In this document: piece after piece, positions 1-64,000 of the stretch
Numbering within the stretch: position 1 is the first letter of the stretch
Layout of the letters: every line of letters starts with the position of its first letter
Assembly: GCA_903906365.1 (NCBI GenBank)
Contig: CAIVKC010000034.1
Location: 1 to 64,000 of the forward strand
DNA: 64,000 nt
Reading direction: 5' to 3'
Origin: an uncultured Bacteroidota bacterium
GTDB lineage: Bacteria > Bacteroidota > Bacteroidia > Chitinophagales > Chitinophagaceae
Program-made: the position numbers and the translations under genes
Notes under the pieces: model-generated
Database searches by the model: none
What the model was told of the DNA's origin: nothing
Seen by the model: the letters and a program-made list of their open reading frames with translations, nothing else

Positions 1-635
1 TATTGAATTTCCGGTCCATTTGCCAATTTATTGATTATAGTGGATTCTATAGATGGGTGATGGTTAGCTGGTCAATCCGAATTTGGCAAAATATTATGGT
101 TCTGCGTTTGGACTATTATCTATTTATATAAAATGATATTCCTTTTTTAAGAAGGCCAGCGAATTTTTGCTTTGACATTTAATATTTCAAGCCTTGATTC
201 GATAATGAATGTGCTCCCTTTTATCTGATGAATATAATAGGCAAGGTCTAGTTGAAGATCCTGGTCGTATGATCTTAATGCCGGACTATTAGTTGGTCTA
301 TTAATTCCATCAATGCTTATCATTTTGCTGAATTCAAAAAGGATTAAATATATGGGATAAAATAGGGCCTGTATTTGATCTTTCCATTCTTTCATCCTTC
401 TGATTGATGGTTATTATGACTATCAATTGTAGATGTAATATAAGGTTTAAGAATTTGTGGAGTTTTTTTTGGATTCAGTTACTCGGTAAAAAGTAAGACT
501 TTCCTATAGCTAGTTGCCAGCAATGGTAGTTTTGGAGGACATCACGGTTAAAAGGAAAGGAATTGACCCTAACTGGTTTCCCCCGGATTTAGAAATTATT
601 AATATTTAGTATATATTAATTGGCCTACCTATAAT

Positions 636-3251
636 TTAATTTAAATGGGGAGATTTTCCCGGAACAACCTTAAAAGGTTGTTCAAAATGACCCTTTGGCG
701 ATGTGGCGACTAAGGTATATTTCCCGGGTTTAATGAATTGATCAAATTGTATAAAGTAAGGTTCATCACTTTCTTTTTTACTTATCACCAAATTCCAACG
801 ATACTCATTGAATCCGCTTAGACCTTTGATGGTGTCCTTCCAAATATCCTTATTGGTTTTGTCATGTATAGAAAGAGTAACAGTTTCTGCCTCGTTCAGC
901 CAAAATGTAAAGGAAGTTTTTTCAAGCGTTTGATATAAAGGTTCACCCCCATTTGAATTAAACCAAGGTGTTTTTAAAGGATGAATTTCGAATAATTGAT
1001 TCTGATGATGGGGGTCGTGTTCATTCAGTATTTTATGTATAGGTACGAGGTTTATTTTGTATAAACCCCTTCCGTACGTTGAGACCACTAAATCCATGGT
1101 TGGTAGATTGAACTTTAAATCTGACACCGCAGCTTGTGGTAAATTTGTGCCTAATACAGACCAGTCCTTCCCTCTGTTGATGGAAATATAGACACCCCTT
1201 AAACCACCGGCATATAAAATATTTTCATTCATTGGATCCTCCTTGATCACATAAATTGGTTCATCTGGAAGTCCTCCCTGAATACTTGTCCAATTTGCGC
1301 CATAGTTTTCTGAAACATATAAGTAGCTGTGCAAATCATCCTCGTTTATGCCCGTCATACAAACATAAACCCTGGATGCTTTAAAGTAGGAGGGGCAGAT
1401 ACTTCGAATATATTGATTAGCTAAACCCAAAGAAAATTCTTCCCAATGAGCGCCATCATTTTTTGAAACCCAAAACGCACCCTTGTCAGTACCTACATAT
1501 AGCAAGCCTTTTTTAAGCGGTGATTCAACCAATGCTCCTGCGGCTGCAGATTTTTTAGATTTAAATGCGGAGTTAGCAATATTGGGGCTGATTACTTTCC
1601 AGGTATCACCTCTGTCGATGGATTTAAAGATATAATTGCCTCCATGATACAAAGTATTATTTTGGTAGGATGAGATAAAATAAGGCGTGATATAGTTGAA
1701 TAGGAGGGTATCGCGTATAAATTTTGGCAGTTGAGGTTTGATTGAGGTTATTTTGTCTTTGGCTTTATCCAGCCGAATGGCATCTCCATGCTGCTGACTG
1801 TAATAAACTATATTTTTATCATAAGGATCGACTTGGGTTACACAACCATCTCCTCCATTCCAGGGATCTATCCAAAGATATTTCCAGGGGTCAGTGAAGG
1901 TTGTATTTAATTCTTTTGCAGGACCATATACGGTAGCATCATCCTGGGTGCCCCCATATATGGTATAACTGGATGTATCGATGGTAATATCATAAAACTC
2001 ACCAATTGGAATGTTGTTATAATGCATCCAGGATAGACCTTTATCTTGGGTCACATACAATCCCCCATCATTTCCTAAGGCGATTTGGTTCGGGTTATTG
2101 GGATTAATCCATAAATCAGCCTGGTCTAAGTGCAGCCCCTGGGCTGCACTGGGCGTCATATGATGTACCTCTCCACCGATGTAGGTAAATGTTCTTCCGC
2201 CATCTAAACTATGGGCAACGCGGATGCCCAAACAAAATACTTCTTCATCATTTTTCGGACTGACAAAAATCTTGGTAAAATACCACCCGTAAAGGGAAAA
2301 TATTTTAAATGGTTCCGCATGTGTTTTGGTCCATGTAATACCCCCATCGAGTGTTTTATAAAGTTCAGCTCTCTGATCGGCCGGATTATTAAGGTTATCG
2401 ACTAGCGCATAAGCTTTGTTGGAATTATTATAAGAAACACCAACACTTATTCTTCCCACATTTGCCCCGTAGGGTAAGCCATGGATGCATTTGACCCAGG
2501 TTTTTCCGGCATCATTACTTCTGTATACGCCACTATTTTCACCAGAAATTCCTGGAAAAACCTCCCAAAGCGTCGTATACATTATTTGTGGATTGGAAGC
2601 TGAGATTACAATACTATTTCCGCCCGTCATCTCATCGATATATAAGACTTGTTCCCAGGATTTGCCTCCGTCCGTGGTTCTAAATAGCCCCCTGTTTTTA
2701 TTTTTACTCCATAAGTGACCGATGACGGAAACCAACACAAAATTGGGGTCCTTTGGGTGAACAGCAATCGCTGCAATGGACCAGGAATCCTCTAACCCTA
2801 TATGCTCCCATGTCTTACCGGCATCCATGGAACGATACATGCCTGTACCGGGTAATGTAAAATTCCTCGGTTTTTTGAGATGCTCTCCAGTACCAACATA
2901 AAGTATATTTGAATTAGTAGGAGCTATGGCAAAAGCCCCAATACTATAACTGGCTTGTTCCTCGAAGATGGAATTCCAGGTAAGGCCATTGTTAATGGTC
3001 TTCCAGAGCCCTCCGGCTCCAAATGCCGCATACAGGGTACCAGGGTTTGCTGTATCTATTTGAACGACATTTGCCCTTGCGCTATTAACGGTGGGTCCTA
3101 GTGCTATCCAGTTTAAGTTGTATAGGGTTTCAGCCTTCATCTTTTTATAGTAAGGGTAGGAATTCATGAGGGGGGAAGGCTCCTGTTGTGCCATGGAATA
3201 GGCTATAGCAAAGAATAGTAGAGTAAAAGTAGATATGATAAATTTTGGCAT
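636..3251 (-). CDS. Secreted sortilin/VPS10-like BNR (Asp-box) repeat protein
   Basis: Many S/T-x-D-x-G-x-T-W Asp-box repeats (YRSMDAGKTW, FRTTDGGKSW, YRSNDAGKTW, YKTLDGGITW). Signal-peptide-like start MPKFIISTFTLLFFAIAYSMAQQ at 3251 preferred over the listed 3425 start. Confidence 0.85.
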   Translation of the reverse strand: MPKFIISTFTLLFFAIAYSMAQQEPSPLMNSYPYYKKMKAETLYNLNWIALGPTVNSARANVVQIDTANPGTLYAAFGAGGLWKTINNGLTWNSIFEEQASYSIGAFAIAPTNSNILYVGTGEHLKKPRNFTLPGTGMYRSMDAGKTWEHIGLEDSWSIAAIAVHPKDPNFVLVSVIGHLWSKNKNRGLFRTTDGGKSWEQVLYIDEMTGGNSIVISASNPQIMYTTLWEVFPGISGENSGVYRSNDAGKTWVKCIHGLPYGANVGRISVGVSYNNSNKAYALVDNLNNPADQRAELYKTLDGGITWTKTHAEPFKIFSLYGWYFTKIFVSPKNDEEVFCLGIRVAHSLDGGRTFTYIGGEVHHMTPSAAQGLHLDQADLWINPNNPNQIALGNDGGLYVTQDKGLSWMHYNNIPIGEFYDITIDTSSYTIYGGTQDDATVYGPAKELNTTFTDPWKYLWIDPWNGGDGCVTQVDPYDKNIVYYSQQHGDAIRLDKAKDKITSIKPQLPKFIRDTLLFNYITPYFISSYQNNTLYHGGNYIFKSIDRGDTWKVISPNIANSAFKSKKSAAAGALVESPLKKGLLYVGTDKGAFWVSKNDGAHWEEFSLGLANQYIRSICPSYFKASRVYVCMTGINEDDLHSYLYVSENYGANWTSIQGGLPDEPIYVIKEDPMNENILYAGGLRGVYISINRGKDWSVLGTNLPQAAVSDLKFNLPTMDLVVSTYGRGLYKINLVPIHKILNEHDPHHQNQLFEIHPLKTPWFNSNGGEPLYQTLEKTSFTFWLNEAETVTLSIHDKTNKDIWKDTIKGLSGFNEYRWNLVISKKESDEPYFIQFDQFIKPGKYTLVATSPKGHFEQPFKVVPGKSPHLN

Positions 3252-3384
3252 GAATTCATATTTAAAATAACAAACCTTTTTTGGACTAATTTTCCTGTTA
3301 TGATTCATAAAAATGTCAAACAACAAGATAAAACGATGTATTTCTAAAGGGGATTGAATAATTAGCTTATAAAATTCCCATTTA

Positions 3385-5349
3385 TCACGGCACTGGCAGC
3401 GCAATGTGGAATTCAGTATACTCACCCTCCTTGGTATCTACCTTTATATCCCCACCATGTGCTTTTATAATCTCATAGCTGAGGCTTAAACCCAATCCGG
3501 TTCCCTGCCCTGTAGGCTTGGTTGTAAAGAAGGGTTGGAATATTTTCTCTACCACTTGCTGAGGGATTCCGTTACCGTTGTCTTTAACAGTGATAATTAT
3601 TTTATTATCAGACTCTTTTGTACTGACCGAAACAGTCGGTTCGTATTTTTCAGGGTATTGTTTCTTTTTTTCATTAACTGCATAGAAGGCATTGTTGTAA
3701 AGGTTCAACAGCACTCTCCCTATGTCTTGATGGACGATATTCAAATGCCCGATAGCTTTGTTGAAATCAGTTGTCAATGTAGCATGGAAGTTTTTGTCCT
3801 TGGCTCTTAGGCCATGATAAGATAGCCTCAAATATTCATCAGACAAGGCGTTTATATCAGTTAGCTCTTTTATGCCTCCACTTGACTTTGAATGCTGGAG
3901 CATGCCTTTTACAATGGCTTCGGCTCGCTTACCGTGGTGGGTTATCTTTTGTTCATTTTCCTGAATATCTTTTGCAAGCAGATTGACTTCATCAAAATTA
4001 TTATTTGCAATTTCATCTCTCAACTCGGTAATGAGTTCATTATTTAGGTCTGAAAAATTATTTACGAAGTTTAGCGGGTTTTGAATTTCATGAGCAATGC
4101 CTGCCGTGAGTTCACCCAGGGAGGCCATCTTTTCTGATTGGATGAGTTGAGCTTGTGTGGACTGCAGATTTGCAAGTGTCTTTTGCAAAACCAAATTGGC
4201 TTTTTGTTTTTGCCTGTTGTTGCGGTTTTGAATCAAAGCAAACAGTAATAATATTATTATTCCTGCGGACAAAGAATAGGTCCTTATGCTATTTCGCAGC
4301 GCATCTTTTTCTTCCTTGATTTCCTGTTCCTTCAGTTTCTGGTTGAAGGCGAAATTCTGCACTTGTTTGATCTTTTCCTTATTGAAGAGCGAATCTTTTA
4401 TACCATTGGATATCTTAAGGTATTTAAAAGCACTGTCAACCTTATTTTCCGATTCGAATACCGTTGACAGGAAGGTAGACGCACGCAGGCTAAGGGAGGG
4501 TACGGAAATGGTTTTGGATAGTAGTAAGGATCTTTTGGCGTACCATAGTGCAGAATCTACCATATTCAGATTTTGAAATAATACAGCCTTTCCCATATAA
4601 GACTGGCATAAATCATAGGGCAGGTGGGATTTTTCAGAGAAAAGCTGGGCAATATTGAATTCCCGCATGGCTTGCTCAAAGTTGTGCTTCTTCCAATAAA
4701 TATTTCCCAGGTAATAGTGATTTAGCGGCCAAGGCCTATTGAGGGCATCATCGTAAATAATAACACTATCAATGCTTTTCAAATAATATAATGCCGAATC
4801 ATATTCACCTTCGTCATAGAAACAAGATGCAAGATTCCCGGTATAGATTTCTTTCATATATTTCGATGCGACATTATTTATGGCCGTTTTAATATAAGGA
4901 ATGGCTAAGCCGGGTTCACCAATATTCTCATAAATTTCACCCTCTACTTCAGTGATTCTGTTCAAAAAGGCTTGGTCCTTTGATTTTTCAGCCATTTCAC
5001 GTGCCTTGGAAATATAGCGAAGGGCAATGGAATCATTTCCTTCTTCTGAAAAGGCGATAGAAATGCATTCATACAGACCTTCTGTATAATGAGATAAACC
5101 AGCTTTTTCTATCTTTTCATTGATTGCCTGGTCTTTGATTAGTTCTAATCCAATATTAGCGTAGTACAAACAGGAGTCGGGCTTGGTAAATCGGAATTCT
5201 TTGGCCAGGGTGTAGACAGCCAAGGTCTTTTGTACGGCATTGTTTGAAATATCCAGCATATTCTCCAGACTATCGACCATATGTGGATCCTGGGCCAGTG
5301 CCGTGGTTGACAAACAAATAGAAAAAAAAGCGGCAATTAAAAATTTCAT
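3385..5349 (-). CDS. TPR-containing sensor histidine kinase
   Basis: N-terminal signal and TPR-like repeats, TM segment, H-box GELTAGIAHEIQNPLNFVNNF, N/G boxes DNGNGIP and GQGTGLGLSLSYEI. Confidence 0.93.
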   Translation of the reverse strand: MKFLIAAFFSICLSTTALAQDPHMVDSLENMLDISNNAVQKTLAVYTLAKEFRFTKPDSCLYYANIGLELIKDQAINEKIEKAGLSHYTEGLYECISIAFSEEGNDSIALRYISKAREMAEKSKDQAFLNRITEVEGEIYENIGEPGLAIPYIKTAINNVASKYMKEIYTGNLASCFYDEGEYDSALYYLKSIDSVIIYDDALNRPWPLNHYYLGNIYWKKHNFEQAMREFNIAQLFSEKSHLPYDLCQSYMGKAVLFQNLNMVDSALWYAKRSLLLSKTISVPSLSLRASTFLSTVFESENKVDSAFKYLKISNGIKDSLFNKEKIKQVQNFAFNQKLKEQEIKEEKDALRNSIRTYSLSAGIIILLLFALIQNRNNRQKQKANLVLQKTLANLQSTQAQLIQSEKMASLGELTAGIAHEIQNPLNFVNNFSDLNNELITELRDEIANNNFDEVNLLAKDIQENEQKITHHGKRAEAIVKGMLQHSKSSGGIKELTDINALSDEYLRLSYHGLRAKDKNFHATLTTDFNKAIGHLNIVHQDIGRVLLNLYNNAFYAVNEKKKQYPEKYEPTVSVSTKESDNKIIITVKDNGNGIPQQVVEKIFQPFFTTKPTGQGTGLGLSLSYEIIKAHGGDIKVDTKEGEYTEFHIALPVP

Positions 5350-5718
5350 CTAAAAGAAATTATCTGATTTAAAAGAAAGAGGGACATTAAATGAAAAGTC
5401 TTCCTTCGTTCTCATTTAAGCCCATCCTATCGATATTCCCTAAAGGATCGTATTCTGAATTATTGACTAAATGGATTCGGGAATTACATGTTTCTGGCTA
5501 CCGGTATTTGAATATTACATTCATTCCCAGAGTTTTAAACTAGCTTTTACATAAATGGATTAAATAAAGCCCAATAATCAATCCCAGATGACCAGAAATG
5601 ATACTGCTTTGAAGGTACTTAAAACGGCTAAATTATTATGAATTTATGAACATCCTGAAAGTATCGGAAAATGGGCGATAATTTCCAACAATAAAGTTTC
5701 TTATATTTCAGTAATTAG

Positions 5719-6126
5719 CTATTTGCCATCAGCATCATATTGGTAACCGGACCTGCAATTTGGTATACGGACCCTACATGGCAAGCCCTTATATTTTCCA
5801 TCCTGTATTTTAATGATAATATAGGTCAAAGTTTTACCCGGTCCCGTTCCCTGTCCAATAGGCGGAGTGGAAGATAAGTTAAAGGGGTTTATCCAGAACT
5901 TTTTGAAAGAATTACCGTGGTCATGGTGCTTCACACGGATGATTCTCTGGTGGAGCGGAATACTTACTATGATGTCTGAATGAACGAGGAATGGAAACTT
6001 TACCAGCGGACCTGAATCGGCACCTATACCTAGGTCACTACTTTCAAAACGAGCAACCAGATTCCCACCTAAAAAATCATTACTGAAGGCAAATAAACGT
6101 AGACTATCAACAAACAATAAGGACAT
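5719..6126 (-). pseudogene. Degenerate histidine-kinase HATPase_c fragment
   Basis: IIRVKHHDHGNSFKKFWINPFNLSSTPPIGQGTGPGKTLTYIIIKIQDG aligns to IIITVKDNGNGIPQQVVEKIFQPFFTTKPTGQGTGLGLSLSYEIIKAHGG of the adjacent kinase; N and G boxes eroded, no H-box. Confidence 0.6.
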
Positions 6127-6171
6127 AACCTCCTGATTCTCTGCATAGAACCTGCTTCCTACGGGGCTCGC

Positions 6172-7560
6172 CTACTTCCCAATACAAAACTTGCTAAATA
6201 TATAGTCTAGCTGATCTTCACTGGTTATTTCTCCTGTAATTTCTCCTATAAAGTGCAGGCACCGGCGAATGTCAGGAGCGAGCAGGTCCCCTGGAATTTT
6301 TTCCAACAAACCTTTTTTTACCTCACTCAAGGAGGATAGGACGTTTTGCAAGGCCTGGTAATGGCGGACATTGGTGACAATAGTTCCTTCACCGGAATGG
6401 TAGCCTGATAATACTTTATTCACAAGGGCGGATTTGAGGGATTCGATATGCCGCTTCACTTTGGCTGAGATTAAAACGGCGTCTTTGAATTGGCTGAATT
6501 TCTCCCGCATTACAACTTCCCCGGCCAGGTCAATTTTATTGATTACGGCCAGAAACCGGGTTCCCTGTCTTTGAAGTTCAGCTATTTTGGATACTATTTC
6601 TTCGAGTTCATCTGATGCCTCAAACAGGTAGATGACCAGATCTGCCTGCCTGATCTTTTCGAGGCTTCTTTCCACCCCCATGCCTTCAATAATGTCGGCG
6701 GTGTGTTGCCTTATCCCTGCAGTATCCACCAGTCTAAAGAGAATCCCTTCTATATTGAGGATCTCCTCAATGGTATCGCGGGTTGTACCGGCAATTTCGC
6801 TGACAATGGCCCTGTTTTCGTTGAGCAGGGTATTCAACAGCGTGGATTTACCTGCGTTGGGCTTACCCACGATGGCCACCTGGACGCCGTTTTTAATGAC
6901 GTTTCCCAGCCGGAAGGATTCCAGCAGGGTCAGGGTCCTGGATTCCGCATCCGAGATCAGTTCAAAGAATTGGGCCCGGTCGGCAAATTCTACATCTTCC
7001 TGCGAGAAATCAAGTTCCAGTTCAATCAGGGAGGAGAACCTGAGCAGCTGTTCCCGAAGTGCCCTGAGGTCATGGGAAAACCCACCCCGAAGGCTGCTAA
7101 GGGCTGTTTTGCGGGAGGCTTCCGTATTGCTTGCAATGATATCTGCAACAGCTTCTGCCTGGGTCAGGTCAAGTTTTCCGTTGAGAAAGGCACGCTGGGT
7201 AAATTCACCTGGTTTGGCAAGACGGGCCCCGCCTTGCAAGAGGGCCTGGAGGATGAGATCCTGTATATAGGGGGAGCCATGACAGGATATTTCCACCACT
7301 TCTTCCCCTGTATAGGATCTGGGAGCTTTATAGAGCGCCAGGACTACTTCGTCCAGCAGCCTTCCCTGATGCTGAAGGAAGCCCACGTGCAGGGTATGGG
7401 AGGGCTGTGCCGCCAAATCCCGGGAGGGAAACAGGGCATTGGTGATGGAAATGCTTTGTTTGCCGCTGAGCCGAAGGACCCCGATGGCCCCGATCCCGGG
7501 TGGTGTGGCCAGGGCCACAATGGTATCATCCCATCCGGCCAGTTTACCAAGCATAGTCAA
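6172..7560 (-). CDS. mnmE: tRNA uridine-5-carboxymethylaminomethyl(34) synthesis GTPase MnmE
   Basis: GKPNAGKSTLLN, AGTTRD, C-terminal CIGK; N-terminal DTIVALATPPGIGAIGVLRLSG. Confidence 0.97.
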   Translation of the reverse strand: MTMLGKLAGWDDTIVALATPPGIGAIGVLRLSGKQSISITNALFPSRDLAAQPSHTLHVGFLQHQGRLLDEVVLALYKAPRSYTGEEVVEISCHGSPYIQDLILQALLQGGARLAKPGEFTQRAFLNGKLDLTQAEAVADIIASNTEASRKTALSSLRGGFSHDLRALREQLLRFSSLIELELDFSQEDVEFADRAQFFELISDAESRTLTLLESFRLGNVIKNGVQVAIVGKPNAGKSTLLNTLLNENRAIVSEIAGTTRDTIEEILNIEGILFRLVDTAGIRQHTADIIEGMGVERSLEKIRQADLVIYLFEASDELEEIVSKIAELQRQGTRFLAVINKIDLAGEVVMREKFSQFKDAVLISAKVKRHIESLKSALVNKVLSGYHSGEGTIVTNVRHYQALQNVLSSLSEVKKGLLEKIPGDLLAPDIRRCLHFIGEITGEITSEDQLDYIFSKFCIGK

Positions 7561-7665
7561 ACATTTTATCCATCTTTCCGGGAAAATTAACCTGAATCAA
7601 ATTTTTCATGGGGTAAAAATACGCAATACTCGCCGCTGATTAGGGCCGCAGCCATATGGATCCAT

Positions 7666-7702
7666 AAAAAATCCCTCCACTTTGGGGTGGAGGGATTTTT
7701 TA
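7666..7702 (-). terminator. Intrinsic terminator of the exbB-exbD-exbD-tonB operon
   Basis: AAAAAATCCCTCCAC tttggg GTGGAGGGATTTTTT hairpin just 3' of tonB. Confidence 0.85.
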
Positions 7703-7719
7703 ATAAGATAAAACAAAGA

Positions 7720-8547
7720 TTATTGCGCTTCCAGCTTAAATACGATTGGCTGCTTTTTCTGAGATTTTACCTGCCTGCCATTTTGGATGGCCGGTGTCCA
7801 TTTACCACTCTTTTTAATTACCCTGACTGCTTCTTCCCTCAGCCCTCCGTCGGTAGGACCGCTGATGGCTTCCACATTACTTACATTACCTTCCTTATCC
7901 ACAATGAACTGGACGATCACAGATCCCTGGATCTCATTGTTCACTGCTTCCTCGGGATAATGGAGGGTTTTGCCCAGATAACGGGACCAGGCGCCCTGTC
8001 CACCCGGATAATCTGATTCTATTTCCACCTTGGTGAAGGTCTGATCGTAGTCGGTCTCATCCTTTTTAGGGGCTTCCACCACACCTTTACCCTGGTCAAC
8101 GGGGGCAGCAAGGCCTTCATCCTTGATACCTTCCTGGTTTACAGTACCGATCTTGGTATCTTCCAGCTTTTCCTGCTCAGGCGGCTTCTCATCTTCCTTG
8201 ACCTGTTCGTCCTTTACAATTTTTGGGGGCGTAAACTTGGCCATTTCTACTTTGGGCGGCTCCACTTTGGGTGGCGGGGGAGGAGGAGGTTCATTTTTCT
8301 TCTCTTCCTTTACGTCTTCCAGCTGTACGTCCTGGACGACCATCTCCTGCTTTTTGCTGCTGGAGGCGATTACTCCTGCCAGCAGATAACCGACAAATAA
8401 AAGTGCAATAAGGGCTCCCAGGCTGATAAGGGCCATGGTCAGTCTCTTGTTGTACGTTTTACGCAGGTCATAAGCGCCGTACTCCTTGTTCCTGCCATCA
8501 AAGATGATATCGAGGATATCGGCGTTTAATATTTTATTTACTTCCAT
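7720..8547 (-). CDS. tonB: Energy transducer TonB
   Basis: LDIIFDGRNKEYGAYDLR N-terminus, single TM, Pro/Lys/Glu-rich spacer, TonB C-terminal domain. Confidence 0.93.
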   Translation of the reverse strand: MEVNKILNADILDIIFDGRNKEYGAYDLRKTYNKRLTMALISLGALIALLFVGYLLAGVIASSSKKQEMVVQDVQLEDVKEEKKNEPPPPPPPKVEPPKVEMAKFTPPKIVKDEQVKEDEKPPEQEKLEDTKIGTVNQEGIKDEGLAAPVDQGKGVVEAPKKDETDYDQTFTKVEIESDYPGGQGAWSRYLGKTLHYPEEAVNNEIQGSVIVQFIVDKEGNVSNVEAISGPTDGGLREEAVRVIKKSGKWTPAIQNGRQVKSQKKQPIVFKLEAQ

Positions 8548-8607
8548 TGTGCGTTTGTTTATTAATTAGACTCTGATGGGACAAAATTCCATAAAAATTC
8601 AGCCCTG

Positions 8608-9141
8608 TTATTTAATCCCGTTGGCCTGTTCGGTCGCCTGAACAATTTTGTATTCATCAGGGGATATGTCCACCAGGGCAAATCGCTTCACAGCATCTAT
8701 GGTCATTTCATCCAGGATATTGACCGTGTTCTTGTAGGTAGCGTCCACGGTTGGCTTCAGAACCACCACAAAGTCCTTGGGGTCGGTCCTTCTCTTTTTA
8801 TCAAGAATCACGTCCCGGATGGCCTTAAAATTGGAGCCCTGCACTTTGGTGGGATCATCGCCTTCGTAATAATAAACCTGGTCGTTCTTGCCAAGCATGA
8901 TGGTCAGTACGGCCGAGGCCTTGACCTTATTCTGTTCCTCGGGTTTATCCACATCCTTGGGCAGAAACAGTTTCATGGCTGTTGGCTGGCTCATGGTAGT
9001 CGTGAAGATAAAAAAGGTGATCAGCAGGAATCCAAGATCCACCATGGGAGTCAGGTCCACACGGGTGGAGAGCTTTTTGCCTTTTTTGACACCAGGTCCT
9101 TTTTTATGACCACCACCGCTCGAGGTATCTAATTCTGCCAT
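8608..9141 (-). CDS. exbD: Biopolymer transporter ExbD/TolR family
   Basis: STRVDLTPMVDLGFLLITFFIFTTTM ExbD motif. Confidence 0.93.
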   Translation of the reverse strand: MAELDTSSGGGHKKGPGVKKGKKLSTRVDLTPMVDLGFLLITFFIFTTTMSQPTAMKLFLPKDVDKPEEQNKVKASAVLTIMLGKNDQVYYYEGDDPTKVQGSNFKAIRDVILDKKRRTDPKDFVVVLKPTVDATYKNTVNILDEMTIDAVKRFALVDISPDEYKIVQATEQANGIK

Positions 9142-9173
9142 AATAAAGCGTTTTAAATAATGAATTAATGTCC

Positions 9174-9854
9174 TTATTCAGCCGCAGCACCCTTGTTCTG
9201 GGGAGCAGCCATATTGATTTTGTACAATTCCGTGCCTGTGGGCACTGCTACGGGGTTGGTTACCATGGAAAACTTCATCTGGTCGTTTTTCTTGAAGGCA
9301 CGGATAATACCCTGAAAAGAGGGGTATTTGGCCGCATCATCACCTTTGACCAGGAGGTTAAACCTGGTACCCTCAAAAGCTGTAACTGCAGCATGCACCC
9401 AGTCAACCAGTTCGTTGTTGGAGCTGTCCTTTACCGGAATGCCGGCCAAGGTTACATTTTTGAGTTCATCCGGCGTATGTCCCAGATAGGATTTCAGCTG
9501 GCTGAAGGGCACCCCGATGTAGGAGGACGGGAATTTGACGAAATTTTGCTTTTCAGCCGGTGTCAGCCCGAGGTTCTTGGAGGTGTTGATTTCATCCAGA
9601 ATCTTTTCCTTTTGGGTCTTGTTCTGGTCTGATACAGAAAGGAATACCTTTCCGTCCCGGTCAAGGGTAATCAGCACAACATCCTTATCCGGAGCTATTT
9701 TGGTAGCAACGGAACTGGGGGTGGTTACCTTCAATGCTTCCGATGGCTTGAACTTGGTTGTCAGAATGAAAAATGACAACAACAGGAATGCCACGTCACA
9801 CATAGCAGTCATGTCTACAGAGGTGCTTTTGCGTGGTATTTTTACTTTAGGCAT
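9174..9854 (-). CDS. exbD: Biopolymer transporter ExbD/TolR family (second copy)
   Basis: STSVDMTAMCDVAFLLLSFFILTTKF motif; adjacent to exbD and exbB. Confidence 0.92.
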   Translation of the reverse strand: MPKVKIPRKSTSVDMTAMCDVAFLLLSFFILTTKFKPSEALKVTTPSSVATKIAPDKDVVLITLDRDGKVFLSVSDQNKTQKEKILDEINTSKNLGLTPAEKQNFVKFPSSYIGVPFSQLKSYLGHTPDELKNVTLAGIPVKDSSNNELVDWVHAAVTAFEGTRFNLLVKGDDAAKYPSFQGIIRAFKKNDQMKFSMVTNPVAVPTGTELYKINMAAPQNKGAAAE

Positions 9855-9944
9855 TGTTCAGATAATTTGTTTATATAAAGATTCATTTTTCACCTAATTC
9901 CATAAACTGTTTCATAGCGGTTGGCTGGAAACAGGGAGGGACGC

Positions 9945-10808
9945 TTATTTGTACAAAGAAGCGAAGCTCTGGGTCAGGGTAAAACCACTTTCGTCGATAC
10001 CATAAGTAATGCCGTCGATCTTGGTTGTGAACACATTATACATAATAATGGACAAAGCGGAGGTTCCGATACCCAGTGCCGTGTTGTAAAGGGCCTCAGA
10101 GATACCCTGGGACAGTTTCTGGGCTGCTTCACCGCCACCGCTTTCACCAAGGGCAGAGAAGGAACGAATCATACCCATTACCGTTCCAAGCAGACCCAGC
10201 AGGGTAGCCACGGAGGCAATGGTAGAAAGGAATACCAGGTTTTTTTCCAGCATGGGCAGTTCCAGGGAAGTGGCTTCTTCCACCTCTTTTTGGATAGCCA
10301 GCACTTTCTGGTCGGTATCGAGTTCGGTATTGGAAATCATTTCCTTGTATTTGCGCAGACCGGCTTTCATAACATTACCTACGCTGCCTTTTTGTTTGTC
10401 GCATTCTGCGATGGCGGCGTCCACGTTCTTGTTGGCCAGGTTATACTGGACTTTGCGGATGAATTCAGCGATATTGCCGGTTCCGGTAGCTTTTACAATG
10501 GTCAGGAAACGCTCAACCACAAAGGTCAGTACGGTGAGTAAGCAACCGATAAGTACGGGTACAATGATTCCTCCCAGGTACATTCTTGCCAATCCGCCGA
10601 TCGCATTTTCACGATCAGGCCAGAATCCGCCGTTTTCTTTTCCCTTGGTAAAATTGTCTGGGCTGCCAATAACAAAACGCCAGAATAAGTAGCCTATAAT
10701 AAAACAGGTTAGAGGCGCAATCCACGAAATAGCATTGCTTTTTCTTTTAGGTTGAACGGAAGAAGTGCTTTTCGCTGCAACCGTTGCAGTTGGTTTTGTT
10801 TCAGCCAT
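9945..10808 (-). CDS. exbB: MotA/TolQ/ExbB proton channel family protein
   Basis: C-terminal MotA/TolQ/ExbB domain (LSTIASVATLLGLLGTVMGMIRSF ... ISEALYNTALGIGTSALSIIMYN). Confidence 0.93.
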   Translation of the reverse strand: MAETKPTATVAAKSTSSVQPKRKSNAISWIAPLTCFIIGYLFWRFVIGSPDNFTKGKENGGFWPDRENAIGGLARMYLGGIIVPVLIGCLLTVLTFVVERFLTIVKATGTGNIAEFIRKVQYNLANKNVDAAIAECDKQKGSVGNVMKAGLRKYKEMISNTELDTDQKVLAIQKEVEEATSLELPMLEKNLVFLSTIASVATLLGLLGTVMGMIRSFSALGESGGGEAAQKLSQGISEALYNTALGIGTSALSIIMYNVFTTKIDGITYGIDESGFTLTQSFASLYK

Positions 10809-11108
10809 GATCGTTTGTTTTTAGTGTTAGAAAAAAGTATATGGTAATTAAAAAATATGGTTGTACAATTCTAAGGATTTTTTCTTTGAATCAGCAAATT
10901 TGAAATAATAAAAGTTTGTAAAGGGAGACACAAGTTAAGGAATTTATTAAATCGCAAAATGAAATTATTGTATCTGTATACCCCCAAACGACTTTGCAGT
11001 GCTGAATTACGGTCATTGGCCGTTTTTCTTTCCGCTTTTTACCATCCGTGTAAATCTACTCTATTTTGTCATACTGATTTACTTATCTTGAGCCCCTAAA
11101 TTTTTATT

Positions 11109-13676
11109 ATGATTTGCATTTACCATTTGAAAAGGTTATTGCTGCTGGTGTTAATTTTGACCACCCTGGCGACCCTCTCAGAGGCCCAGGAGAAAAAGAT
11201 CCTGCCCCCGGGAACCGGTACCCAGAATCCGGGCGCGCCTCCCGGCCCCCCACAGGCCAAGCCGGGCCCCAAACCCTATAAGGAAGTCATTACCGAAAAG
11301 GCCAGGACCTCCAGGGGGCTTTTTACCGTACATAAGGTGGAGGAAAAATGGTACCTGGAAATCCCTGATTCCCTCTTCGGACGTGAGATACTGGCCATCA
11401 CCCGGATCGCCAAGACGGCCACAGGGGCCGGTTATGGTGGCGAGGAGGCCAATGAGCAGGTCCTCCGCTTTGAAAAAGGCCCTGACAATAAAATATTTAT
11501 GCGCGTGGTGTTTTATATCAACGTGGCCTCTGACACCCTTCCGATTTTCCAGGCTGTCAGAAACTCCAATATGGAACCCATTGTGGCCGCATTCGATGTC
11601 AAATCCCTGGGAAAGGACAGCACCGGTGCTGTTATTGAAGTGACCGATTTTTTCAAGGGGGATAACCAGGTGATATCCCTGTCCACCGGTCAGAAAAGGG
11701 CCTATAACCTGAACGCACCCTCCTCCGACCGCTCCTTCATCAATTATATAAGGACCTTTCCCATCAATACCGAAGTGCGAGTGACCAGAACCTATTCTGC
11801 TTCCACACCGCCCCCCGGTCTTTCAATGAGTCCTTTTCCCGGCTCCAGCCTGGTAGCCGCTGCGGAAGCCGGCGCCGTAACCCTGGAACTCAATACCTCC
11901 ATGGTCCTGCTGCCCAAGGTTCCTTACCGGAAACGGGCTTATGATGAGCGTGTGTCCTATTTTTCAGATGGATATACCAATTACGGCCTCGACGTCCAAA
12001 AGGCCCAGTCGGAGCGCTTTATCACCCGCTGGAGGCTGGAACCCAAACCCGAAGACGTGGAAAAAATGAAAAGGGGCGAACTGGTCGAACCCCAAAAACC
12101 CATCATCTATTATATAGATCCGGCCACCCCGGTGAAATGGCGTAAATACCTGAAAATGGGTATTGAAGACTGGCAGGCGGCTTTTGAAAAGGCTGGGTTT
12201 AAAAATGCCATCCAGGCCAGGGACTGGCCCGAAAATGACAGCACCATGAGTTTGGAGGATGCCCGGTTTTCCGTGATCCGGTATTTTGCTTCCGACATAG
12301 AAAATGCCTACGGACCCCATGTGCATGACCCCCGCAGCGGTGAAATCATTGAAAGCCACATCGGTTGGTACCATAATATTATGAACCTGCTCAGGGACTG
12401 GTATATGATCCAGACCGCTGCCATAGATCCCAGGGCCCGCAAAGTAAAACTGGACGATGAACTCATGGGCCAGCTGATACGCTTTGTGTCCTCCCACGAA
12501 GTGGGACATACCCTGGGGCTGCCCCATAATATGGGATCCTCCTCCGGCACCCCTGTGGAGAAACTCAGGGACAAGGCCTGGGTGGAAGCCAACGGGCATA
12601 CGGCCTCCATCATGGACTATGCGCGGTTTAACTATGTCGCCCAGCCCGAAGACCATATAGGCCCGGCCGGTATCTATCCCAGGATTGGGGATTATGATAA
12701 ATGGGCCATTGAATGGGGATACAAACCTGTTTTTGACAAGGACGAAAAGCAGGAAAAGGAAATACTCAATGAGTGGGCCAAAGCCCATGCTGCGGACCCC
12801 CGCTACCGCTTCCTGCGCCAGCGGGCCATACCCTCCGATCCTAGGGCCCAGACAGAAGATTTAGGTGATAATGCCATGAAAGCCAGTGAATACGGAATCA
12901 AGAACCTCAAAAGGATCCTCCCCAACCTTTCCCAGTGGACCTACCAGCCGGGGGAACCTTTTGAAACCCTGGATGAAATCTATGGCCAGGTGATCATACA
13001 GCTCCGCCGGTACATGGGGCATGTAACTGCCAATATCGGCGGTATCTATGAGGACCCGAAAACCTATGATCAGGAAGGGGAAGTATTTACCCCGGTGCCC
13101 AGGCAGCTGCAAAAGGATGCCGTGGCCTTCCTCAATAAAAATGCCTTTGAAACACCCACCTGGCTGCTGGACTGGAAACAACTGAAGAAATTCAACCAGG
13201 ATCAGGTGGTCGAGGAAATCCGGGTATTTCAGCAGGGAACCCTCAACTCGGTCCTGGATCCGGGACGTCTGGAAAGGGTTTCGGAGAACGCAGCCGAACT
13301 CGGCAGCGCCGCCTATGCTGCTGACGATCTGCTGGAAGACCTACGCAAAGGCATCTGGAGTGAAATATATGCCCGTAAACCCATTGATATTTACCGCAGG
13401 AACCTGCAAAAGGCCTTCGTGGAAAACCTGGGTAATATGATCAACGGTCAGCAGTTCAGCCTGTCTTTTGGGGGATCCCGCAGGGTCTCCAGCGCCTATG
13501 GGATTACCGGGGTCAATGTAAAGGTCTCTGACCTGATTTCGGTGGCCAAGGGTACGCTCAGGACGCTGAAAGCGGACATCACAGCGGCCCTTCCCGGTAT
13601 CAGTGACCGGATGACCCGTTATCACCTCCAGGATGAACTTGAAAGGATTAACCTGATCCTGAATCCGAAGGGCTGA
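11109..13676 (+). CDS. Zinc-dependent metalloprotease (DUF5117/DUF5118-type, metzincin-like)
   Basis: HEVGHTLGLPHNMGSS zinc site (HExxHxxGxxH), signal peptide, typical ~850 aa length. Confidence 0.92.
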   Translation: MICIYHLKRLLLLVLILTTLATLSEAQEKKILPPGTGTQNPGAPPGPPQAKPGPKPYKEVITEKARTSRGLFTVHKVEEKWYLEIPDSLFGREILAITRIAKTATGAGYGGEEANEQVLRFEKGPDNKIFMRVVFYINVASDTLPIFQAVRNSNMEPIVAAFDVKSLGKDSTGAVIEVTDFFKGDNQVISLSTGQKRAYNLNAPSSDRSFINYIRTFPINTEVRVTRTYSASTPPPGLSMSPFPGSSLVAAAEAGAVTLELNTSMVLLPKVPYRKRAYDERVSYFSDGYTNYGLDVQKAQSERFITRWRLEPKPEDVEKMKRGELVEPQKPIIYYIDPATPVKWRKYLKMGIEDWQAAFEKAGFKNAIQARDWPENDSTMSLEDARFSVIRYFASDIENAYGPHVHDPRSGEIIESHIGWYHNIMNLLRDWYMIQTAAIDPRARKVKLDDELMGQLIRFVSSHEVGHTLGLPHNMGSSSGTPVEKLRDKAWVEANGHTASIMDYARFNYVAQPEDHIGPAGIYPRIGDYDKWAIEWGYKPVFDKDEKQEKEILNEWAKAHAADPRYRFLRQRAIPSDPRAQTEDLGDNAMKASEYGIKNLKRILPNLSQWTYQPGEPFETLDEIYGQVIIQLRRYMGHVTANIGGIYEDPKTYDQEGEVFTPVPRQLQKDAVAFLNKNAFETPTWLLDWKQLKKFNQDQVVEEIRVFQQGTLNSVLDPGRLERVSENAAELGSAAYAADDLLEDLRKGIWSEIYARKPIDIYRRNLQKAFVENLGNMINGQQFSLSFGGSRRVSSAYGITGVNVKVSDLISVAKGTLRTLKADITAALPGISDRMTRYHLQDELERINLILNPKG

Positions 13677-13718
13677 TTGCCTGTTGGCTTGAAATATAGG
13701 ACGGTTTTACCATAAAAT

Positions 13719-13745
13719 ATGCGGCTCCCGGGAGCCGCATTTTTT
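13719..13745. terminator. Terminator between convergent genes
   Basis: Perfect 22-bp palindrome ATGCGGCTCCCGGGAGCCGCAT (13719-13740) followed by TTTTT. Confidence 0.85.
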
Positions 13746-13791
13746 ATGCCCCACCAAAAGGTGGTTGGCAGAAATTGCCACTGGGCCTTAT

Positions 13792-15075
13792 TTATTCATA
13801 GCGGAGGGCCTCAATGGGATTGAGACGGGCTGCTTTAAAGGATGGGTAAAGTCCTGCGAGCAGGCCTACGATCGAACAGATGACTATACCCCAAAATAGC
13901 CACCACCAGGGCACTACAAAACCGGTGCTGAGGAAAAGGGAAAAGCTATTGCCCACCAGGATTCCCAGCAGGATGCCAAAAAGGGCACCCAGCAGGCTGA
14001 TGATGATGGATTCATAGAGGAACTGCCTGCGTACGCTTCCCTTCCTGCCACCGATGGCCTTGATCAGACCAATTTCCTTGGTACGTTCGGTGACCGAAAC
14101 CAGCATGATGTTCATTAAACCGACGGCAGCGCCAATGAGGGTGATAAAGCCAATAATAACGGCACTGACTGTAATGAAGCTGAGATTTTTCATCAGCATC
14201 TGGACAAACACATCGCTTTTATCAATCACAAAATTGATGTCTTCTGTGGTAGTCAGCCGGCGAATGGGCCGGAAAGTGCCCTCTGCTTCCCCGATGGCAG
14301 CATCCAGCATCTTTACATCGGGAACCTTCACCAATATATTGAACGAAGCATTGGCATTGGAATTAAAAAAGCGGCGAACACTGTTATAGGAGGTGACAAT
14401 CATATTGTCCCAGCTCATACCCAAGGTAGAGCCTTTGGAATCCAGTGTTCCGATGACCCGGTAGGAAATACCGTTGATCTTGATGATTTTTTCCAGCGGT
14501 TTTTCCAGGGAACCGCCAAAGATTTTCTTGGCGATATCACTTCCGATGATACATACATTCCTGCCCGATTCCATATCCAGGCTGTTGAGGTTCCTGCCGG
14601 CAGCCAGCGTGAAGCCGTTCAGCTCGATGTAGTTTTCATCCCCGCCGTTGATGCGGACATTGGGGGAGGTTTTTTTATCGCCCAGGGAGACAATGGCATT
14701 ATTGGTTCCCTGCAGGGTCAGGCCAATTTTGGAGGGAAGGGCAAAGCGTTTTTTGAAGCTCTCGGCCTGTTCCTTGGTAATGGGTTTGCCTATGTTTGAT
14801 TTCTTTTCCTTTTTCAGGCCTTTCTTTTCCTTTTTTACGTCGGAATTGTCATCGCCGCCGAAGTGCATGCGGTATTGCTTGTAATGCAGCGTAAAGCCGT
14901 TGGCACCCATGGCAGCGAAACTTTCTGTAAACTTCTGCTTCATGGCGTCGATCGCGGTATTGATGCCGACCAGGGCCATAATCCCAAAGGCAATGATCGC
15001 TACGGTAATCCCCGTGCGGAGCTTGTTGCCCCGGACCGTGCGGAATGCCAGCGAAATGGTATCTATGATTTTCAT
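13792..15075 (-). CDS. ABC transporter permease (MacB/FtsX family)
   Basis: N-terminal TM, MacB_PCD periplasmic domain, C-terminal FtsX domain (ERTKEIGLIKAIGGRKGSVRRQFLYES; LYPSFKAARLNPIEALRYE). Confidence 0.93.
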   Translation of the reverse strand: MKIIDTISLAFRTVRGNKLRTGITVAIIAFGIMALVGINTAIDAMKQKFTESFAAMGANGFTLHYKQYRMHFGGDDNSDVKKEKKGLKKEKKSNIGKPITKEQAESFKKRFALPSKIGLTLQGTNNAIVSLGDKKTSPNVRINGGDENYIELNGFTLAAGRNLNSLDMESGRNVCIIGSDIAKKIFGGSLEKPLEKIIKINGISYRVIGTLDSKGSTLGMSWDNMIVTSYNSVRRFFNSNANASFNILVKVPDVKMLDAAIGEAEGTFRPIRRLTTTEDINFVIDKSDVFVQMLMKNLSFITVSAVIIGFITLIGAAVGLMNIMLVSVTERTKEIGLIKAIGGRKGSVRRQFLYESIIISLLGALFGILLGILVGNSFSLFLSTGFVVPWWWLFWGIVICSIVGLLAGLYPSFKAARLNPIEALRYE

Positions 15076-15207
15076 GAATGGAGTATAGGTGCGATAAAAT
15101 TAAGGATTCCGCCAACAATCCCGTGAATTCTTATGTAAACGGCATCACCGGCCGGTGCACCGGCAGGCAGTTTCGGGCTCCTGCAGTCCAATTTATTCGG
15201 GGGCTGT

Positions 15208-16599
15208 TCAGATATAGGGGATTTCCAGGGTGTTGATCAGCCACTGGGGAAACATTCCCAATATCAGGATGATCAGCGCAGCGATTACCAGCAGCACCCG
15301 GAAGGCTACCGGGGAGTCGATTTGCTGCGGCTCTCCATCCTTAAAATACATGGCCTGGATCACGCGGAAATAATAATAGATGCTGACGGCAGCACAGAGT
15401 ACGGCAAAAATCACCAGCCACAGGGATTGGCCGGTTTTTACGACGGCTGCCAGCATGTAGAATTTGGCGAAAAAACCGCCTGTCAGCGGAATGCCTGCCA
15501 GGGAAAGCAGGAAAACGGTATTGGTGGCGGCCAGGACAGGATGGTGCTTGGCCAGTCCGTTGAAACCCTCAAAGCTGTGGTCTTTCATCCTGACCAGTAT
15601 GGCAAATATGCCGATGGTGGCCACGCTATAGGCTGCCGTGTACAGGAGCAGACCATCCCTGCCAATCTGGTTGAGCGTCAGGATGGCAAACAGCATGAAT
15701 CCTGCCTGGGCAATGCTGGAATAAGCCAGCATTCGTTTGACACTCTGCTGAAAGACAGCCGTCAGGTTCCCTATAAACAGGGTGGCAGCAATAATAATGG
15801 AAATAAATATCTGCCACCTGGCCTGGATTTCCCCGAAGGAATCAAAAAACAGGCGGATGAAGGCGATGAAAACGGCTGCTTTGACAATGGTAGCCATAAA
15901 GGAGGTAAATACCGTCGGGGCACCATCATAGACATCGGGCGTCCAGAAATGGAAAGGGGCGGCAGAAACCTTAAAGGCCATGGATATGAGCAGCAGCAGG
16001 AGGCCTGCCATAAACAGGGGGGAAGCCGGCCCCCCCAGCAGTGAGATCTCATCGATAAAAAAAGTCCCTTTGGAGGAGGCACCGTATAAAAAGGTGATGC
16101 CCAACAGCATGATGCCCGTTGAAAAGGAACCCATCAAAAAATATTTGAGGGAGGCTTCCGTGCTTTTCAGGTTCTTTTTATTGCTGCCTGTCAATATATA
16201 CAAAGGAATGGATATGATCTCAATGCCCAGGAACAGCATGAGCAGTGTATTGAAAGAGCTGGCGATGGCCACCCCGCAGAGTACAAAAAAGATGAGTGCA
16301 AAATATTCAGCCACGTTTACCCCCACCTGCTCAATATCCCTCCCGGAAAGCAGAAAATAAAGCAGGGTACATCCGTAGGCAATGGCATTGAAAACCAGGG
16401 GGAAAGTATCAAAATAGAGCATGCGCCGGGTGTCAATGGAAAAGAAGGGATGCCCCATTCCGAGGTCCATCAGGTTGGCGATAAACAGCAGGATGATCCC
16501 CCCGATGGCCACATAACGTACGGTAGATTTATTGCTGGTCAACAATCCGCTGAACATCATCACAATTCCCCAGACGGCCGATATTATTATTGCATTCAT
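15208..16599 (-). CDS. nuoN: NADH-quinone oxidoreductase subunit N
   Basis: Proton-pumping antiporter-like membrane subunit; last gene of nuo operon. Confidence 0.95.
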   Translation of the reverse strand: MNAIIISAVWGIVMMFSGLLTSNKSTVRYVAIGGIILLFIANLMDLGMGHPFFSIDTRRMLYFDTFPLVFNAIAYGCTLLYFLLSGRDIEQVGVNVAEYFALIFFVLCGVAIASSFNTLLMLFLGIEIISIPLYILTGSNKKNLKSTEASLKYFLMGSFSTGIMLLGITFLYGASSKGTFFIDEISLLGGPASPLFMAGLLLLLISMAFKVSAAPFHFWTPDVYDGAPTVFTSFMATIVKAAVFIAFIRLFFDSFGEIQARWQIFISIIIAATLFIGNLTAVFQQSVKRMLAYSSIAQAGFMLFAILTLNQIGRDGLLLYTAAYSVATIGIFAILVRMKDHSFEGFNGLAKHHPVLAATNTVFLLSLAGIPLTGGFFAKFYMLAAVVKTGQSLWLVIFAVLCAAVSIYYYFRVIQAMYFKDGEPQQIDSPVAFRVLLVIAALIILILGMFPQWLINTLEIPYI

Positions 16600-16620
16600 A
16601 TCTTCTTTGAATATAGATCT

Positions 16621-18090
16621 CTACAATTTAAAATTCATTTTGGTGAGGATTAAATCCACCGTTCCCCGGGTCAGGTCCATGACCGGCTTGGGGTATACGC
16701 CCATGACCAGGATTACCAGTACCACCAGGGCCAGGATCATTTTCTCATGGAAAAATATGTCCCTGCCCTTGGCGGTCAGGGCATTGGTCTTGCCATAAAA
16801 AACCTTCTGGATCATATTGAGCGTATAGACGGCCGACAGGATGATGCTGAGTCCGGCGGTTACCGTGAATACAACATTGTACTTGGTGGCTGCTGAACCG
16901 TATACCCCGCTGAACATGAGGAACTCACCCACAAAGGCATTGGTCAGCGGCAGCGCCAGGTTGGCCAGGGCCACCAGGACCAGACCTATGGCCAGGGCAG
17001 GCGCTTTTTGGGCCAGGCCGCCGAGTTCGGAAATTTTTCTGGTATGGAATTGACGCTCAATGAGGTCGACGACAATCCACAGGCCGATAATATTGATCCC
17101 GTGGTTGAACATCTGGATCATAACGCCCTGCATGCCCGCCTGTGTGGTGGCAAAAATGGCCAGGCACATCAGACCGATATGGGCTATGGAAGAATAGGCA
17201 ACCAGCCTTTTGAGATCATCCTGTTTGATGGCCATCAGGGAGGCATAAATCATTCCTATGATACAAAGGGCAGAGGCGGTATCACCCCAGATCCAGGTTC
17301 CGGTGGAAAGCACCGGAGCCAGCCAGCGCAGTATACCGAACAGACCCATCTTAACCATGATGCCGCTCAGGACCATCGTAGTGGCACTGGGGGATTGTTC
17401 ATAAGTGTCGGGTTGCCAGGTATGAAAGGGGAAAAGGGGCATCTTGATGGCAAAGGCAATAAAAAACAACCAAAACAGCCAGGTCTGGTCCTGCGCCGGA
17501 ATCCGCTGGTTGAGATCGGTAAAGGATTTCAGGGAAAAACCATGGTCAGCCGTATGCTGACTCAGGTAAATGATGCCCACCAACATGAGCAGGGAGCCCA
17601 CAAACGTATAAATAAAGAATTTGAAGGTTGCCTGCACCCTTTTTTCCCCACCCCAGTTGGAACACAGAAAATAGACCGGGATAAGGGCCAGTTCCCAGAA
17701 GAAATAGAAAAGCAGCGCGTCATTGGCAACAAAGACGCCCATCAGGCCCGCCTGGGAAAGCAGCATGAGGGCATAGAAATTATTGGCATTCTTGTATTCG
17801 GTCCGGTAGGTGGCCGTAAAAATCAAGGGGAAGGAAACGGCTGTGAGCAGGGTCAGGATCTGGCCCAGGCCATCCAGGCCCACGGAGAAGGAACTGCCCA
17901 GGGCCGGCAGCCACTCCGCATCAAAGACCAGGGAGGCCGCATTGGGGTGTATGACCAGGCCTGCCAGGGAAACCACCATGGTCATGATGGAGGCTATCAG
18001 CGACCAGTCGCGGGCACTTCTGCTGCTTTTTATAAAAAAACCCGCCAGTCCGCAAACCAAAGGAATTACTATCAGTAAAACAGGAATCAT
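16621..18090 (-). CDS. nuoM: NADH-quinone oxidoreductase subunit M
   Basis: FYFFWELALIPVYFL, HTWQPDTYEQSPSATTMVLSG motifs. Confidence 0.96.
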   Translation of the reverse strand: MIPVLLIVIPLVCGLAGFFIKSSRSARDWSLIASIMTMVVSLAGLVIHPNAASLVFDAEWLPALGSSFSVGLDGLGQILTLLTAVSFPLIFTATYRTEYKNANNFYALMLLSQAGLMGVFVANDALLFYFFWELALIPVYFLCSNWGGEKRVQATFKFFIYTFVGSLLMLVGIIYLSQHTADHGFSLKSFTDLNQRIPAQDQTWLFWLFFIAFAIKMPLFPFHTWQPDTYEQSPSATTMVLSGIMVKMGLFGILRWLAPVLSTGTWIWGDTASALCIIGMIYASLMAIKQDDLKRLVAYSSIAHIGLMCLAIFATTQAGMQGVMIQMFNHGINIIGLWIVVDLIERQFHTRKISELGGLAQKAPALAIGLVLVALANLALPLTNAFVGEFLMFSGVYGSAATKYNVVFTVTAGLSIILSAVYTLNMIQKVFYGKTNALTAKGRDIFFHEKMILALVVLVILVMGVYPKPVMDLTRGTVDLILTKMNFKL

Positions 18091-18120
18091 GTTGGATATT
18101 TCTAAATCGTGAATCTCAAA

Positions 18121-20019
18121 TTATTTCTTGAAAAAAATCTGTACAAGGAACAGAACAACCATACCGATGACCATCAGCAGCACATATCCTCCCACCTGTC
18201 CGCTCTGCATCAGACGGATCTGCCGGCTGCCGTAACGCACGGCCCTGCCGACCCCGTTGACCAACCCGTCTATGACGTTCTTCTCGAAAAAACTGTTGAA
18301 GAAACTGGCCAGGGCATCCAGGGGTTTCACAATGATGGCGTTGTAAATTTCATCCACATACCATTTGTTGGCCAGCACCTTTCCGAAGCCGGTGGCTTCT
18401 GCCAGGTCTGGTTTTTTTCGAAAGCGGGACCATGCATAGAGCGCGCCCAGGAGCGCCACGCCCACAGAAATGGCCATAAGGGTCAGTTCCTTGGAGGCCG
18501 GGGCCGGTTCCGCCTGCTGGATTTTGTAGGAAGCGGCAAAAACAGGCTCCAGGAAATGTTCCAGCAAGTGACCGTTTTTTACAAATACTTCCGGCATGCC
18601 GATCAGGCCACCCGTTACCGATAGTGCCGCCAGCACGATCAGGGGAATGGTGATGGCTGAAGGGCTTTCATGAAGATGATCTTTCTGGTGGGCGGTACCC
18701 CTGAAATCCCCTAAAAAAGTAGTGGCATAGAGGCGGAACATATAAAAAGCGGTCATCAGGGCCCCGGCCACTCCGATTGCGTAATAGACCGGATTTTTAG
18801 CATAGGCCGCAGACAGGATTTCGTCTTTGGAAAAGAATCCGGAAAAGGGGGGAATACCGGCAATGGCCAGGCAAGCCAGCAGAAAAGTCCACCGGGTGAC
18901 AGGCATATAGGCCTTCAGGCCACCCATTTTACGGATATCCTGCTCTCCGCCCATGGCGTGGATGACCGAACCGGCACCCAGGAACAGGAGGGCCTTGAAA
19001 AAGGCATGTGTCATAACATGGAAAACCGCGCCTGTGTATGCACCCACACCCAGGCCGATGAACATATATCCTAGCTGGCTGACGGTGGAATAGGCCAGCA
19101 CCTTTTTAATGTCATTTTGTTTGAGGGCAATGCTGGCAGCGAGTATGGCGGTGGCCAGACCGGTAAGGGCCACCACAGTCTGCGTGACAGGGGAGAGGGT
19201 ATAGAGTATATTACTCCTGGCAATCATATAAATACCGGCGGTTACCATGGTGGCAGCATGTATGAGCGCTGACACGGGAGTGGGACCCGCCATGGCATCG
19301 GGAAGCCAGGTATACAGGGGAATCTGGGCGGATTTACCGGTGGCACCCACAAATAACAGCAGGGTGATACCGGTAAGCACGGCAATGGGGGTTCCCTGGG
19401 CCTTGGCAAACACTTCACCGAAAGTCACCGAACCAAACTGGTTGATCATCCAAAATACAGCGATGAGGAATCCCAGGTCCCCGATGCGGTTCATGATAAA
19501 GGCCTTTTTGGCAGCATTTCCGTATTCCAAATTCTTAAACCAGAAACCAATCAGCAGGTAGGAGCAGAGTCCCACGCCCTCCCAGCCAATGAACATAATA
19601 ACGTAATTGGCTCCCAGTACAAGCAGCAGCATGGAAAATACAAACAGATTGAGGTAGGCAAAATACCGGGCAAAATGGGGGGCCTCCTCCTCATGCATGT
19701 AGGAGGTGGAATATACATGTATCAGAAACCCCACGCCGGTAATAATCAACAGGAACAGGGTGGACAGCTGGTCTACCTGAAAGGCAAAAGGGATCTGCAG
19801 TTTGCCCGCGTTGATGAATTCAGACAGGCTGACGGTGACGGGTACAAAGCCCTCCTGTTTTACTTCCAGGAAAATAAGCAGGCTGATGACAAAGGAGGCC
19901 AGGATCACGCCTGAACCCATTAAACCGGTCAGGGCTTTTGAAAGGTTATTCCTTCCCAGACCCAATATCAAAAAACCCGCAAGCGGCAAAACAGGAACAA
20001 GCCAAACTAAATGTATCAT
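18121..20019 (-). CDS. nuoL: NADH-quinone oxidoreductase subunit L
   Basis: WEGVGLCSYLLIGFW, TWLPDAMAGPTPVSALIHAATMVTAGIY. Confidence 0.97.
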   Translation of the reverse strand: MIHLVWLVPVLPLAGFLILGLGRNNLSKALTGLMGSGVILASFVISLLIFLEVKQEGFVPVTVSLSEFINAGKLQIPFAFQVDQLSTLFLLIITGVGFLIHVYSTSYMHEEEAPHFARYFAYLNLFVFSMLLLVLGANYVIMFIGWEGVGLCSYLLIGFWFKNLEYGNAAKKAFIMNRIGDLGFLIAVFWMINQFGSVTFGEVFAKAQGTPIAVLTGITLLLFVGATGKSAQIPLYTWLPDAMAGPTPVSALIHAATMVTAGIYMIARSNILYTLSPVTQTVVALTGLATAILAASIALKQNDIKKVLAYSTVSQLGYMFIGLGVGAYTGAVFHVMTHAFFKALLFLGAGSVIHAMGGEQDIRKMGGLKAYMPVTRWTFLLACLAIAGIPPFSGFFSKDEILSAAYAKNPVYYAIGVAGALMTAFYMFRLYATTFLGDFRGTAHQKDHLHESPSAITIPLIVLAALSVTGGLIGMPEVFVKNGHLLEHFLEPVFAASYKIQQAEPAPASKELTLMAISVGVALLGALYAWSRFRKKPDLAEATGFGKVLANKWYVDEIYNAIIVKPLDALASFFNSFFEKNVIDGLVNGVGRAVRYGSRQIRLMQSGQVGGYVLLMVIGMVVLFLVQIFFKK

Positions 20020-20098
20020 ACTGTTCTTATAATATTCCGGACAAAAATGTATTCAACGTTCCGATGGGCACCTTCCTGGCTGGCAGGGCCGCAAAGGC

Positions 20099-20428
20099 CT
20101 AATGCTTCAGACGGTTCAGGAAATTCACATCCACTGAATGGGTGTTGCGGTACATCATCACAATGATGGCCAGTCCAACACTTACCTCCGCAGCCGCTAC
20201 CACCATGATAAAGAACACAAAGAGCTGACCGTCGATGCCCGCCGTCGGGTTCAGTTTTACCATTTCCTGGTAATGCATTTTGGAAAATGCCACCAGCAGC
20301 AGATTCACTGCATTGAGCATCAGCTCAATGCACATAAAAATGATAATGGCGTTGCGCCGGGTAAGTACCCCGGTCACTCCGATGCAAAACAGGGTTACCG
20401 CCAGAAATATGTAATAGTTTATCGGCAT
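20099..20428 (-). CDS. nuoK: NADH-quinone oxidoreductase subunit K
   Basis: Small 3-TM subunit; [24 protein letters not shown]. Confidence 0.96.
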
Positions 20429-20489
20429 ATTTACAATGTATTAATTCAGCAGACCTGCATGTTTGCGACAGCGGCCTGCGGTTAAAAAA

Positions 20490-20990
20490 TTATTCTTTCT
20501 TGCCAATCACCACAGCTCCCACCATAGCACTCAGGAACAGCACACTGCTTATTTCAAAGGGGACCACATAATCATGAAACAGGGCAATACCCAGGTTATG
20601 TATCAGGCCGATATCACCCCTGGCCACTTGGGCCACATGGGCCTTCGCATCCACATTTTTCAGGGCAGCCACAAAGACAAGGAGCAGGGCGCCGCCGGAA
20701 ATAACCCCTGCGATTTTGAGCCATTTATTCTTCTGGGGCTCGGTATCGGCATTGAGGTTCATCAGCATGATGACAAAAAGGAACAGAACCATGATGGCCC
20801 CGGCGTATACAATCAGGTTTACAATGGCTAGGAACTGCGCGTTGAGCAGGATGTAGTGGCCGGATATGGCAAAAAACACCATGATAAGCCACAGGACGCT
20901 GTGCACCGGATTGCGGCTGACAACTACCATGATCGCGCTGAAGAGTGCCAGCACGCTTAAAGACCAGAACAAAATTTGCGTAATGCCCAT
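20490..20990 (-). CDS. nuoJ: NADH-quinone oxidoreductase subunit J
   Basis: NPVHSVLWLI, YAGAIMVLFLFVIMLMNL. Confidence 0.95.
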   Translation of the reverse strand: MGITQILFWSLSVLALFSAIMVVVSRNPVHSVLWLIMVFFAISGHYILLNAQFLAIVNLIVYAGAIMVLFLFVIMLMNLNADTEPQKNKWLKIAGVISGGALLLVFVAALKNVDAKAHVAQVARGDIGLIHNLGIALFHDYVVPFEISSVLFLSAMVGAVVIGKKE

Positions 20991-21088
20991 TAGAAATTAG
21001 TAATTGGAAAATCCGAAAATCACTTGGCTGCCTGCCTGCGGGTAAAGCAATGCCGTCCAAAGGAATTCCGAATCAGTTAGTTTTCAAA

Positions 21089-21625
21089 TTATTTTGTAAG
21101 TCCTTTTGCCTTGGCAAATTCTTCAGGCTGGGTCTTGGGATCGGGAATCAGCAATTCCTCTTTTCCATAAATAAAACCCTTTCTGGTATAATTGGCGGGG
21201 GCAAAAGTTTCTGACAGATAAATGGCATCCTTGGGGCAAGCCTCTTCACACAGCCCGCAAAAGATGCAGCGGAGCATGTTGATCTCATATTTGGCTGCAT
21301 ATTTCTCTTCCCTGTAGAGCCCTTCCTCACCGGGCAGCCTTTCGGCTGCCTCCATGGTGATGGCTTCCGCAGGACAGGCTACCGCGCAGAGCCCGCAGGC
21401 TGTGCAGCGTTCCCTTCCTTCTTCGTCCCGGTTCAGCACATGCAGTCCGCGGAATACCGGACTGAAAGGCCGGGTCTTTTCCGGGTAATTGATGGTGGGT
21501 TTATTCTTGAATATATGGGAGAAGGTGATGAACATGCCTTTGGCGATGGCCGGTATATACAATTTCTCCCAAAAGCTCAAAGGCTTTCTTTCAACGACCT
21601 GTACCCTGTTTGTGAGTGCCTGCAT
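21089..21625 (-). CDS. nuoI: NADH-quinone oxidoreductase subunit I
   Basis: Two 4Fe-4S motifs: CTACGLCAVACPAEAI and CIFCGLCEEACPKDAI. Confidence 0.96.
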   Translation of the reverse strand: MQALTNRVQVVERKPLSFWEKLYIPAIAKGMFITFSHIFKNKPTINYPEKTRPFSPVFRGLHVLNRDEEGRERCTACGLCAVACPAEAITMEAAERLPGEEGLYREEKYAAKYEINMLRCIFCGLCEEACPKDAIYLSETFAPANYTRKGFIYGKEELLIPDPKTQPEEFAKAKGLTK

Positions 21626-21717
21626 ATTATTATAAAGCTTTTACCAACCAGCTTAAGTAAGCGTTTGCAAAAATATTTTTATAGACCCAACCTGCCAACT
21701 AAATTCCTGCTTAATGG

Positions 21718-22791
21718 CTAAAAATGCCAGTGATTCTGCCTGAGTAAAACCAGAAAACCGGTGACAACCATATTAACCAGGGAAAGTGGTATCAGTTTCT
21801 TCCAGCCCAGGTCCATGAGCTGGTCATAGCGGAAGCGGGGAATGGTCCACCGCACCCACATGAAAAAGAATACAAAACAGGCTATTTTGGCCAGCAGGCT
21901 CACTGTCTGCAGCAATGCCAGCAGATTCTGCCCGTGGTGCAGCCCAAAGGATACGTCGTTTACAAAGGGAATATCGTAGCCCCCAAAAAACAGGGTGGCC
22001 ATGACCGCACTGCTGACAAACATGTTGATATATTCTGCGAACAGGTAAAACCCGAGTTTCATGGAAGAATACTCCTGGTGATACCCGAAATTCAGCTCAT
22101 TTTCCGCTTCGGAGAGGTCAAAGGGGGTTCTGTTGCATTCTGCAAAAGCACAAATCAGGAAAATAAGAAAACCCAGGGGTTGAAAGAACACGTAATAGAT
22201 ATGATCCTGCTGCTGCTCTATGATGGTCTTCAGACTTAAGGAACCGGTAAGCATCAGCAGGGCAATGATGGACAGGCCCATGGCCAGTTCATAGGATATG
22301 ATCTGGGAAGCTCCCCGGATGGCGGCCAGCAGGGAGAACTTATTGTTGGAAGCCCATCCGCCGATCATGATGCCGTAAACCCCCATGCTGACCACGCCAA
22401 AAATATAGAGGATACCGATGTTGATATCCGCAATTTGCAGGGGGATAGTACGGCCGAATAATACAATTTTGCTACCCCAGGGTATGACCGCACTGGTCAT
22501 CATCGCGGTCAGCATGGCCAGACCCGGGCCCATGACAAAAAGCAGCTTATTGGAGGAATTCGGGATGATTTCTTCCTTCATGAACAATTTCAGACCGTCT
22601 GCCAGCGGCTGGAACAGGCCAAAGGGGCCTGCCCGGTTGGGACCACGGCGGTCCTGTATGACGGCGGCCACTTTGCGCTCGGCCCAGGTCTCATACATGG
22701 CTACCACCAGCGATACGGTTACCACCACTGCAATCAGGATGAGTTTTTCAAACACAAAGCCCCAGTCAACAGCCATTAAATTTCCAAGCAT
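21718..22791 (-). CDS. nuoH: NADH-quinone oxidoreductase subunit H
   Basis: WAERKVAAVIQDRRGPNRAGPFGLFQPLADGLKLFMKEEIIP. Confidence 0.97.
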   Translation of the reverse strand: MLGNLMAVDWGFVFEKLILIAVVVTVSLVVAMYETWAERKVAAVIQDRRGPNRAGPFGLFQPLADGLKLFMKEEIIPNSSNKLLFVMGPGLAMLTAMMTSAVIPWGSKIVLFGRTIPLQIADINIGILYIFGVVSMGVYGIMIGGWASNNKFSLLAAIRGASQIISYELAMGLSIIALLMLTGSLSLKTIIEQQQDHIYYVFFQPLGFLIFLICAFAECNRTPFDLSEAENELNFGYHQEYSSMKLGFYLFAEYINMFVSSAVMATLFFGGYDIPFVNDVSFGLHHGQNLLALLQTVSLLAKIACFVFFFMWVRWTIPRFRYDQLMDLGWKKLIPLSLVNMVVTGFLVLLRQNHWHF

Positions 22792-22860
22792 TTGTTCGGT
22801 TTATTTGGTTCAACAGTTATCAATTATTTTCAGCCAATTCAGTAAGCCCTGCCTCTGGCA

Positions 22861-23949
22861 TTATTCCTTAAAATCCGTGGAATGGGCGGGGCCTTCGATC
22901 CTGGACAGGTCTCGCCCGGGTTCATTGACCTCACTCACGGAGTGAATATCCATAAAAAGCCTGGGCTTCAGCCCATCGAGCACATCATAAAGCACTTCTT
23001 TGGGTTTATGGACTCCCACGTAATGCCCCTGGGAAATGACCGAATGCCGGTTGACCACCGTGGGACCTTCTATTTCCCAGTCAGCCGTTTTCTTTTTTTC
23101 AAAGCGGCATTCATTGCAGATCCAGTCCTCCACCTCACCCCACTGGTCCTTGCGGGCCGTGACGCGGAAAACCTCTTCTCCCCTGTACCAGAGCGTCACT
23201 TTCCCGCAACATTTAGGATGGGTACAGTCCCGGTGCGCCTGGACGGGTTTTAAAAACCAGACCCTGTTTTTGAAACGGAAGGTCTTATCGGTAAGGGCCC
23301 CCACAGGGCAGACATCTATGACGTTTCCAATGAAATCATGCTCAAGGGATTGCTGGATATAGGTGGCGATCTCAGCATGATCCCCCCTGTCCAGGATGCC
23401 GTGCTGCCTTTTTTCCGTCAGCTGGTCGGCTGCATAGACACAACGAAAGCACATGATACACCTGGTCATATGCAGCTGAATATAAGGGCCAAGATCGTGT
23501 TTTTCAAAAGTCCTCCTGGGGAATTCATATCTGGTCCCTTCCTTGCCGTGCTCATAACTCAGGTCCTGAAGATGGCATTCGCCGGCCTGGTCGCAAATCG
23601 GGCAGTCCAGCGGGTGGTTGATCAGCAGGAATTCAACGACTCCGTTACGGGCGTCAATCACCTTTTCACTGGTAATGTTTTTTACCACCATTCCGTCCAT
23701 GACATTGGTGCGGCAACTGGCTACGAGTTTGGGCATAGGCCTGGGATCGGCCACAGAGCCTGCGGCCACCTCCACCAGGCAGGTACGGCATTTGCCGCCG
23801 CTGCCTTTGAGTTTGGTATAATAACACATGGCAGGAGGAGCCACATCCCCCCCGATCCTTCTTGCAGCCTGCAGGATCGAGGTGCCGGGTTCCACTTCAA
23901 TGGTGATGTTGTCGATGGTTACTTTCAGTAGTTTTTTTTCTTCCGCCAT
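22861..23949 (-). CDS. nuoG: Short NADH-quinone oxidoreductase subunit G (2Fe-2S and 4Fe-4S domains only)
   Basis: 2Fe-2S N-terminus, HPLDCPICDQAGECHLQD, CIMCFRC...CPVGALTDK; ends at 362 aa. Confidence 0.9.
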   Translation of the reverse strand: MAEEKKLLKVTIDNITIEVEPGTSILQAARRIGGDVAPPAMCYYTKLKGSGGKCRTCLVEVAAGSVADPRPMPKLVASCRTNVMDGMVVKNITSEKVIDARNGVVEFLLINHPLDCPICDQAGECHLQDLSYEHGKEGTRYEFPRRTFEKHDLGPYIQLHMTRCIMCFRCVYAADQLTEKRQHGILDRGDHAEIATYIQQSLEHDFIGNVIDVCPVGALTDKTFRFKNRVWFLKPVQAHRDCTHPKCCGKVTLWYRGEEVFRVTARKDQWGEVEDWICNECRFEKKKTADWEIEGPTVVNRHSVISQGHYVGVHKPKEVLYDVLDGLKPRLFMDIHSVSEVNEPGRDLSRIEGPAHSTDFKE

Positions 23950-24008
23950 GTTGCTAGTACTTTTTTTTCGCCCGGCATGCCGTCGGGTTTAATACATCCT
24001 ATAATCAT

Positions 24009-25367
24009 TTAAGCGCTCTGGGGGGCCGGCAGTGGATCGGCATAATGGGCCAGTCCGAAATTTCTTTGCTGCGCTTCCTCCGGATAACGGATATGCCATT
24101 CGAATTCATCCCTGAAATGCCGGATGGCGGCTGCCACCGGCCAGGCGGCCGCATCTCCCAATGGGCAGATGGTATTGCCTTCAATCCGGCGCTGAATATC
24201 CCAGAGCAGGTCTATATCGCTCATCTTGCCTTTTCCGTATTCAATGTTTTTGAGTATTTTTTCCATCCAGCCGGTTCCTTCCCTGCAGGGTGAACACTGT
24301 CCGCAGCTTTCATGACGGTAGAAACGGGACAGCGTCATGGTATGCTTTACTACGCACTGGTCTTCGTCGAGCACGATAAAACCGCCGCTGCCCATGGAAC
24401 TGCCTGTCGCAAATCCGCCATCCGCCAGGCTTTCATAATTCATAAGCCTTTTTTCGCCTTTCGCGGTCTTTAGCAGCAGGTTGGCAGGAAGAATGGGTAC
24501 GGAAGATCCACCGGGGATGCAGGCTTTCAGTTTCTTGCCATGGGCAATCCCGCCACAATATTCATCGGAGTAGATGAAATCCTCCACAGAGATGGTCATG
24601 TCTATTTCATAGACCCCCGGTTTATTGATGTTGCCGCAGGCTGAAATCAGCTTGGTTCCCGTGGATTTTCCAATGCCAATTTTTGCGTAAGCCTCCGCGC
24701 CATAATTGATGATGGGTACCACAGCCGCCAGGCTCTCCACATTATTGACCACCGTGGGCCGGTCCCACACGCCCTTGATGGCCGGGAAGGGCGGTTTAAT
24801 GCGGGGATTCCCCCTTTTGCCTTCCAGGGACTCAATCAGGGCCGTTTCCTCCCCGCATATATAAGCACCCGCGCCGCGGTGCACATAGATTTCACAATCA
24901 AATCCGGTTCCCAGGATATTTTTGCCCAGCCAGCCGTTTTCTTTGGCCTCGGCAATGGCTTTTTCCAGGATATCCGGAATCCAGGCATATTCGCCACGGA
25001 TATAAATATAGGTGTGATGGCTCCCCAGCGCAAAAGAGGAAACAATGAGTCCTTCTATGAGCAGGTGGGGGAGGAATTCCATCAGGTACCTGTCCTTAAA
25101 AGTGCCGGGTTCGGATTCATCGGCATTACAAACCAGGTGGCGGGGTACGCCATCGGGTTTGGCCAGAAAACTCCATTTAAGGCCGGTAGGGAAACCAGCC
25201 CCTCCGCGACCCCTCAGTCCGCTTTTTTTGACTTCGTCGGTTACCTGATCGGGTGTCATATTCCTAAGGGCCTTTTCCACGCTGGCGTAGCCGCCTTCGC
25301 GGCGGTAAACCTCATAGGAGATAATGCCCGGAACATTTGCTTTTTCCAATAATAATTTGATACTCAT
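24009..25367 (-). CDS. nuoF: NADH-quinone oxidoreductase subunit F
   Basis: SGLRGRGGAGFPTGLKWSF, ESCGQCSPCREGTGWM. Confidence 0.97.
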   Translation of the reverse strand: MSIKLLLEKANVPGIISYEVYRREGGYASVEKALRNMTPDQVTDEVKKSGLRGRGGAGFPTGLKWSFLAKPDGVPRHLVCNADESEPGTFKDRYLMEFLPHLLIEGLIVSSFALGSHHTYIYIRGEYAWIPDILEKAIAEAKENGWLGKNILGTGFDCEIYVHRGAGAYICGEETALIESLEGKRGNPRIKPPFPAIKGVWDRPTVVNNVESLAAVVPIINYGAEAYAKIGIGKSTGTKLISACGNINKPGVYEIDMTISVEDFIYSDEYCGGIAHGKKLKACIPGGSSVPILPANLLLKTAKGEKRLMNYESLADGGFATGSSMGSGGFIVLDEDQCVVKHTMTLSRFYRHESCGQCSPCREGTGWMEKILKNIEYGKGKMSDIDLLWDIQRRIEGNTICPLGDAAAWPVAAAIRHFRDEFEWHIRYPEEAQQRNFGLAHYADPLPAPQSA

Positions 25368-25466
25368 ACCCTCTCTCTGCGTCCCTGGGGACTTTATTTT
25401 AAATGACTGAACTGTTAACGGTTGCTCCCGGTTACCGGCCCGCTGCCTGCTGTGGCCTGGTTCCGC

Positions 25467-25967
25467 TTAATTATTAAGGGCTGCATTCTGCCTGCATTCC
25501 TCAATGATGGCATCCACTTTTTCTTTTGTCAGGTGTTCCCTGTAATTTTTGCCCATCTGCATCATGGGCGCATAGCCACAGGCACCCAGGCATTCTACCG
25601 TTTTTAAGGTAAAGAGCCCATCCTGGGTCGTTTCACCCACACCGATCTGCAGTTTGGCCTTTATATAATCAATGATCCGGTCACTTCCATTGAGCATGCA
25701 GGGCCCGGTTTGGCATACTTCAAAAATGTATTTGCCGACCGGTTTGAGATTGTACATGGAATAGAAGGTGGCCACCTCATATACTTCAATGGGTTCCAGG
25801 TTCAGCAAACCCGCTACATAATCCATGGTTGCCGGGCTCAGCCAGCCGCCAAATTCATCCTGCGCCATATGCAGCACGGGCAGCAGGGCGCTTTTGCTTT
25901 TCCCCTCCGGGTATCGGGCAATGACCTCTGCCACCTTTTTTAATGTATCTTCTGAGAATTTCATCAT
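25467..25967 (-). CDS. nuoE: NADH-quinone oxidoreductase subunit E
   Basis: CQTGPCMLNGS...ECLGACGYAPMMQ; start near MMKFSEDTLKK preferred over the listed 26000. Confidence 0.93.
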   Translation of the reverse strand: MMKFSEDTLKKVAEVIARYPEGKSKSALLPVLHMAQDEFGGWLSPATMDYVAGLLNLEPIEVYEVATFYSMYNLKPVGKYIFEVCQTGPCMLNGSDRIIDYIKAKLQIGVGETTQDGLFTLKTVECLGACGYAPMMQMGKNYREHLTKEKVDAIIEECRQNAALNN

Positions 25968-26015
25968 CCTTATTTTGAAATGAGTGGTTGACAACAACAT
26001 TTGGGAGCCCGCTCC

Positions 26016-27239
26016 TCAGGCATCCATTTCCCCGGCAATCAGGTTAAGGGAACTCATCACGATAATGGCATCACTCAGCATGCTGCCCTTGGTGAGTTCT
26101 GAATAAGCCTGGTAATAGATGAAACAGGGCCGCCTGAAATGCAGGCGGTAGGGCGTTCTGCCCCCGTCGCTGATCAGGTAAAAGCCAAGTTCCCCGTTGC
26201 CGCCTTCCACACTGTTGTATACTTCCCCGGCAGGGATATCGGTTTCTCCCATGACAATTTTGAAATGCCAAATGAGGGCCTCCATCTTGGTATACACGTC
26301 CTTTTTTTCGGGCAAATAATAGGAAGGGGCGTCCGCATGAAAAACGCCGGCTTCTGCTCCCTTGAATTCCTGAATTTTCCGGTAGGCCTGCTCAATGATT
26401 TTCAGTGACTGCCACATTTCCTGGTTACGGACCAGAAAACGGTCATAACAGTCGCCTGTCCTGCCGACCGGGATGCTGAATTCAAAGTCCTCATAGCTGG
26501 AATAGGGGTTATGCACCCGGACATCATAATCAACCCCGGCCGCCCGGAGGTTTGGCCCGGTGAAGCCGTAATTGAGAGCCCGCTCCGCACTGATGGGGCC
26601 TGCTCCGATGGTCCGCTCCATAAATATCCGGTTGCGGCTGAAGAGGTTCTCAAACTCACGGAGTACTTGCGGATATTCTTTGAGGAATTTTTCAAGTTTC
26701 AAGAAGGCCGCCTGTGTGAAATCGCGTTCAAATCCGCCGATCCGACCGATATTGGTTGTCAGGCGGGAACCACAGATCTCCTCATAGATTTCATAAATAA
26801 GTTCACGGTACTGCATCACGTACAAAAAGCCGGTAAAAGCCCCGGAGTCAACCCCGACGACGGAATTGCAGATCAGGTGATCTGAAATGCGTGCCAGTTC
26901 CATGATGATGACACGCAGGTAATCCACCCTTTTGGGGGTCCTGACCCCCAGGAGTTTTTCACAGGTCAGATGCCAGCCCATATTATTGATGGGGGAGGAG
27001 CAGTAATTTAAGCGGTCGGTCAGGGTGGTAATCTGGTAAAGTGGTCTTCGTTCTGCCAGTTTCTCAAAGGCCCTGTGAATATATCCCACTGTCTGTTCTG
27101 CCGAAACAATCCTTTCACCATCCAGTTCCAGGATATTCTGGAATACCCCGTGTGTGGCCGGATGGGTGGGACCCAGGTTCAGCGTGGTTGTGCTTTTTTC
27201 AATGCTGCCTTCCGGTAATTTTATGTGATGCTCCGTCAT
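26016..27239 (-). CDS. nuoD: NADH-quinone oxidoreductase subunit D
   Basis: NLGPTHPATHGVFQNILELDGE, VGYIHRAFEKLAERR. Confidence 0.97.
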   Translation of the reverse strand: MTEHHIKLPEGSIEKSTTTLNLGPTHPATHGVFQNILELDGERIVSAEQTVGYIHRAFEKLAERRPLYQITTLTDRLNYCSSPINNMGWHLTCEKLLGVRTPKRVDYLRVIIMELARISDHLICNSVVGVDSGAFTGFLYVMQYRELIYEIYEEICGSRLTTNIGRIGGFERDFTQAAFLKLEKFLKEYPQVLREFENLFSRNRIFMERTIGAGPISAERALNYGFTGPNLRAAGVDYDVRVHNPYSSYEDFEFSIPVGRTGDCYDRFLVRNQEMWQSLKIIEQAYRKIQEFKGAEAGVFHADAPSYYLPEKKDVYTKMEALIWHFKIVMGETDIPAGEVYNSVEGGNGELGFYLISDGGRTPYRLHFRRPCFIYYQAYSELTKGSMLSDAIIVMSSLNLIAGEMDA

Positions 27240-27267
27240 ATATTATTCAAATTAGCACTTAAGCATA

Positions 27268-27786
27268 TTAGTTGATACTGCCTCCCCTGCCAAACATGGC
27301 ATCATCCTTATCTATTCGGGTCTGGTCTTCCAGGGGGAATTCCTTGCGCAGGGGAAAATAATCCATCTCCTCCACATTGAGAATCCTGATCAGGTTGGGG
27401 TGACCCACGAAGTTAACGCCGAAAAAATCATAGGTTTCGCGCTCCATCCAGTTGGCCGAAGCATAAAGCTGGGTGGCTGTAAATATATCTGGCTGCTGGG
27501 TGGAAGTAAATACTTTAAAACGAAGGCGGATATTGTCGGTGAGGTTGTGAAGATGGTAGACAACGGCCAGCTCCCTGCCGGCCTGGCCGGGATAGTGGAC
27601 GGCGCACAGGTCGGTCAAAAACTGAAAACGCAATTCCGGGTCGTCATAGAGGAATTGCATTACTTTCAGGTTCATGCCGGCGGGCGCTTCAAAACTCAGC
27701 AGTCCGTAGGGCTCTTCAAAATTGGAAAGGGATTCTCCAAATTTTTCAAGCAGTTTGCTTTTGATCGTTTCGTTGGTTAATGCCAT
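27268..27786 (-). CDS. nuoC: NADH-quinone oxidoreductase subunit C
   Basis: SANWMERETYDFFGVNFVGHPNLIRIL; PLRKEFPLEDQTR. Confidence 0.95.
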   Translation of the reverse strand: MALTNETIKSKLLEKFGESLSNFEEPYGLLSFEAPAGMNLKVMQFLYDDPELRFQFLTDLCAVHYPGQAGRELAVVYHLHNLTDNIRLRFKVFTSTQQPDIFTATQLYASANWMERETYDFFGVNFVGHPNLIRILNVEEMDYFPLRKEFPLEDQTRIDKDDAMFGRGGSIN

Positions 27787-27859
27787 GTGCCGTAACTTTT
27801 ATTAAGCCTGTTTTTATTGGAAGGCATTTTAAAGCCAACCGATGCCCTGAAGCACCGGT

Positions 27860-28450
27860 TTATTGAATTCCGTAACTCTCCAGTAAAGCTTTGTATTGGG
27901 GACTGGTCCTTCTGCGGATGCTTTCCTGACCCACCAGGTCCTGAATTCTCATAAAACCATCCAGGATGGCCTCCGGTCTGGGCGGGCACCCCGGTACATA
28001 TACATCCACCGGGACCACCTGGTCAATACCCTGCAGCACCGAATAGGTGTCAAAAATACCCCCGCTGGAAGCACAGGCCCCCACGGCCATAACCCAGCGC
28101 GGCTCCGCCATCTGCAGATATACCTGTTTTACAACAGGTCCCATTTTCTTGGCTATGGTTCCCATTACCATCAGCAGGTCACACTGGCGCGGTGAAAAAC
28201 CAAGCCTTTCCGCGCCAAAACGGGCCAGGTCATAATGGGATGCCATAGTGGCCATGAATTCTATACCGCAGCAGGAAGTGGCAAATGGCATCGGCCAGAT
28301 GGAATTTTTCCTCGCCAGACCGACCACATCGCTGAGCTTGGCTGTAAAGAAACCATCTCCGCCGTAGCCTTCCGGCATGTCAACCAGGCTGATATTATCT
28401 TTGGCATCTGCCTGTATGGGGTGAATATTGAATCGAACCGGACGTGCCAT
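27860..28450 (-). CDS. nuoB: NADH-quinone oxidoreductase subunit B
   Basis: FATSCCGIEFMA, VYVPGCPPRPEAILDG. Confidence 0.96.
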   Translation of the reverse strand: MARPVRFNIHPIQADAKDNISLVDMPEGYGGDGFFTAKLSDVVGLARKNSIWPMPFATSCCGIEFMATMASHYDLARFGAERLGFSPRQCDLLMVMGTIAKKMGPVVKQVYLQMAEPRWVMAVGACASSGGIFDTYSVLQGIDQVVPVDVYVPGCPPRPEAILDGFMRIQDLVGQESIRRRTSPQYKALLESYGIQ

Positions 28451-28557
28451 ATAATCAGTTTAATTGGTAAAGGATAATTGAACTACCGCAGTATAAACAG
28501 CTGATAACAACAAGAAGTTTACGCGAAATAAGTCCTATTTCCTTTTTTAAGCTTATT

Positions 28558-28977
28558 TTAATCTTCCCAGGTTAAAGCGCCTTTTTTTATTATATATATG
28601 AAACCCACCAGGAACAGTCCCACAAAGAGCAGTACAGCGGAAAATCCCGCCCATTTCAGTTCCCGAAAATTAACGGCATAGGGATAAAAAAAGATCACCT
28701 CCACATCAAAGAGGACAAACAGGATTGCGACCAGGAAGTATTTGATGGCCATCGGCTGGCGGGCATTCCCCACCGATTCGATGCCGCTTTCAAAATTCTG
28801 GAGTTTGTCGGAGGTTTTGCGGCTGGGTCCGATCAAATGGGTTAGGCCAAGGACGGCGGCCACAAATCCAATGGCGAATAAAAGTTGTATGCCTATTGGC
28901 AGGTAGTTGAGAGCACTGTTTGCATTGTTCGCAGCAGAAACGGTATTGGCCTGCAGGAGAAATATGTCCATTTCCAT
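28558..28977 (-). CDS. nuoA: NADH-quinone oxidoreductase subunit A
   Basis: KYFLVAILFVLFDVEVIFFYPYAVNF. Start near 28977/28971 supported by promoter at 28994-29023; the listed 29046 start lies upstream of that promoter. Confidence 0.92.
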   Translation of the reverse strand: MEMDIFLLQANTVSAANNANSALNYLPIGIQLLFAIGFVAAVLGLTHLIGPSRKTSDKLQNFESGIESVGNARQPMAIKYFLVAILFVLFDVEVIFFYPYAVNFRELKWAGFSAVLLFVGLFLVGFIYIIKKGALTWED

Positions 28978-28993
28978 GATATTGCTTCGGCAG

Positions 28994-29024
28994 CAAAAAT
29001 AAGGCAGCATGACCAATTTACAAT
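28994..29024 (-). promoter_or_regulatory. Putative Bacteroidota-type promoter of the nuo operon
   Basis: Minus strand ATTG-N19-TATTTTTG (consensus TTTG / TAnnTTTG), about 17 nt upstream of nuoA ATG. Confidence 0.6.
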
Positions 29025-29049
29025 TTATAAAAATCAAAAACCCCAAAAT

Positions 29050-29092
29050 AACAATCCCCCGGAATACCCTTAAGGTATCCGGGGGATTGTTC
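29050..29092 (-). terminator. Hairpin terminator between TPR gene and nuo operon
   Basis: AACAATCCCCCGGAATACC cttaa GGTATCCGGGGGATTGTT, one bulge. Confidence 0.7.
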
Positions 29093-29115
29093 GTATGTTC
29101 AGCCAGGCTGGCGGT

Positions 29116-30786
29116 TTATTTACCGTTGGGCTTGGCTGCGGGCTTGGGCTTCTGGGCAGGTTGTTTGGCCGGCTTTTCCAAAACAGAGATAAACTGGGGG
29201 GCCGTCGTGTTGGCGGGATCCACTTCCAGGATTTTTTTCAAGTAGGAAATGGCCGCCGGTTTATCCTTTTTAATGTCATTGTAATAGGAAGCCAGGTAGA
29301 AATAGGACTCAACGGCCTGGTTCTTGTATTTTACTGAGTCGAGGCTGCGCGCCTGCTGGGCCAGCTTCTCATAGGAGGCCACAGCCAGTCCGCCGGAATT
29401 GGCAGAATCATCCTGCGCCCTCAGGGAGCGGGCGCACCAGAGGTAGCCAAAAATTTCGGAGGGATATTTGGTTTCATATACCCCGCAAAATATGCTGTCG
29501 GCGGTTTTAAAATTTCCTGCCTGGTAATTGGCGATTCCCCAGTTATAGAGGTCGGAATTCGATGGATTTTTCTTTAGATTGTACATCCGGCCCTGCCAGA
29601 AAGCGTTGGCGGGTTTGTTTCCGGTGCGCTTGGCCAGATCGGAAGCTTCCTTGATCAGATCCATCTTATTGTCAAAGGAGGTATCCTTATCAATGGCCAG
29701 CTGGTAATTCTGCATCACCAGCGAATCATTACCGGGAAATTTGCTCAGCACCTGTGCGCGGAAAGAATAATCCTTGGGAATGAAGTTGTCCGGTTTCTGC
29801 TTGGCAAAATACTGGTCCAGGTTGATTTTGGCATTCACCGAGTCCCCTTCGTCATTGTAGGCGTAGGCTATCAGTTTATAGTATTTGGGGTTGGCGTTGG
29901 CACCCAGGGCAGCCAGATCCTGTTGGGCGGCTGCAATGGCCTCGGGGTATTTTTTCCTGCCCCAGATGATGGAGACCCTGTCGTATTCATTTTCATCGGT
30001 CTTGTCCGATACAGCCAGGTATTTGTCAAAATAGCCTGCTGCCTTATCAATATCCCGGTAGAACCAATAGTCAAAGAGGGCAAAATAGGCGGGTGCATAA
30101 GAAGGATCCAGACTGATGGCATCCTCAAAAGCAGGCAGGAAATATTCCTTATTATTCTGGGTCAGGTATACTTTTCCGATTTTGTACTTGGCTGCAGCCA
30201 TCTTGGGATCCAGTGAAAGTGCCTTCTGGTAGGAAAGCACCGCGTTACCCCCGTCGATGAGTTTACGGTAAACGTCCCCCATGATGATATAGGTATCCGG
30301 ATTATTGAAGTTCTTAACCAGGGTGGCCTGGTTCAGTTTCTCGATGGCATAGGGCGCATCACCGTTGCGGGCGTCCGCATTGGCCTGTCCGATGGCATTG
30401 AGTACCCCAATATCTTTTCCTTTGGTCAGCGAAATGGCGGTCTCAAAATGCTGGAGTGCATCAGCGGTCTTGCCTTCCCTTAATTCAATATCGCCGATTC
30501 CCGCCAACAGCAAAGGGGCACTCCCGTTGGTCTGCAGGGCTTTCTGGTAGAGGGCCTTGGCACCTACAGAATCCTTCAGATCCGGGTCAAGCAACAGGGT
30601 CTGTCCCAGCCAGTACACGGCATTGATGTCATTTGGATTGGAAGCCAATACTTTTTCAAAAGTCTCCTTGGCACTTTTATACCGCTGGTAGTATAAAAAT
30701 TTTTTTCCCTGTTCAACTGCCTGCGCCAAGAGCGCATGGCTCACCATAACCATGGCTACCAGTAAACTGAATCTGACTTTCTTCAT
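29116..30786 (-). CDS. Periplasmic TPR repeat protein
   Basis: Signal peptide; tandem TPR-like repeats (NAVYWLGQTLL, AVLSYQKALSLDPKMAAAKYKIGKVYL). Confidence 0.88.
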   Translation of the reverse strand: MKKVRFSLLVAMVMVSHALLAQAVEQGKKFLYYQRYKSAKETFEKVLASNPNDINAVYWLGQTLLLDPDLKDSVGAKALYQKALQTNGSAPLLLAGIGDIELREGKTADALQHFETAISLTKGKDIGVLNAIGQANADARNGDAPYAIEKLNQATLVKNFNNPDTYIIMGDVYRKLIDGGNAVLSYQKALSLDPKMAAAKYKIGKVYLTQNNKEYFLPAFEDAISLDPSYAPAYFALFDYWFYRDIDKAAGYFDKYLAVSDKTDENEYDRVSIIWGRKKYPEAIAAAQQDLAALGANANPKYYKLIAYAYNDEGDSVNAKINLDQYFAKQKPDNFIPKDYSFRAQVLSKFPGNDSLVMQNYQLAIDKDTSFDNKMDLIKEASDLAKRTGNKPANAFWQGRMYNLKKNPSNSDLYNWGIANYQAGNFKTADSIFCGVYETKYPSEIFGYLWCARSLRAQDDSANSGGLAVASYEKLAQQARSLDSVKYKNQAVESYFYLASYYNDIKKDKPAAISYLKKILEVDPANTTAPQFISVLEKPAKQPAQKPKPAAKPNGK

Positions 30787-30832
30787 GTACGTTGCTGTTT
30801 TTTGAGTCCGTAAATTTATTGAAAATATGTGA

Positions 30833-31780
30833 TCATTCTGAAATTTTACTGTCCCTGATCTCGAATGACATCCTGCCCGGCACCAAGTAGGCCCTTCGGA
30901 AAATAAGCTGCCCTCTTTCGAATTGAAGGAAATTTACAAAATTGTTTCCGATTCCGCTGAAATCCTCGTTGAGTATATAATACAGGCCCCTTATCATCGG
31001 GTACCTCGACAGGGCGATATTGGCCTGGTAAGGTTCAACATAGGTCTTTCCCAGGCAGCTTACACATTCCACGGCGGCAATTTTGACCTTCTGCAGGAAA
31101 TGAAGCTGCTGTGGGTCGTCCTGGTCTCCAATCCAGCTTACCCCAATGAAGCCCACCGAATGTTCATGGCTGGCAACGTAGTTGATTACTTCCTCCGAAG
31201 ACCTGGCCGCCATCACGTTTTTGCCCAAGGGCTGTCCGTGCAGGATGGAATCCATGGCGTACCGTACCGTGGAAGTGGCCGATACCCCGTCCATGACGAC
31301 CTGGGGCTGGTCCGGGCTGCTGCCGGAAAGCATGCCGCGCACCTCATTCATGGTCAGGATGGTGTCCCTGGATTTGTTATTGACCACGATGGCAATGGCG
31401 TCATAGGCCAGGATACCATAGCTGGGTATCAGGTGAAAGGAATCCTTGTAGAAATTTTCCTCCTGCCTGTTCAATTCCCGGGTGACAATAATAAGCCGGG
31501 CGCTGTCCTTATTGGCCAGGTCCCGGAAACAGGCGGCCTCCGGTTTATACCGGACAATGATCTTTGCATTGGGAAAGGAGGACTCAAATACTTTAATCTG
31601 TGAGTCCATGACGGGTTTGAAGGATTCATCCACACTGATTCTGATGGTGCCTGATGTTGGCGTCTCCCTGTCCGCTTCAGACTTTTTTGTACTTCCCGAA
31701 CAGGCGCTAAGCAGGATAGCCAGGAGCAACAGCCAGCCGCTTTGGCTTGGAAGGGTACTTTTTATAAACAATAGGTTCAT
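30833..31780 (-). CDS. PstS-like (PBP-type) substrate-binding lipoprotein
   Basis: Lipobox LAILLSACSGS; PBP_like fold sequence ending PMIRGLYYILNEDFSGIGNNFVNFLQFERGQLIFRRAYLVP. Start at 31780 supported by TGATG overlap with upstream ORF. Confidence 0.85.
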   Translation of the reverse strand: MNLLFIKSTLPSQSGWLLLLAILLSACSGSTKKSEADRETPTSGTIRISVDESFKPVMDSQIKVFESSFPNAKIIVRYKPEAACFRDLANKDSARLIIVTRELNRQEENFYKDSFHLIPSYGILAYDAIAIVVNNKSRDTILTMNEVRGMLSGSSPDQPQVVMDGVSATSTVRYAMDSILHGQPLGKNVMAARSSEEVINYVASHEHSVGFIGVSWIGDQDDPQQLHFLQKVKIAAVECVSCLGKTYVEPYQANIALSRYPMIRGLYYILNEDFSGIGNNFVNFLQFERGQLIFRRAYLVPGRMSFEIRDSKISE

Positions 31781-32073
31781 CAGCGAAAGTAGTTTTTTTT
31801 GTATCCGCGGTAGACCCTCCAGATTCCGTAAATCAGGCAAAGGCATGCGAAAAAAATCCTATAAAACACATCCACCCCGAAATCAAACCCAAGCCGGGGG
31901 GCAATCAGGAAAAAGACACCAAGCCCTGTGATCATAATACCCATCCCATAATCCAGGATGGTGCGCATTAATATATATCCCCTGGTTCTTTTATCAGGCT
32001 CCTCATTTCTCATGCATTTGTAATTTATGTATGGAATGGGCAAATTACTAAAATATGGTGGAAAAAAATCCAA
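31780..32073 (-). CDS. Small membrane protein, hypothetical
   Basis: 97 aa with two predicted TM segments; stop overlaps the PstS-like start (TGATG). Confidence 0.75.
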   Translation of the reverse strand: MDFFPPYFSNLPIPYINYKCMRNEEPDKRTRGYILMRTILDYGMGIMITGLGVFFLIAPRLGFDFGVDVFYRIFFACLCLIYGIWRVYRGYKKNYFR

Positions 32074-32121
32074 TCTTGCTCAACCTGACGTTATTGGGAC
32101 CCAATGCCAGGTTACAGCAGT

Positions 32122-32949
32122 TTAATTTTCATCCCCGGACTGGAAAACCACCGGTAGTTTAAAGTATACGGCCACCGGCCTGCCATGCTGGGTACCTGGT
32201 TTCCAGGCAGGCATTTTCTTCATGACCCGCAGCACTTCATTGTCAAAATCCGGGCCCCCGTGCTGCTCGAGTTCAAATCCCCCGATGCTGCCGTCCCGGT
32301 TGACCACGAAACGGACCAGCACCCTGATCCTGGATCCGGGCTCCATTTCATCCTGGGGGGTACGCAGGTTCCTGGATAAAAAGTGCTGCAGTCCGCCCGG
32401 TCCCCCTGGAAATTCGGGCATGATCTCTGAGCCATCCAGGATCTCCTCCGCCCTGGCGGGGGCAGTGGTTTCCTCGGCGGGCCTTTCAGCGGCTGATCCA
32501 AAGGAGGCGCCCTGTGGTCCGGATTCACCGGGCAACTCCCCGGTGATATTCTGGGTGCCTATATTTTTAAGCTCTTTTTCCTCCTGGGTCGGTATGGGCG
32601 TAGAATCAACCAGGTTGTCCCGGGTGATGCGCATAGTCACATCCTTCAGGGTGGCCGTTTTGGTTTGAATACGTGCGGGCGCGGGCGGATCGGGATGCAG
32701 ATTGACGGGAGTCAGGTTCAAAGAATCCATAACGGGTGATGCGGCGGCCCTTTGGGGCGGCTGGGGGAAAAAATGGTTTTTCCAGTACCCCGCCGTGGTG
32801 GCCAGCACCAGCAAGGCAACAATAAGGCCCAGGGAAGCTTTCAGGCGGTGATCATAGCCAGCGCGGAGTTCATAGGCGCCGTATTCCTTGTTGCGGTTTT
32901 CAAATAAAATGTCCAGCATATCTGCCCTAAAAATATAGTCAGGTTTCAT
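32122..32949 (-). CDS. Energy transducer TonB (second paralogue)
   Basis: LDILFENRNKEYGAYELR N-terminus and TonB C-terminal domain. Confidence 0.9.
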   Translation of the reverse strand: MKPDYIFRADMLDILFENRNKEYGAYELRAGYDHRLKASLGLIVALLVLATTAGYWKNHFFPQPPQRAAASPVMDSLNLTPVNLHPDPPAPARIQTKTATLKDVTMRITRDNLVDSTPIPTQEEKELKNIGTQNITGELPGESGPQGASFGSAAERPAEETTAPARAEEILDGSEIMPEFPGGPGGLQHFLSRNLRTPQDEMEPGSRIRVLVRFVVNRDGSIGGFELEQHGGPDFDNEVLRVMKKMPAWKPGTQHGRPVAVYFKLPVVFQSGDEN

Positions 32950-33053
32950 GTCTGATGTTATTTAACGTATGAAAAATGGGTGAGGTGATCATGAACCTGC
33001 GCAGGTACTTTTTATGAGATGCATGACACCGGTTTATTCCATAAACTACGGGA

Positions 33054-33083
33054 TTGCGCCTTCTTGGTTTTGCCTTACTTTTG
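33054..33083 (+). promoter_or_regulatory. Putative promoter of the phosphatase gene
   Basis: TTG-N19-TACTTTTG; ATG begins 5 nt after the -7 element. Confidence 0.65.
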
Positions 33084-33088
33084 CAGGC

Positions 33089-33553
33089 ATGAAAATCCTG
33101 ATGGTCTGTCTGGGAAATATATGCAGGAGCCCCCTGGCAGAGGCCGTATTGAAACATAAAGCCGATGCGGCAGGTCTTTCCTGGGTAGTGGACAGCGCAG
33201 GCACCAATGGCTATCACATCGGCGACCCCCCCCATCCGCTGTCCCGCAAAGTGGCTGCTGAGCATGGCCTCGATATCAGTATGCAGCGGGCCAGACAATT
33301 CCTGGCGGCGGATGTTGAGCGATTTGACCGCATTTATGCCATGGGTCAGGATGTGGTTTCCGAGATGCGGTCCATCGCCCGCCACCGTTTTGATCCGGCA
33401 AAAATCGACCTGCTGATGAATGTATTATACCCGGGCCAGGACATAGAAGTCCCGGATCCCTGGTCAGGGCCTGAATCAGGCTACCACCTGGTCTACCGAA
33501 TGGTGGAGGAGGCAAGCAGTGAACTGATCAAAATATATGGCAGTCCTTCATAA
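33089..33553 (+). CDS. Low-molecular-weight protein-tyrosine phosphatase
   Basis: MVCLGNICRSPLAEAV (C-x5-R-S P-loop), VPDPWSG. Start at 33089 preferred over listed 33014. Confidence 0.95.
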   Translation: MKILMVCLGNICRSPLAEAVLKHKADAAGLSWVVDSAGTNGYHIGDPPHPLSRKVAAEHGLDISMQRARQFLAADVERFDRIYAMGQDVVSEMRSIARHRFDPAKIDLLMNVLYPGQDIEVPDPWSGPESGYHLVYRMVEEASSELIKIYGSPS

Positions 33554-33616
33554 TTTGTAAAACGAATCCCGCAAAGGGCAATCCCGCTTGGGTAGAATAT
33601 TTCAATTGTAGCAATT

Positions 33617-34984
33617 ATGGTTAAACCTTCCATACCACAGGGTACAAGAGACTTCGGGCCGGAAGTGGTCCGCAAACGCGGCTATATATTCAAAACGATC
33701 CGGGATGTATTTGAATTATACGGATACCAGCCGCTGGAAACCCCGGCCATGGAAAACCTGGAAACCCTGACGGGCAAATACGGGGAGGAAGGCGACAAGC
33801 TGATTTTCAAAATCCTCAATAATGGGCTGCAGGATCCAAAGAACCGGGACAAAAGTCGGGAGGCCTTTGATAATGCCCTTGAAGGGAAAGCAGACAGGAA
33901 CCTGACCGAGCGGGCCTTGCGGTATGACCTGACCATACCCTTTGCCCGGTATGTGGCCATGAATCACGGTCAGCTCACTTTCCCCTATAAACGCTACCAG
34001 ATGCAGCCCGTCTGGCGTGCCGATCGTCCCCAGAAGGGCCGCTACCGTGAATTCTACCAGTGTGACGTGGATGTGGTGGGAAGCCGCTCCCTGCTCAACG
34101 AGGTGGAGATGGTGGGTATTTACGGGGATGTGTTTGAAAGGTTGGGCATGAAAGTGGAAATAAGGATCAACAGCCGCAAGATACTCTCAGCCCTGGCAGC
34201 GCTCTGCGGGGGACCTCACCGCATGACGGATATCACCGTTGCCATTGACAAACTCGATAAGATCGGGCTTGAAAAAGTGAAAGAGGAATTGACCTCAAAA
34301 GGGATTGAGCCCGCCCAGTTGGCTTTGATTGAAACCTACCTGGGAATCGAAGGCCCCAATGAGGAAAAACTATCCCGGCTCGGGAACCTGCTGGGGGACA
34401 GCCCCCTGGCCCGGGAAGGCATCCAGGAAATCAGCTATGTGCTGCAGTTCCACCCGGGCAGGGAAGGACTCCAGGCCGATTTTACCCTGGCACGCGGGCT
34501 CAACTATTACACAGGACTTATTTTTGAAGTTAAATCCCTGCAGGCCCGCATGGGGAGCCTGGGCGGAGGGGGGCGTTATGATGACCTGACCGGCTTATTT
34601 GGGGTCCCGGACATTCCGGGCGCGGGTATATCCTTTGGGGTAGACCGGATCTATGATGTGCTGGAGGAACTGCAATTGTTTCCCGGGGACAGTTTCACGG
34701 GGACCCAGGTGCTTTTTTTCAACATGGGTGAAGCAGAAGCGGCCGCCGCCTTCGGGCATATGCAGGCGCTGCGTGGAAGAAACATCCGCTGCGAGATCTA
34801 CCATGAAGCAGCCAAATTGGACAAGCAGTTCAAATACGCCGATAAAAAGCGAATTGCCCATGCCGTCATCATCGGGACCAACGAACTGGCCCAGGGAACC
34901 TGCGTGGTCAAGGACCTTCGCCGCGGCGAGCAGCTAACCATTCCGGTCAACCGGCTGTCAGGGTTTGTCTTTGAAGGCAGCTGA
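33617..34984 (+). CDS. hisS: Histidine--tRNA ligase
   Basis: Class II motifs; GLNYYTGLIFEV, GGGGRYDDLTGLFG. Confidence 0.97.
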   Translation: MVKPSIPQGTRDFGPEVVRKRGYIFKTIRDVFELYGYQPLETPAMENLETLTGKYGEEGDKLIFKILNNGLQDPKNRDKSREAFDNALEGKADRNLTERALRYDLTIPFARYVAMNHGQLTFPYKRYQMQPVWRADRPQKGRYREFYQCDVDVVGSRSLLNEVEMVGIYGDVFERLGMKVEIRINSRKILSALAALCGGPHRMTDITVAIDKLDKIGLEKVKEELTSKGIEPAQLALIETYLGIEGPNEEKLSRLGNLLGDSPLAREGIQEISYVLQFHPGREGLQADFTLARGLNYYTGLIFEVKSLQARMGSLGGGGRYDDLTGLFGVPDIPGAGISFGVDRIYDVLEELQLFPGDSFTGTQVLFFNMGEAEAAAAFGHMQALRGRNIRCEIYHEAAKLDKQFKYADKKRIAHAVIIGTNELAQGTCVVKDLRRGEQLTIPVNRLSGFVFEGS

Positions 34985-34988
34985 CCGC

Positions 34989-36182
34989 TCAGAGGGCTTC
35001 ATAAACGATGGCCGCGCCCTGGCCCACCCCCACGCACATGGCTGCCAGGCCCCTGGCAGAGCCCCGTCTGCGCATTTCATGCAACAGCGTCACTGAAATC
35101 CGGGCCCCGCTGCAGCCCAGCGGATGGCCAATGGAAATGGCACCTCCGTTCACGTTTACCCTTTCTATATCAAGTCCCAGATCATGTATGCAGGCAATGG
35201 ACTGGGAGGCAAAGGCTTCGTTGAGTTCTACCAGGTCCAGGTCCTCCAGTCTGAGTCCTGCCCTGGAAAGTGCTTTTCGGGTGGCGGGTACCGGACCAAT
35301 ACCCATGATGGCCGGATCTACGCCCGCCACCCCCATGGAGACTATTTTAGCCAGGGGCTGCAGGTGGTATTTTTCCAGGGCCTCCTCACTGGCCAGCAAC
35401 AGGGCGGCCGCCCCGTCGTTGATCCCCGAGGAATTGCCCGCCGTAACCGTTCCCTGCCTGTCAAACACGGGTTGGAGACGCCCTAGTTTCTCCAGGGAGG
35501 TCTGCCGGGGATGTTCATCCCGGGAAAACCAGCTGATCAGGCTGTCTTTCATCATTTCCACATATACCAGCTCATCTTCCCATTTACCGGCCTGCAGGGC
35601 GGCAAAATATTTCTCCTGGCTGAACAGGGCAAATTCATCCTGGGCATGCCTTGAAATCTTCCACTGCCTGGCGACATTTTCGGCCGTTTCCCCCATGGAA
35701 TAGGGGTAATACAGTTCGGTCAGTTTGGGGTTGATGAACCTCCAGCCAATGGTGGTATCAAACATTTCGGTATCCCGGCTGAAGGGCTGCCTGGATTTAC
35801 CCAGGACAAAGGGAGCCCGGGTCATGCTCTCCACCCCGCCGGCAATATAGAGTTCCCCTTCCCCGCACATAATGGCGCGGGCAGCCTGCATGATCGCATC
35901 CAGCCCGGAGGCGCACAGGCGGTTGACGGTGGTTCCCGCTACCACGGGGGGCAGGCCGGCCAGCAGGGCGGCCATCCTGGCCACGTTGCGGTTGTCTTCA
36001 CCGGCCTGGTTGGCGTCGCCGGCGATGACGTCTTCGATGGCTGCGGGATCCATACCCGGGTTCCGCTGGAGCAGGGCCTTAATCGTATAGGCCAGCAAAT
36101 CGTCGGGGCGTATGGTACTCAGCGCCCCGCCGTATTTTCCAACAGGGGTTCTAACTGCATCAATTATATAAGCGGTCTTCAT
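34989..36182 (-). CDS. Acetyl-CoA C-acyltransferase (thiolase)
   Basis: NRLCASGLDAIMQAARAI, NVNGGAISIGHPLGCSGARI, CVGVGQGAAIVYE. Confidence 0.95.
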   Translation of the reverse strand: MKTAYIIDAVRTPVGKYGGALSTIRPDDLLAYTIKALLQRNPGMDPAAIEDVIAGDANQAGEDNRNVARMAALLAGLPPVVAGTTVNRLCASGLDAIMQAARAIMCGEGELYIAGGVESMTRAPFVLGKSRQPFSRDTEMFDTTIGWRFINPKLTELYYPYSMGETAENVARQWKISRHAQDEFALFSQEKYFAALQAGKWEDELVYVEMMKDSLISWFSRDEHPRQTSLEKLGRLQPVFDRQGTVTAGNSSGINDGAAALLLASEEALEKYHLQPLAKIVSMGVAGVDPAIMGIGPVPATRKALSRAGLRLEDLDLVELNEAFASQSIACIHDLGLDIERVNVNGGAISIGHPLGCSGARISVTLLHEMRRRGSARGLAAMCVGVGQGAAIVYEAL

Positions 36183-36302
36183 TCAGCGGTGGTTTAATGT
36201 TTGGATCCAACAGATTGACGGACAGGCCCGCGGGGGGGCGCCGGAGTGCAAATATAATCAGCCTGAGAGCTTATCCGTTCATCCGGCGTATCTTTGCAAG
36301 TC

Positions 36303-37361
36303 ATGAAAACGGATAAGAAGAACATACGGCATCTTTCCCAAGGGGATATTGAACAATATTTTGAGCAGATCGGGGAGAAGAAATTCCGGGTAAAACAGGT
36401 CTGGGAGTGGATGTGGCTTAAACATGCCCACCGCTTTTCGGATATGACCAATTTAAGCAAGGAATTACGCAGCCACCTGGAAGATACTTTTTTGCTGCCT
36501 GCCCTTCAGGTTGATACCACCCAGTTCAGCGAGGATGGCACTGTGAAGAGCCGGTTTAAGACCGTGGACGGGCATTTTGTGGAAGGGGTCCTGATACCTA
36601 CTGAAGAACGTAAGACGGCCTGCGTTTCTTCCCAGATCGGATGTTCGCTGAGCTGCAAATTCTGCGCCACCGGATATATGGATCGTAAACGAAATCTCGA
36701 TTTTGATGAGATCTATGATGAGGTAGTGCTGATCAACCAGCAGTCAGAAAAGACTTTTGGCAAGAAACTGACCAATATCGTCTTTATGGGCATGGGTGAG
36801 CCCCTGCTGAATTATAAGAATGTCCTGAAGGCCATCGATAAAATTTCCTCCCCCGAAGGACTGGGTATGAGCCCCCGGCGTATTACCGTTTCCACTGCCG
36901 GGGTTTCCAAAATGATCAGGCAGCTCGGGGATGACAAAGTGAAATTCAAGCTCGCACTTTCCCTGCATGCGGCCAATGACCGGAAACGGCATGAGATCAT
37001 GCCCATCAATGATACCAATAACCTGCAGTCCCTGATCGAAGCGCTGAACTATTTTTATAAGCAGACTGAAAACCAGATCACCTTTGAATACATCCTTTTC
37101 AAGGACTTCAATGATTCACTCAAGGATGCCGATGAACTGATCAGGATGTACCGGCAGGTCCCGGCAGATCTGGTCAATATTATAGAATACAATCCCATTG
37201 ATGCGGCGCAGTTCCGCAAGCCAGAGGAGGAAACCGTCAGCGCATTCATGAGACACCTGGAAAAAAACAAGGTAAATGCCCGCCTAAGGAAAAGCAGGGG
37301 GAAGGACATAGACGCCGCCTGCGGGCAGCTTGCCAACAAAAATAAGCCCATGGGATTGTAA
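36303..37361 (+). CDS. rlmN: 23S rRNA (adenine2503-C2)-methyltransferase RlmN
   Basis: Radical SAM CKFCATGYMDRKRNL, GMGEPLLNYKNV. ATG at 36303; the listed 36294 start is a TTG. Confidence 0.96.
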   Translation: MKTDKKNIRHLSQGDIEQYFEQIGEKKFRVKQVWEWMWLKHAHRFSDMTNLSKELRSHLEDTFLLPALQVDTTQFSEDGTVKSRFKTVDGHFVEGVLIPTEERKTACVSSQIGCSLSCKFCATGYMDRKRNLDFDEIYDEVVLINQQSEKTFGKKLTNIVFMGMGEPLLNYKNVLKAIDKISSPEGLGMSPRRITVSTAGVSKMIRQLGDDKVKFKLALSLHAANDRKRHEIMPINDTNNLQSLIEALNYFYKQTENQITFEYILFKDFNDSLKDADELIRMYRQVPADLVNIIEYNPIDAAQFRKPEEETVSAFMRHLEKNKVNARLRKSRGKDIDAACGQLANKNKPMGL

Positions 37362-37466
37362 AGGACCACCCTGCTCGCCGGAGCCCCACCCGGGCCCCTG
37401 AAAACGGATATTGGTTTATTTATAGCTACATTTGCCACTACTGTTGTAAAACAGCAAATCAATGAC

Positions 37467-38438
37467 ATGAAAAGAAAAACGGATAATTTCAACAAGTTCT
37501 TCAACAAGAAAAACAACGCTGCCATCAAAGAGCAGCACAAACAGGAGAAAAAAGCGGTTAAAAAGGAGCGAAAGGAAGCCATCGAACGGCATTTTGAAGA
37601 AAAACGACAAAAAAAGGCCTTAAGCCAGGCGCCTGCTGCCGCTGCACCGGCTCCTGCAGGCAGGAAAGCTGCAGAAAAAGTTCCCTATGTAAGGTCCGGC
37701 AAACCCAATGCCGAGCTCATTCCCCTGAACAAATACATTGCCCATAGCGGCATCTGCTCGCGGCGGGATGCAGCTGACCTCATTCGGGAAGGCAAGGTCC
37801 TGGTGAACGGAAAGCCGGTGACCGAACCCGGAACCAAGGTATCGCCCGAAGATCTGGTCAAGGTCAGCGGAAAAAAGATCACGATCTCCCGCAATTTTGT
37901 CTATATCCTGCTTAATAAACCCAAAGATTATATCACTACCACCGATGATCCCCAGGGCCGCAGGACCGTTTTGGATCTGATCCGTCATGCCACCACCGAA
38001 AGGGTGTACCCCGTAGGCAGGCTGGACCGGAATACTTCGGGCGTGTTACTGCTCACCAACGACGGCGAACTGGCCCAGAAACTGGCGCATCCCAGGCATG
38101 AGATCAAAAAGATATATCATGTCGTTTTAGACAAGGCCCTGACCAAAACGGATTATGAAAAAATCGTGCAGGGGGTGGAACTCGAGGATGGCATGGCCCA
38201 TGTGGATGCCATCGCCTACGAGGATGCCAAGGACCGCTCTCAGGTTGGATTGGAAATCCACAGCGGCCGCAACCGCATTGTGCGCCGGATATTCGAGAGC
38301 CTGGGCTATGATGTCAGGGGGCTGGACAGGGTCATGTATGCCGGCCTGACCAAAAAGAATGTGCAGCGCGGCAAATGGCGTTTCCTGAATGAAAAGGAAG
38401 TGCGTATCCTCAAATACCTGAACTCATCCGTTAAATAA
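37467..38438 (+). CDS. S4-domain pseudouridine synthase (RluB/RsuA type) with Lys/Arg-rich N-terminal extension
   Basis: S4 domain YIAHSGICSRRDAADLIREGKVLVNG; VGRLDRNTSGVLLLTNDG. Confidence 0.94.
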   Translation: MKRKTDNFNKFFNKKNNAAIKEQHKQEKKAVKKERKEAIERHFEEKRQKKALSQAPAAAAPAPAGRKAAEKVPYVRSGKPNAELIPLNKYIAHSGICSRRDAADLIREGKVLVNGKPVTEPGTKVSPEDLVKVSGKKITISRNFVYILLNKPKDYITTTDDPQGRRTVLDLIRHATTERVYPVGRLDRNTSGVLLLTNDGELAQKLAHPRHEIKKIYHVVLDKALTKTDYEKIVQGVELEDGMAHVDAIAYEDAKDRSQVGLEIHSGRNRIVRRIFESLGYDVRGLDRVMYAGLTKKNVQRGKWRFLNEKEVRILKYLNSSVK

Positions 38439-38494
38439 ACAGGCTATCGGGCTCCCGGTCCGCAGGCCTGTTAAACAAGACACCGCCATACATC

Positions 38495-39241
38495 ATGAAG
38501 ACCCCAGAGATTATATTCGAAAATGATGATTTCATTGCCATCAATAAACCAGCGGGCATGCTTTCCATCCCCGACCGGGAAGGCAAGGAAGCATCCCTGA
38601 AATCCTGGCTCAGGGATAAATACGGGGAGATATTTACGGTTCACCGGCTGGACCGCCAAACCAGCGGTATCATCCTTTTTGCACGAACAGAGGAAGCCCA
38701 CCAGTTTTTGTCCACGGTCTTTGAGGGCAGGCTCGTGGAAAAGATATACCTGGGAATTGTCCAGGGTACCCTTACTGATAAAAAAGGCAGCGTCGAAGTG
38801 CCCATTATGGAGCACCCGGCCAAGACGGCCGTCATGGTGGTAAACCGCAAAGGCCGCCTGTCTTTGACCGACTTTGAGGTCATGGAAGAATTCGGGCTGT
38901 ATTCCCTGCTCCGTTTCCAGCTGCATACCGGTCGCACCCACCAGATCCGGGTGCATATGCAACATATTGGCCATCCCATCGTCTGTGATGAGGTCTATGG
39001 AAATGCTCAGCCGGTGCTGCTGTCCTCCTTCAAAAAGAAATTCAAATTATCCAAATCCGCCGAACAGGAAATTCCCATTCTCTCCCGGTTGGGTTTGCAT
39101 GCACAGCGCCTGGCCTTCAGCGACCAGCATGGCGTCTCCCATGTCCTGGAGGCACCGCTGCCAAAAGACATGAGCGCACTGCTTCAGCAGCTGCGTAAAT
39201 GGAAGGGACGCCCTGCCGGCTCCGGAAGCCCCCTTATATAA
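38495..39241 (+). CDS. RluA-family pseudouridine synthase
   Basis: NKPAGMLSIPDR, VHRLDRQTSGIILFAR, RTHQIRVHMQHIGHPI. Confidence 0.94.
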   Translation: MKTPEIIFENDDFIAINKPAGMLSIPDREGKEASLKSWLRDKYGEIFTVHRLDRQTSGIILFARTEEAHQFLSTVFEGRLVEKIYLGIVQGTLTDKKGSVEVPIMEHPAKTAVMVVNRKGRLSLTDFEVMEEFGLYSLLRFQLHTGRTHQIRVHMQHIGHPIVCDEVYGNAQPVLLSSFKKKFKLSKSAEQEIPILSRLGLHAQRLAFSDQHGVSHVLEAPLPKDMSALLQQLRKWKGRPAGSGSPLI

Positions 39242-40112
39242 AGACCCGTGTACCGATCGCGAAATTTTCCCTGAATTCCTTGGGGGTACATTTCTTTTTT
39301 TTCTTGAATATCCGGTTGAAGTTGGAGATGTTGTTAAATCCGCAATTGTAGGATATTTCTGCGATGGAATGCGTGGTGTCGATGAGCATGCGGGAGGCAT
39401 GTCCAAGCCGGATCTCACTGAGGCTGTCAATAAAGGTATTCCCCGTCCTTTTTCTGATGAACCGGCTGAAGGAGACTTCAGTCATATTCACCAGTCGGGC
39501 CACCTCCCCGAGGGTGATGGTCTTGTCATAATTATGGTTCATGTACTCAAAGGCCTTTTCAATGCGGCGGCTGTTGTAGTTAAAATGGTCGTTGTTAAAG
39601 GACACATCCGACAAGGTCCGCATATTGCGGGAAGTGGACAGGTCATGCAAGATGGACATGAGCTCAAGGACCGAATCAAAACCATTTTTCTGATTGAGGG
39701 AAATTATCCTGGGGGCCAGGGCTTGAATGGTATCGCTGGAAAATGAAATGCCTTTTACGGATCGCTCCAGCATGCTGCGGATGAAGCTTAGCTGGTTTCG
39801 CCGGAGCATCTTGTCTTCAAAGAGATCCTTATGCCATTGAATGGTAATTTCCCTGATATCGCCGCTTTGGCATTGATGGGTAAACCAGGCATGACCCAGA
39901 TTGGGGCCCACCAGCACCAGTTCATGATCTCCTATTACCTCAATATGATCCCCGACAATGCGTTTGGCCCCGCCGCCCTGCAGGATGAGGTTCAGTTCAA
40001 ATTCCTCGTGGTAGTGCAGGGGGAAATTGAATTCCTTTTTGTTTCTGGAGAATATGGTAAAACAATCATTTTGGGTCAGGGGGGTGATTTCCCGCATCAG
40101 GTTTGAATTCAT
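39234..40112 (-). CDS. AraC family transcriptional regulator
   Basis: Cupin-like N-terminus (FPLHYHEEFELNLILQGGG) and C-terminal double HTH (GHASRMLIDTTHSIAEISYNCGFNNISNFNRIFKKK). Confidence 0.94.
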   Translation of the reverse strand: MNSNLMREITPLTQNDCFTIFSRNKKEFNFPLHYHEEFELNLILQGGGAKRIVGDHIEVIGDHELVLVGPNLGHAWFTHQCQSGDIREITIQWHKDLFEDKMLRRNQLSFIRSMLERSVKGISFSSDTIQALAPRIISLNQKNGFDSVLELMSILHDLSTSRNMRTLSDVSFNNDHFNYNSRRIEKAFEYMNHNYDKTITLGEVARLVNMTEVSFSRFIRKRTGNTFIDSLSEIRLGHASRMLIDTTHSIAEISYNCGFNNISNFNRIFKKKKKCTPKEFRENFAIGTRVFI

Positions 40113-40165
40113 ATGGCAATCGTTGTTTGGTTAGAATACCTGGTTTAAAAATACCCTGAATTCGG

Positions 40166-40208
40166 CAAAATTATTACAGCGAACAGATAAAATAGTACAA
40201 TAATTTTG
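40166..40208. promoter_or_regulatory. Candidate regulator operator (inverted repeat) between araC-type gene and AGE operon
   Basis: CAAAATTATT (40166-40175) / AATAATTTTG (40199-40208): perfect 10-bp arms, 33 bp start-to-start. Confidence 0.4.
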
Positions 40209-40341
40209 GCTGCGGTGATTATTTATTAAAATATTATAAATCAAATAGATGTTAAGTTTTAGGCCTCCCAAGGCATTTGCTGCATTCATTCTCATCAACC
40301 ATGGGATAAAAAATTGCTAGGTATTTGATAATTAACAACTC

Positions 40342-40349
40342 TACATTTG
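40342..40349 (+). promoter_or_regulatory. Putative -7 element (TACATTTG) of AGE/GH28 operon
   Basis: Exact TAnnTTTG match 6 nt upstream of the ATG at 40356; -33 element not convincing. Confidence 0.4.
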
Positions 40350-40355
40350 ACAATA

Positions 40356-40523
40356 ATGGAACAAGGCAGCCCGGTTCGTAACCTAAGGTGCAAATCGGTG
40401 CAGGATTCTCTGTACATTCCATGGCAGATCGGGGCCATGGTACTATCGGGGGGAGCTGCTGCCCCGGAGCGGCTAGCCGCCGCTGCCGGTCTGCCGGAAA
40501 ATATGCTTGACTTATGGATCTAA
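40356..40523 (+). CDS. Small unlisted ORF (55 aa), overlaps AGE start
   Basis: Translation MEQGSPVRNLRCKSVQDSLYIPWQIGAMVLSGGAAAPERLAAAAGLPENMLDLWI; stop overlaps AGE ATG at 40514 by 10 nt. Confidence 0.45.
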   Translation: MEQGSPVRNLRCKSVQDSLYIPWQIGAMVLSGGAAAPERLAAAAGLPENMLDLWI

Positions 40524-41722
40524 CTACCTATCACTCACAGGCAGCCCTGGAACTGCAGGCAATCCTGGACTACTGGATGCGCTATACGACCGATGAAAAT
40601 TTTGGCGGTTTTTTCGGCCGGGTAGACCAGTTCAACCGGCCGGAGCCCAGCGCTCCCAAGGGCCTGGTGCTTAACAGCCGCATTTTATGGACCTTTTCTG
40701 CTGCCTATAACCTGGTTCAAAACCCGCTTTATCTTTCCATGGCGGAGCGGGCTTACCGTTATTTGCTGGATCACTTTGAAGACCCCGATCATCGCGGGAT
40801 GTACTGGAGTGTGGATTTCAGGGGTGACCTGCTCAATGGACGCAAACAACTCTACGGTCAGGCTTTTGCGCTATACGGTTTTAGCGAGTTTTTCAGGGCT
40901 ACCGGCAGGCAGGACGTGCTTCAAAAAGCCATTGGCCTGTTCACACTCATCGAGGGCCATGGTTTTGATCCTGCCTACCTGGGTTATTTTGAAGCCTTTG
41001 ACAGGCAATGGGGCCCCGAAGTAGATCTGCGCCTGAGCCAAAAGGATGCCAATGAGAAAAAGACCATGAATACCCACCTGCACGTGCTGGAAGCCTATAC
41101 CTGTCTGTACCGCCTGTGGCCTGACAGCCAATTGCGGGGACAAATATTGAATCTCCTGGATAATTTCCACTCCCATATGATTGATGGTGTCACCAGCCAC
41201 CTGGGGCTCTTCTTTGATGAAGCCTGGAACTTGAAATCAGGAATCATTTCTTATGGCCATGACATTGAAGCCGCCTGGCTGCTGCTGGAAGCGGCCCGCG
41301 CAACCGGGGACTCGCGGTGGATCGCTACGATGCGGGAACACGCCGTGAAAATGGCCAGGGCAGCCGCTGAGGGCCTGGACGGTGATGGGGGGCTATGGTA
41401 TGAATATGACCAGCGAACCGGTCACCTGTCCCGGGAAAAACACTGGTGGCCGCAGGCCGAGGCCATGGTGGGCTTCCTGAACGCCTATGAGGTCAGCGGG
41501 GACCCCGTTTTTCTGCAACAGTCCTGCCAGGCCTGGCAGTTCACCATGCGTCATATCAAAGACCCCGTTCAAGGCGAGTGGTTCTGGGGGGTGGATGACA
41601 GCCACCGTCCCATGGAAGGGCAGGATAAGGCAGGCTTCTGGAAATGTCCCTATCACAACAGCCGGGCCTGTATGGAGATCATCGGCCGCACGGCGGCCAT
41701 AAACCCAACACCTCACGCATGA
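40514..41722 (+). CDS. AGE family epimerase (N-acylglucosamine 2-epimerase / cellobiose 2-epimerase-like)
   Basis: Alpha/alpha-barrel AGE motifs: NTHLHVLEAYT, SYGHDIEAAWLLLEAA, KHWWPQAEAMVGFLNAY. Confidence 0.92.
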   Translation: MDLTTYHSQAALELQAILDYWMRYTTDENFGGFFGRVDQFNRPEPSAPKGLVLNSRILWTFSAAYNLVQNPLYLSMAERAYRYLLDHFEDPDHRGMYWSVDFRGDLLNGRKQLYGQAFALYGFSEFFRATGRQDVLQKAIGLFTLIEGHGFDPAYLGYFEAFDRQWGPEVDLRLSQKDANEKKTMNTHLHVLEAYTCLYRLWPDSQLRGQILNLLDNFHSHMIDGVTSHLGLFFDEAWNLKSGIISYGHDIEAAWLLLEAARATGDSRWIATMREHAVKMARAAAEGLDGDGGLWYEYDQRTGHLSREKHWWPQAEAMVGFLNAYEVSGDPVFLQQSCQAWQFTMRHIKDPVQGEWFWGVDDSHRPMEGQDKAGFWKCPYHNSRACMEIIGRTAAINPTPHA

Positions 41723-43254
41723 AGCATTTCCGCCTATACCTGATGGTCCTATTGATCCCCTTCCAGCAGATACGGGGGGCTACCTACAATATTTTAGATT
41801 TCGGCGCCCGGGGGGATGGCCTTACCCTCAATACAAAGGCCATACAGCAGGCTATTGACAAATGCAGGCAGGACGGTGGCGGGACGGTCATTGTTCCCGC
41901 CGGGATTTTTCTGTCCGGGACCCTTTATCTCTGCAGTCATTTTGAATTGCAGCTGCAGGCCGGGGCCATGCTTAAAGGAAGCCCGCGCCTGGAGGACTAT
42001 GCACGGGCGGCATCGGTACACCTGGGGCTGCTCTACGCAATGAACCTGGTGGATATCACCCTGTCAGGCCCTGGCAATATAGATGGCAACGGGGATGTGT
42101 TTTTCCGGCTGGACACAGCCAAGAAAATTGACGGGCCCGGGACCCGCTTTACCAGACAGCGGGAACATTTCAGGGAGGTGAAGGAAGGGATTGGAGATGG
42201 CCCCGTCGTCCCTTTGGACCGCCCCTACCAGCTCATCATTTTCTCCGGTTGCCGCAATGTGACGGTAAGGGATCTGCTCATCAGCAACGGTTCGTTCTGG
42301 ACCCTGCACTTTGCCGACTGTGATGCCGTGCACGTCAGCGGTATCCGCCTTTTCAATAACATGATGGTGCCCAATGCCGACGGCATTGATGTGACCAGCT
42401 GTACCAATGTCACCATCACGGGCTGCGACATAAGGGCCGGGGACGATGCCATTGCCATCACGGGGTATGACCACCATTTTGAAATTCCGGGATTCCAGCA
42501 CCTGCGCCATCCCAGCGAAAATATCCAGGTGAGCAACTGCAATCTCCAGTCCTATTCCAGCGGCATCCGCATCGGTTTTTTGGACCAAAACAGCGTGCGG
42601 AATATACATGTCAGTAATGTCAATATTACCAATTCCACCAGAGGAATCGGCCTGTTTTTGCGGGACGAAGGTTCCCTGGAAAACATCTTCTTTTCCAATA
42701 TTTTTATTGAAACAACTTTGAGGACGGGTGACTGGTGGGGAAATGGTGAGCCCATCCATATATCGGCCGTGAGGGGCAAACCGGACGGGAAGCTGGGTAA
42801 AATCAGCCATGTTCGCTTTGACCATATCATCTGCCGAGGGGAAAATGGCATATTGCTGTTCGGTTCAGCGGAAAGTGAACCCGAAGACATTGCCTTTAGG
42901 GATATCAGTTTTGAACTCGTGGATAGCAAACTCAACGAACTGGCGGGGGGTAATGTGGATTTAAGGGGCTGCCTGGCCGATTCCCTCAAGCTCTTCAGTC
43001 GCGATATCCCCGGATTCCTGGCCGAGCATGTCTCCGGGTTGCTGATTGACCACTTCACCCTGACGTGGACAGGAACCCGGATGCCTTTTTTTACCCACGG
43101 CATAGAGATCAGCCATTTCCGCCATGTGCGCATTCACTCCTTCCAGGGAGCTGCTTCCCCTTTGGCCAGGGGCGCTTATTCGATCTTTGCCCATGAAGGA
43201 AAGGATCTGGTGACCGATGATAAACAGGGACTTGGACTTCGCCATGTGCAATAG
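41719..43254 (+). CDS. Glycoside hydrolase family 28 (polygalacturonase-like)
   Basis: NADGIDVTSCTNV, GDDAIAIT, SSGIRIG; signal peptide MKHFRLYLMVLLIPFQQIRG. Start at 41719 gives ATGA overlap with AGE. Confidence 0.92.
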   Translation: MKHFRLYLMVLLIPFQQIRGATYNILDFGARGDGLTLNTKAIQQAIDKCRQDGGGTVIVPAGIFLSGTLYLCSHFELQLQAGAMLKGSPRLEDYARAASVHLGLLYAMNLVDITLSGPGNIDGNGDVFFRLDTAKKIDGPGTRFTRQREHFREVKEGIGDGPVVPLDRPYQLIIFSGCRNVTVRDLLISNGSFWTLHFADCDAVHVSGIRLFNNMMVPNADGIDVTSCTNVTITGCDIRAGDDAIAITGYDHHFEIPGFQHLRHPSENIQVSNCNLQSYSSGIRIGFLDQNSVRNIHVSNVNITNSTRGIGLFLRDEGSLENIFFSNIFIETTLRTGDWWGNGEPIHISAVRGKPDGKLGKISHVRFDHIICRGENGILLFGSAESEPEDIAFRDISFELVDSKLNELAGGNVDLRGCLADSLKLFSRDIPGFLAEHVSGLLIDHFTLTWTGTRMPFFTHGIEISHFRHVRIHSFQGAASPLARGAYSIFAHEGKDLVTDDKQGLGLRHVQ

Positions 43255-43339
43255 AAAATCCACCGTGACCGCCTGGCCACAGAACAACCCGGTATAATTT
43301 GAGACAATTGGTTAGATTTGAATAACAAAAACTTTCTAT

Positions 43340-44020
43340 ATGCAATTGATTGTCCGCAGCCTCCTGCTCATAGCCATTATTATTTTGCTCAGTTCCTGGT
43401 ATAAGCAGAAGATTACCCGCATTGTTTTTTTCGGGGATTCCATAACCGAAGCGGGCGTCGGTCCCGAAGGCTTTATCACCAGGATTGGGGAGTCCCTCAA
43501 ATCAAAAGGCCTGGGCGGGCGCTATGAACTGGTGGGAGCGGGTATAGGCGGCAACAAGGTATACGATCTTTACCTGCGCATGGAAGAGGATGTGCTTGCC
43601 CGCAATCCGGACATGGTTTTTATCTGGGTGGGTGTAAACGATGTATGGCATAAACAATCCTTCGGCACAGGCACCGATCCGGACAAATTCGTGAAATTCT
43701 ACCGGGCCATCATCCAAAAGCTCCAGGCCAGGAACATCAAAGTAGTGCTGTGTACACCGGCTACCATTGGAGAGCGGACAGACTTTTCCAACCAACAGGA
43801 TGGAGACCTTAACAAATATTCACAACTGATCCGGGACCTGGCTAAGGACCTTCAGTGCGGACTGGTTGATTTCAGGGATATCTTCCACCGGTATGAACTC
43901 AGCAATAACCCCGGCAATAAGGCAGAAGGAATTTTGACCTCAGACGGGGTCCACCTGAATGCCGTGGGAAACCAGTTGGCAGCCGACCATATGCTGGAGG
44001 CCCTGCTCGCCCTCAAATAG
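43340..44020 (+). CDS. SGNH/GDSL hydrolase
   Basis: VFFGDSITEAGVGPEG, WVGVNDVW, SDGVHLNAVG. Confidence 0.92.
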   Translation: MQLIVRSLLLIAIIILLSSWYKQKITRIVFFGDSITEAGVGPEGFITRIGESLKSKGLGGRYELVGAGIGGNKVYDLYLRMEEDVLARNPDMVFIWVGVNDVWHKQSFGTGTDPDKFVKFYRAIIQKLQARNIKVVLCTPATIGERTDFSNQQDGDLNKYSQLIRDLAKDLQCGLVDFRDIFHRYELSNNPGNKAEGILTSDGVHLNAVGNQLAADHMLEALLALK

Positions 44021-44083
44021 CCAGGGACCCGGCCGGCGGGTGAAATCCTCCTGGCCCTCGTTGGTCGTTTCAGCTGGGATGAA

Positions 44084-44380
44084 TCAAACCGTCAAAACAC
44101 TGTTCCAGCCCGTTACCCCGTCGGGTTCACGCAGCTGGTTTTCGATGTCTTCCATCCACATCTGGTCGTCGATCAGGAATTTGTAATGATACTTGCCACT
44201 GGGCAACATGGGGATTTCAATCTTCCATATCCCTTCTTTTTTGGGCACCATTTTAAGCTGGTCTTTTGCCCATTGGTTGAAGCTGCCAGCCAGCGAAACA
44301 TGCGAAGCGCTGCGCAGTTTGAGGTGGAACTCAATGGTCTTTTTCTTCTTGTTGATGTAGGGGGACTCGTGTAGTTTCAT
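44084..44380 (-). CDS. Small glycogen-binding (AMPK-CBM/CBM48-like) domain protein
   Basis: VSLAGSFNQWAKDQLKM...WKIEIPMLPSGKYHYKFLIDDQMWMED. Confidence 0.85.
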   Translation of the reverse strand: MKLHESPYINKKKKTIEFHLKLRSASHVSLAGSFNQWAKDQLKMVPKKEGIWKIEIPMLPSGKYHYKFLIDDQMWMEDIENQLREPDGVTGWNSVLTV

Positions 44381-44607
44381 AAAGACAATGTTTGCAGGTT
44401 AATGAATACCGTTCAGCTAAGGGGCCATTAGCAATCGTAGTATGCTTCACAGGGTAGGGGAGGATATGCCATCGGAAGAGAAGGGACTAACCCTGTAATA
44501 AATAGGAAACTTTCAAAAAGTTACGCATTTTCCCGGCTGGATGATGTCATGTGAACAAATTGTATGCCTGTCTGGATAACTTGGATACCGGGTCCTGGTT
44601 TACAACG

Positions 44608-45339
44608 TCAAAAAACTTTTTTTATTTTCCTGCGGCGGTTGACCGCCACAAAGAAGGCCGAGGCACTCAGCATGCTGACCGGGGGGATGATCAGATAGAT
44701 CCAGAAATCCGTCCAGTTGCCGGCAGGAAATGCGCTGGCGAAACTGCGGGCTGGGTTCATGCCAAAGCCGGATACGGGGCCGGCCACCATGACATACATG
44801 CCCACCAGGCAGGATGCCCATATTTTGGTGTACTTCTTCCACCGGCTGCTTTGGAAACTGAACAGTACCGTGGAGATCATAATGAATGCAATGCCAAATT
44901 CCATCAGGCAGGCCGCCGGTACGCCGTATTTGCCCGGGATGGTTATTCCGTAACTCACCGGAGGGGCCGTCAGGACCGGTCCCCTGAGAAAAGTCATCAG
45001 GTATACGGCCAGGGTCCCCCCCAGGAACTGAAAAAGGATGTAAAAAAGGGCGTCCTGCAAGGGGATTCGCTTCAAAAACAAGAAGCTTATGGTTACCGCC
45101 GGATTGATCTGCGCACCCGAGGGGGCTGTCCAGGGTGAATAAAATATAAAAAGGGCGGTTGCGCCCATGGAAAGCCCCATCAACAACTGCCGGAGGCCGG
45201 GACCGGGCAGGAGCCCGAAGAGGGCCCCCTGCGGGGAATAGAGTGTACCATAGAAATAGCAGGCGGAGATCATGAAGATGCCCAATCCGAGTGCTTCCAT
45301 CAGGTAAAGCTTCCAGTGATTTTTAAAAGCGGTCCACAT
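44608..45339 (-). CDS. MIP/aquaporin family channel
   Basis: Two NPA motifs: INPAVTISFLF and MNPARSFASA. Confidence 0.88.
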   Translation of the reverse strand: MWTAFKNHWKLYLMEALGLGIFMISACYFYGTLYSPQGALFGLLPGPGLRQLLMGLSMGATALFIFYSPWTAPSGAQINPAVTISFLFLKRIPLQDALFYILFQFLGGTLAVYLMTFLRGPVLTAPPVSYGITIPGKYGVPAACLMEFGIAFIMISTVLFSFQSSRWKKYTKIWASCLVGMYVMVAGPVSGFGMNPARSFASAFPAGNWTDFWIYLIIPPVSMLSASAFFVAVNRRRKIKKVF

Positions 45340-45423
45340 CTTCGGGTAAGGGTAGTGTACAAAAAAACCTATTCGACATCCATACGGTCATACAGGGAAT
45401 GCGCTGTAGGGGACGGGCGGCGG

Positions 45424-46368
45424 TCATTCCGGCTGGGTAAATACCACGGGCTGCCTGAATTCATGCTTCATTTTGCGGTTATGGGAGATGGCTGGCTGCC
45501 AGGGGGGGCTGGATTTCACGGCGCGCAGGGCGATGTTGTCGAAAACCGGGTGAAAGGGAACCACTACTTCTGCCCTGCTCACCTTGCCATCCGCACCCAC
45601 GGTGAACTCCACCACAACCACGGCCAGGTTGCCATTACCAAACTGGTAACCGGGCGGCCAGAACAGGCTTCGGTCCAGGTAACGCTGCCATCCGGCGATG
45701 CCGCCCCTGAATTCGGCCTCCTTATTCACCCTGGAGGTATCGGTGAGGGGCAGGCCGTTTTCGTCAAAGAAATCCGCGGATTCCAGTTTATTGTTTCTGT
45801 AACGCTCTTTGGCAGCCAGTTTGCCGTTGGGATGGAAAAACTGCCAGTTACCGTGCATCTTGCCATGGAGGTATAATCCGGCTGATTCCAAAGCCCCGTC
45901 CTCAAACCAGCTGACCTGTACATCGATGCTGTCGTTGGCATGGGTGATCGAATCGGACATCATGCCATTGGGATGCCACAGGAAACGATCCTTCACGGGC
46001 CGGCCGTTGTGGTAAAAGGCGGAATCAAGCATGGCCCCGTTGGCATAAAAGCGCATGCAAGCGCCCTCCAGGAGGTTATGCACTTTTTTGCCCATTCCCT
46101 CCAGGGTGCCATTGGCATGAAAATACAGGTAGTCTCCCTGCTGGATGGTGCAGGCCTGGTCTTCAAAAAGGGCCTTCTTATGCAGCTTCAGCCCCTCCAG
46201 GAAATATTCACGGCGCAGCCAGCCGCTGTCGGTTTTTTCCAGCACCGTGTAAAAACGGGCGTTCAGGGACTGACATGGCGTACCCTTATAATCAGTATAA
46301 ATCTCGGTCTTTTGGGAAACAGCCAGCTGGGCTGAAAGCATACAAACAAGAATAAACAGCCATTTCAC
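45424..46368 (-). CDS. MORN-like repeat protein with TonB C-terminal domain
   Basis: FYANGAMLDSAFYHNGRPV, WHPNGMMSDSI, FHPNGKLAAKERYRNN repeats; C-terminal LAVVVVEFTVGADGKVSRAEVV. Confidence 0.85.
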   Translation of the reverse strand: MKWLFILVCMLSAQLAVSQKTEIYTDYKGTPCQSLNARFYTVLEKTDSGWLRREYFLEGLKLHKKALFEDQACTIQQGDYLYFHANGTLEGMGKKVHNLLEGACMRFYANGAMLDSAFYHNGRPVKDRFLWHPNGMMSDSITHANDSIDVQVSWFEDGALESAGLYLHGKMHGNWQFFHPNGKLAAKERYRNNKLESADFFDENGLPLTDTSRVNKEAEFRGGIAGWQRYLDRSLFWPPGYQFGNGNLAVVVVEFTVGADGKVSRAEVVVPFHPVFDNIALRAVKSSPPWQPAISHNRKMKHEFRQPVVFTQPE

Positions 46369-46411
46369 ATCTGTAGGAATTAATGAATACCAGGGGGTTT
46401 ACCGGGTAAAT

Positions 46412-49400
46412 TTACATATTCCTCCTGTACTGGCCGCCTACCTGGTACAAAGCCTGGGTGATCTGGCCCAGGGAGCAGTATTTCACTGCTTCCATGAGTC
46501 CGGCAAAGAGGTTGGATCCCTCCACGGCCGCTTCCTGGAGTTTCCGGAGCGCTTCGGGTGCTTTGTCCTCATTTCTTTTCCAGAAGGCCTGCAGGTTATG
46601 AATCTGCTGGGATTTCTCCTCGGTGGTACTCCTGATCACTTCCCCGGGAAGCACGGTGGGACTTCCTTTTTTGTTGAGAAAGGTATTGACCCCTACGATG
46701 GGCAGTTCCCCGCTGTGTTTGAGACTTTCGTAGTGAAGACTTTCTTCCTGTATTTTATTTCGCTGGTACATCCGCTCCATGGCACCCAATACCCCCCCGC
46801 GTTCGTTGATGCGGTCAAACTCCTTCATAACGGCTTCTTCCACCAGGTCTGTCAATTCCTCAATGACAAAGCTGCCCTGCAGGGAATTTTCTGTGGTGGC
46901 GCTGCCCAACTCCCGGTTGATGATCAGCTGTATGGCCATGGCACGCCGCACACTTTCCTCCGTGGGGGTTGTGATGGCCTCGTCATAGGCATTGGTGTGC
47001 AGGGAATTGCAGTTGTCGTAAATGGCATAGAGCGCCTGCAGGGTGGTGCGGATATCATTGAAATCGATCTCCTGGGCATGCAGACTGCGTCCGCTGGTCT
47101 GGATATGGTATTTTAGTTTCTGGGAGCGGCTGTTCCCTTTGTATTTGAGTTTAATGGCTTTGGCCCAAATCCGGCGGGCGACCCGGCCGATCACGCTGTA
47201 CTCGGGATCCATTCCATTGCTGAAGAAAAAGGAAAGGCTGGGCGCAAAATCGTCGATATGCATACCCCGGCTTAAATAATATTCGACGTAGGTAAACCCG
47301 TTGGATAGGGTAAAGGCAAGCTGTGTTACGGGATTGGCGCCCGCCTCGGCAATATGATAGCCGCTGATGCTCACGCTGTAAAAATTGCGCACCTTATTTT
47401 CTATGAAATAGGCCTGTACATCCCCCATAAGTTTGAGGGCAAATTCGGTGGAAAAAATGCAGGTGTTTTGAGCCTGGTCTTCCTTCAGTATATCGGCCTG
47501 GACGGTCCCCCTCACCTCGGAAAGGGTCTCCGCCTTGATTTTTTCGTAGATCTCGGGGCCCAGTACTTCCTCCCCGCTGATGCCCAGCAAAGCCAGACCG
47601 AGTCCGTCGTTGCCCTCCGGAAGTCTTTCGGGGGAAGCCGGGTTGTAATAAATGGGTTGCCCCGCTTTTTTGAATTTGTGCCGGATATATTCATCTACCT
47701 GCTCCCGGAGGCCGTGCGTGTGGATGTATTTTTCACATTGCTGGTCAATGGCTGCATGCATAAAAAGGGCCAGCAGCATGGGAGCCGGGCCGTTGATGGT
47801 CATACTCACAGAGGTTCTCGGGTCGCAGAGGTCAAATCCGCTGTAGAGCTTTTTGGCATCATCCAGGGTGGCGATGCTCACCCCCGAATTGCCCACCTTC
47901 CCGAATATATCAGGGCGGTAGGCCGGATCCTCTCCATAGAGGGTTACTGAATCAAAGGCCGTTGAAAGCCGCTTGGCTGGCTGGCCCAGGGACACATAGT
48001 GAAAGCGCTTATTGGTACGCTCCGGTCCCCCTTCACCGGCGAACATGCGGGTGGGGTCTTCTTCGGACCTTTTCAGCGGAAATACCCCGGCGGTAAAGGG
48101 AAATTTGCCCGGGAAATTTTCCTGGAGTCTCCAGTGGAGGATATCCCCCCAGTCCTTAAACCGGGGTATGGCAATTTTGGGTATGCGGGTACCGGAGAGG
48201 GAGGCGGTAAACAGGGGCTGCTCAATGATCTTTCCCCGTACATCGTACCGGAAGCATTCTTTTTGATAGGCGGCCTTTGTTTGAGTCCATTCCTGGATAA
48301 GTTTCATACATACCGGGTAGAGCTGCTTTTGCGTTTTTTCCTGCATGGCTTTGAGCACTTGCGCAGCGGGAGAACCAGCCGGTAGGGAAGAGAGCACCCC
48401 TTCAATCTGGTAGAGGCTGGAGGCGAGCCCGGCCTGCTGGGTTGCCTGTTCGTTATAATGGCGCACTGTGTGGGAGATCTCCGCCAGGTACCGTGTCCTG
48501 GCCGCGGGAATGATTTGCGGAGAGGCTGCCCCACCTAAGGAAAGCCGCTCCAGGCTGCCAAAGGAAACCCCGCATTTTGACTCGATGGTGCTGATGATCT
48601 GAATGAATAAATGATTGATCCCTGCATCATTGAACTGGGAGGCAATGGTGCCGATAACAGGCAACTCTTCCTCCTTTGCGGACCAGCGCTGGTGGTTGCG
48701 CTGGTATTGTTTTCTGACGTCATGCAGGGCATCCAGGCCGCCTGGTTTATCAAATTTATTGACGGCGATGAGATCCGCATAATCAAGCATATTTATTTTT
48801 TCGAGCTGAGAGGCTGCTCCGTATTCGGGAGTCATGACATAGAGACTGATGTCACAAAAATCCAGGATCGAGGCATCGCTTTGTCCCACCCCGGCAGATT
48901 CCAGGATGATCAGATCATAACCGGCCCTTTTGCAAATATTGATGGCGTCCCGTGCATATTCGCTTAAGGCCCGGTCGCTTTCCCGGGTGGCCAGGGAGCG
49001 CATATAGGACCTGGGACCCGCGATGGCATTCATGCGAATCCGGTCGCCGAGCAGCGCACCGCCGGATTTTTTCTTGGAAGGATCCACCGAAATGACGGCC
49101 ACGGTTTTTTCCCGGTAGCCATTGAGGAAACGCCGGACGATCTCATCGGTGACCGAACTCTTGCCGGCCCCGCCCGTGCCGGTAATACCCAGCACGGCTC
49201 CTTGCCAGTTTCGGTTTTCCTTAAAGGAGGGTCCCTGTAAAACCGGTTCCGGGTCTTCCCCGCCTTCTGCCAGGGTGATGGCCCGGGCGATGCGCCGTAC
49301 ATCCTTGTACTCGCCCATGGGCATCTTCCCGTTCCATAAGGCGGGGGCATCCCAGAAAGGGCAGGCCGCCTGGCCGGACTTATGTTTTAGGGAAGGCAGC

Positions 49401-49828
49401 GAGGGTACGCGGCAAAGGGACAGCAGGTCTTCGATCATGCCTTCCAGCCCCATTTTTCTGCCATCGTCCGGGCTATAGATGCGGGTTATCCCATATTGAT
49501 GCAATTCGCTGATTTCCTGTGGAAGGATCGTGCCGCCCCCGCCGCCAAAGATCCGGATATGGCCGCAGCTGTTTTCATCCAGGAGGTCCTTGATGTATTT
49601 GAAAAATTCCAGGTGTCCGCCCTGGTAGGATGTGATGGCTATCCCATGGGCATCCTCTTCAATGGCGCATTCCACGATGTCAGCCACGGACCGGTTATGA
49701 CCCAGGTGAATGATTTCGGCCCCCTTGGACTGCAGGATCCTGCGCATGATGTTGATGGCGGCATCATGTCCGTCAAAGAGACTGGCAGCCGTTACGATCC
49801 GGATTTTTTGTGCTGTGGTATCATGCAT
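46412..49828 (-). CDS. icmF: Fused isobutyryl-CoA mutase (B12 domain - MeaB-like GTPase - mutase)
   Basis: [18 protein letters not shown]...[26 protein letters not shown]; large mutase domain; 1138 aa. Confidence 0.95.
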
Positions 49829-49897
49829 AAATGGCAGGCATTGGAGGATGGGGACAAATTTATAGTAAAAAACTAATGACTGTTAGTTTCGTTCCAT

Positions 49898-49924
49898 GGC
49901 ATTCACATATAAACAAGGTACAAG
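49898..49924 (+). repeat. Left terminal inverted repeat of the IS1595 element
   Basis: See element; flanked outside by TSD CGTTCCAT. Confidence 0.88.
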
Positions 49925-49927
49925 ATA

Positions 49928-50050
49928 GTGGACTTAATAAAAACAGTAGAAATAAAAGTAAAATGCCTTGAAATTGCGGTTGCTGTAAATGCATCCGATG
50001 TCAAGGCATTTGCAATTGATTTGTTTGAGTGGGTTGCTAAGCTGGCTTAA
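49928..50050 (+). CDS. Small passenger ORF (40 aa, GTG start)
   Basis: VDLIKTVEIKVKCLEIAVAVNASDVKAFAIDLFEWVAKLA; not in ORF track (too short); overlaps the opposite-strand YodC-like gene tail-to-tail by 14 nt. Confidence 0.4.
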   Translation: MDLIKTVEIKVKCLEIAVAVNASDVKAFAIDLFEWVAKLA

Positions 50051-50210
50051 AACATTCTGCTGGTTGAGAAATTCTTACAAACATTGCGGTTAAACGATTA
50101 AAGTAAATACATTCTAAAGTTTTACCATCGTTAACAATTGCTGCTACAACCATGTGTAGTCCGAGTTCTGATTTAATAACAACTTCGTCGCCTACTTTAA
50201 AATTTGACAT
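50037..50210 (-). CDS. Small DUF2158/YodC-like protein
   Basis: MSNFKVGDEVVIKSELGLHMVVAAIVNDGKTLECIYFN...ECFKPA resembles the KVGDxVxLKSGGPxMxV...CxWF pattern; start at 50210 preferred over 50231. Confidence 0.65.
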   Translation of the reverse strand: MSNFKVGDEVVIKSELGLHMVVAAIVNDGKTLECIYFNRLTAMFVRISQPAECFKPA

Positions 50211-50370
50211 ATACATTAATTTGTAAAGCAATAGCCTAATCTGTTACGGGACGGGGCTTTTTGCTTTGGTTACGGAATACTCAAATTTACCATTATTTCA
50301 CAAATCAAATCTCTTTTATACATTTGGACGTTAAAACATATTAGCGTTTAGCTATTTTCTGTTGAGATAA

Positions 50371-50464
50371 AACTGGTAATTTTTTCACAACCGCAGGAAT
50401 AGGCAAGAACGCTCACGCTAATGGCGTGGGCTTTTGTCATTCTGGGTTGTAGGACTTACCAGTT
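50371..50464. ncRNA. Candidate structured RNA (long imperfect hairpin) in IS1595 passenger region
   Basis: Nested pairings: AACTGGTAA/TTACCAGTT, ACAACC/GGTTGT, CAG-AAT/ATTCTG, CAA/TTG, AA/TT, GC/GC, CACGC/GCGTG with loop TAATG. Confidence 0.45.
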
Positions 50465-50546
50465 CCTTTCTCACAGTCTGGCTTATAGTCCCACGCTATT
50501 TTTATTTTATTATGCTTCAGGGATTAAAGCGTTCAAATAAAATTTT

Positions 50547-50960
50547 ATGAAACTGGTTGTTTGTTGTTTAATATTATTTAGTGGGCTAACAGTTAGCGCA
50601 CAGGATAAAATGATTTATAAATACAGGGCTTTTGAATCTTTATTTTACGATCCTCAATCTCATGTTAATTTAAATAGTGCAACATGGAATAAGACTAATA
50701 TATTGGTAACTGTGGATTTGAATAAACAGCGTATAACAGTATATGCGGCGGCTGAACAAGAAATAGATTTAATTGGTAATCTTCCAGATAAAACAAGTGA
50801 TGACGCTTCGTGGATTAGGAAGGTAGGAGTTGATCAAGATGGCGTAAAATGCAATGTAGAAGTACAATTTTTTAAAAATATAGTAGATGAGCATATTTGC
50901 ACTTTGTATTTAGAATACAAAGACTTTCATTATCTGTATAGATTAAAATCTAACGATTAG
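50547..50960 (+). CDS. Hypothetical secreted passenger protein
   Basis: 137 aa with signal peptide MKLVVCCLILFSGLTVSAQ; no family recognised. Confidence 0.7.
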   Translation: MKLVVCCLILFSGLTVSAQDKMIYKYRAFESLFYDPQSHVNLNSATWNKTNILVTVDLNKQRITVYAAAEQEIDLIGNLPDKTSDDASWIRKVGVDQDGVKCNVEVQFFKNIVDEHICTLYLEYKDFHYLYRLKSND

Positions 50961-51090
50961 TTTTCTTTTTATTTTTTGGCGGTTGATTTACTAATTTGCC
51001 AATAGCATTTTCAAAGGTCATATCTACCTTAAACTTCTTATCGTATTTATTAATTTTCTTGGTTGCCGATTTCTTTGATTTCTTTTCCAT
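50950..51090 (-). CDS. Small basic passenger ORF (46 aa), overlaps transposase 3' end
   Basis: MEKKSKKSATKKINKYDKKFKVDMTFENAIGKLVNQPPKNKKKTNR; ATG lies inside the transposase C-terminal codons; not in ORF track. Confidence 0.6.
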   Translation of the reverse strand: MEKKSKKSATKKINKYDKKFKVDMTFENAIGKLVNQPPKNKKKTNR

Positions 51091-52024
51091 AACTATTTAA
51101 AGTTAGGGAATTATTTAAAAGTGTATTGTATTTAAGTCTGCCTTGACAGTTTTGTAATGCAATTGTAAAGCGTTCGCTATCTTTTATTTTCCTACTATTA
51201 AACCGATAAGCCATTTCATCACAATAGCGTTGCAGGTGCTTAGAACTAACTTGGTGATATATTCCATAAACAGAACGTTTAAGCTGGCTCCAAAAGTTTT
51301 CTATTGAATTAGTATGAAATCCATCTACTTTAAATTCACCTTTCAAGTGGTTAACTGCAACATGCTTTTTAAAATGTTTTGCTCCTATTGTTTTGTACAT
51401 TTTAAAAGCATCAGTAACAAGTGTTGCATCCTTATCAATATGTTTTAACATTAATGATTCTGCGTTACGTTTATTCATCCATTTGGATGCCTGAACAACA
51501 ACTTTGCCGCCTTGTTCAATAATACCAAATACAGGTGTTTTACGCTGGTTCATTTGTGCTTTTGTTTTGCTCTTTTTACCCTTGTGCATGTTTGATTCAG
51601 TTCCCCCGAAAAACCCTTCATCCATTTGTACAATGTTCTTTAATCTAACAGGCATTTTAGCTCTCACACCTTCTCTTATTCTATGTAGCATAAACCACGC
51701 TGTTTTCTGTGTTACGCCCAAATCACGCGCTAATTGACAAGATGAAATTCCTTTCTTATGTGCAGTATTAAGATAAACAGCGATAAGCCATTTATTGAGT
51801 GGTATTTTGCTTGCTTCAAATATTGTTCCTACCAAAACAGTAAAGCGTTTATAACAAGTTTTAGAAGCGCATTTATAGCGTTCATTATTTTCAATGATAT
51901 AGCATTTACCATGTCCGCAATAAGGGCAAGTAATACCATTCTGCCAGCGTTGTTGTTCTAAGAATTTTTTACAGCTCTTTGCATCTGGCATACTGGTAAT
52001 TAATTCTTGTAAGTTCTTAAACAT
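51050..52024 (-). CDS. IS1595 family transposase (DDE, N-terminal zinc ribbon)
   Basis: CPYCGHGKCYIIENNERYKCASKTCYKRFTVLVGTIFEASKIPL; QMDEGFFGG; LVTDAFKMY; HTNSIENFWSQLKRSVYGIYH. Confidence 0.95.
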   Translation of the reverse strand: MFKNLQELITSMPDAKSCKKFLEQQRWQNGITCPYCGHGKCYIIENNERYKCASKTCYKRFTVLVGTIFEASKIPLNKWLIAVYLNTAHKKGISSCQLARDLGVTQKTAWFMLHRIREGVRAKMPVRLKNIVQMDEGFFGGTESNMHKGKKSKTKAQMNQRKTPVFGIIEQGGKVVVQASKWMNKRNAESLMLKHIDKDATLVTDAFKMYKTIGAKHFKKHVAVNHLKGEFKVDGFHTNSIENFWSQLKRSVYGIYHQVSSKHLQRYCDEMAYRFNSRKIKDSERFTIALQNCQGRLKYNTLLNNSLTLNSYGKEIKEIGNQEN

Positions 52025-52079
52025 AATTGGTTAATTTTATTTGTTTCAAAACAACTTAGTAGATAAAAAATATATAGTT

Positions 52080-52346
52080 ATGAAAAGCGAAGAATACGAC
52101 ATTGATATAATTACGAAATGGGTATTTGCATATTATGCAGGATATGAACGTTACATGCAAAAGCATCATTTGAAATTGTATAATCATTTCTATATGAATA
52201 TTCATCCGCCTCAAAAAATTGGTGGTGGTATTGGTATTATGCAAGGGAAAATACATAGTGATGAAGATTATAAAGAGATAATGAGAATTACGAATGAGTT
52301 TTGTAATCAGTATGAGAATCCAATAAACTTTCCAAAGGAGTTTTAA
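52080..52346 (+). CDS. Hypothetical passenger protein
   Basis: 88-aa ORF MKSEEYDIDIITKWVFAYYAGYERYMQKHHLKL...; internal ATG preferred over listed 52041. Confidence 0.5.
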   Translation: MKSEEYDIDIITKWVFAYYAGYERYMQKHHLKLYNHFYMNIHPPQKIGGGIGIMQGKIHSDEDYKEIMRITNEFCNQYENPINFPKEF

Positions 52347-52542
52347 AGAATGGCTGAACATATTGTATTGCAGCAAGCAAACAATATTTGGTTGTTATCA
52401 TTATCTTTTCTTCGTCATTAATTGAGTAACGAATGTTTACAAGTGAGGTATTGCAAACAATATCAACAATATGAGCATTTTTAAACTCAATTAATAAATC
52501 TTCAAACCTTGTACATTCTTTAGATATAGTTGCCCGTTCCAT
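52288..52542 (-). CDS. Hypothetical passenger ORF whose ATG lies in the target-site duplication
   Basis: MERATISKECTRFEDLLIEFKNAHIVDIVCNTSLVNIRYSINDEEKIMITTKYCLLAAIQYVQPFF...; CAT at 52540-52542 is the end of TSD CGTTCCAT. Confidence 0.4.
   Translation of the reverse strand: MERATISKECTRFEDLLIEFKNAHIVDIVCNTSLVNIRYSINDEEKIMITTKYCLLAAIQYVQPFFKTPLESLLDSHTDYKTHS
52508..52534 (-). repeat. Right terminal inverted repeat of the IS1595 element
   Basis: See element; flanked outside by TSD CGTTCCAT. Confidence 0.88.
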
Positions 52543-52666
52543 AATTGTAGTCGGCATTGGCGGGCGGGTGGGGTGGTGGGCAAGGCTCCCGGGTCCTGAT
52601 TCGTTCCAGATCCGGCAGGTAATCCGTAAAGAATGTAATAACTTCACCAGCATTAAAGATCTGCAT

Positions 52667-53005
52667 ATGAAAAGGTATTGCCTTGCCCTGGATCTCAAAG
52701 ATGATCCCGCCCTCATTGAAGAATATGAATCCATTCACCGCCAGGTATGGCCTGAAAATATCAAAGGCATCCTGGATGCCGGTATAACCGTGATGGATAT
52801 CTACCGAACGGGTAACCGGCTGTTTATGATTATGGAAGTGGATGAGACTTTTTCCTTTGAAAAGAAAGCCGCCGCCGATTCCGCCAATGCTTCGGTTCAG
52901 CAGTGGGAGGAATTAATGTGGAAATTCCAGCAGCCCCTGCCCTGGGCCCGGCCCGGTGAAAAATGGGTGGTGATGGAACAGATCTTTTCCCTTCCCCATG
53001 AATAG
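52667..53005 (+). CDS. L-rhamnose mutarotase
   Basis: MKRYCLALDLKDDPALIEEYESIHRQVWPENIKGILDAGITVMDIYRTGNRLFMIMEV, family signature; ATG at 52667. Confidence 0.9.
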   Translation: MKRYCLALDLKDDPALIEEYESIHRQVWPENIKGILDAGITVMDIYRTGNRLFMIMEVDETFSFEKKAAADSANASVQQWEELMWKFQQPLPWARPGEKWVVMEQIFSLPHE

Positions 53006-53061
53006 GCCCCGGGTTAGGCTGGTGCCGCTCTTATTGAACATTTTAAAATCATGACCAATTT

Positions 53062-53895
53062 ATGCATGAACAAAGCATCGATGCCCATGTGCATTTCTGG
53101 AAATACAACCGGCAAAGGGATGGTTGGATTACCGACCATATGAAGATCCTGCAGAAGGATTACCTGCCCGAGCACCTGGCCCCGACCCTGAAACGCAACG
53201 GGATCGACGGATGCGTTGCCGTGCAGGCCGACCAATCGGAATTGGAAACCCTGTTCCTGGTTGAACTGGCCAGGACCCATCCCATCATCCGGGGAGTGGT
53301 CGGCTGGGTGGACCTGCAATCGGAGGGTTTGGAACAGCGGCTGGAATATTTTAAGCAATTCCCCGTTATTCGCGGCTACCGGCATATTGTACAGGCAGAG
53401 CCGGTGGATTTTATGCATGGGACCGCCTTCAGGCGGGGGATCAGTCTGTTGAGTAAATTTGACTATACCTATGATATCCTGATCTATCCCTCCCAGCTGG
53501 AGGCGGCCCTCTCCCTGGTGGAAGCATTTCCCGATCAGCCCTTTGTTATCGACCATTGCGCCAAACCGCTGATCAGGACAGGGGAAATGGAAAACTGGAA
53601 GACCCTCATCACCCGGATTGCCCTCCATGACAATGTTTGCTGTAAGGTCTCGGGACTGTTTACCGAAGCAGACTGGGCGGAATGGAGCCCGGCCGATTTC
53701 TATCCCTACCTGGACGTGATTTTCAAAGCTTTCGGTACAGACCGGCTCCTGTTTGGCAGTGACCATCCCGTTATCCTGCTGGCGGGTATGTATGTGCAGT
53801 GGAAAAGTATGCTGGAAAAATACATGGAGTCCTTCAGTACGGAGGAGAAAAATAAGGTATTCGGGGGAAACGCGACCCGTTTTTACCGTTTGTAG
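53062..53895 (+). CDS. Amidohydrolase (sugar lactonase-type, e.g. L-fuconolactonase-like)
   Basis: IDAHVHFWKYNRQRDGWI, VIDHCAKP, LLFGSDHPV. Confidence 0.88.
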   Translation: MHEQSIDAHVHFWKYNRQRDGWITDHMKILQKDYLPEHLAPTLKRNGIDGCVAVQADQSELETLFLVELARTHPIIRGVVGWVDLQSEGLEQRLEYFKQFPVIRGYRHIVQAEPVDFMHGTAFRRGISLLSKFDYTYDILIYPSQLEAALSLVEAFPDQPFVIDHCAKPLIRTGEMENWKTLITRIALHDNVCCKVSGLFTEADWAEWSPADFYPYLDVIFKAFGTDRLLFGSDHPVILLAGMYVQWKSMLEKYMESFSTEEKNKVFGGNATRFYRL

Positions 53896-53924
53896 TAGTA
53901 TAAAGTAGATGGGCCATCCTTATT

Positions 53925-54332
53925 TTAATCGGTCATAAAATCGCCCAGATCCCTGCGTTGTTTTTTGGTGGGTCTGCCCACTTTGCTCATCCTTTTACCG
54001 GTATTGAAACTCGAAGACAGGAACTGTACCCGGTCGAGTTCCTCCGGCGGGGTGATGTCCTGGTAACACTGGATGGCTTCCGAAAACTGGACGCGCTGGT
54101 GGAGCAGCCGGGTTACCAGGATCCGCCAACGCTTTTTCTCCGTTTTGACCTCATATTCATCCCCGAGCGCCACGGTCCTGGATGCTTTGACAGGGTCTCC
54201 CTTCCATTTCACCTTGCCTTTGTCGCAGGCGTCGCCCGCCTGGGAGCGGGTTTTAAAAAGCCGGATTGCCCAGAGGTATTTATCGATTCTTAATTTTTCG
54301 GGTTCGCTCATGGGAGGGAAGGTTTTTTTCAA
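53925..54332 (-). CDS. S4-domain RNA-binding protein (Hsp15-like)
   Basis: LRIDKYLWAIRLFKTRSQAGDACDKGKVKWKGDPVKASRTVALGDEYEV. Confidence 0.9.
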   Translation of the reverse strand: MKKTFPPMSEPEKLRIDKYLWAIRLFKTRSQAGDACDKGKVKWKGDPVKASRTVALGDEYEVKTEKKRWRILVTRLLHQRVQFSEAIQCYQDITPPEELDRVQFLSSSFNTGKRMSKVGRPTKKQRRDLGDFMTD

Positions 54333-54355
54333 CCCGCCTCATTTCCCCCTTCAGC

Positions 54356-55732
54356 CTAGTCTTTGTTTACCAGGTCTGCAAAATAGCGGTGGAAATAAGG
54401 TATGGTTTCTATGCCTTTGTAAAAATTGGCCAGGTCGAATTTTTCATTGGGGGAATGCAGGTTGTCACTGTCCAGCCCAAATCCCATGAAAACGATTTTC
54501 AGGCCCAGCTCTTTTTCGAACAGGGAACAGATGGGTATACTGCCACCGCCGCGCACCGGGATGGGTTTTTTATGGAAGGTGGCTTCAATGGCCGCGGCAG
54601 CAGCCTGATAGGCCTTGGAATCAAGGGGTGTCATATAAGGCTCCCCTCCGTGGTGCTCCTGTGCATGCACGGTCACCCCGGGCGGGGCGATCCGGCGAAA
54701 ATGGTTCAGGAGCAGCTCGGTTACCTTCCTGGAAGATTGGTTGGGTACCAGGCGTGCTGAAATTTTGGCAAAAGCCTTAGAGGGCAGTACGGTCTTGGCG
54801 CCCTCACCGGTATAACCGCCCCATATACCATTGACCTCCAGGGTAGGTCTTATGCCGGTTCTCTCTGCGGTGGTATATCCTTTTTCTCCCCATAATTCAC
54901 TGATGCCCAGGTCCTGTTTGTAGGCTTCTTCACTGAATGGGGCCTCTGCCATCAGCATTCTTTCCTGCGGGGATACTTCCAGGACATCCTCATAGAAGCC
55001 GGGAATGGTGATGTGGTTATTTTCATCATGGCAGGTAGCGATCATCCTGGCCAGCATCGTAGCCGGGTTGGCTACCGCTCCCCCGTAAACGCCACTGTGC
55101 AGGTCCCTGTTGGGCCCCGTGACTTCCACTTCTATATAGGAGAGTCCGCGTACCCCAATATCAATGGAGGGGTTTTCCAGGCTGATCATGGAAGTGTCAC
55201 TGATCAAAATGACGTCGGCTTTGAGCAAATCCTTGTGGGCGGACACAAAAAGGGCCAGGTTGGGGGAACCGATTTCTTCTTCGCCTTCTATGAGGAATTT
55301 GATGTTGGTGCACAGGGTGTTGGTCCTGAACATCATCTCCAGGGCCTTGACGTGCATATAGAACTGCCCTTTGTCGTCAGCGGAACCCCGGGCAAATATC
55401 TTCCCGTCCCGGATGACCGGATCGAAGGGGCCGCTGTTCCACAACCCGAGGGGATCGGCTGGCTGTACATCGTAATGACCATAGACCAGCACGGTAGGCA
55501 ATCCGGGGCCTGCCATCTTTTCCCCGTATACGATGGGGTGACCCTGGGTAGCAAATATCTCCGCCTTGTCTGCACCGGCATCCAGCAGGCTTTGCGCAAC
55601 GGCCTGCGCGCAGACCTGCATGTCCGCTTTGTTTTCGGTTTTGGCAGAGATGGAAGGGATGCGCAGCAGGGCCATTAATTCCTCCAGAAACCTGTCCTTA
55701 TTTTTTTCCTGATAATCTGTCCAAGCATTCAT
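54356..55732 (-). CDS. M20 family dipeptidase
   Basis: VYGHYDVQPADPLGLWNSGPFDP, RGSADDKGQFYMHVKA, EGEEEIGSPNL. Confidence 0.94.
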   Translation of the reverse strand: MNAWTDYQEKNKDRFLEELMALLRIPSISAKTENKADMQVCAQAVAQSLLDAGADKAEIFATQGHPIVYGEKMAGPGLPTVLVYGHYDVQPADPLGLWNSGPFDPVIRDGKIFARGSADDKGQFYMHVKALEMMFRTNTLCTNIKFLIEGEEEIGSPNLALFVSAHKDLLKADVILISDTSMISLENPSIDIGVRGLSYIEVEVTGPNRDLHSGVYGGAVANPATMLARMIATCHDENNHITIPGFYEDVLEVSPQERMLMAEAPFSEEAYKQDLGISELWGEKGYTTAERTGIRPTLEVNGIWGGYTGEGAKTVLPSKAFAKISARLVPNQSSRKVTELLLNHFRRIAPPGVTVHAQEHHGGEPYMTPLDSKAYQAAAAAIEATFHKKPIPVRGGGSIPICSLFEKELGLKIVFMGFGLDSDNLHSPNEKFDLANFYKGIETIPYFHRYFADLVNKD

Positions 55733-55803
55733 AGCGTCTGATATTTGAAGGAAATCCTTTTTTTAAAGGAACGAATATAAGGGGTTTTGCAATAAGTGGG
55801 TGT

Positions 55804-56826
55804 TTATGAGGAGGTCTCCGCCCGGTGTTTGGTGTTTGGCTGTATGTTTTTCAGGGTCCATCGGATCTTTTTTACCAGGGGGGTCCGCCTGACCCGGCAG
55901 TCTTTTTTAAGGCAGATACCGCAGGAAAAATCCAGACAGGCATCAGAGTGGACAAATAATTCCATGGTTTCCCCGAATTCCTTTCTGATCAGATGGCTGA
56001 GCGCCTCTATTTCCAGATGGGCCTCCACTACATTGAGGTACCAGGGTATGGTCAGGTGGCAGTCCAGGTGCAGCAGGCCCCCGTATTTAATGATCCGCAG
56101 GTTGTGAATATCCACCCAGTTTTCCCGCCGGTTTTCATCCAGGAAAAGGACCATCCTTCCCAGTAACTTTTCATCCGTTTCGTCCATGATGCCCGCCAGG
56201 GAGGCCCGCAGGATGCGGTAGCCGGTGAAGATGATGAATAGAGCCAGCAGAATGGAAACCGCGCTGTCCATCCAGACCATTTTGGTAAAGTAGATCAGCA
56301 CCAGCGCAACTGCAATGCCCAGGGTGGAGTACGTATCGGAGTGGAGGTGTTTGCCGCTTGCAATCAGGGCCAGGGAACTGTTTTTGCGTCCCCTTCGAAT
56401 GGCGATGTATCCAACCATAAAATTGACCAGTCCCGTTATGGCTATGAGCAGGATTCCAAAGTCCAGCTTCCTGATTTGATGGGGATGTATGAGATTGACA
56501 ATGGCCTCGTAAATAATAATAAAGCCTGCCATGCTGACCAGGGATCCCTCCACGGCGGCGGAAATGAATTCCGCTTTGCCATGGCCGTAGGGATGATCCT
56601 CGTCCCTAGGCTTGGCTGCAATGTAGAGGCTGTACAGGCCGATAAAGCCTGCCAGCACATTCACGCAGCTTTCCAGGGCATCGGTCAGGATGGCAACCGA
56701 ATGGGTCAGGTAAAATGCGATGACTTTGACTACAAACAACAACAGTGCGGTGATTACAACCCATTGCTGGACGAGGATGTTTTCCCGGCTCTTTTCCAAG
56801 CTGCAAATTTGGGCAAAAGTAGGCAA
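55804..56826 (-). CDS. Cation diffusion facilitator family transporter
   Basis: AILTDALESCVNVLAGFIGL, DEDHPYGHGKAEFISA, SGKHLHSDTYSTLGI. Confidence 0.93.
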   Translation of the reverse strand: MPTFAQICSLEKSRENILVQQWVVITALLLFVVKVIAFYLTHSVAILTDALESCVNVLAGFIGLYSLYIAAKPRDEDHPYGHGKAEFISAAVEGSLVSMAGFIIIYEAIVNLIHPHQIRKLDFGILLIAITGLVNFMVGYIAIRRGRKNSSLALIASGKHLHSDTYSTLGIAVALVLIYFTKMVWMDSAVSILLALFIIFTGYRILRASLAGIMDETDEKLLGRMVLFLDENRRENWVDIHNLRIIKYGGLLHLDCHLTIPWYLNVVEAHLEIEALSHLIRKEFGETMELFVHSDACLDFSCGICLKKDCRVRRTPLVKKIRWTLKNIQPNTKHRAETSS

Positions 56827-56852
56827 AAAACGACAGGGTGGCTTCCCCTTTG

Positions 56853-58292
56853 TCAGGGCTTAGCCTGCTGGTTATTTTTTCCCTTCAGGGACCTGAACCG
56901 CCTGAGCAGCCGAAAATAAAATTCGCGGTTGAACAGCTGGGAGTCGTTTAAGGCCTTATAGGTCAAAAACAGCCCGATGGGCAGCAGCACAAAAGTCGCC
57001 ATCCATTTTCCCGCCACGGGTACCATGACTTCCTGCTTGACGAATTTCTCGCCGAAATTGTTGAGCAAAAAAAAGATGACAAAAAAGATGACGGCGAAAA
57101 TAACGGGCAGGCCGATGCCTCCCTTTCGGATGATGGACCCCAGGGGTGCCCCGATTAAAAACAGCACCAGGCAGGCAAGAGACATGGTGATTTTATCATG
57201 CCAGGCGATCAGGTGCAGCCGGAGGTCCTTTTGTTCATTTTCATACATGATGGCAGAGGTCTCCTGGTTGGCCCGGGCGCTGTTGATGGTGGAAACGGCC
57301 CTTTCAAAGACGGTGCTTTTCACACTGTCGGGAAGCAGGCTCAAAAAGCTGGTGGTCTTGGCCGTTACAGGGGTTTTCACTTCTTTCCAACCGCTGTCCA
57401 TGGTCTTGTAAAAATTAATGAAGCTCTTCAGGTTATTCTCTGCTTTTCGGCGGTATTCCACGCCCGCCCTCTTCAGCGAATCTATGCTGTAGGATAACTG
57501 GCGCATATTGAGCATCTGGTAACTGTTTTTAAACTGGCTGTCATCGGTTTTATTGAGTTTGAATGAACTCAGGTCCAGTGTTTTTTTATATTCCTTGAAT
57601 CCGATGCGCCTCAGTTCGGTATTGGTGGTAAAGTGCATCCCCCTTTCCTGGTAGATCCATCCGTTCTCCAGGTTAAATTCCAGCAGGTTGTTGGGGGTTA
57701 CCGACATCTTCCCTTTTTCGGCGATGATGATGTCATCCTGCAGTCCGCTGTTGGTTTCATAAATAATCACGTTGCGAATGGTGGAGCCATCCTTTTCCTT
57801 TTTGCCGATTTTTATAACATAGCCGTCAATCTTATCGTAAAATACGCCTTCCTTGATATCAAAGGCGGGCTTTGCCACGATGATATCGTATTTGAGGGTT
57901 TGCATCTTCAACTGGGCTACGGGAATGATGTAGTTGTTGAATAAAAAAGCGACACCGCAGATCAGCAGGCTGACCACAAAGAGGGGGCGCATGAAGCGGA
58001 GCAGGGAGATGCCGGCCGATTTGATGGCCACCAGTTCAAAAGTCTCCCCGAGGTTGCCAAAGGTCATGATCGAGGAAAGCAGCACCGCGAGGGGAAGGGC
58101 CAGGGGAACCAGGGTGGCACATACATAGCTGACGAACCTGCCGATGGTCATAAAGTCAAGTCCTTTGCCCACCACATCATCGATGTATAGCCAGAAGAAC
58201 TGCAGTACCAGCACGAAAAGCGTAATGAAAAATGTAGCTATAAAAGGTCCGATGAATGAGCGGATGATCAGCTTGTCCAGTTTTTTTATCAC
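56853..58292 (-). CDS. LptF/LptG family permease (YjgP/YjgQ)
   Basis: KKLDKLIIRSFIGPFIATFFITLFVLVLQFFWLYIDDVVGKG; GTG at 58292 preferred, the listed 58403 start would overlap the divergent gene at 58331. Confidence 0.9.
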   Translation of the reverse strand: MIKKLDKLIIRSFIGPFIATFFITLFVLVLQFFWLYIDDVVGKGLDFMTIGRFVSYVCATLVPLALPLAVLLSSIMTFGNLGETFELVAIKSAGISLLRFMRPLFVVSLLICGVAFLFNNYIIPVAQLKMQTLKYDIIVAKPAFDIKEGVFYDKIDGYVIKIGKKEKDGSTIRNVIIYETNSGLQDDIIIAEKGKMSVTPNNLLEFNLENGWIYQERGMHFTTNTELRRIGFKEYKKTLDLSSFKLNKTDDSQFKNSYQMLNMRQLSYSIDSLKRAGVEYRRKAENNLKSFINFYKTMDSGWKEVKTPVTAKTTSFLSLLPDSVKSTVFERAVSTINSARANQETSAIMYENEQKDLRLHLIAWHDKITMSLACLVLFLIGAPLGSIIRKGGIGLPVIFAVIFFVIFFLLNNFGEKFVKQEVMVPVAGKWMATFVLLPIGLFLTYKALNDSQLFNREFYFRLLRRFRSLKGKNNQQAKP

Positions 58293-58330
58293 GTGTGGAT
58301 ACTTTCTGAAATGATAAATACCTTTATTGA

Positions 58331-58936
58331 ATGAATGAGGCAAAAATACAGCTTTCGGCAGAGGAATTGCAATTGGTGCAGGATACCACCTGGGTTTTAA
58401 CAAAGAATAGGATTATCCAGAAGGCCTATGTTCTTTTGGGAAATCTCTCCCAAAGACTGCAGGAGGTATTGGCATCCCGCGGTCTTCCCGAAGCGCTCGC
58501 TGCCTTCAGCCCCAAGATTTCCAGGGGTGAAAATTACAAGGGGCTTCCTTATCTGGTGCTGGACTATCCGAGGATTTTCGCAAGACAGGATGTCTTTGCC
58601 ATTCGAACCATGATGTGGTGGGGAAATTATTTTACGGTAACCCTGCAGTTAAAAGGCCCCAGCCTGGAGCAATATGGACCCAGGGTGGCTGAACGGGCTC
58701 AAAGGCTCGCCTCTCAGGGGTTTCAACTCTACCGCGGGGAAGGGGAATGGATTCATGAGATGGACGAGGATCATTATATACCGATGCGGGGGCTCAGTGC
58801 CACTGAGGTGCTCAACATAGCCCGGGATCAGGCATTTCTGAAGTGTACTGCAAAGATCGGGCTCAGCCAATGGAATGAATCGGAGAAAAAGCTGGGGGAC
58901 TTCTATGAGGTACTGGCCGATTGCCTGCTGCCTTAA
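58331..58936 (+). CDS. Conserved-looking hypothetical protein
   Basis: 201-aa ORF without recognised family, divergent from LptF/G gene, convergent with START-domain gene. Confidence 0.75.
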   Translation: MNEAKIQLSAEELQLVQDTTWVLTKNRIIQKAYVLLGNLSQRLQEVLASRGLPEALAAFSPKISRGENYKGLPYLVLDYPRIFARQDVFAIRTMMWWGNYFTVTLQLKGPSLEQYGPRVAERAQRLASQGFQLYRGEGEWIHEMDEDHYIPMRGLSATEVLNIARDQAFLKCTAKIGLSQWNESEKKLGDFYEVLADCLLP

Positions 58937-59316
58937 TTGCCCAGGCGGTAAAAGAGATCCTTTACCTGGGAACCCCATAGCTGGCTCTGGTCCTTAATTT
59001 CTTTTTTATCGGCAAAATCCTTGATCACCAAAATGGTCTGGTTGGTTACTTCGGACTTCTCAATACGGAACTCAAAGAATTCGTCCTTGGGGGCATGGGC
59101 CCAGTGAAAACGGATGAATTTGGCCTCTTCACTTTCCACTACCTCTGCCTTATCGGTGCTCCCGTTCCAGGAAAAACTGAAAACATTGTCCCTTTCATCC
59201 ACCTTGTCTGCGAACCATTCCTGCAATCCGGCCGGGGTACTTAGGAAATCATATAAGATCGAGGGCGAACATCTTACCGGGTATTCCAACGTAAATAATT
59301 GTTTTTTGCTCATCAA
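58933..59316 (-). CDS. START/AHSA1-like domain protein
   Basis: LEYPVRCSPSILYDFLSTPAGLQEWFADKVDERDNVFSFSWNG. Confidence 0.88.
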   Translation of the reverse strand: MMSKKQLFTLEYPVRCSPSILYDFLSTPAGLQEWFADKVDERDNVFSFSWNGSTDKAEVVESEEAKFIRFHWAHAPKDEFFEFRIEKSEVTNQTILVIKDFADKKEIKDQSQLWGSQVKDLFYRLGN

Positions 59317-59726
59317 CTTATCAATTGTATCATGTTACCAAACATCCCCGGGAATCTTTTGCATCGCCCACAAGCAATCGTAAAATTACCAAGTTAATTT
59401 ACCGCTGCACTTTTGGAGAAAATCGAAAAAGAACAGAAGAACGGTGCAATTATAGAAAAATATTTCAGTTATCAAAATTTTTTTATTATCTTTTTTTGTT
59501 AACGGCGACCCCCGGGATGTTTAATGAATTAAATATAAACGAATTGACAACCAATTATTTATAAAAAAAATATTTTACGCCGGCCACCGAAACGCCTAAA
59601 TTGCTGAGCGTGCAGGGTATTTATTTTATCCAGGCGGGGGATAAGAAAACAACCGTTTATTCGTTTTTTATATGGATATACCAAACGTAAACCTAAACCT
59701 TTAAAAACCCCCAAAAATACCTACCT

Positions 59727-60599
59727 ATGAGTATGCGTCAACTCAAGATCACGAAGAGTATTACCAATCGTGAATCACAGAGCTTGGAAAAATACCTTCA
59801 GGAAATCGGGAAAGTTGAGCTCATTACCCCCGAGGAAGAAGTAAAACTGGCCGTTCGGATCAAACAGGGGGATCAATCAGCCCTGGAAAAATTAACCAAG
59901 GCCAATCTCCGTTTCGTCGTTTCAGTAGCCAAACAATACCAGAACCAGGGTCTTTCCCTGCCCGATCTTATCAACGAAGGCAATCTCGGATTGATCAAGG
60001 CCGCCCAGCGCTTCGATGAGACCAGGGGTTTTAAATTCATTTCCTATGCTGTATGGTGGATCCGGCAGAGTATCCTGCAGTCCCTGGCAGAACAGTCCCG
60101 CATCGTAAGGCTGCCGCTCAACAAGGTCGGTCTGACCAACAGGATACAGAAAGCCTATTCCAAACTGGAACAGGAATTTGAAAGGGAGCCATCCACCGAA
60201 GAACTGGCCGAGATGCTGGAACTGGACGTGGAGGAGGTTTCTTCCACCCTGGGCATTGCTGGCAGGCATGTCAGCGTGGATACCCCGCTGTCAGAGGGAG
60301 AGGATAATACCCTCCTTGATGTCATGGAAAACCCCAATGCCGAAAGGGCGGAAGTCAATATAGAACACAAGGAGTCCCTTAAACAGGAGATAGACCGATC
60401 GATGCAAAGTCTGACTGAGCGCCAAAAAGAGGTGATTTGTTTTTTCTTTGGCATCGGTGTGGATCATCCCATGAGCCTGGAAGACATCGGCGGACGGTTC
60501 AACCTGACCCGGGAGCGTGTCAGACAGATCAAGGACAAAGCCATCACCAAGCTCAGGACCAATTCCCGTTCCCAAAGCCTGCGCTCCTACCTGGGGTAA
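59727..60599 (+). CDS. rpoD: RNA polymerase primary sigma factor (RpoD/SigA)
   Basis: [57 protein letters not shown]; 290 aa. Confidence 0.95.
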
Positions 60600-60672
60600 A
60601 TTTCTTAACGCTAAACACAAAAGAATATAGAAATCATATTTACTCTTTGTTTTCCTAATTTTGTCATTCCTT

Positions 60673-60709
60673 AAAAGTGAATCTAACTTGCCGTTACATT
60701 CACTTTTTT
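60673..60709 (+). terminator. Hairpin/T-run between rpoD and ffh
   Basis: AAAAGTGAAT N15 ATTCACTTTT TT, 10-bp perfect stem. Confidence 0.55.
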
Positions 60710-60738
60710 AATTTCTGGATAGACAAATATGCAGCATT

Positions 60739-62073
60739 ATGTTTGAAAATTTAACGGAAAGGCTTGAATCGGCCTTCAAGCAGGTAAAAGGTCAGGGACG
60801 TATAACGGAACTCAATGTGGCAGCTACTGTCAAAGATATCCGCCGGGCCCTCATTGATGCGGATGTGAACTATAAGATTGCCAAGGAATTTACAGATACC
60901 ATCAAAGACAAGGCCCTGGGCCAAAAGGTGATCAATGCGGTAAGCCCGGGTCAGCTGATGGTAAAGATTGTCAAAGATGAACTGGCCGGGCTTATGGGCG
61001 GGGTTGAAAGTGAGCTAAATGCAAAGGGAAATCCGGCGGTCATCCTCATTGCCGGCCTGCAGGGGAGTGGAAAGACCACTTTTTCCGGAAAGCTGGCCAA
61101 TTATCTCAAGAACAAAAAAGGCCTTTCACCCATGCTGGTGGCGGCCGACGTGTACCGGCCCGCTGCCATCGAACAACTAAAAGTGCTGGGTGGCCAGATT
61201 GACGTGGATGTATACAGTGAACCCGACAGCAAGGATGTGGTCCAGATCGCCCAGCATGCCATCCGGGAAGCCAGGAGCCGTAATAAGAATGTGGTCATCA
61301 TCGATACGGCAGGCCGCCTTTCCGTAGACGAGGTGATGATGAAGGAGGTGGCAGACATAAAGGCCGCCGTCAGTCCCCAGGAAATCCTTTTTGTCGTGGA
61401 TTCCATGACGGGTCAGGATGCGGTCAATACCGCCAAAATATTCAACGACCGGCTGGACTTCAGCGGGGTGGTGCTGACCAAACTGGATGGTGATACCCGC
61501 GGCGGTGCGGCCCTTTCGATCAAATATACTGTCAGCAAGCCCATTAAGTTTGTTTCCAGCGGCGAAAAACTGGATACCCTGGACGTTTTTTATCCGGACC
61601 GTATGGCCCAGCGCATCCTGGGTATGGGTGACATCACCACCCTGGTGGAAAAGGCGCAGGCTCAGTTCGACGAGGCAGAGGCCCAGAAGCTGGAAAAGAA
61701 GATCCGCAAGAACCAGTTTGATTTTGAGGACTTTAAGCAACAACTGGCACAGATTAAAAAAATGGGTAATATAAAGGACTTGCTGGGTATGATACCGGGC
61801 ATAGGGAAGGCTATGAAGGACATTGACATCAGTGATGATGCCTTTAAGGGCATTGAAGCGATGATCAATTCCATGACTCCCCATGAAAGGTCCAATCCGG
61901 ATGTGATCGACCAGAGCCGCCGCAAGCGCATAGCGGGTGGCAGCGGCAAGGACTTATCCGAGGTCAATGCCTTTCTCAAACAGTTTGACCAGATGAAGCA
62001 AATGATGAAGACCATGAATAAAATGCCCATGGGGGGCGGCATGGGCGGACGTATGGGCATGGGCAAACGTTAA
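60739..62073 (+). CDS. ffh: Signal recognition particle protein
   Basis: GLQGSGKTTFSGKLA, DTAGRL, C-terminal Met-rich M domain MKQMMKTMNKMPMGGGMGG. Confidence 0.97.
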   Translation: MFENLTERLESAFKQVKGQGRITELNVAATVKDIRRALIDADVNYKIAKEFTDTIKDKALGQKVINAVSPGQLMVKIVKDELAGLMGGVESELNAKGNPAVILIAGLQGSGKTTFSGKLANYLKNKKGLSPMLVAADVYRPAAIEQLKVLGGQIDVDVYSEPDSKDVVQIAQHAIREARSRNKNVVIIDTAGRLSVDEVMMKEVADIKAAVSPQEILFVVDSMTGQDAVNTAKIFNDRLDFSGVVLTKLDGDTRGGAALSIKYTVSKPIKFVSSGEKLDTLDVFYPDRMAQRILGMGDITTLVEKAQAQFDEAEAQKLEKKIRKNQFDFEDFKQQLAQIKKMGNIKDLLGMIPGIGKAMKDIDISDDAFKGIEAMINSMTPHERSNPDVIDQSRRKRIAGGSGKDLSEVNAFLKQFDQMKQMMKTMNKMPMGGGMGGRMGMGKR

Positions 62074-62133
62074 TTGGCTTGCTGTAAAAAAAATAACAGT
62101 CAGGATTAGAAAGATTATACCCGATGCATTAAA

Positions 62134-62164
62134 TTTGGATAATTCAGCGGGATTGTTACCTTTG
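62134..62164 (+). promoter_or_regulatory. Bacteroidota-type promoter of rpsP
   Basis: TTTG (62134-62137) - N19 - TACCTTTG (62157-62164). Confidence 0.75.
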
Positions 62165-62217
62165 CAATCCTAAAAAGCATAACCCTATTTGTTCACGCAT
62201 TTAAATTTCTATTTAAG

Positions 62218-62679
62218 ATGCCAGTAAAAATCAGACTGCAACGCCACGGGTCTAAGAAAAGACCTTTTTATTTCATCGTGGTTGCCGACGCAAGGGCACC
62301 ACGGGATGGTAAATTCATCCAGAAGATCGGAACCTACAATCCATTGACCGTTCCTGCCAGTGTTCAATTAGACCGCCAAAAAGCATTGGACTGGTTGCAC
62401 AAAGGGGCCCAGCCTACCGATACGGTACGCCGTATCCTTTCCTTCAAAGGAGTGCTGTACCTCAAGCATCTGCTGCGCGGGGTCAAACTGGGTTTGTTTG
62501 ACGAAACTGCCGCCATGGTAAAATTCCAGGCATGGCATTCAGACCACGAACTGAACCTGAAGAAGAAAAATGACGATCACCGCAAATCAAAATATGCCAA
62601 AAGGAACCAGGCTCCCGTCAGAAAAGTGGAGCGTAAGGTAGAAGGTGAACCCGAAGCTGGCGGACCGGCCGAAGCTTAA
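62218..62679 (+). CDS. rpsP: 30S ribosomal protein S16
   Basis: [42 protein letters not shown]. Confidence 0.97.
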
Positions 62680-62707
62680 GGTATAGCCCATCCGCTCAAT
62701 GATATGG

Positions 62708-62737
62708 TCCCGGTGAAAGGTATTCACCGGGATTTTT
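62708..62737 (+). terminator. Intrinsic terminator between rpsP and rimM
   Basis: TCCCGGTGAA aggta TTCACCGGGA TTTTT, perfect 10-bp stem. Confidence 0.85.
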
Positions 62738-62779
62738 GTGTATAACCGGCTCCAGTAGCCCGCAAAAAAACTGACCATT

Positions 62780-63295
62780 ATGAGCAATTATCGCAATATC
62801 GGAAAACTGGTGGCTTCTTTCGGACTCCAGGGAGAGCTGGTCTTCCAGCATCATTTTGGTAAGAAAACTTCCCTCAAAGGCCTGGAAATCATATTTCTGG
62901 AACAAAGAAAGGAGGAGCTGCTTCCCTATTTCATTGAACAGGCCCGGATCAAAACTGATACAGAGATTTATTTGAAACTGGAAGGAATCGGTTCCAAAGA
63001 AGAGGCCAAGAAGGTATTACAGAAGGAGGTATGGCTTGCTGAAGAGGAATTTGTAAAATTTGCCGCCAAATCTGCTCCCATATCCATGGTTGGCTACCTG
63101 CTGAAGGAAGGCAATACGGTCCTGGGGGAGATCCTGGAAGTCATCGAGCAGCCACACCAGGTACTTTGCCGGATAGAACTTAATGGTAATGAAGCTCTTA
63201 TACCAATAAATGAAGAGACCCTGCTGAAAATGGATAAGAAAAACAAAATCATCCTGGTCAGCCTGCCTGACGGACTGCTGGATATCTACCGTTGA
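62780..63295 (+). CDS. rimM: Ribosome maturation factor RimM
   Basis: NIGKLVASFGLQGELVFQHHFG; PRC-barrel C-terminus; follows rpsP. Confidence 0.92.
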   Translation: MSNYRNIGKLVASFGLQGELVFQHHFGKKTSLKGLEIIFLEQRKEELLPYFIEQARIKTDTEIYLKLEGIGSKEEAKKVLQKEVWLAEEEFVKFAAKSAPISMVGYLLKEGNTVLGEILEVIEQPHQVLCRIELNGNEALIPINEETLLKMDKKNKIILVSLPDGLLDIYR

Positions 63296-63296
63296 A

Positions 63297-63764
63297 TCAG
63301 GGTTGAGACTGGATGAAATCAGCCAGTAGTTTCATCCGGAAATAGAGGTTTCCCATCATCAGCGTCAAATTGTTCCGCAGCCCGCTGACCGTTCCGCCAT
63401 TCATTTTTTTCAGGTTCCTGAGTTCCACGATCTTCTCATCGATCTTGTCCACGATTCGTTCTGCATTCCAACCTTGATACTTCCTGTTACGCTCATCGTG
63501 TATATGGGAAAGCTGGAGGGTGCCCGGTTTCAGTTTGCGGAAGGCAAAATTCTTGCTGACGGCCTGCCTGATGGCCTCATTGTGCAGCATATCAATCATG
63601 ACGTCATAGGAGGTTTGGTTGAGAAAACCATTGCTGAGCATATTGAGGTTATCCCTCAACTCCATGATAAGCTGCTTTTTTACAATATTGCTGGTCTTTG
63701 ATTCCTTTTGCAGGAATGCAACCAGTTCCTGTAGGGGGGCTATCCCGGCATTTAACCAATCCAT
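63297..63764 (-). CDS. Hypothetical protein
   Basis: 155-aa ORF with ordinary composition, no recognised family. Confidence 0.7.
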   Translation of the reverse strand: MDWLNAGIAPLQELVAFLQKESKTSNIVKKQLIMELRDNLNMLSNGFLNQTSYDVMIDMLHNEAIRQAVSKNFAFRKLKPGTLQLSHIHDERNRKYQGWNAERIVDKIDEKIVELRNLKKMNGGTVSGLRNNLTLMMGNLYFRMKLLADFIQSQP

Positions 63765-63845
63765 AGGCTAAAAATACCGAATTTTGCCAGTTTGGCCCGG
63801 CCCCATACTAATTTAATTAGTAACTTGTAGCACCCAATCCAATCT

Positions 63846-64000
63846 TTGACTGCAGCCAAACGCCATATTGCCCATTTTGACCTGGACGCCTTTTTTGTAT
63901 CGGTGGAATGCATCCATGATCCCGGCCTCAAAGGCAAACCCCTGATTGTAGGCGGACACAATGAGCGCGGGGTAGTGGCTGCCTGCAGTTACGAAGCGCG
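63846..64000 (+). CDS. dinB: DNA polymerase IV (Y-family), 5' fragment cut by window end
   Basis: [51 protein letters not shown] read directly; TTG start inferred. Confidence 0.85.

Follow-up and report, generated by a model that had tools for sequence, protein, structure and literature searches.

A branch of the IS1595 transposon family appears to home on putative repressor-operator DNA

Between a host gene for a fused isobutyryl-CoA mutase (icmF, 46412..49828, minus strand; NF045497, 1724 bits) and one for an L-rhamnose mutarotase (rhaM, 52667..53005, plus strand; PF05336, E = 1.4e-30), the window (the whole 64,000-nt stretch of DNA that was analysed) carries a transposon whose left edge lies a few bases from a palindrome. 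Does this position reflect chance, or a choice made by the element? The element itself measures 2637 bp (49898-52534) and lies between two exact copies of an 8-bp target site duplication (TSD), CGTTCCAT, at 49890..49897 and 52535..52542. The first-pass annotation had taken these direct repeats as the borders of a 2637-bp block; they are plain in the sequence, and an unbiased search for TSDs and terminal inverted repeats (TIRs) around the transposase returned the same pair as its best. That annotation had also described 27-bp imperfect inverted repeats, and a hand count of the left (49898..49924, plus strand) and right (52508..52534, minus strand) ends agreed with it at 20 of 27 matching positions. 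Its identification of an IS1595-type transposase (51050..52024, minus strand; 324 aa, with zinc ribbon, HTH, and DDE domain) was likewise borne out by profiles and alignment. PF12762 (E = 3.6e-36) and NF033547 (E = 7.7e-58) both scored above their cut-offs, as did PF12760 (E = 7.6e-8, 32.6 bits), the zinc ribbon having four invariant Cys; the acidic residues D135, D205, and E242 were invariant among 27 aligned sequences. The 8-bp duplication and the terminal inverted repeats are those of the IS1595 family. To our knowledge, an N-terminal zinc ribbon is found in all groups of this family but IS1016. A Foldseek search with the transposase model revealed no extra DNA-binding domain and returned weak matches to DDE transposases only, the best being ISCth4.

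A search of the 4.66-Mb source genome for other copies, as the annotation had proposed, found the element to be single-copy. Three further IS1595 transposases are encoded there, 41-52% identical to that of the element; for two of them (C13 and C47) the TSD/TIR search found no convincing ends. The annotation had named as contrary evidence element ends lying elsewhere in other copies or in relatives, or the same AT-rich block conserved without a transposase, and neither was seen. What it had overlooked is the site-specificity of the insertion. The left TSD starts 3 nt past an operator-like palindrome, CTAATGACTGTTAG (49873..49886), and this kind of site has been hit recurrently and independently. 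Congeneric genomes (Chitinophagaceae) keep the palindrome, as AACTAATGA[CG]TGTTAGTT, just upstream of icmF, and many of them (e.g. G014, G020, and G026) have it without any insert. Several insert-free congeners have rhaM next after the palindrome, which it adjoins in G014 and G026. The empty site sought in relatives was thus recovered as an icmF operator without insert, but no congeneric genome had the 26-nt empty-site string letter for letter, because the intergenic DNA past the palindrome is not conserved. In the window, the insertion has parted rhaM from the icmF operator and probable promoter, both of which remain intact on the icmF side.

The same palindrome has been struck by other elements. 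Past the icmF palindrome, seven other congeners (G012, G015, G031, G003, G011, G013, and G030) show the end of a different IS1595-like element, and in all seven the TSD keeps the 3-nt spacing. The element of G012 (2369 bp) has a perfect TSD, TTTGGTAT, and so does that of G011 (1968 bp; TTCTGCAG), in which no transposase was found; reading the G031 element from both ends gave a repeat of 9 bp, TTATTGCAA. For G003, G013, G015, and G030 the palindrome-side end alone was found, since several of the elements at this site run to contig ends. The transposases of G031 and G012 are sisters (100/97), yet one is directed toward the palindrome and the other away from it, and the right end of the G012 element resembles the left end of the G031 element; related elements in opposite orientation must be separate insertions. 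Among ten transposases of operator-adjacent elements (class A, below), five point toward the palindrome and five away, so orientation appears to be free. Immediately past the second TSD in G012 (L183 658-3100) lies another element end, which suggests that the icmF site can be re-used. Tandem IS1595 elements were also observed in G326 (L146 2505-9624), with one shared TSD and three copies of CATAGCTT. The tandem elements in these two genomes suggest an absence of target immunity.

The geometry, TTAG followed by three nucleotides and the TSD, recurs at other loci. It was observed at an acyl-CoA dehydrogenase gene in the source genome (C24, TSD TTTTAATA), where the closest other copy in that genome is thus also operator-adjacent; at another acyl-CoA dehydrogenase gene (G342, G329, and MAG contig L223); at a TetR gene (G001 and G024), with a paaE-like reductase gene also beside the G001 site; and at the rdgB operon in G293. 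At a paaA-like gene (L216) the palindrome lies 13 nt from the TIR instead of 11. Insertions were also found at imperfect palindromes before ccmC and before a galactarate-dehydratase-like gene, both outside the putative TetR regulon. Pattern scans with free spacing, in two sets that overlap, placed 4/5 and 7/9 matches at exactly the predicted 11 nt from TTAG to GGCA. When both flanks were measured for 35 elements with defined borders, the spacing of palindrome and TSD came to 3 nt in eight cases, with single cases of 2 nt and of 101 nt. We called class A those elements with a TSD 3 nt outside CTAAN6TTAG, as in the window. An alignment of 16 sites, half of them the same icmF operator, showed strong conservation confined to the palindrome, save for A-runs and the common icmF flank. 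The motif AACTAAN6TTAGTT occurs about 10 times in the source genome, allowing up to one mismatch; unoccupied copies precede a PEP-carboxykinase-like gene and an acyl-CoA dehydrogenase gene, or lie in the gap that separates the rdgB operon from a branched-chain-aminotransferase-like gene (genes named by inspection of their sequences). In G329, a 586-bp non-autonomous element (L176 2336-2921) with a perfect TSD, AAATAATT, lies at the operator of the acyl-CoA dehydrogenase gene and was apparently mobilised in trans.

Target class tracked the tree of the transposases. In a survey of 52 transposases, the ten of class A fell on one side of a single branch with moderate support (70/94; 69% of bootstrap trees), and the transposase of the window grouped with the other operator-adjacent ones. 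When target class was shuffled on the transposase tree, the mean number of changes was 9.3. Class B elements adjoin a dispersed repeat containing GAGTGCGACGCAAC, present in 51-597 copies per genome in five genomes; the genome of the window has none, and the reversed-sequence control gave zero. A conserved coding sequence was ruled out as the source of the class B motif, which is a dispersed repeat. At L135, L138, L142, L143, and L144 (in G090, G035, G037, and G100) elements lie beside a REP-like repeat, GTACAAGAGTGCGACGCAAC, which has 94-597 copies per genome in those four genomes. In class C (L145, L148, L160, L166, L168, and L090) the TSD forms a hairpin loop. Of 35 elements, 6 had flanks that pair around the TSD in a stem scoring ≥7, as compared to about 1% of mismatched flank pairs; G160 has the best of these stems, a perfect one of 20 bp. 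Both B and C are looser groupings than A, class C does not form a clade, and many elements were given no class.

The reading we prefer, with a probability of roughly 0.7, is that the element in the window is a recent insertion of a DDE transposon of the IS1595 family, and that its branch would choose its targets, operator palindromes, strictly and at a fixed distance. It starts from what was observed: a geometry that recurs across several genera and at several operator loci, the independent insertions at one palindrome, and the one-sided clustering of the transposases. The transposase would cut the first strand 3 nt outside TTAG, with a stagger of 8 bp, and once of 9 bp. Its targets would be palindromes of consensus CTAA[CT]NNNTGTTAG. 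These are very probably operators of a TetR-family repressor governing acyl-CoA, branched-chain, and phenylacetate catabolism, to judge from their form, their catabolic neighbours, and the TetR genes adjacent to some of them. A TetR orthologue, 83% identical, is encoded in the source genome, and no such palindrome was found upstream of its own gene. The transposase itself may well read the palindrome, since target class follows the transposase tree, since elements without a visible transposase share the site, and since the two insertions at imperfect palindromes precede genes outside the regulon. Landing just upstream of a regulated promoter, with operator and promoter left intact, would presumably come at low cost to the host.

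These observations might also be read otherwise. That most sites resemble the operators of one regulon, some of them beside TetR genes, is what would be seen if the transposase docked on operator-bound TetR (or another protein), the palindrome being only an indirect mark, and a docked complex would be compatible with the fixed distance as well. We consider such tethering unlikely, if worth keeping in mind: the insertions before ccmC and the galactarate-dehydratase-like gene fall outside the TetR regulon, target class tracks the phylogeny of the transposases, and other lineages insert at repeats or hairpins that have no such factor. Slightly more doubtful still is the extension by which the operator would serve as a homing signal through its bound TetR, so that integration would follow the acyl-CoA metabolic state of the cell. 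Recognition of the promoter or of RNA polymerase, as in TnGBS and ISLre2, would place every class A element in front of a gene, the palindrome lying between them, as observed, and the palindrome spacing would then be constant through overlap; a box resembling TAnnTTTG, tentatively assigned, does lie near the icmF palindrome. Across loci it is the palindrome and not the box that is conserved, and elements are absent from most promoters of the genome, which makes this explanation quite improbable.

Two further explanations do without any choice of site by the present elements, and we give both very little credence. An occupied icmF site common to several species of one genus could descend from a single ancestral insertion, inherited and then diverged. 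Many congeners have no insert, however, and the elements differ in cargo, in the presence of a transposase, and in orientation; the transposase of the window is 51-54% identical to those of G031 and G012, a lower figure than the 60-80% seen for most of the IcmF stretches compared; and unrelated loci carry insertions at the same palindrome. The opposite orientations, the cargo, and the other loci rule this history out. Random insertion followed by survival of those elements that landed upstream of operators draws on the general tolerance of intergenic insertions, but tolerance fails to explain base-pair exactness or a 3-nt spacing at six kinds of locus.

The element resembles the IS1595 family in its zinc-ribbon and DDE_Tnp_IS1595 transposase, its TIRs starting with GG, its 8-bp TSD, and its passengers, passenger genes being known among members of the family (Siguier et al. 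2009, as represented in PMC8101967 and PMC12561309). It differs from the members described in the literature searched in its apparently strict choice of an operator palindrome, a feature not mentioned for them; for ISApl4, for example, only A/T-rich 8-bp duplications are described (PMC12561309). Like the TnGBS/ISLre2/ISKra4 group of prokaryotic Mutator-like elements, which insert 15-17 bp upstream of the -35 box of promoters, regulated or housekeeping, with the sigma-A promoter as mark (PMC3942029), it is a DDE element found a fixed short distance upstream of promoters, sparing the gene. The transposase family is different, all profiles giving IS1595 rather than a Mutator-type (p-MULT) transposase, and the mark is a palindrome 3 nt away. 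Insertion at short palindromic units is shared with the REP-targeting insertion sequences IS1397, ISKpn1, IS621, and ISPpu9/10, which belong to the IS3, IS110, IS4, IS256, and IS5 families and of which IS1397 and ISKpn1 have their target set by the transposase (PMC1525189). Those target many-copy repeats, whereas class A would target a handful of operators per genome, the motif here being no high-copy dispersed repeat; the class B relatives resemble the REP-targeting elements closely. Few simple DDE transposons are strict in their choice of target. The open-access literature searched gave no account of IS1595 elements that target operators nor, as far as we could find, any description of a transcription-factor operator as a transposon target. 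One family with three target modes (operator palindrome, REP-like repeat, and hairpin loop), at roughly 40-55% identity to the transposase of the window, offers a natural series for locating what determines target choice, and a compact transposase of this kind may place cargo beside a defined palindrome of about 14 bp.

The first-pass annotation had called the element a passenger-bearing transposon; this stands, most of the passenger open reading frames (ORFs) being putative genes. From the ORF list, these are an ORF of up to 64 aa (50037..50231, minus strand), one of 137 aa with a signal-peptide-like start (50547..50960, plus), one of 88 aa (52080..52346, plus), and one of up to 84 aa (52288..52542, minus), the start codon of whose longest version falls within the right TSD; none of the four had a match in Pfam or NCBIfam. 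Among the passengers, only a basic 46-aa ORF (50950..51090, minus) has relatives in further IS1595 elements, L085, L143, L146, L154, and L159, and the matches are weak (tblastn, E 0.005-0.03). The element of G208 (L134 7229-8283) bears a pair encoding DUF433 and a PIN-like DUF5615, probably a toxin-antitoxin module.

Directly 5' of the 137-aa ORF lies a structured RNA (50348..50514, plus strand). The structured region noted earlier proved real (MFE -77.1 kcal/mol, z = -7.5), and its nature as a widespread, unnamed RNA had been missed. On an alignment fitted to the model, 91% of cells were paired and the covariation score was 0.408, as compared to 0.146 when shuffled and ≤0.12 when slid. A covariance model located this RNA of about 160 nt (L184-L215 among its loci) in 105 of 249 Chitinophagaceae genomes, with 1-7 copies per genome, and in 63 of 104 genera; it had no match in Rfam, and a large RNA family is thereby brought to light. 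A role as a bridge-RNA-like guide was rejected: the RNA is present in just 3 of 10 class A elements and at many loci where no IS1595 element is in view, and its absence from most class A elements means that it is not needed for targeting. It lies inside IS1595 elements of G208, G048, G001, and G330, and also at many loci with no element in view. Often it is found upstream of small ORFs that are regulator-like or encode secreted proteins.

Follow-up and report, generated by a model that had tools for sequence, protein, structure and literature searches.

A hairpin upstream of a transposon-borne gene belongs to a family of structured RNAs of Bacteroidota, putative cis-acting leaders with two alternative folds

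The window, as we call the whole stretch of 64,000 nucleotides analysed here, comes from an uncultured member of the Chitinophagaceae. It contains a gene for a 137-aa protein with a signal peptide (50547..50960, plus strand, from the ORF list), which is presumed to be the controlled gene and whose product has no Pfam match, and, on the minus strand, the IS1595-type transposase (51050..52024; Pfam DDE_Tnp_IS1595, 3.6e-36, and Zn_ribbon_IS1595) of the mobile element that carries both this gene and the leader described below. A scan of four ORFs of the window returned the IS1595 transposase only and no reverse transcriptase. Lysine-rich small ORFs (46 and 56 aa) occur beside an IS1595-type transposase in the window (50950-51090, minus strand) and at one homologous locus, and a weak imperfect inverted repeat of 18 nt (49907-49924 / 52508-52525) might mark the transposon ends, with no evident target-site duplication. 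Upstream of the 137-aa gene, and on its strand, a -7 promoter box TACATTTG (50319..50326), which matches the Bacteroidota TAnnTTTG by sequence, precedes the core of the leader RNA (50341..50508).

Within this core the original prediction had placed a hairpin of 94 nt (50371-50464), and every helix it listed was found in the sequence. The hairpin folds at -44.3 kcal/mol against -20.9 +/- 3.0 in dinucleotide shuffles (z = -7.8), and none of 200 shuffles folded as well; the wider region of 207 nt (50340-50546), folded against shuffled controls, gave z = -7.1, and folding of the minus strand was weaker (z -5.7). The prediction would have been refuted by an energy no better than that of shuffled sequence or by a lack of compensatory change among homologous copies, and neither was encountered: the energy lies far below the shuffles and the copies show such changes extensively. 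Position 50464, however, is not where the structure ends: the hairpin is enclosed by an outer and a closing stem (50341-50499), and a second hairpin (50514-50530) follows. It forms the central part of a larger RNA, likewise conserved, which comprises 50341-50508 and the downstream hairpin to about 50530, and the finding is both real and much larger than was first reported.

From 5' to 3' on the plus strand, the RNA begins with strand a (AGCGTT, 50343..50348), whose partner is either strand d, in the closing stem P1 (50341-50347 with 50493-50499, covarying at 50341-50343 with 50497-50499), or strand b. P2 (50365-50368 with 50468-50471) is 99.5% paired with double changes in 4/4 pairs and has one mismatch in the window copy itself, while P3 (50372-50378 with 50457-50463), a part of the 9-bp helix predicted originally, is 99.6% paired with double changes in 7/7 pairs. 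The variable middle stem P4 (50387-50392 with 50445-50450) was obtained by folding of the window and shows some covariation (50390-50393 with 50447-50450). Strand b, AACGCTCACGC (50408..50418), pairs either with strand c in the apical stem P5 (50411-50418 with 50424-50431; 99.4% paired, with a conserved U-G wobble) or with a; strand c, TGGCGTGGGC (50422..50431), has b or d as its partner. A short GGN/N'CC helix (50452..50466, 92.7% paired) forms a pseudoknot whose loop contains the 3' strand of P3, and in the window, as read from the sequence, its register is off by one base (50452-50454 with 50464-50466). Strand d, AGTCCCACGCTAT (50487..50499), may pair with a, with c or, via its AGTCCC (50487-50492), with the complementary loop GGGATT (50520-50525) of the hairpin P6 (GCTT/AAGC, 50514..50530), which was identified by sequence and whose flanking stem is enriched across copies. 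Between d and P6, directly 3' of the closing stem, lies a U-tract (50500..50509).

A DNA search of 100 related genomes revealed eight places of the same architecture, with 71-89% identity over short stretches, and in their alignment with the window copy compensatory changes were seen in 13/27 predicted pairs. These nine sequences were used to build a covariance model, R1, so the match of the window copy to it (E 6.5e-26) is one by construction. R1 matched 168/397 genomes of a family sample (156/335 of those of good quality), 56/249 of an order sample, 95/392 of a class sample and 35/299 of a phylum sample, seven of the latter from other classes, and one genome had as many as 10 copies; the samples overlap, so the counts are not additive, and they were searched without an out-of-phylum control. 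The leader has a single copy in its own genome. A small genome, G897, carries seven diverged copies, each before an unrelated gene, which have in common about 100 nt of upstream leader as well as a promoter box. Among plasmids a single record was matched, by two of three leader variants: the mobilizable plasmid pB3-10 (NZ_CP044017.1), from the Chitinophagaceae member Rhizosphaericola mali B3-10, has one copy at 15021-15184, with no listed gene beneath it and the hypothetical protein gene E0W69_RS20295 downstream of it; in phages two leader variants found no DNA match. The existence of a family of conserved structured RNAs is all but certain; it is spread over the phylum Bacteroidota, and the hairpin is one of its copies.

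In an alignment of 101 copies the strongest covariation falls on P2 and P3. For the nested fold (P1, P2, P3 and P5; 100 distinct sequences), 96.1% of cells are paired, compared to 78.6% in shuffles, with double changes in 18/26 pairs; the alignment was fitted to the nested helices, and these percentages lean towards them. The covariation score was 0.485, against 0.093 at most with the partners slid. The c-d, a-b and GGN/N'CC pairings were absent from the model used for the alignment. The complementarity of CCCACGC (50490-50496) to GCGTGGG (50424-50430), followed by a T-rich run, had been proposed as an alternative, attenuator-like pairing; it is present in the sequence, and across 100 distinct sequences this c-d helix (GCGUGGG with CCCACGC) is 97.1% paired with double changes in 4/8 pairs. 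A second alternative, a-b, in which the 5' end AGCGUU pairs with the AACGCU located at the foot of the apical stem, has 91.9% of cells paired and few double changes; by eye, matched changes of a and b could be recognised (GCAU with AUGC, for example in L013, L056 and L113; AGCUUU with AAGAGCU or AAGGCU in L142 and L123), as could those of a and d in the response-regulator group (AAAGUGU with GCGCUUU). The variable pair of the GGN/N'CC helix is UA in 55 copies, CG in 28 and GC in 5.

A same-strand ORF follows 152/153 non-redundant copies at a median distance of 43 nt (interquartile range 33-66), with ATG as start codon in 141/152; the ORFs were picked by rule, and some assignments are possibly wrong. 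A TAnnTTTG box stands no more than 110 nt upstream of 103/153 copies, where 12.5 would be expected, and the U-tract begins exactly at the end of the closing stem, with T at 77-94% in six fixed positions (150 copies). The short and fairly constant gap to a start codon in almost all copies is best read as that of a 5' leader of the downstream gene, and the exact placement of the U-tract, as far as sequence comparison can tell, points to a transcriptional role. At three homologous loci small genes of the XRE helix-turn-helix type lie divergently just upstream of the leader. A leader peptide or other coding sequence was rejected, since no frame is preferred: among 115 copies the three frames stay open in 18, 16 and 20, and stops are equally frequent in all of them.

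Conservation does not stop at the U-tract. Many copies have, between it and the start codon, a hairpin whose loop is complementary to the GUCCC of strand d; the complement is found in 57% of GUCCC copies (82% with G-U) vs 5% (11%) at other loci, and where other sequences replace GUCCC the match is kept in 19% vs 5%, with compensatory loop variants such as GCCCC/GGGGC, GUCUC/GAGAC and UGCUC/GAGCA. P6 and its loop pairing are clear in a part of the copies only. In a subgroup that mostly precedes restriction-modification genes (type III-like or type I-like), the hairpin loop ahead of the ATG repeats instead the 5' strand of the copy's own P3 (CUGCUA, CUAGAA, CUAGCA, CUACCA and others), so that the 3' strand of P3 has two possible partners there; at ten loci this loop was noted in a U-tract/A-tract hairpin right before the ATG. 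Conserved pairing 3' of the U-tract indicates that the read-through RNA matters.

One rival is a small RNA gene that stands by itself, is transcribed from its own promoter, ends at a U-tract terminator and acts in trans, its place ahead of other genes being due to shared mobility and not to their control. Such a gene would be compatible with a promoter box and a U-tract in terminator position that bound a unit of about 165 nt, and with several copies per genome at unrelated loci; it fits poorly with a start codon so near (median 43 nt) before otherwise unrelated genes and with compensatory pairing that extends past the U-tract to just before that codon. We consider it unlikely, though not negligible. 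Taken together, the pairing past the U-tract, the position, the promoter box and the U-tract itself favour a cis-acting leader.

Two states may be suggested for this leader. In a closed state a would pair with d and b with c, giving a long closed hairpin whose closing stem abuts the U-tract and which would resemble an intrinsic terminator with a very large loop; in an exchanged state, reached by an exchange of the four strands, a would pair with b and c with d. The two sets of pairings share bases and cannot coexist in one molecule. A fold of mutually exclusive pairings followed by a T-run, as had been envisaged from the window alone, is thus supported by comparative data across homologues. 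Nested folding of the window copy, without pseudoknots, gives -63.5 kcal/mol for the closed and -49.6 kcal/mol for the exchanged state; the latter is about 14 kcal/mol less stable, which counts against a switch, and its formation would depend on co-transcriptional folding or on the help of a factor or ligand. One may also think of a single static pseudoknotted fold, for instance an element of translation start or RNA stability, in which the alternatives would be differences between lineages and not switching: some groups do keep a-b where a-d is broken (column 6, with 14 unpaired a-d cells), and Bacteroidia ribosomes do not use Shine-Dalgarno pairing (PMC9976891), which makes other start-site devices plausible. 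Most copies, however, allow both alternatives on shared bases, and the exact placement of the U-tract again argues for transcription, so that we find a static fold quite improbable. The comparative evidence gives good support to a cis-acting leader with two alternative folds, as yet untested by experiment; the occurrence of both in vivo is an inference, as is any assignment of one of them as "on".

Another possibility, that the palindrome acts as DNA in a mobile element or at a recombination site (attC-like or MITE-like), agrees with a scattered distribution and with copies near transposases and on a mobilizable plasmid, yet is already largely refuted and can hardly be maintained against the orientation fixed relative to the downstream gene, the sequence of P2 and P3 varying freely while their pairing is kept, the conserved apical U-G pair and the excess of G-U over A-C in plus-strand pairs (246 to 45 cells). 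This bias implies selection on the plus-strand RNA, and together with the weaker folding of the minus strand it disfavours an antisense RNA or DNA hairpin. An integron attC site, suggested by the long palindrome and not formally scanned for, is opposed by the same bias and by the fixed position upstream of genes; as to a MITE, homology among the seven G897 copies starts, by eye, close to the promoter box, where that of a transcribed leader would be expected to start. A retron msr-msd RNA was set aside because no reverse transcriptase was present among the downstream proteins scanned, which do not include every neighbour of every copy.

The genes behind the leader are diverse. Their 152 proteins form 82 clusters, of which 68 are singletons; one cluster comprises 32 response-regulator receivers and short proteins linked to them, and there are 8 sigma-70-like factors and 7 type III-like methyltransferases; type I-like methyltransferases are among the singletons, and PKD lipoproteins, PLD-like proteins and many small secreted proteins are also found. 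An IS1595-type transposase is located near 9/153 copies by tblastn, the window element being one, and near a tenth at a further locus. The idea of a cargo RNA specific to the transposon does not hold, as most copies have no adjoining IS1595 transposase (about 10/153 do) and the family is phylum-wide; the other half of that proposal, a structured RNA or switch, is the one that gained support. No common pathway unites the downstream genes, and no ligand is suggested by them. We infer that the element resembles a portable unit of promoter and leader for accessory genes more than a riboswitch dedicated to one pathway.

We propose, with a probability of roughly 0.7 and in the absence of expression data, that the element is a cis-acting 5'-leader switch of a Bacteroidota-wide family, acting by attenuation and/or control of translation. 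Transcription would start just upstream of 50341, the RNA being the 5' UTR of the downstream gene; the fold would determine if strand d, and with it the short hairpin ahead of the start codon, is available, and this in turn may decide on expression of the gene, via read-through past the U-tract and/or access for ribosomes. What the comparison of sequences shows is the conservation and covariation of the element, its position, the promoter box and the U-tract; control of the downstream gene is inferred, and the triggering signal is unknown. A broader suggestion, namely a phylum-wide, uncatalogued and signal-responsive leader RNA which by its four-strand exchange provides portable control for horizontally acquired genes, including restriction-modification systems and transposon passengers, is possible but tentative, and we would give it worse than even odds. 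Should it be a regulatory switch, Bacteroidota would have in it a common orphan leader RNA, present in about a quarter of sampled class genomes; as many as 10 copies occur in one genome, and they precede accessory genes of unknown regulation. These genes raise the question of whether a common RNA control module on mobile genes reads one cellular state, and the strand-swap architecture pinpoints the exact base pairs for testing.

As to known RNAs, the window has no Rfam match at gathering thresholds, in agreement with the original prediction; with Rfam 15 the element remained unmatched both in 4 homologous loci (E <= 1) and in 16 further loci (E <= 5), save an insignificant overlap in one of the latter (MCS4, E 3.7). 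No fitting description was found in the literature, in a search that did not extend to the alignments of the GUCCY-hairpin of PMC2864571 and of the many unnamed candidates of PMC8040213. The GUCCY-hairpin, which is not in Rfam, is listed for Bacteroidetes and Proteobacteria and rated ambiguous as RNA in PMC2864571; its name resembles the conserved GUCCC of strand d, and by name alone an overlap is neither shown nor excluded. Flavo-1 (RF01705) is likewise a widespread Bacteroidetes RNA motif of unknown function (PMC2864571, PMC9723704), but is reported in sense or antisense placement indistinctly, whereas the orientation of the leader is fixed to its gene and cmscan gave no match to Flavo-1 in the 20 homologous loci at E 1 or 5. 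A riboswitch should have, in a 5' leader, a conserved and structured domain that can adopt alternative folds, and the element fulfils this; for a fold set by a ligand there are no binding data, and the diversity of the genes suggests no ligand. Riboswitch classes with diverse target genes do exist, for example the c-di-GMP riboswitches. With these the leader shares a structured 5' position, pseudoknots, alternative pairing and multiple copies before unrelated genes, and it differs from them in having no Rfam match or known ligand and in that many of its targets look horizontally acquired. The criterion of an intrinsic terminator or attenuator, a U-tract immediately 3' of a stem, is also met, without data on transcript ends. 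Like such attenuators, the leader has a closing stem that ends exactly at the U-tract and competing partners for the 3' strand of this stem; unlike them, it has a structured domain, about 145 nt in size, closed by this stem, and its conserved pairing continues beyond the U-tract.
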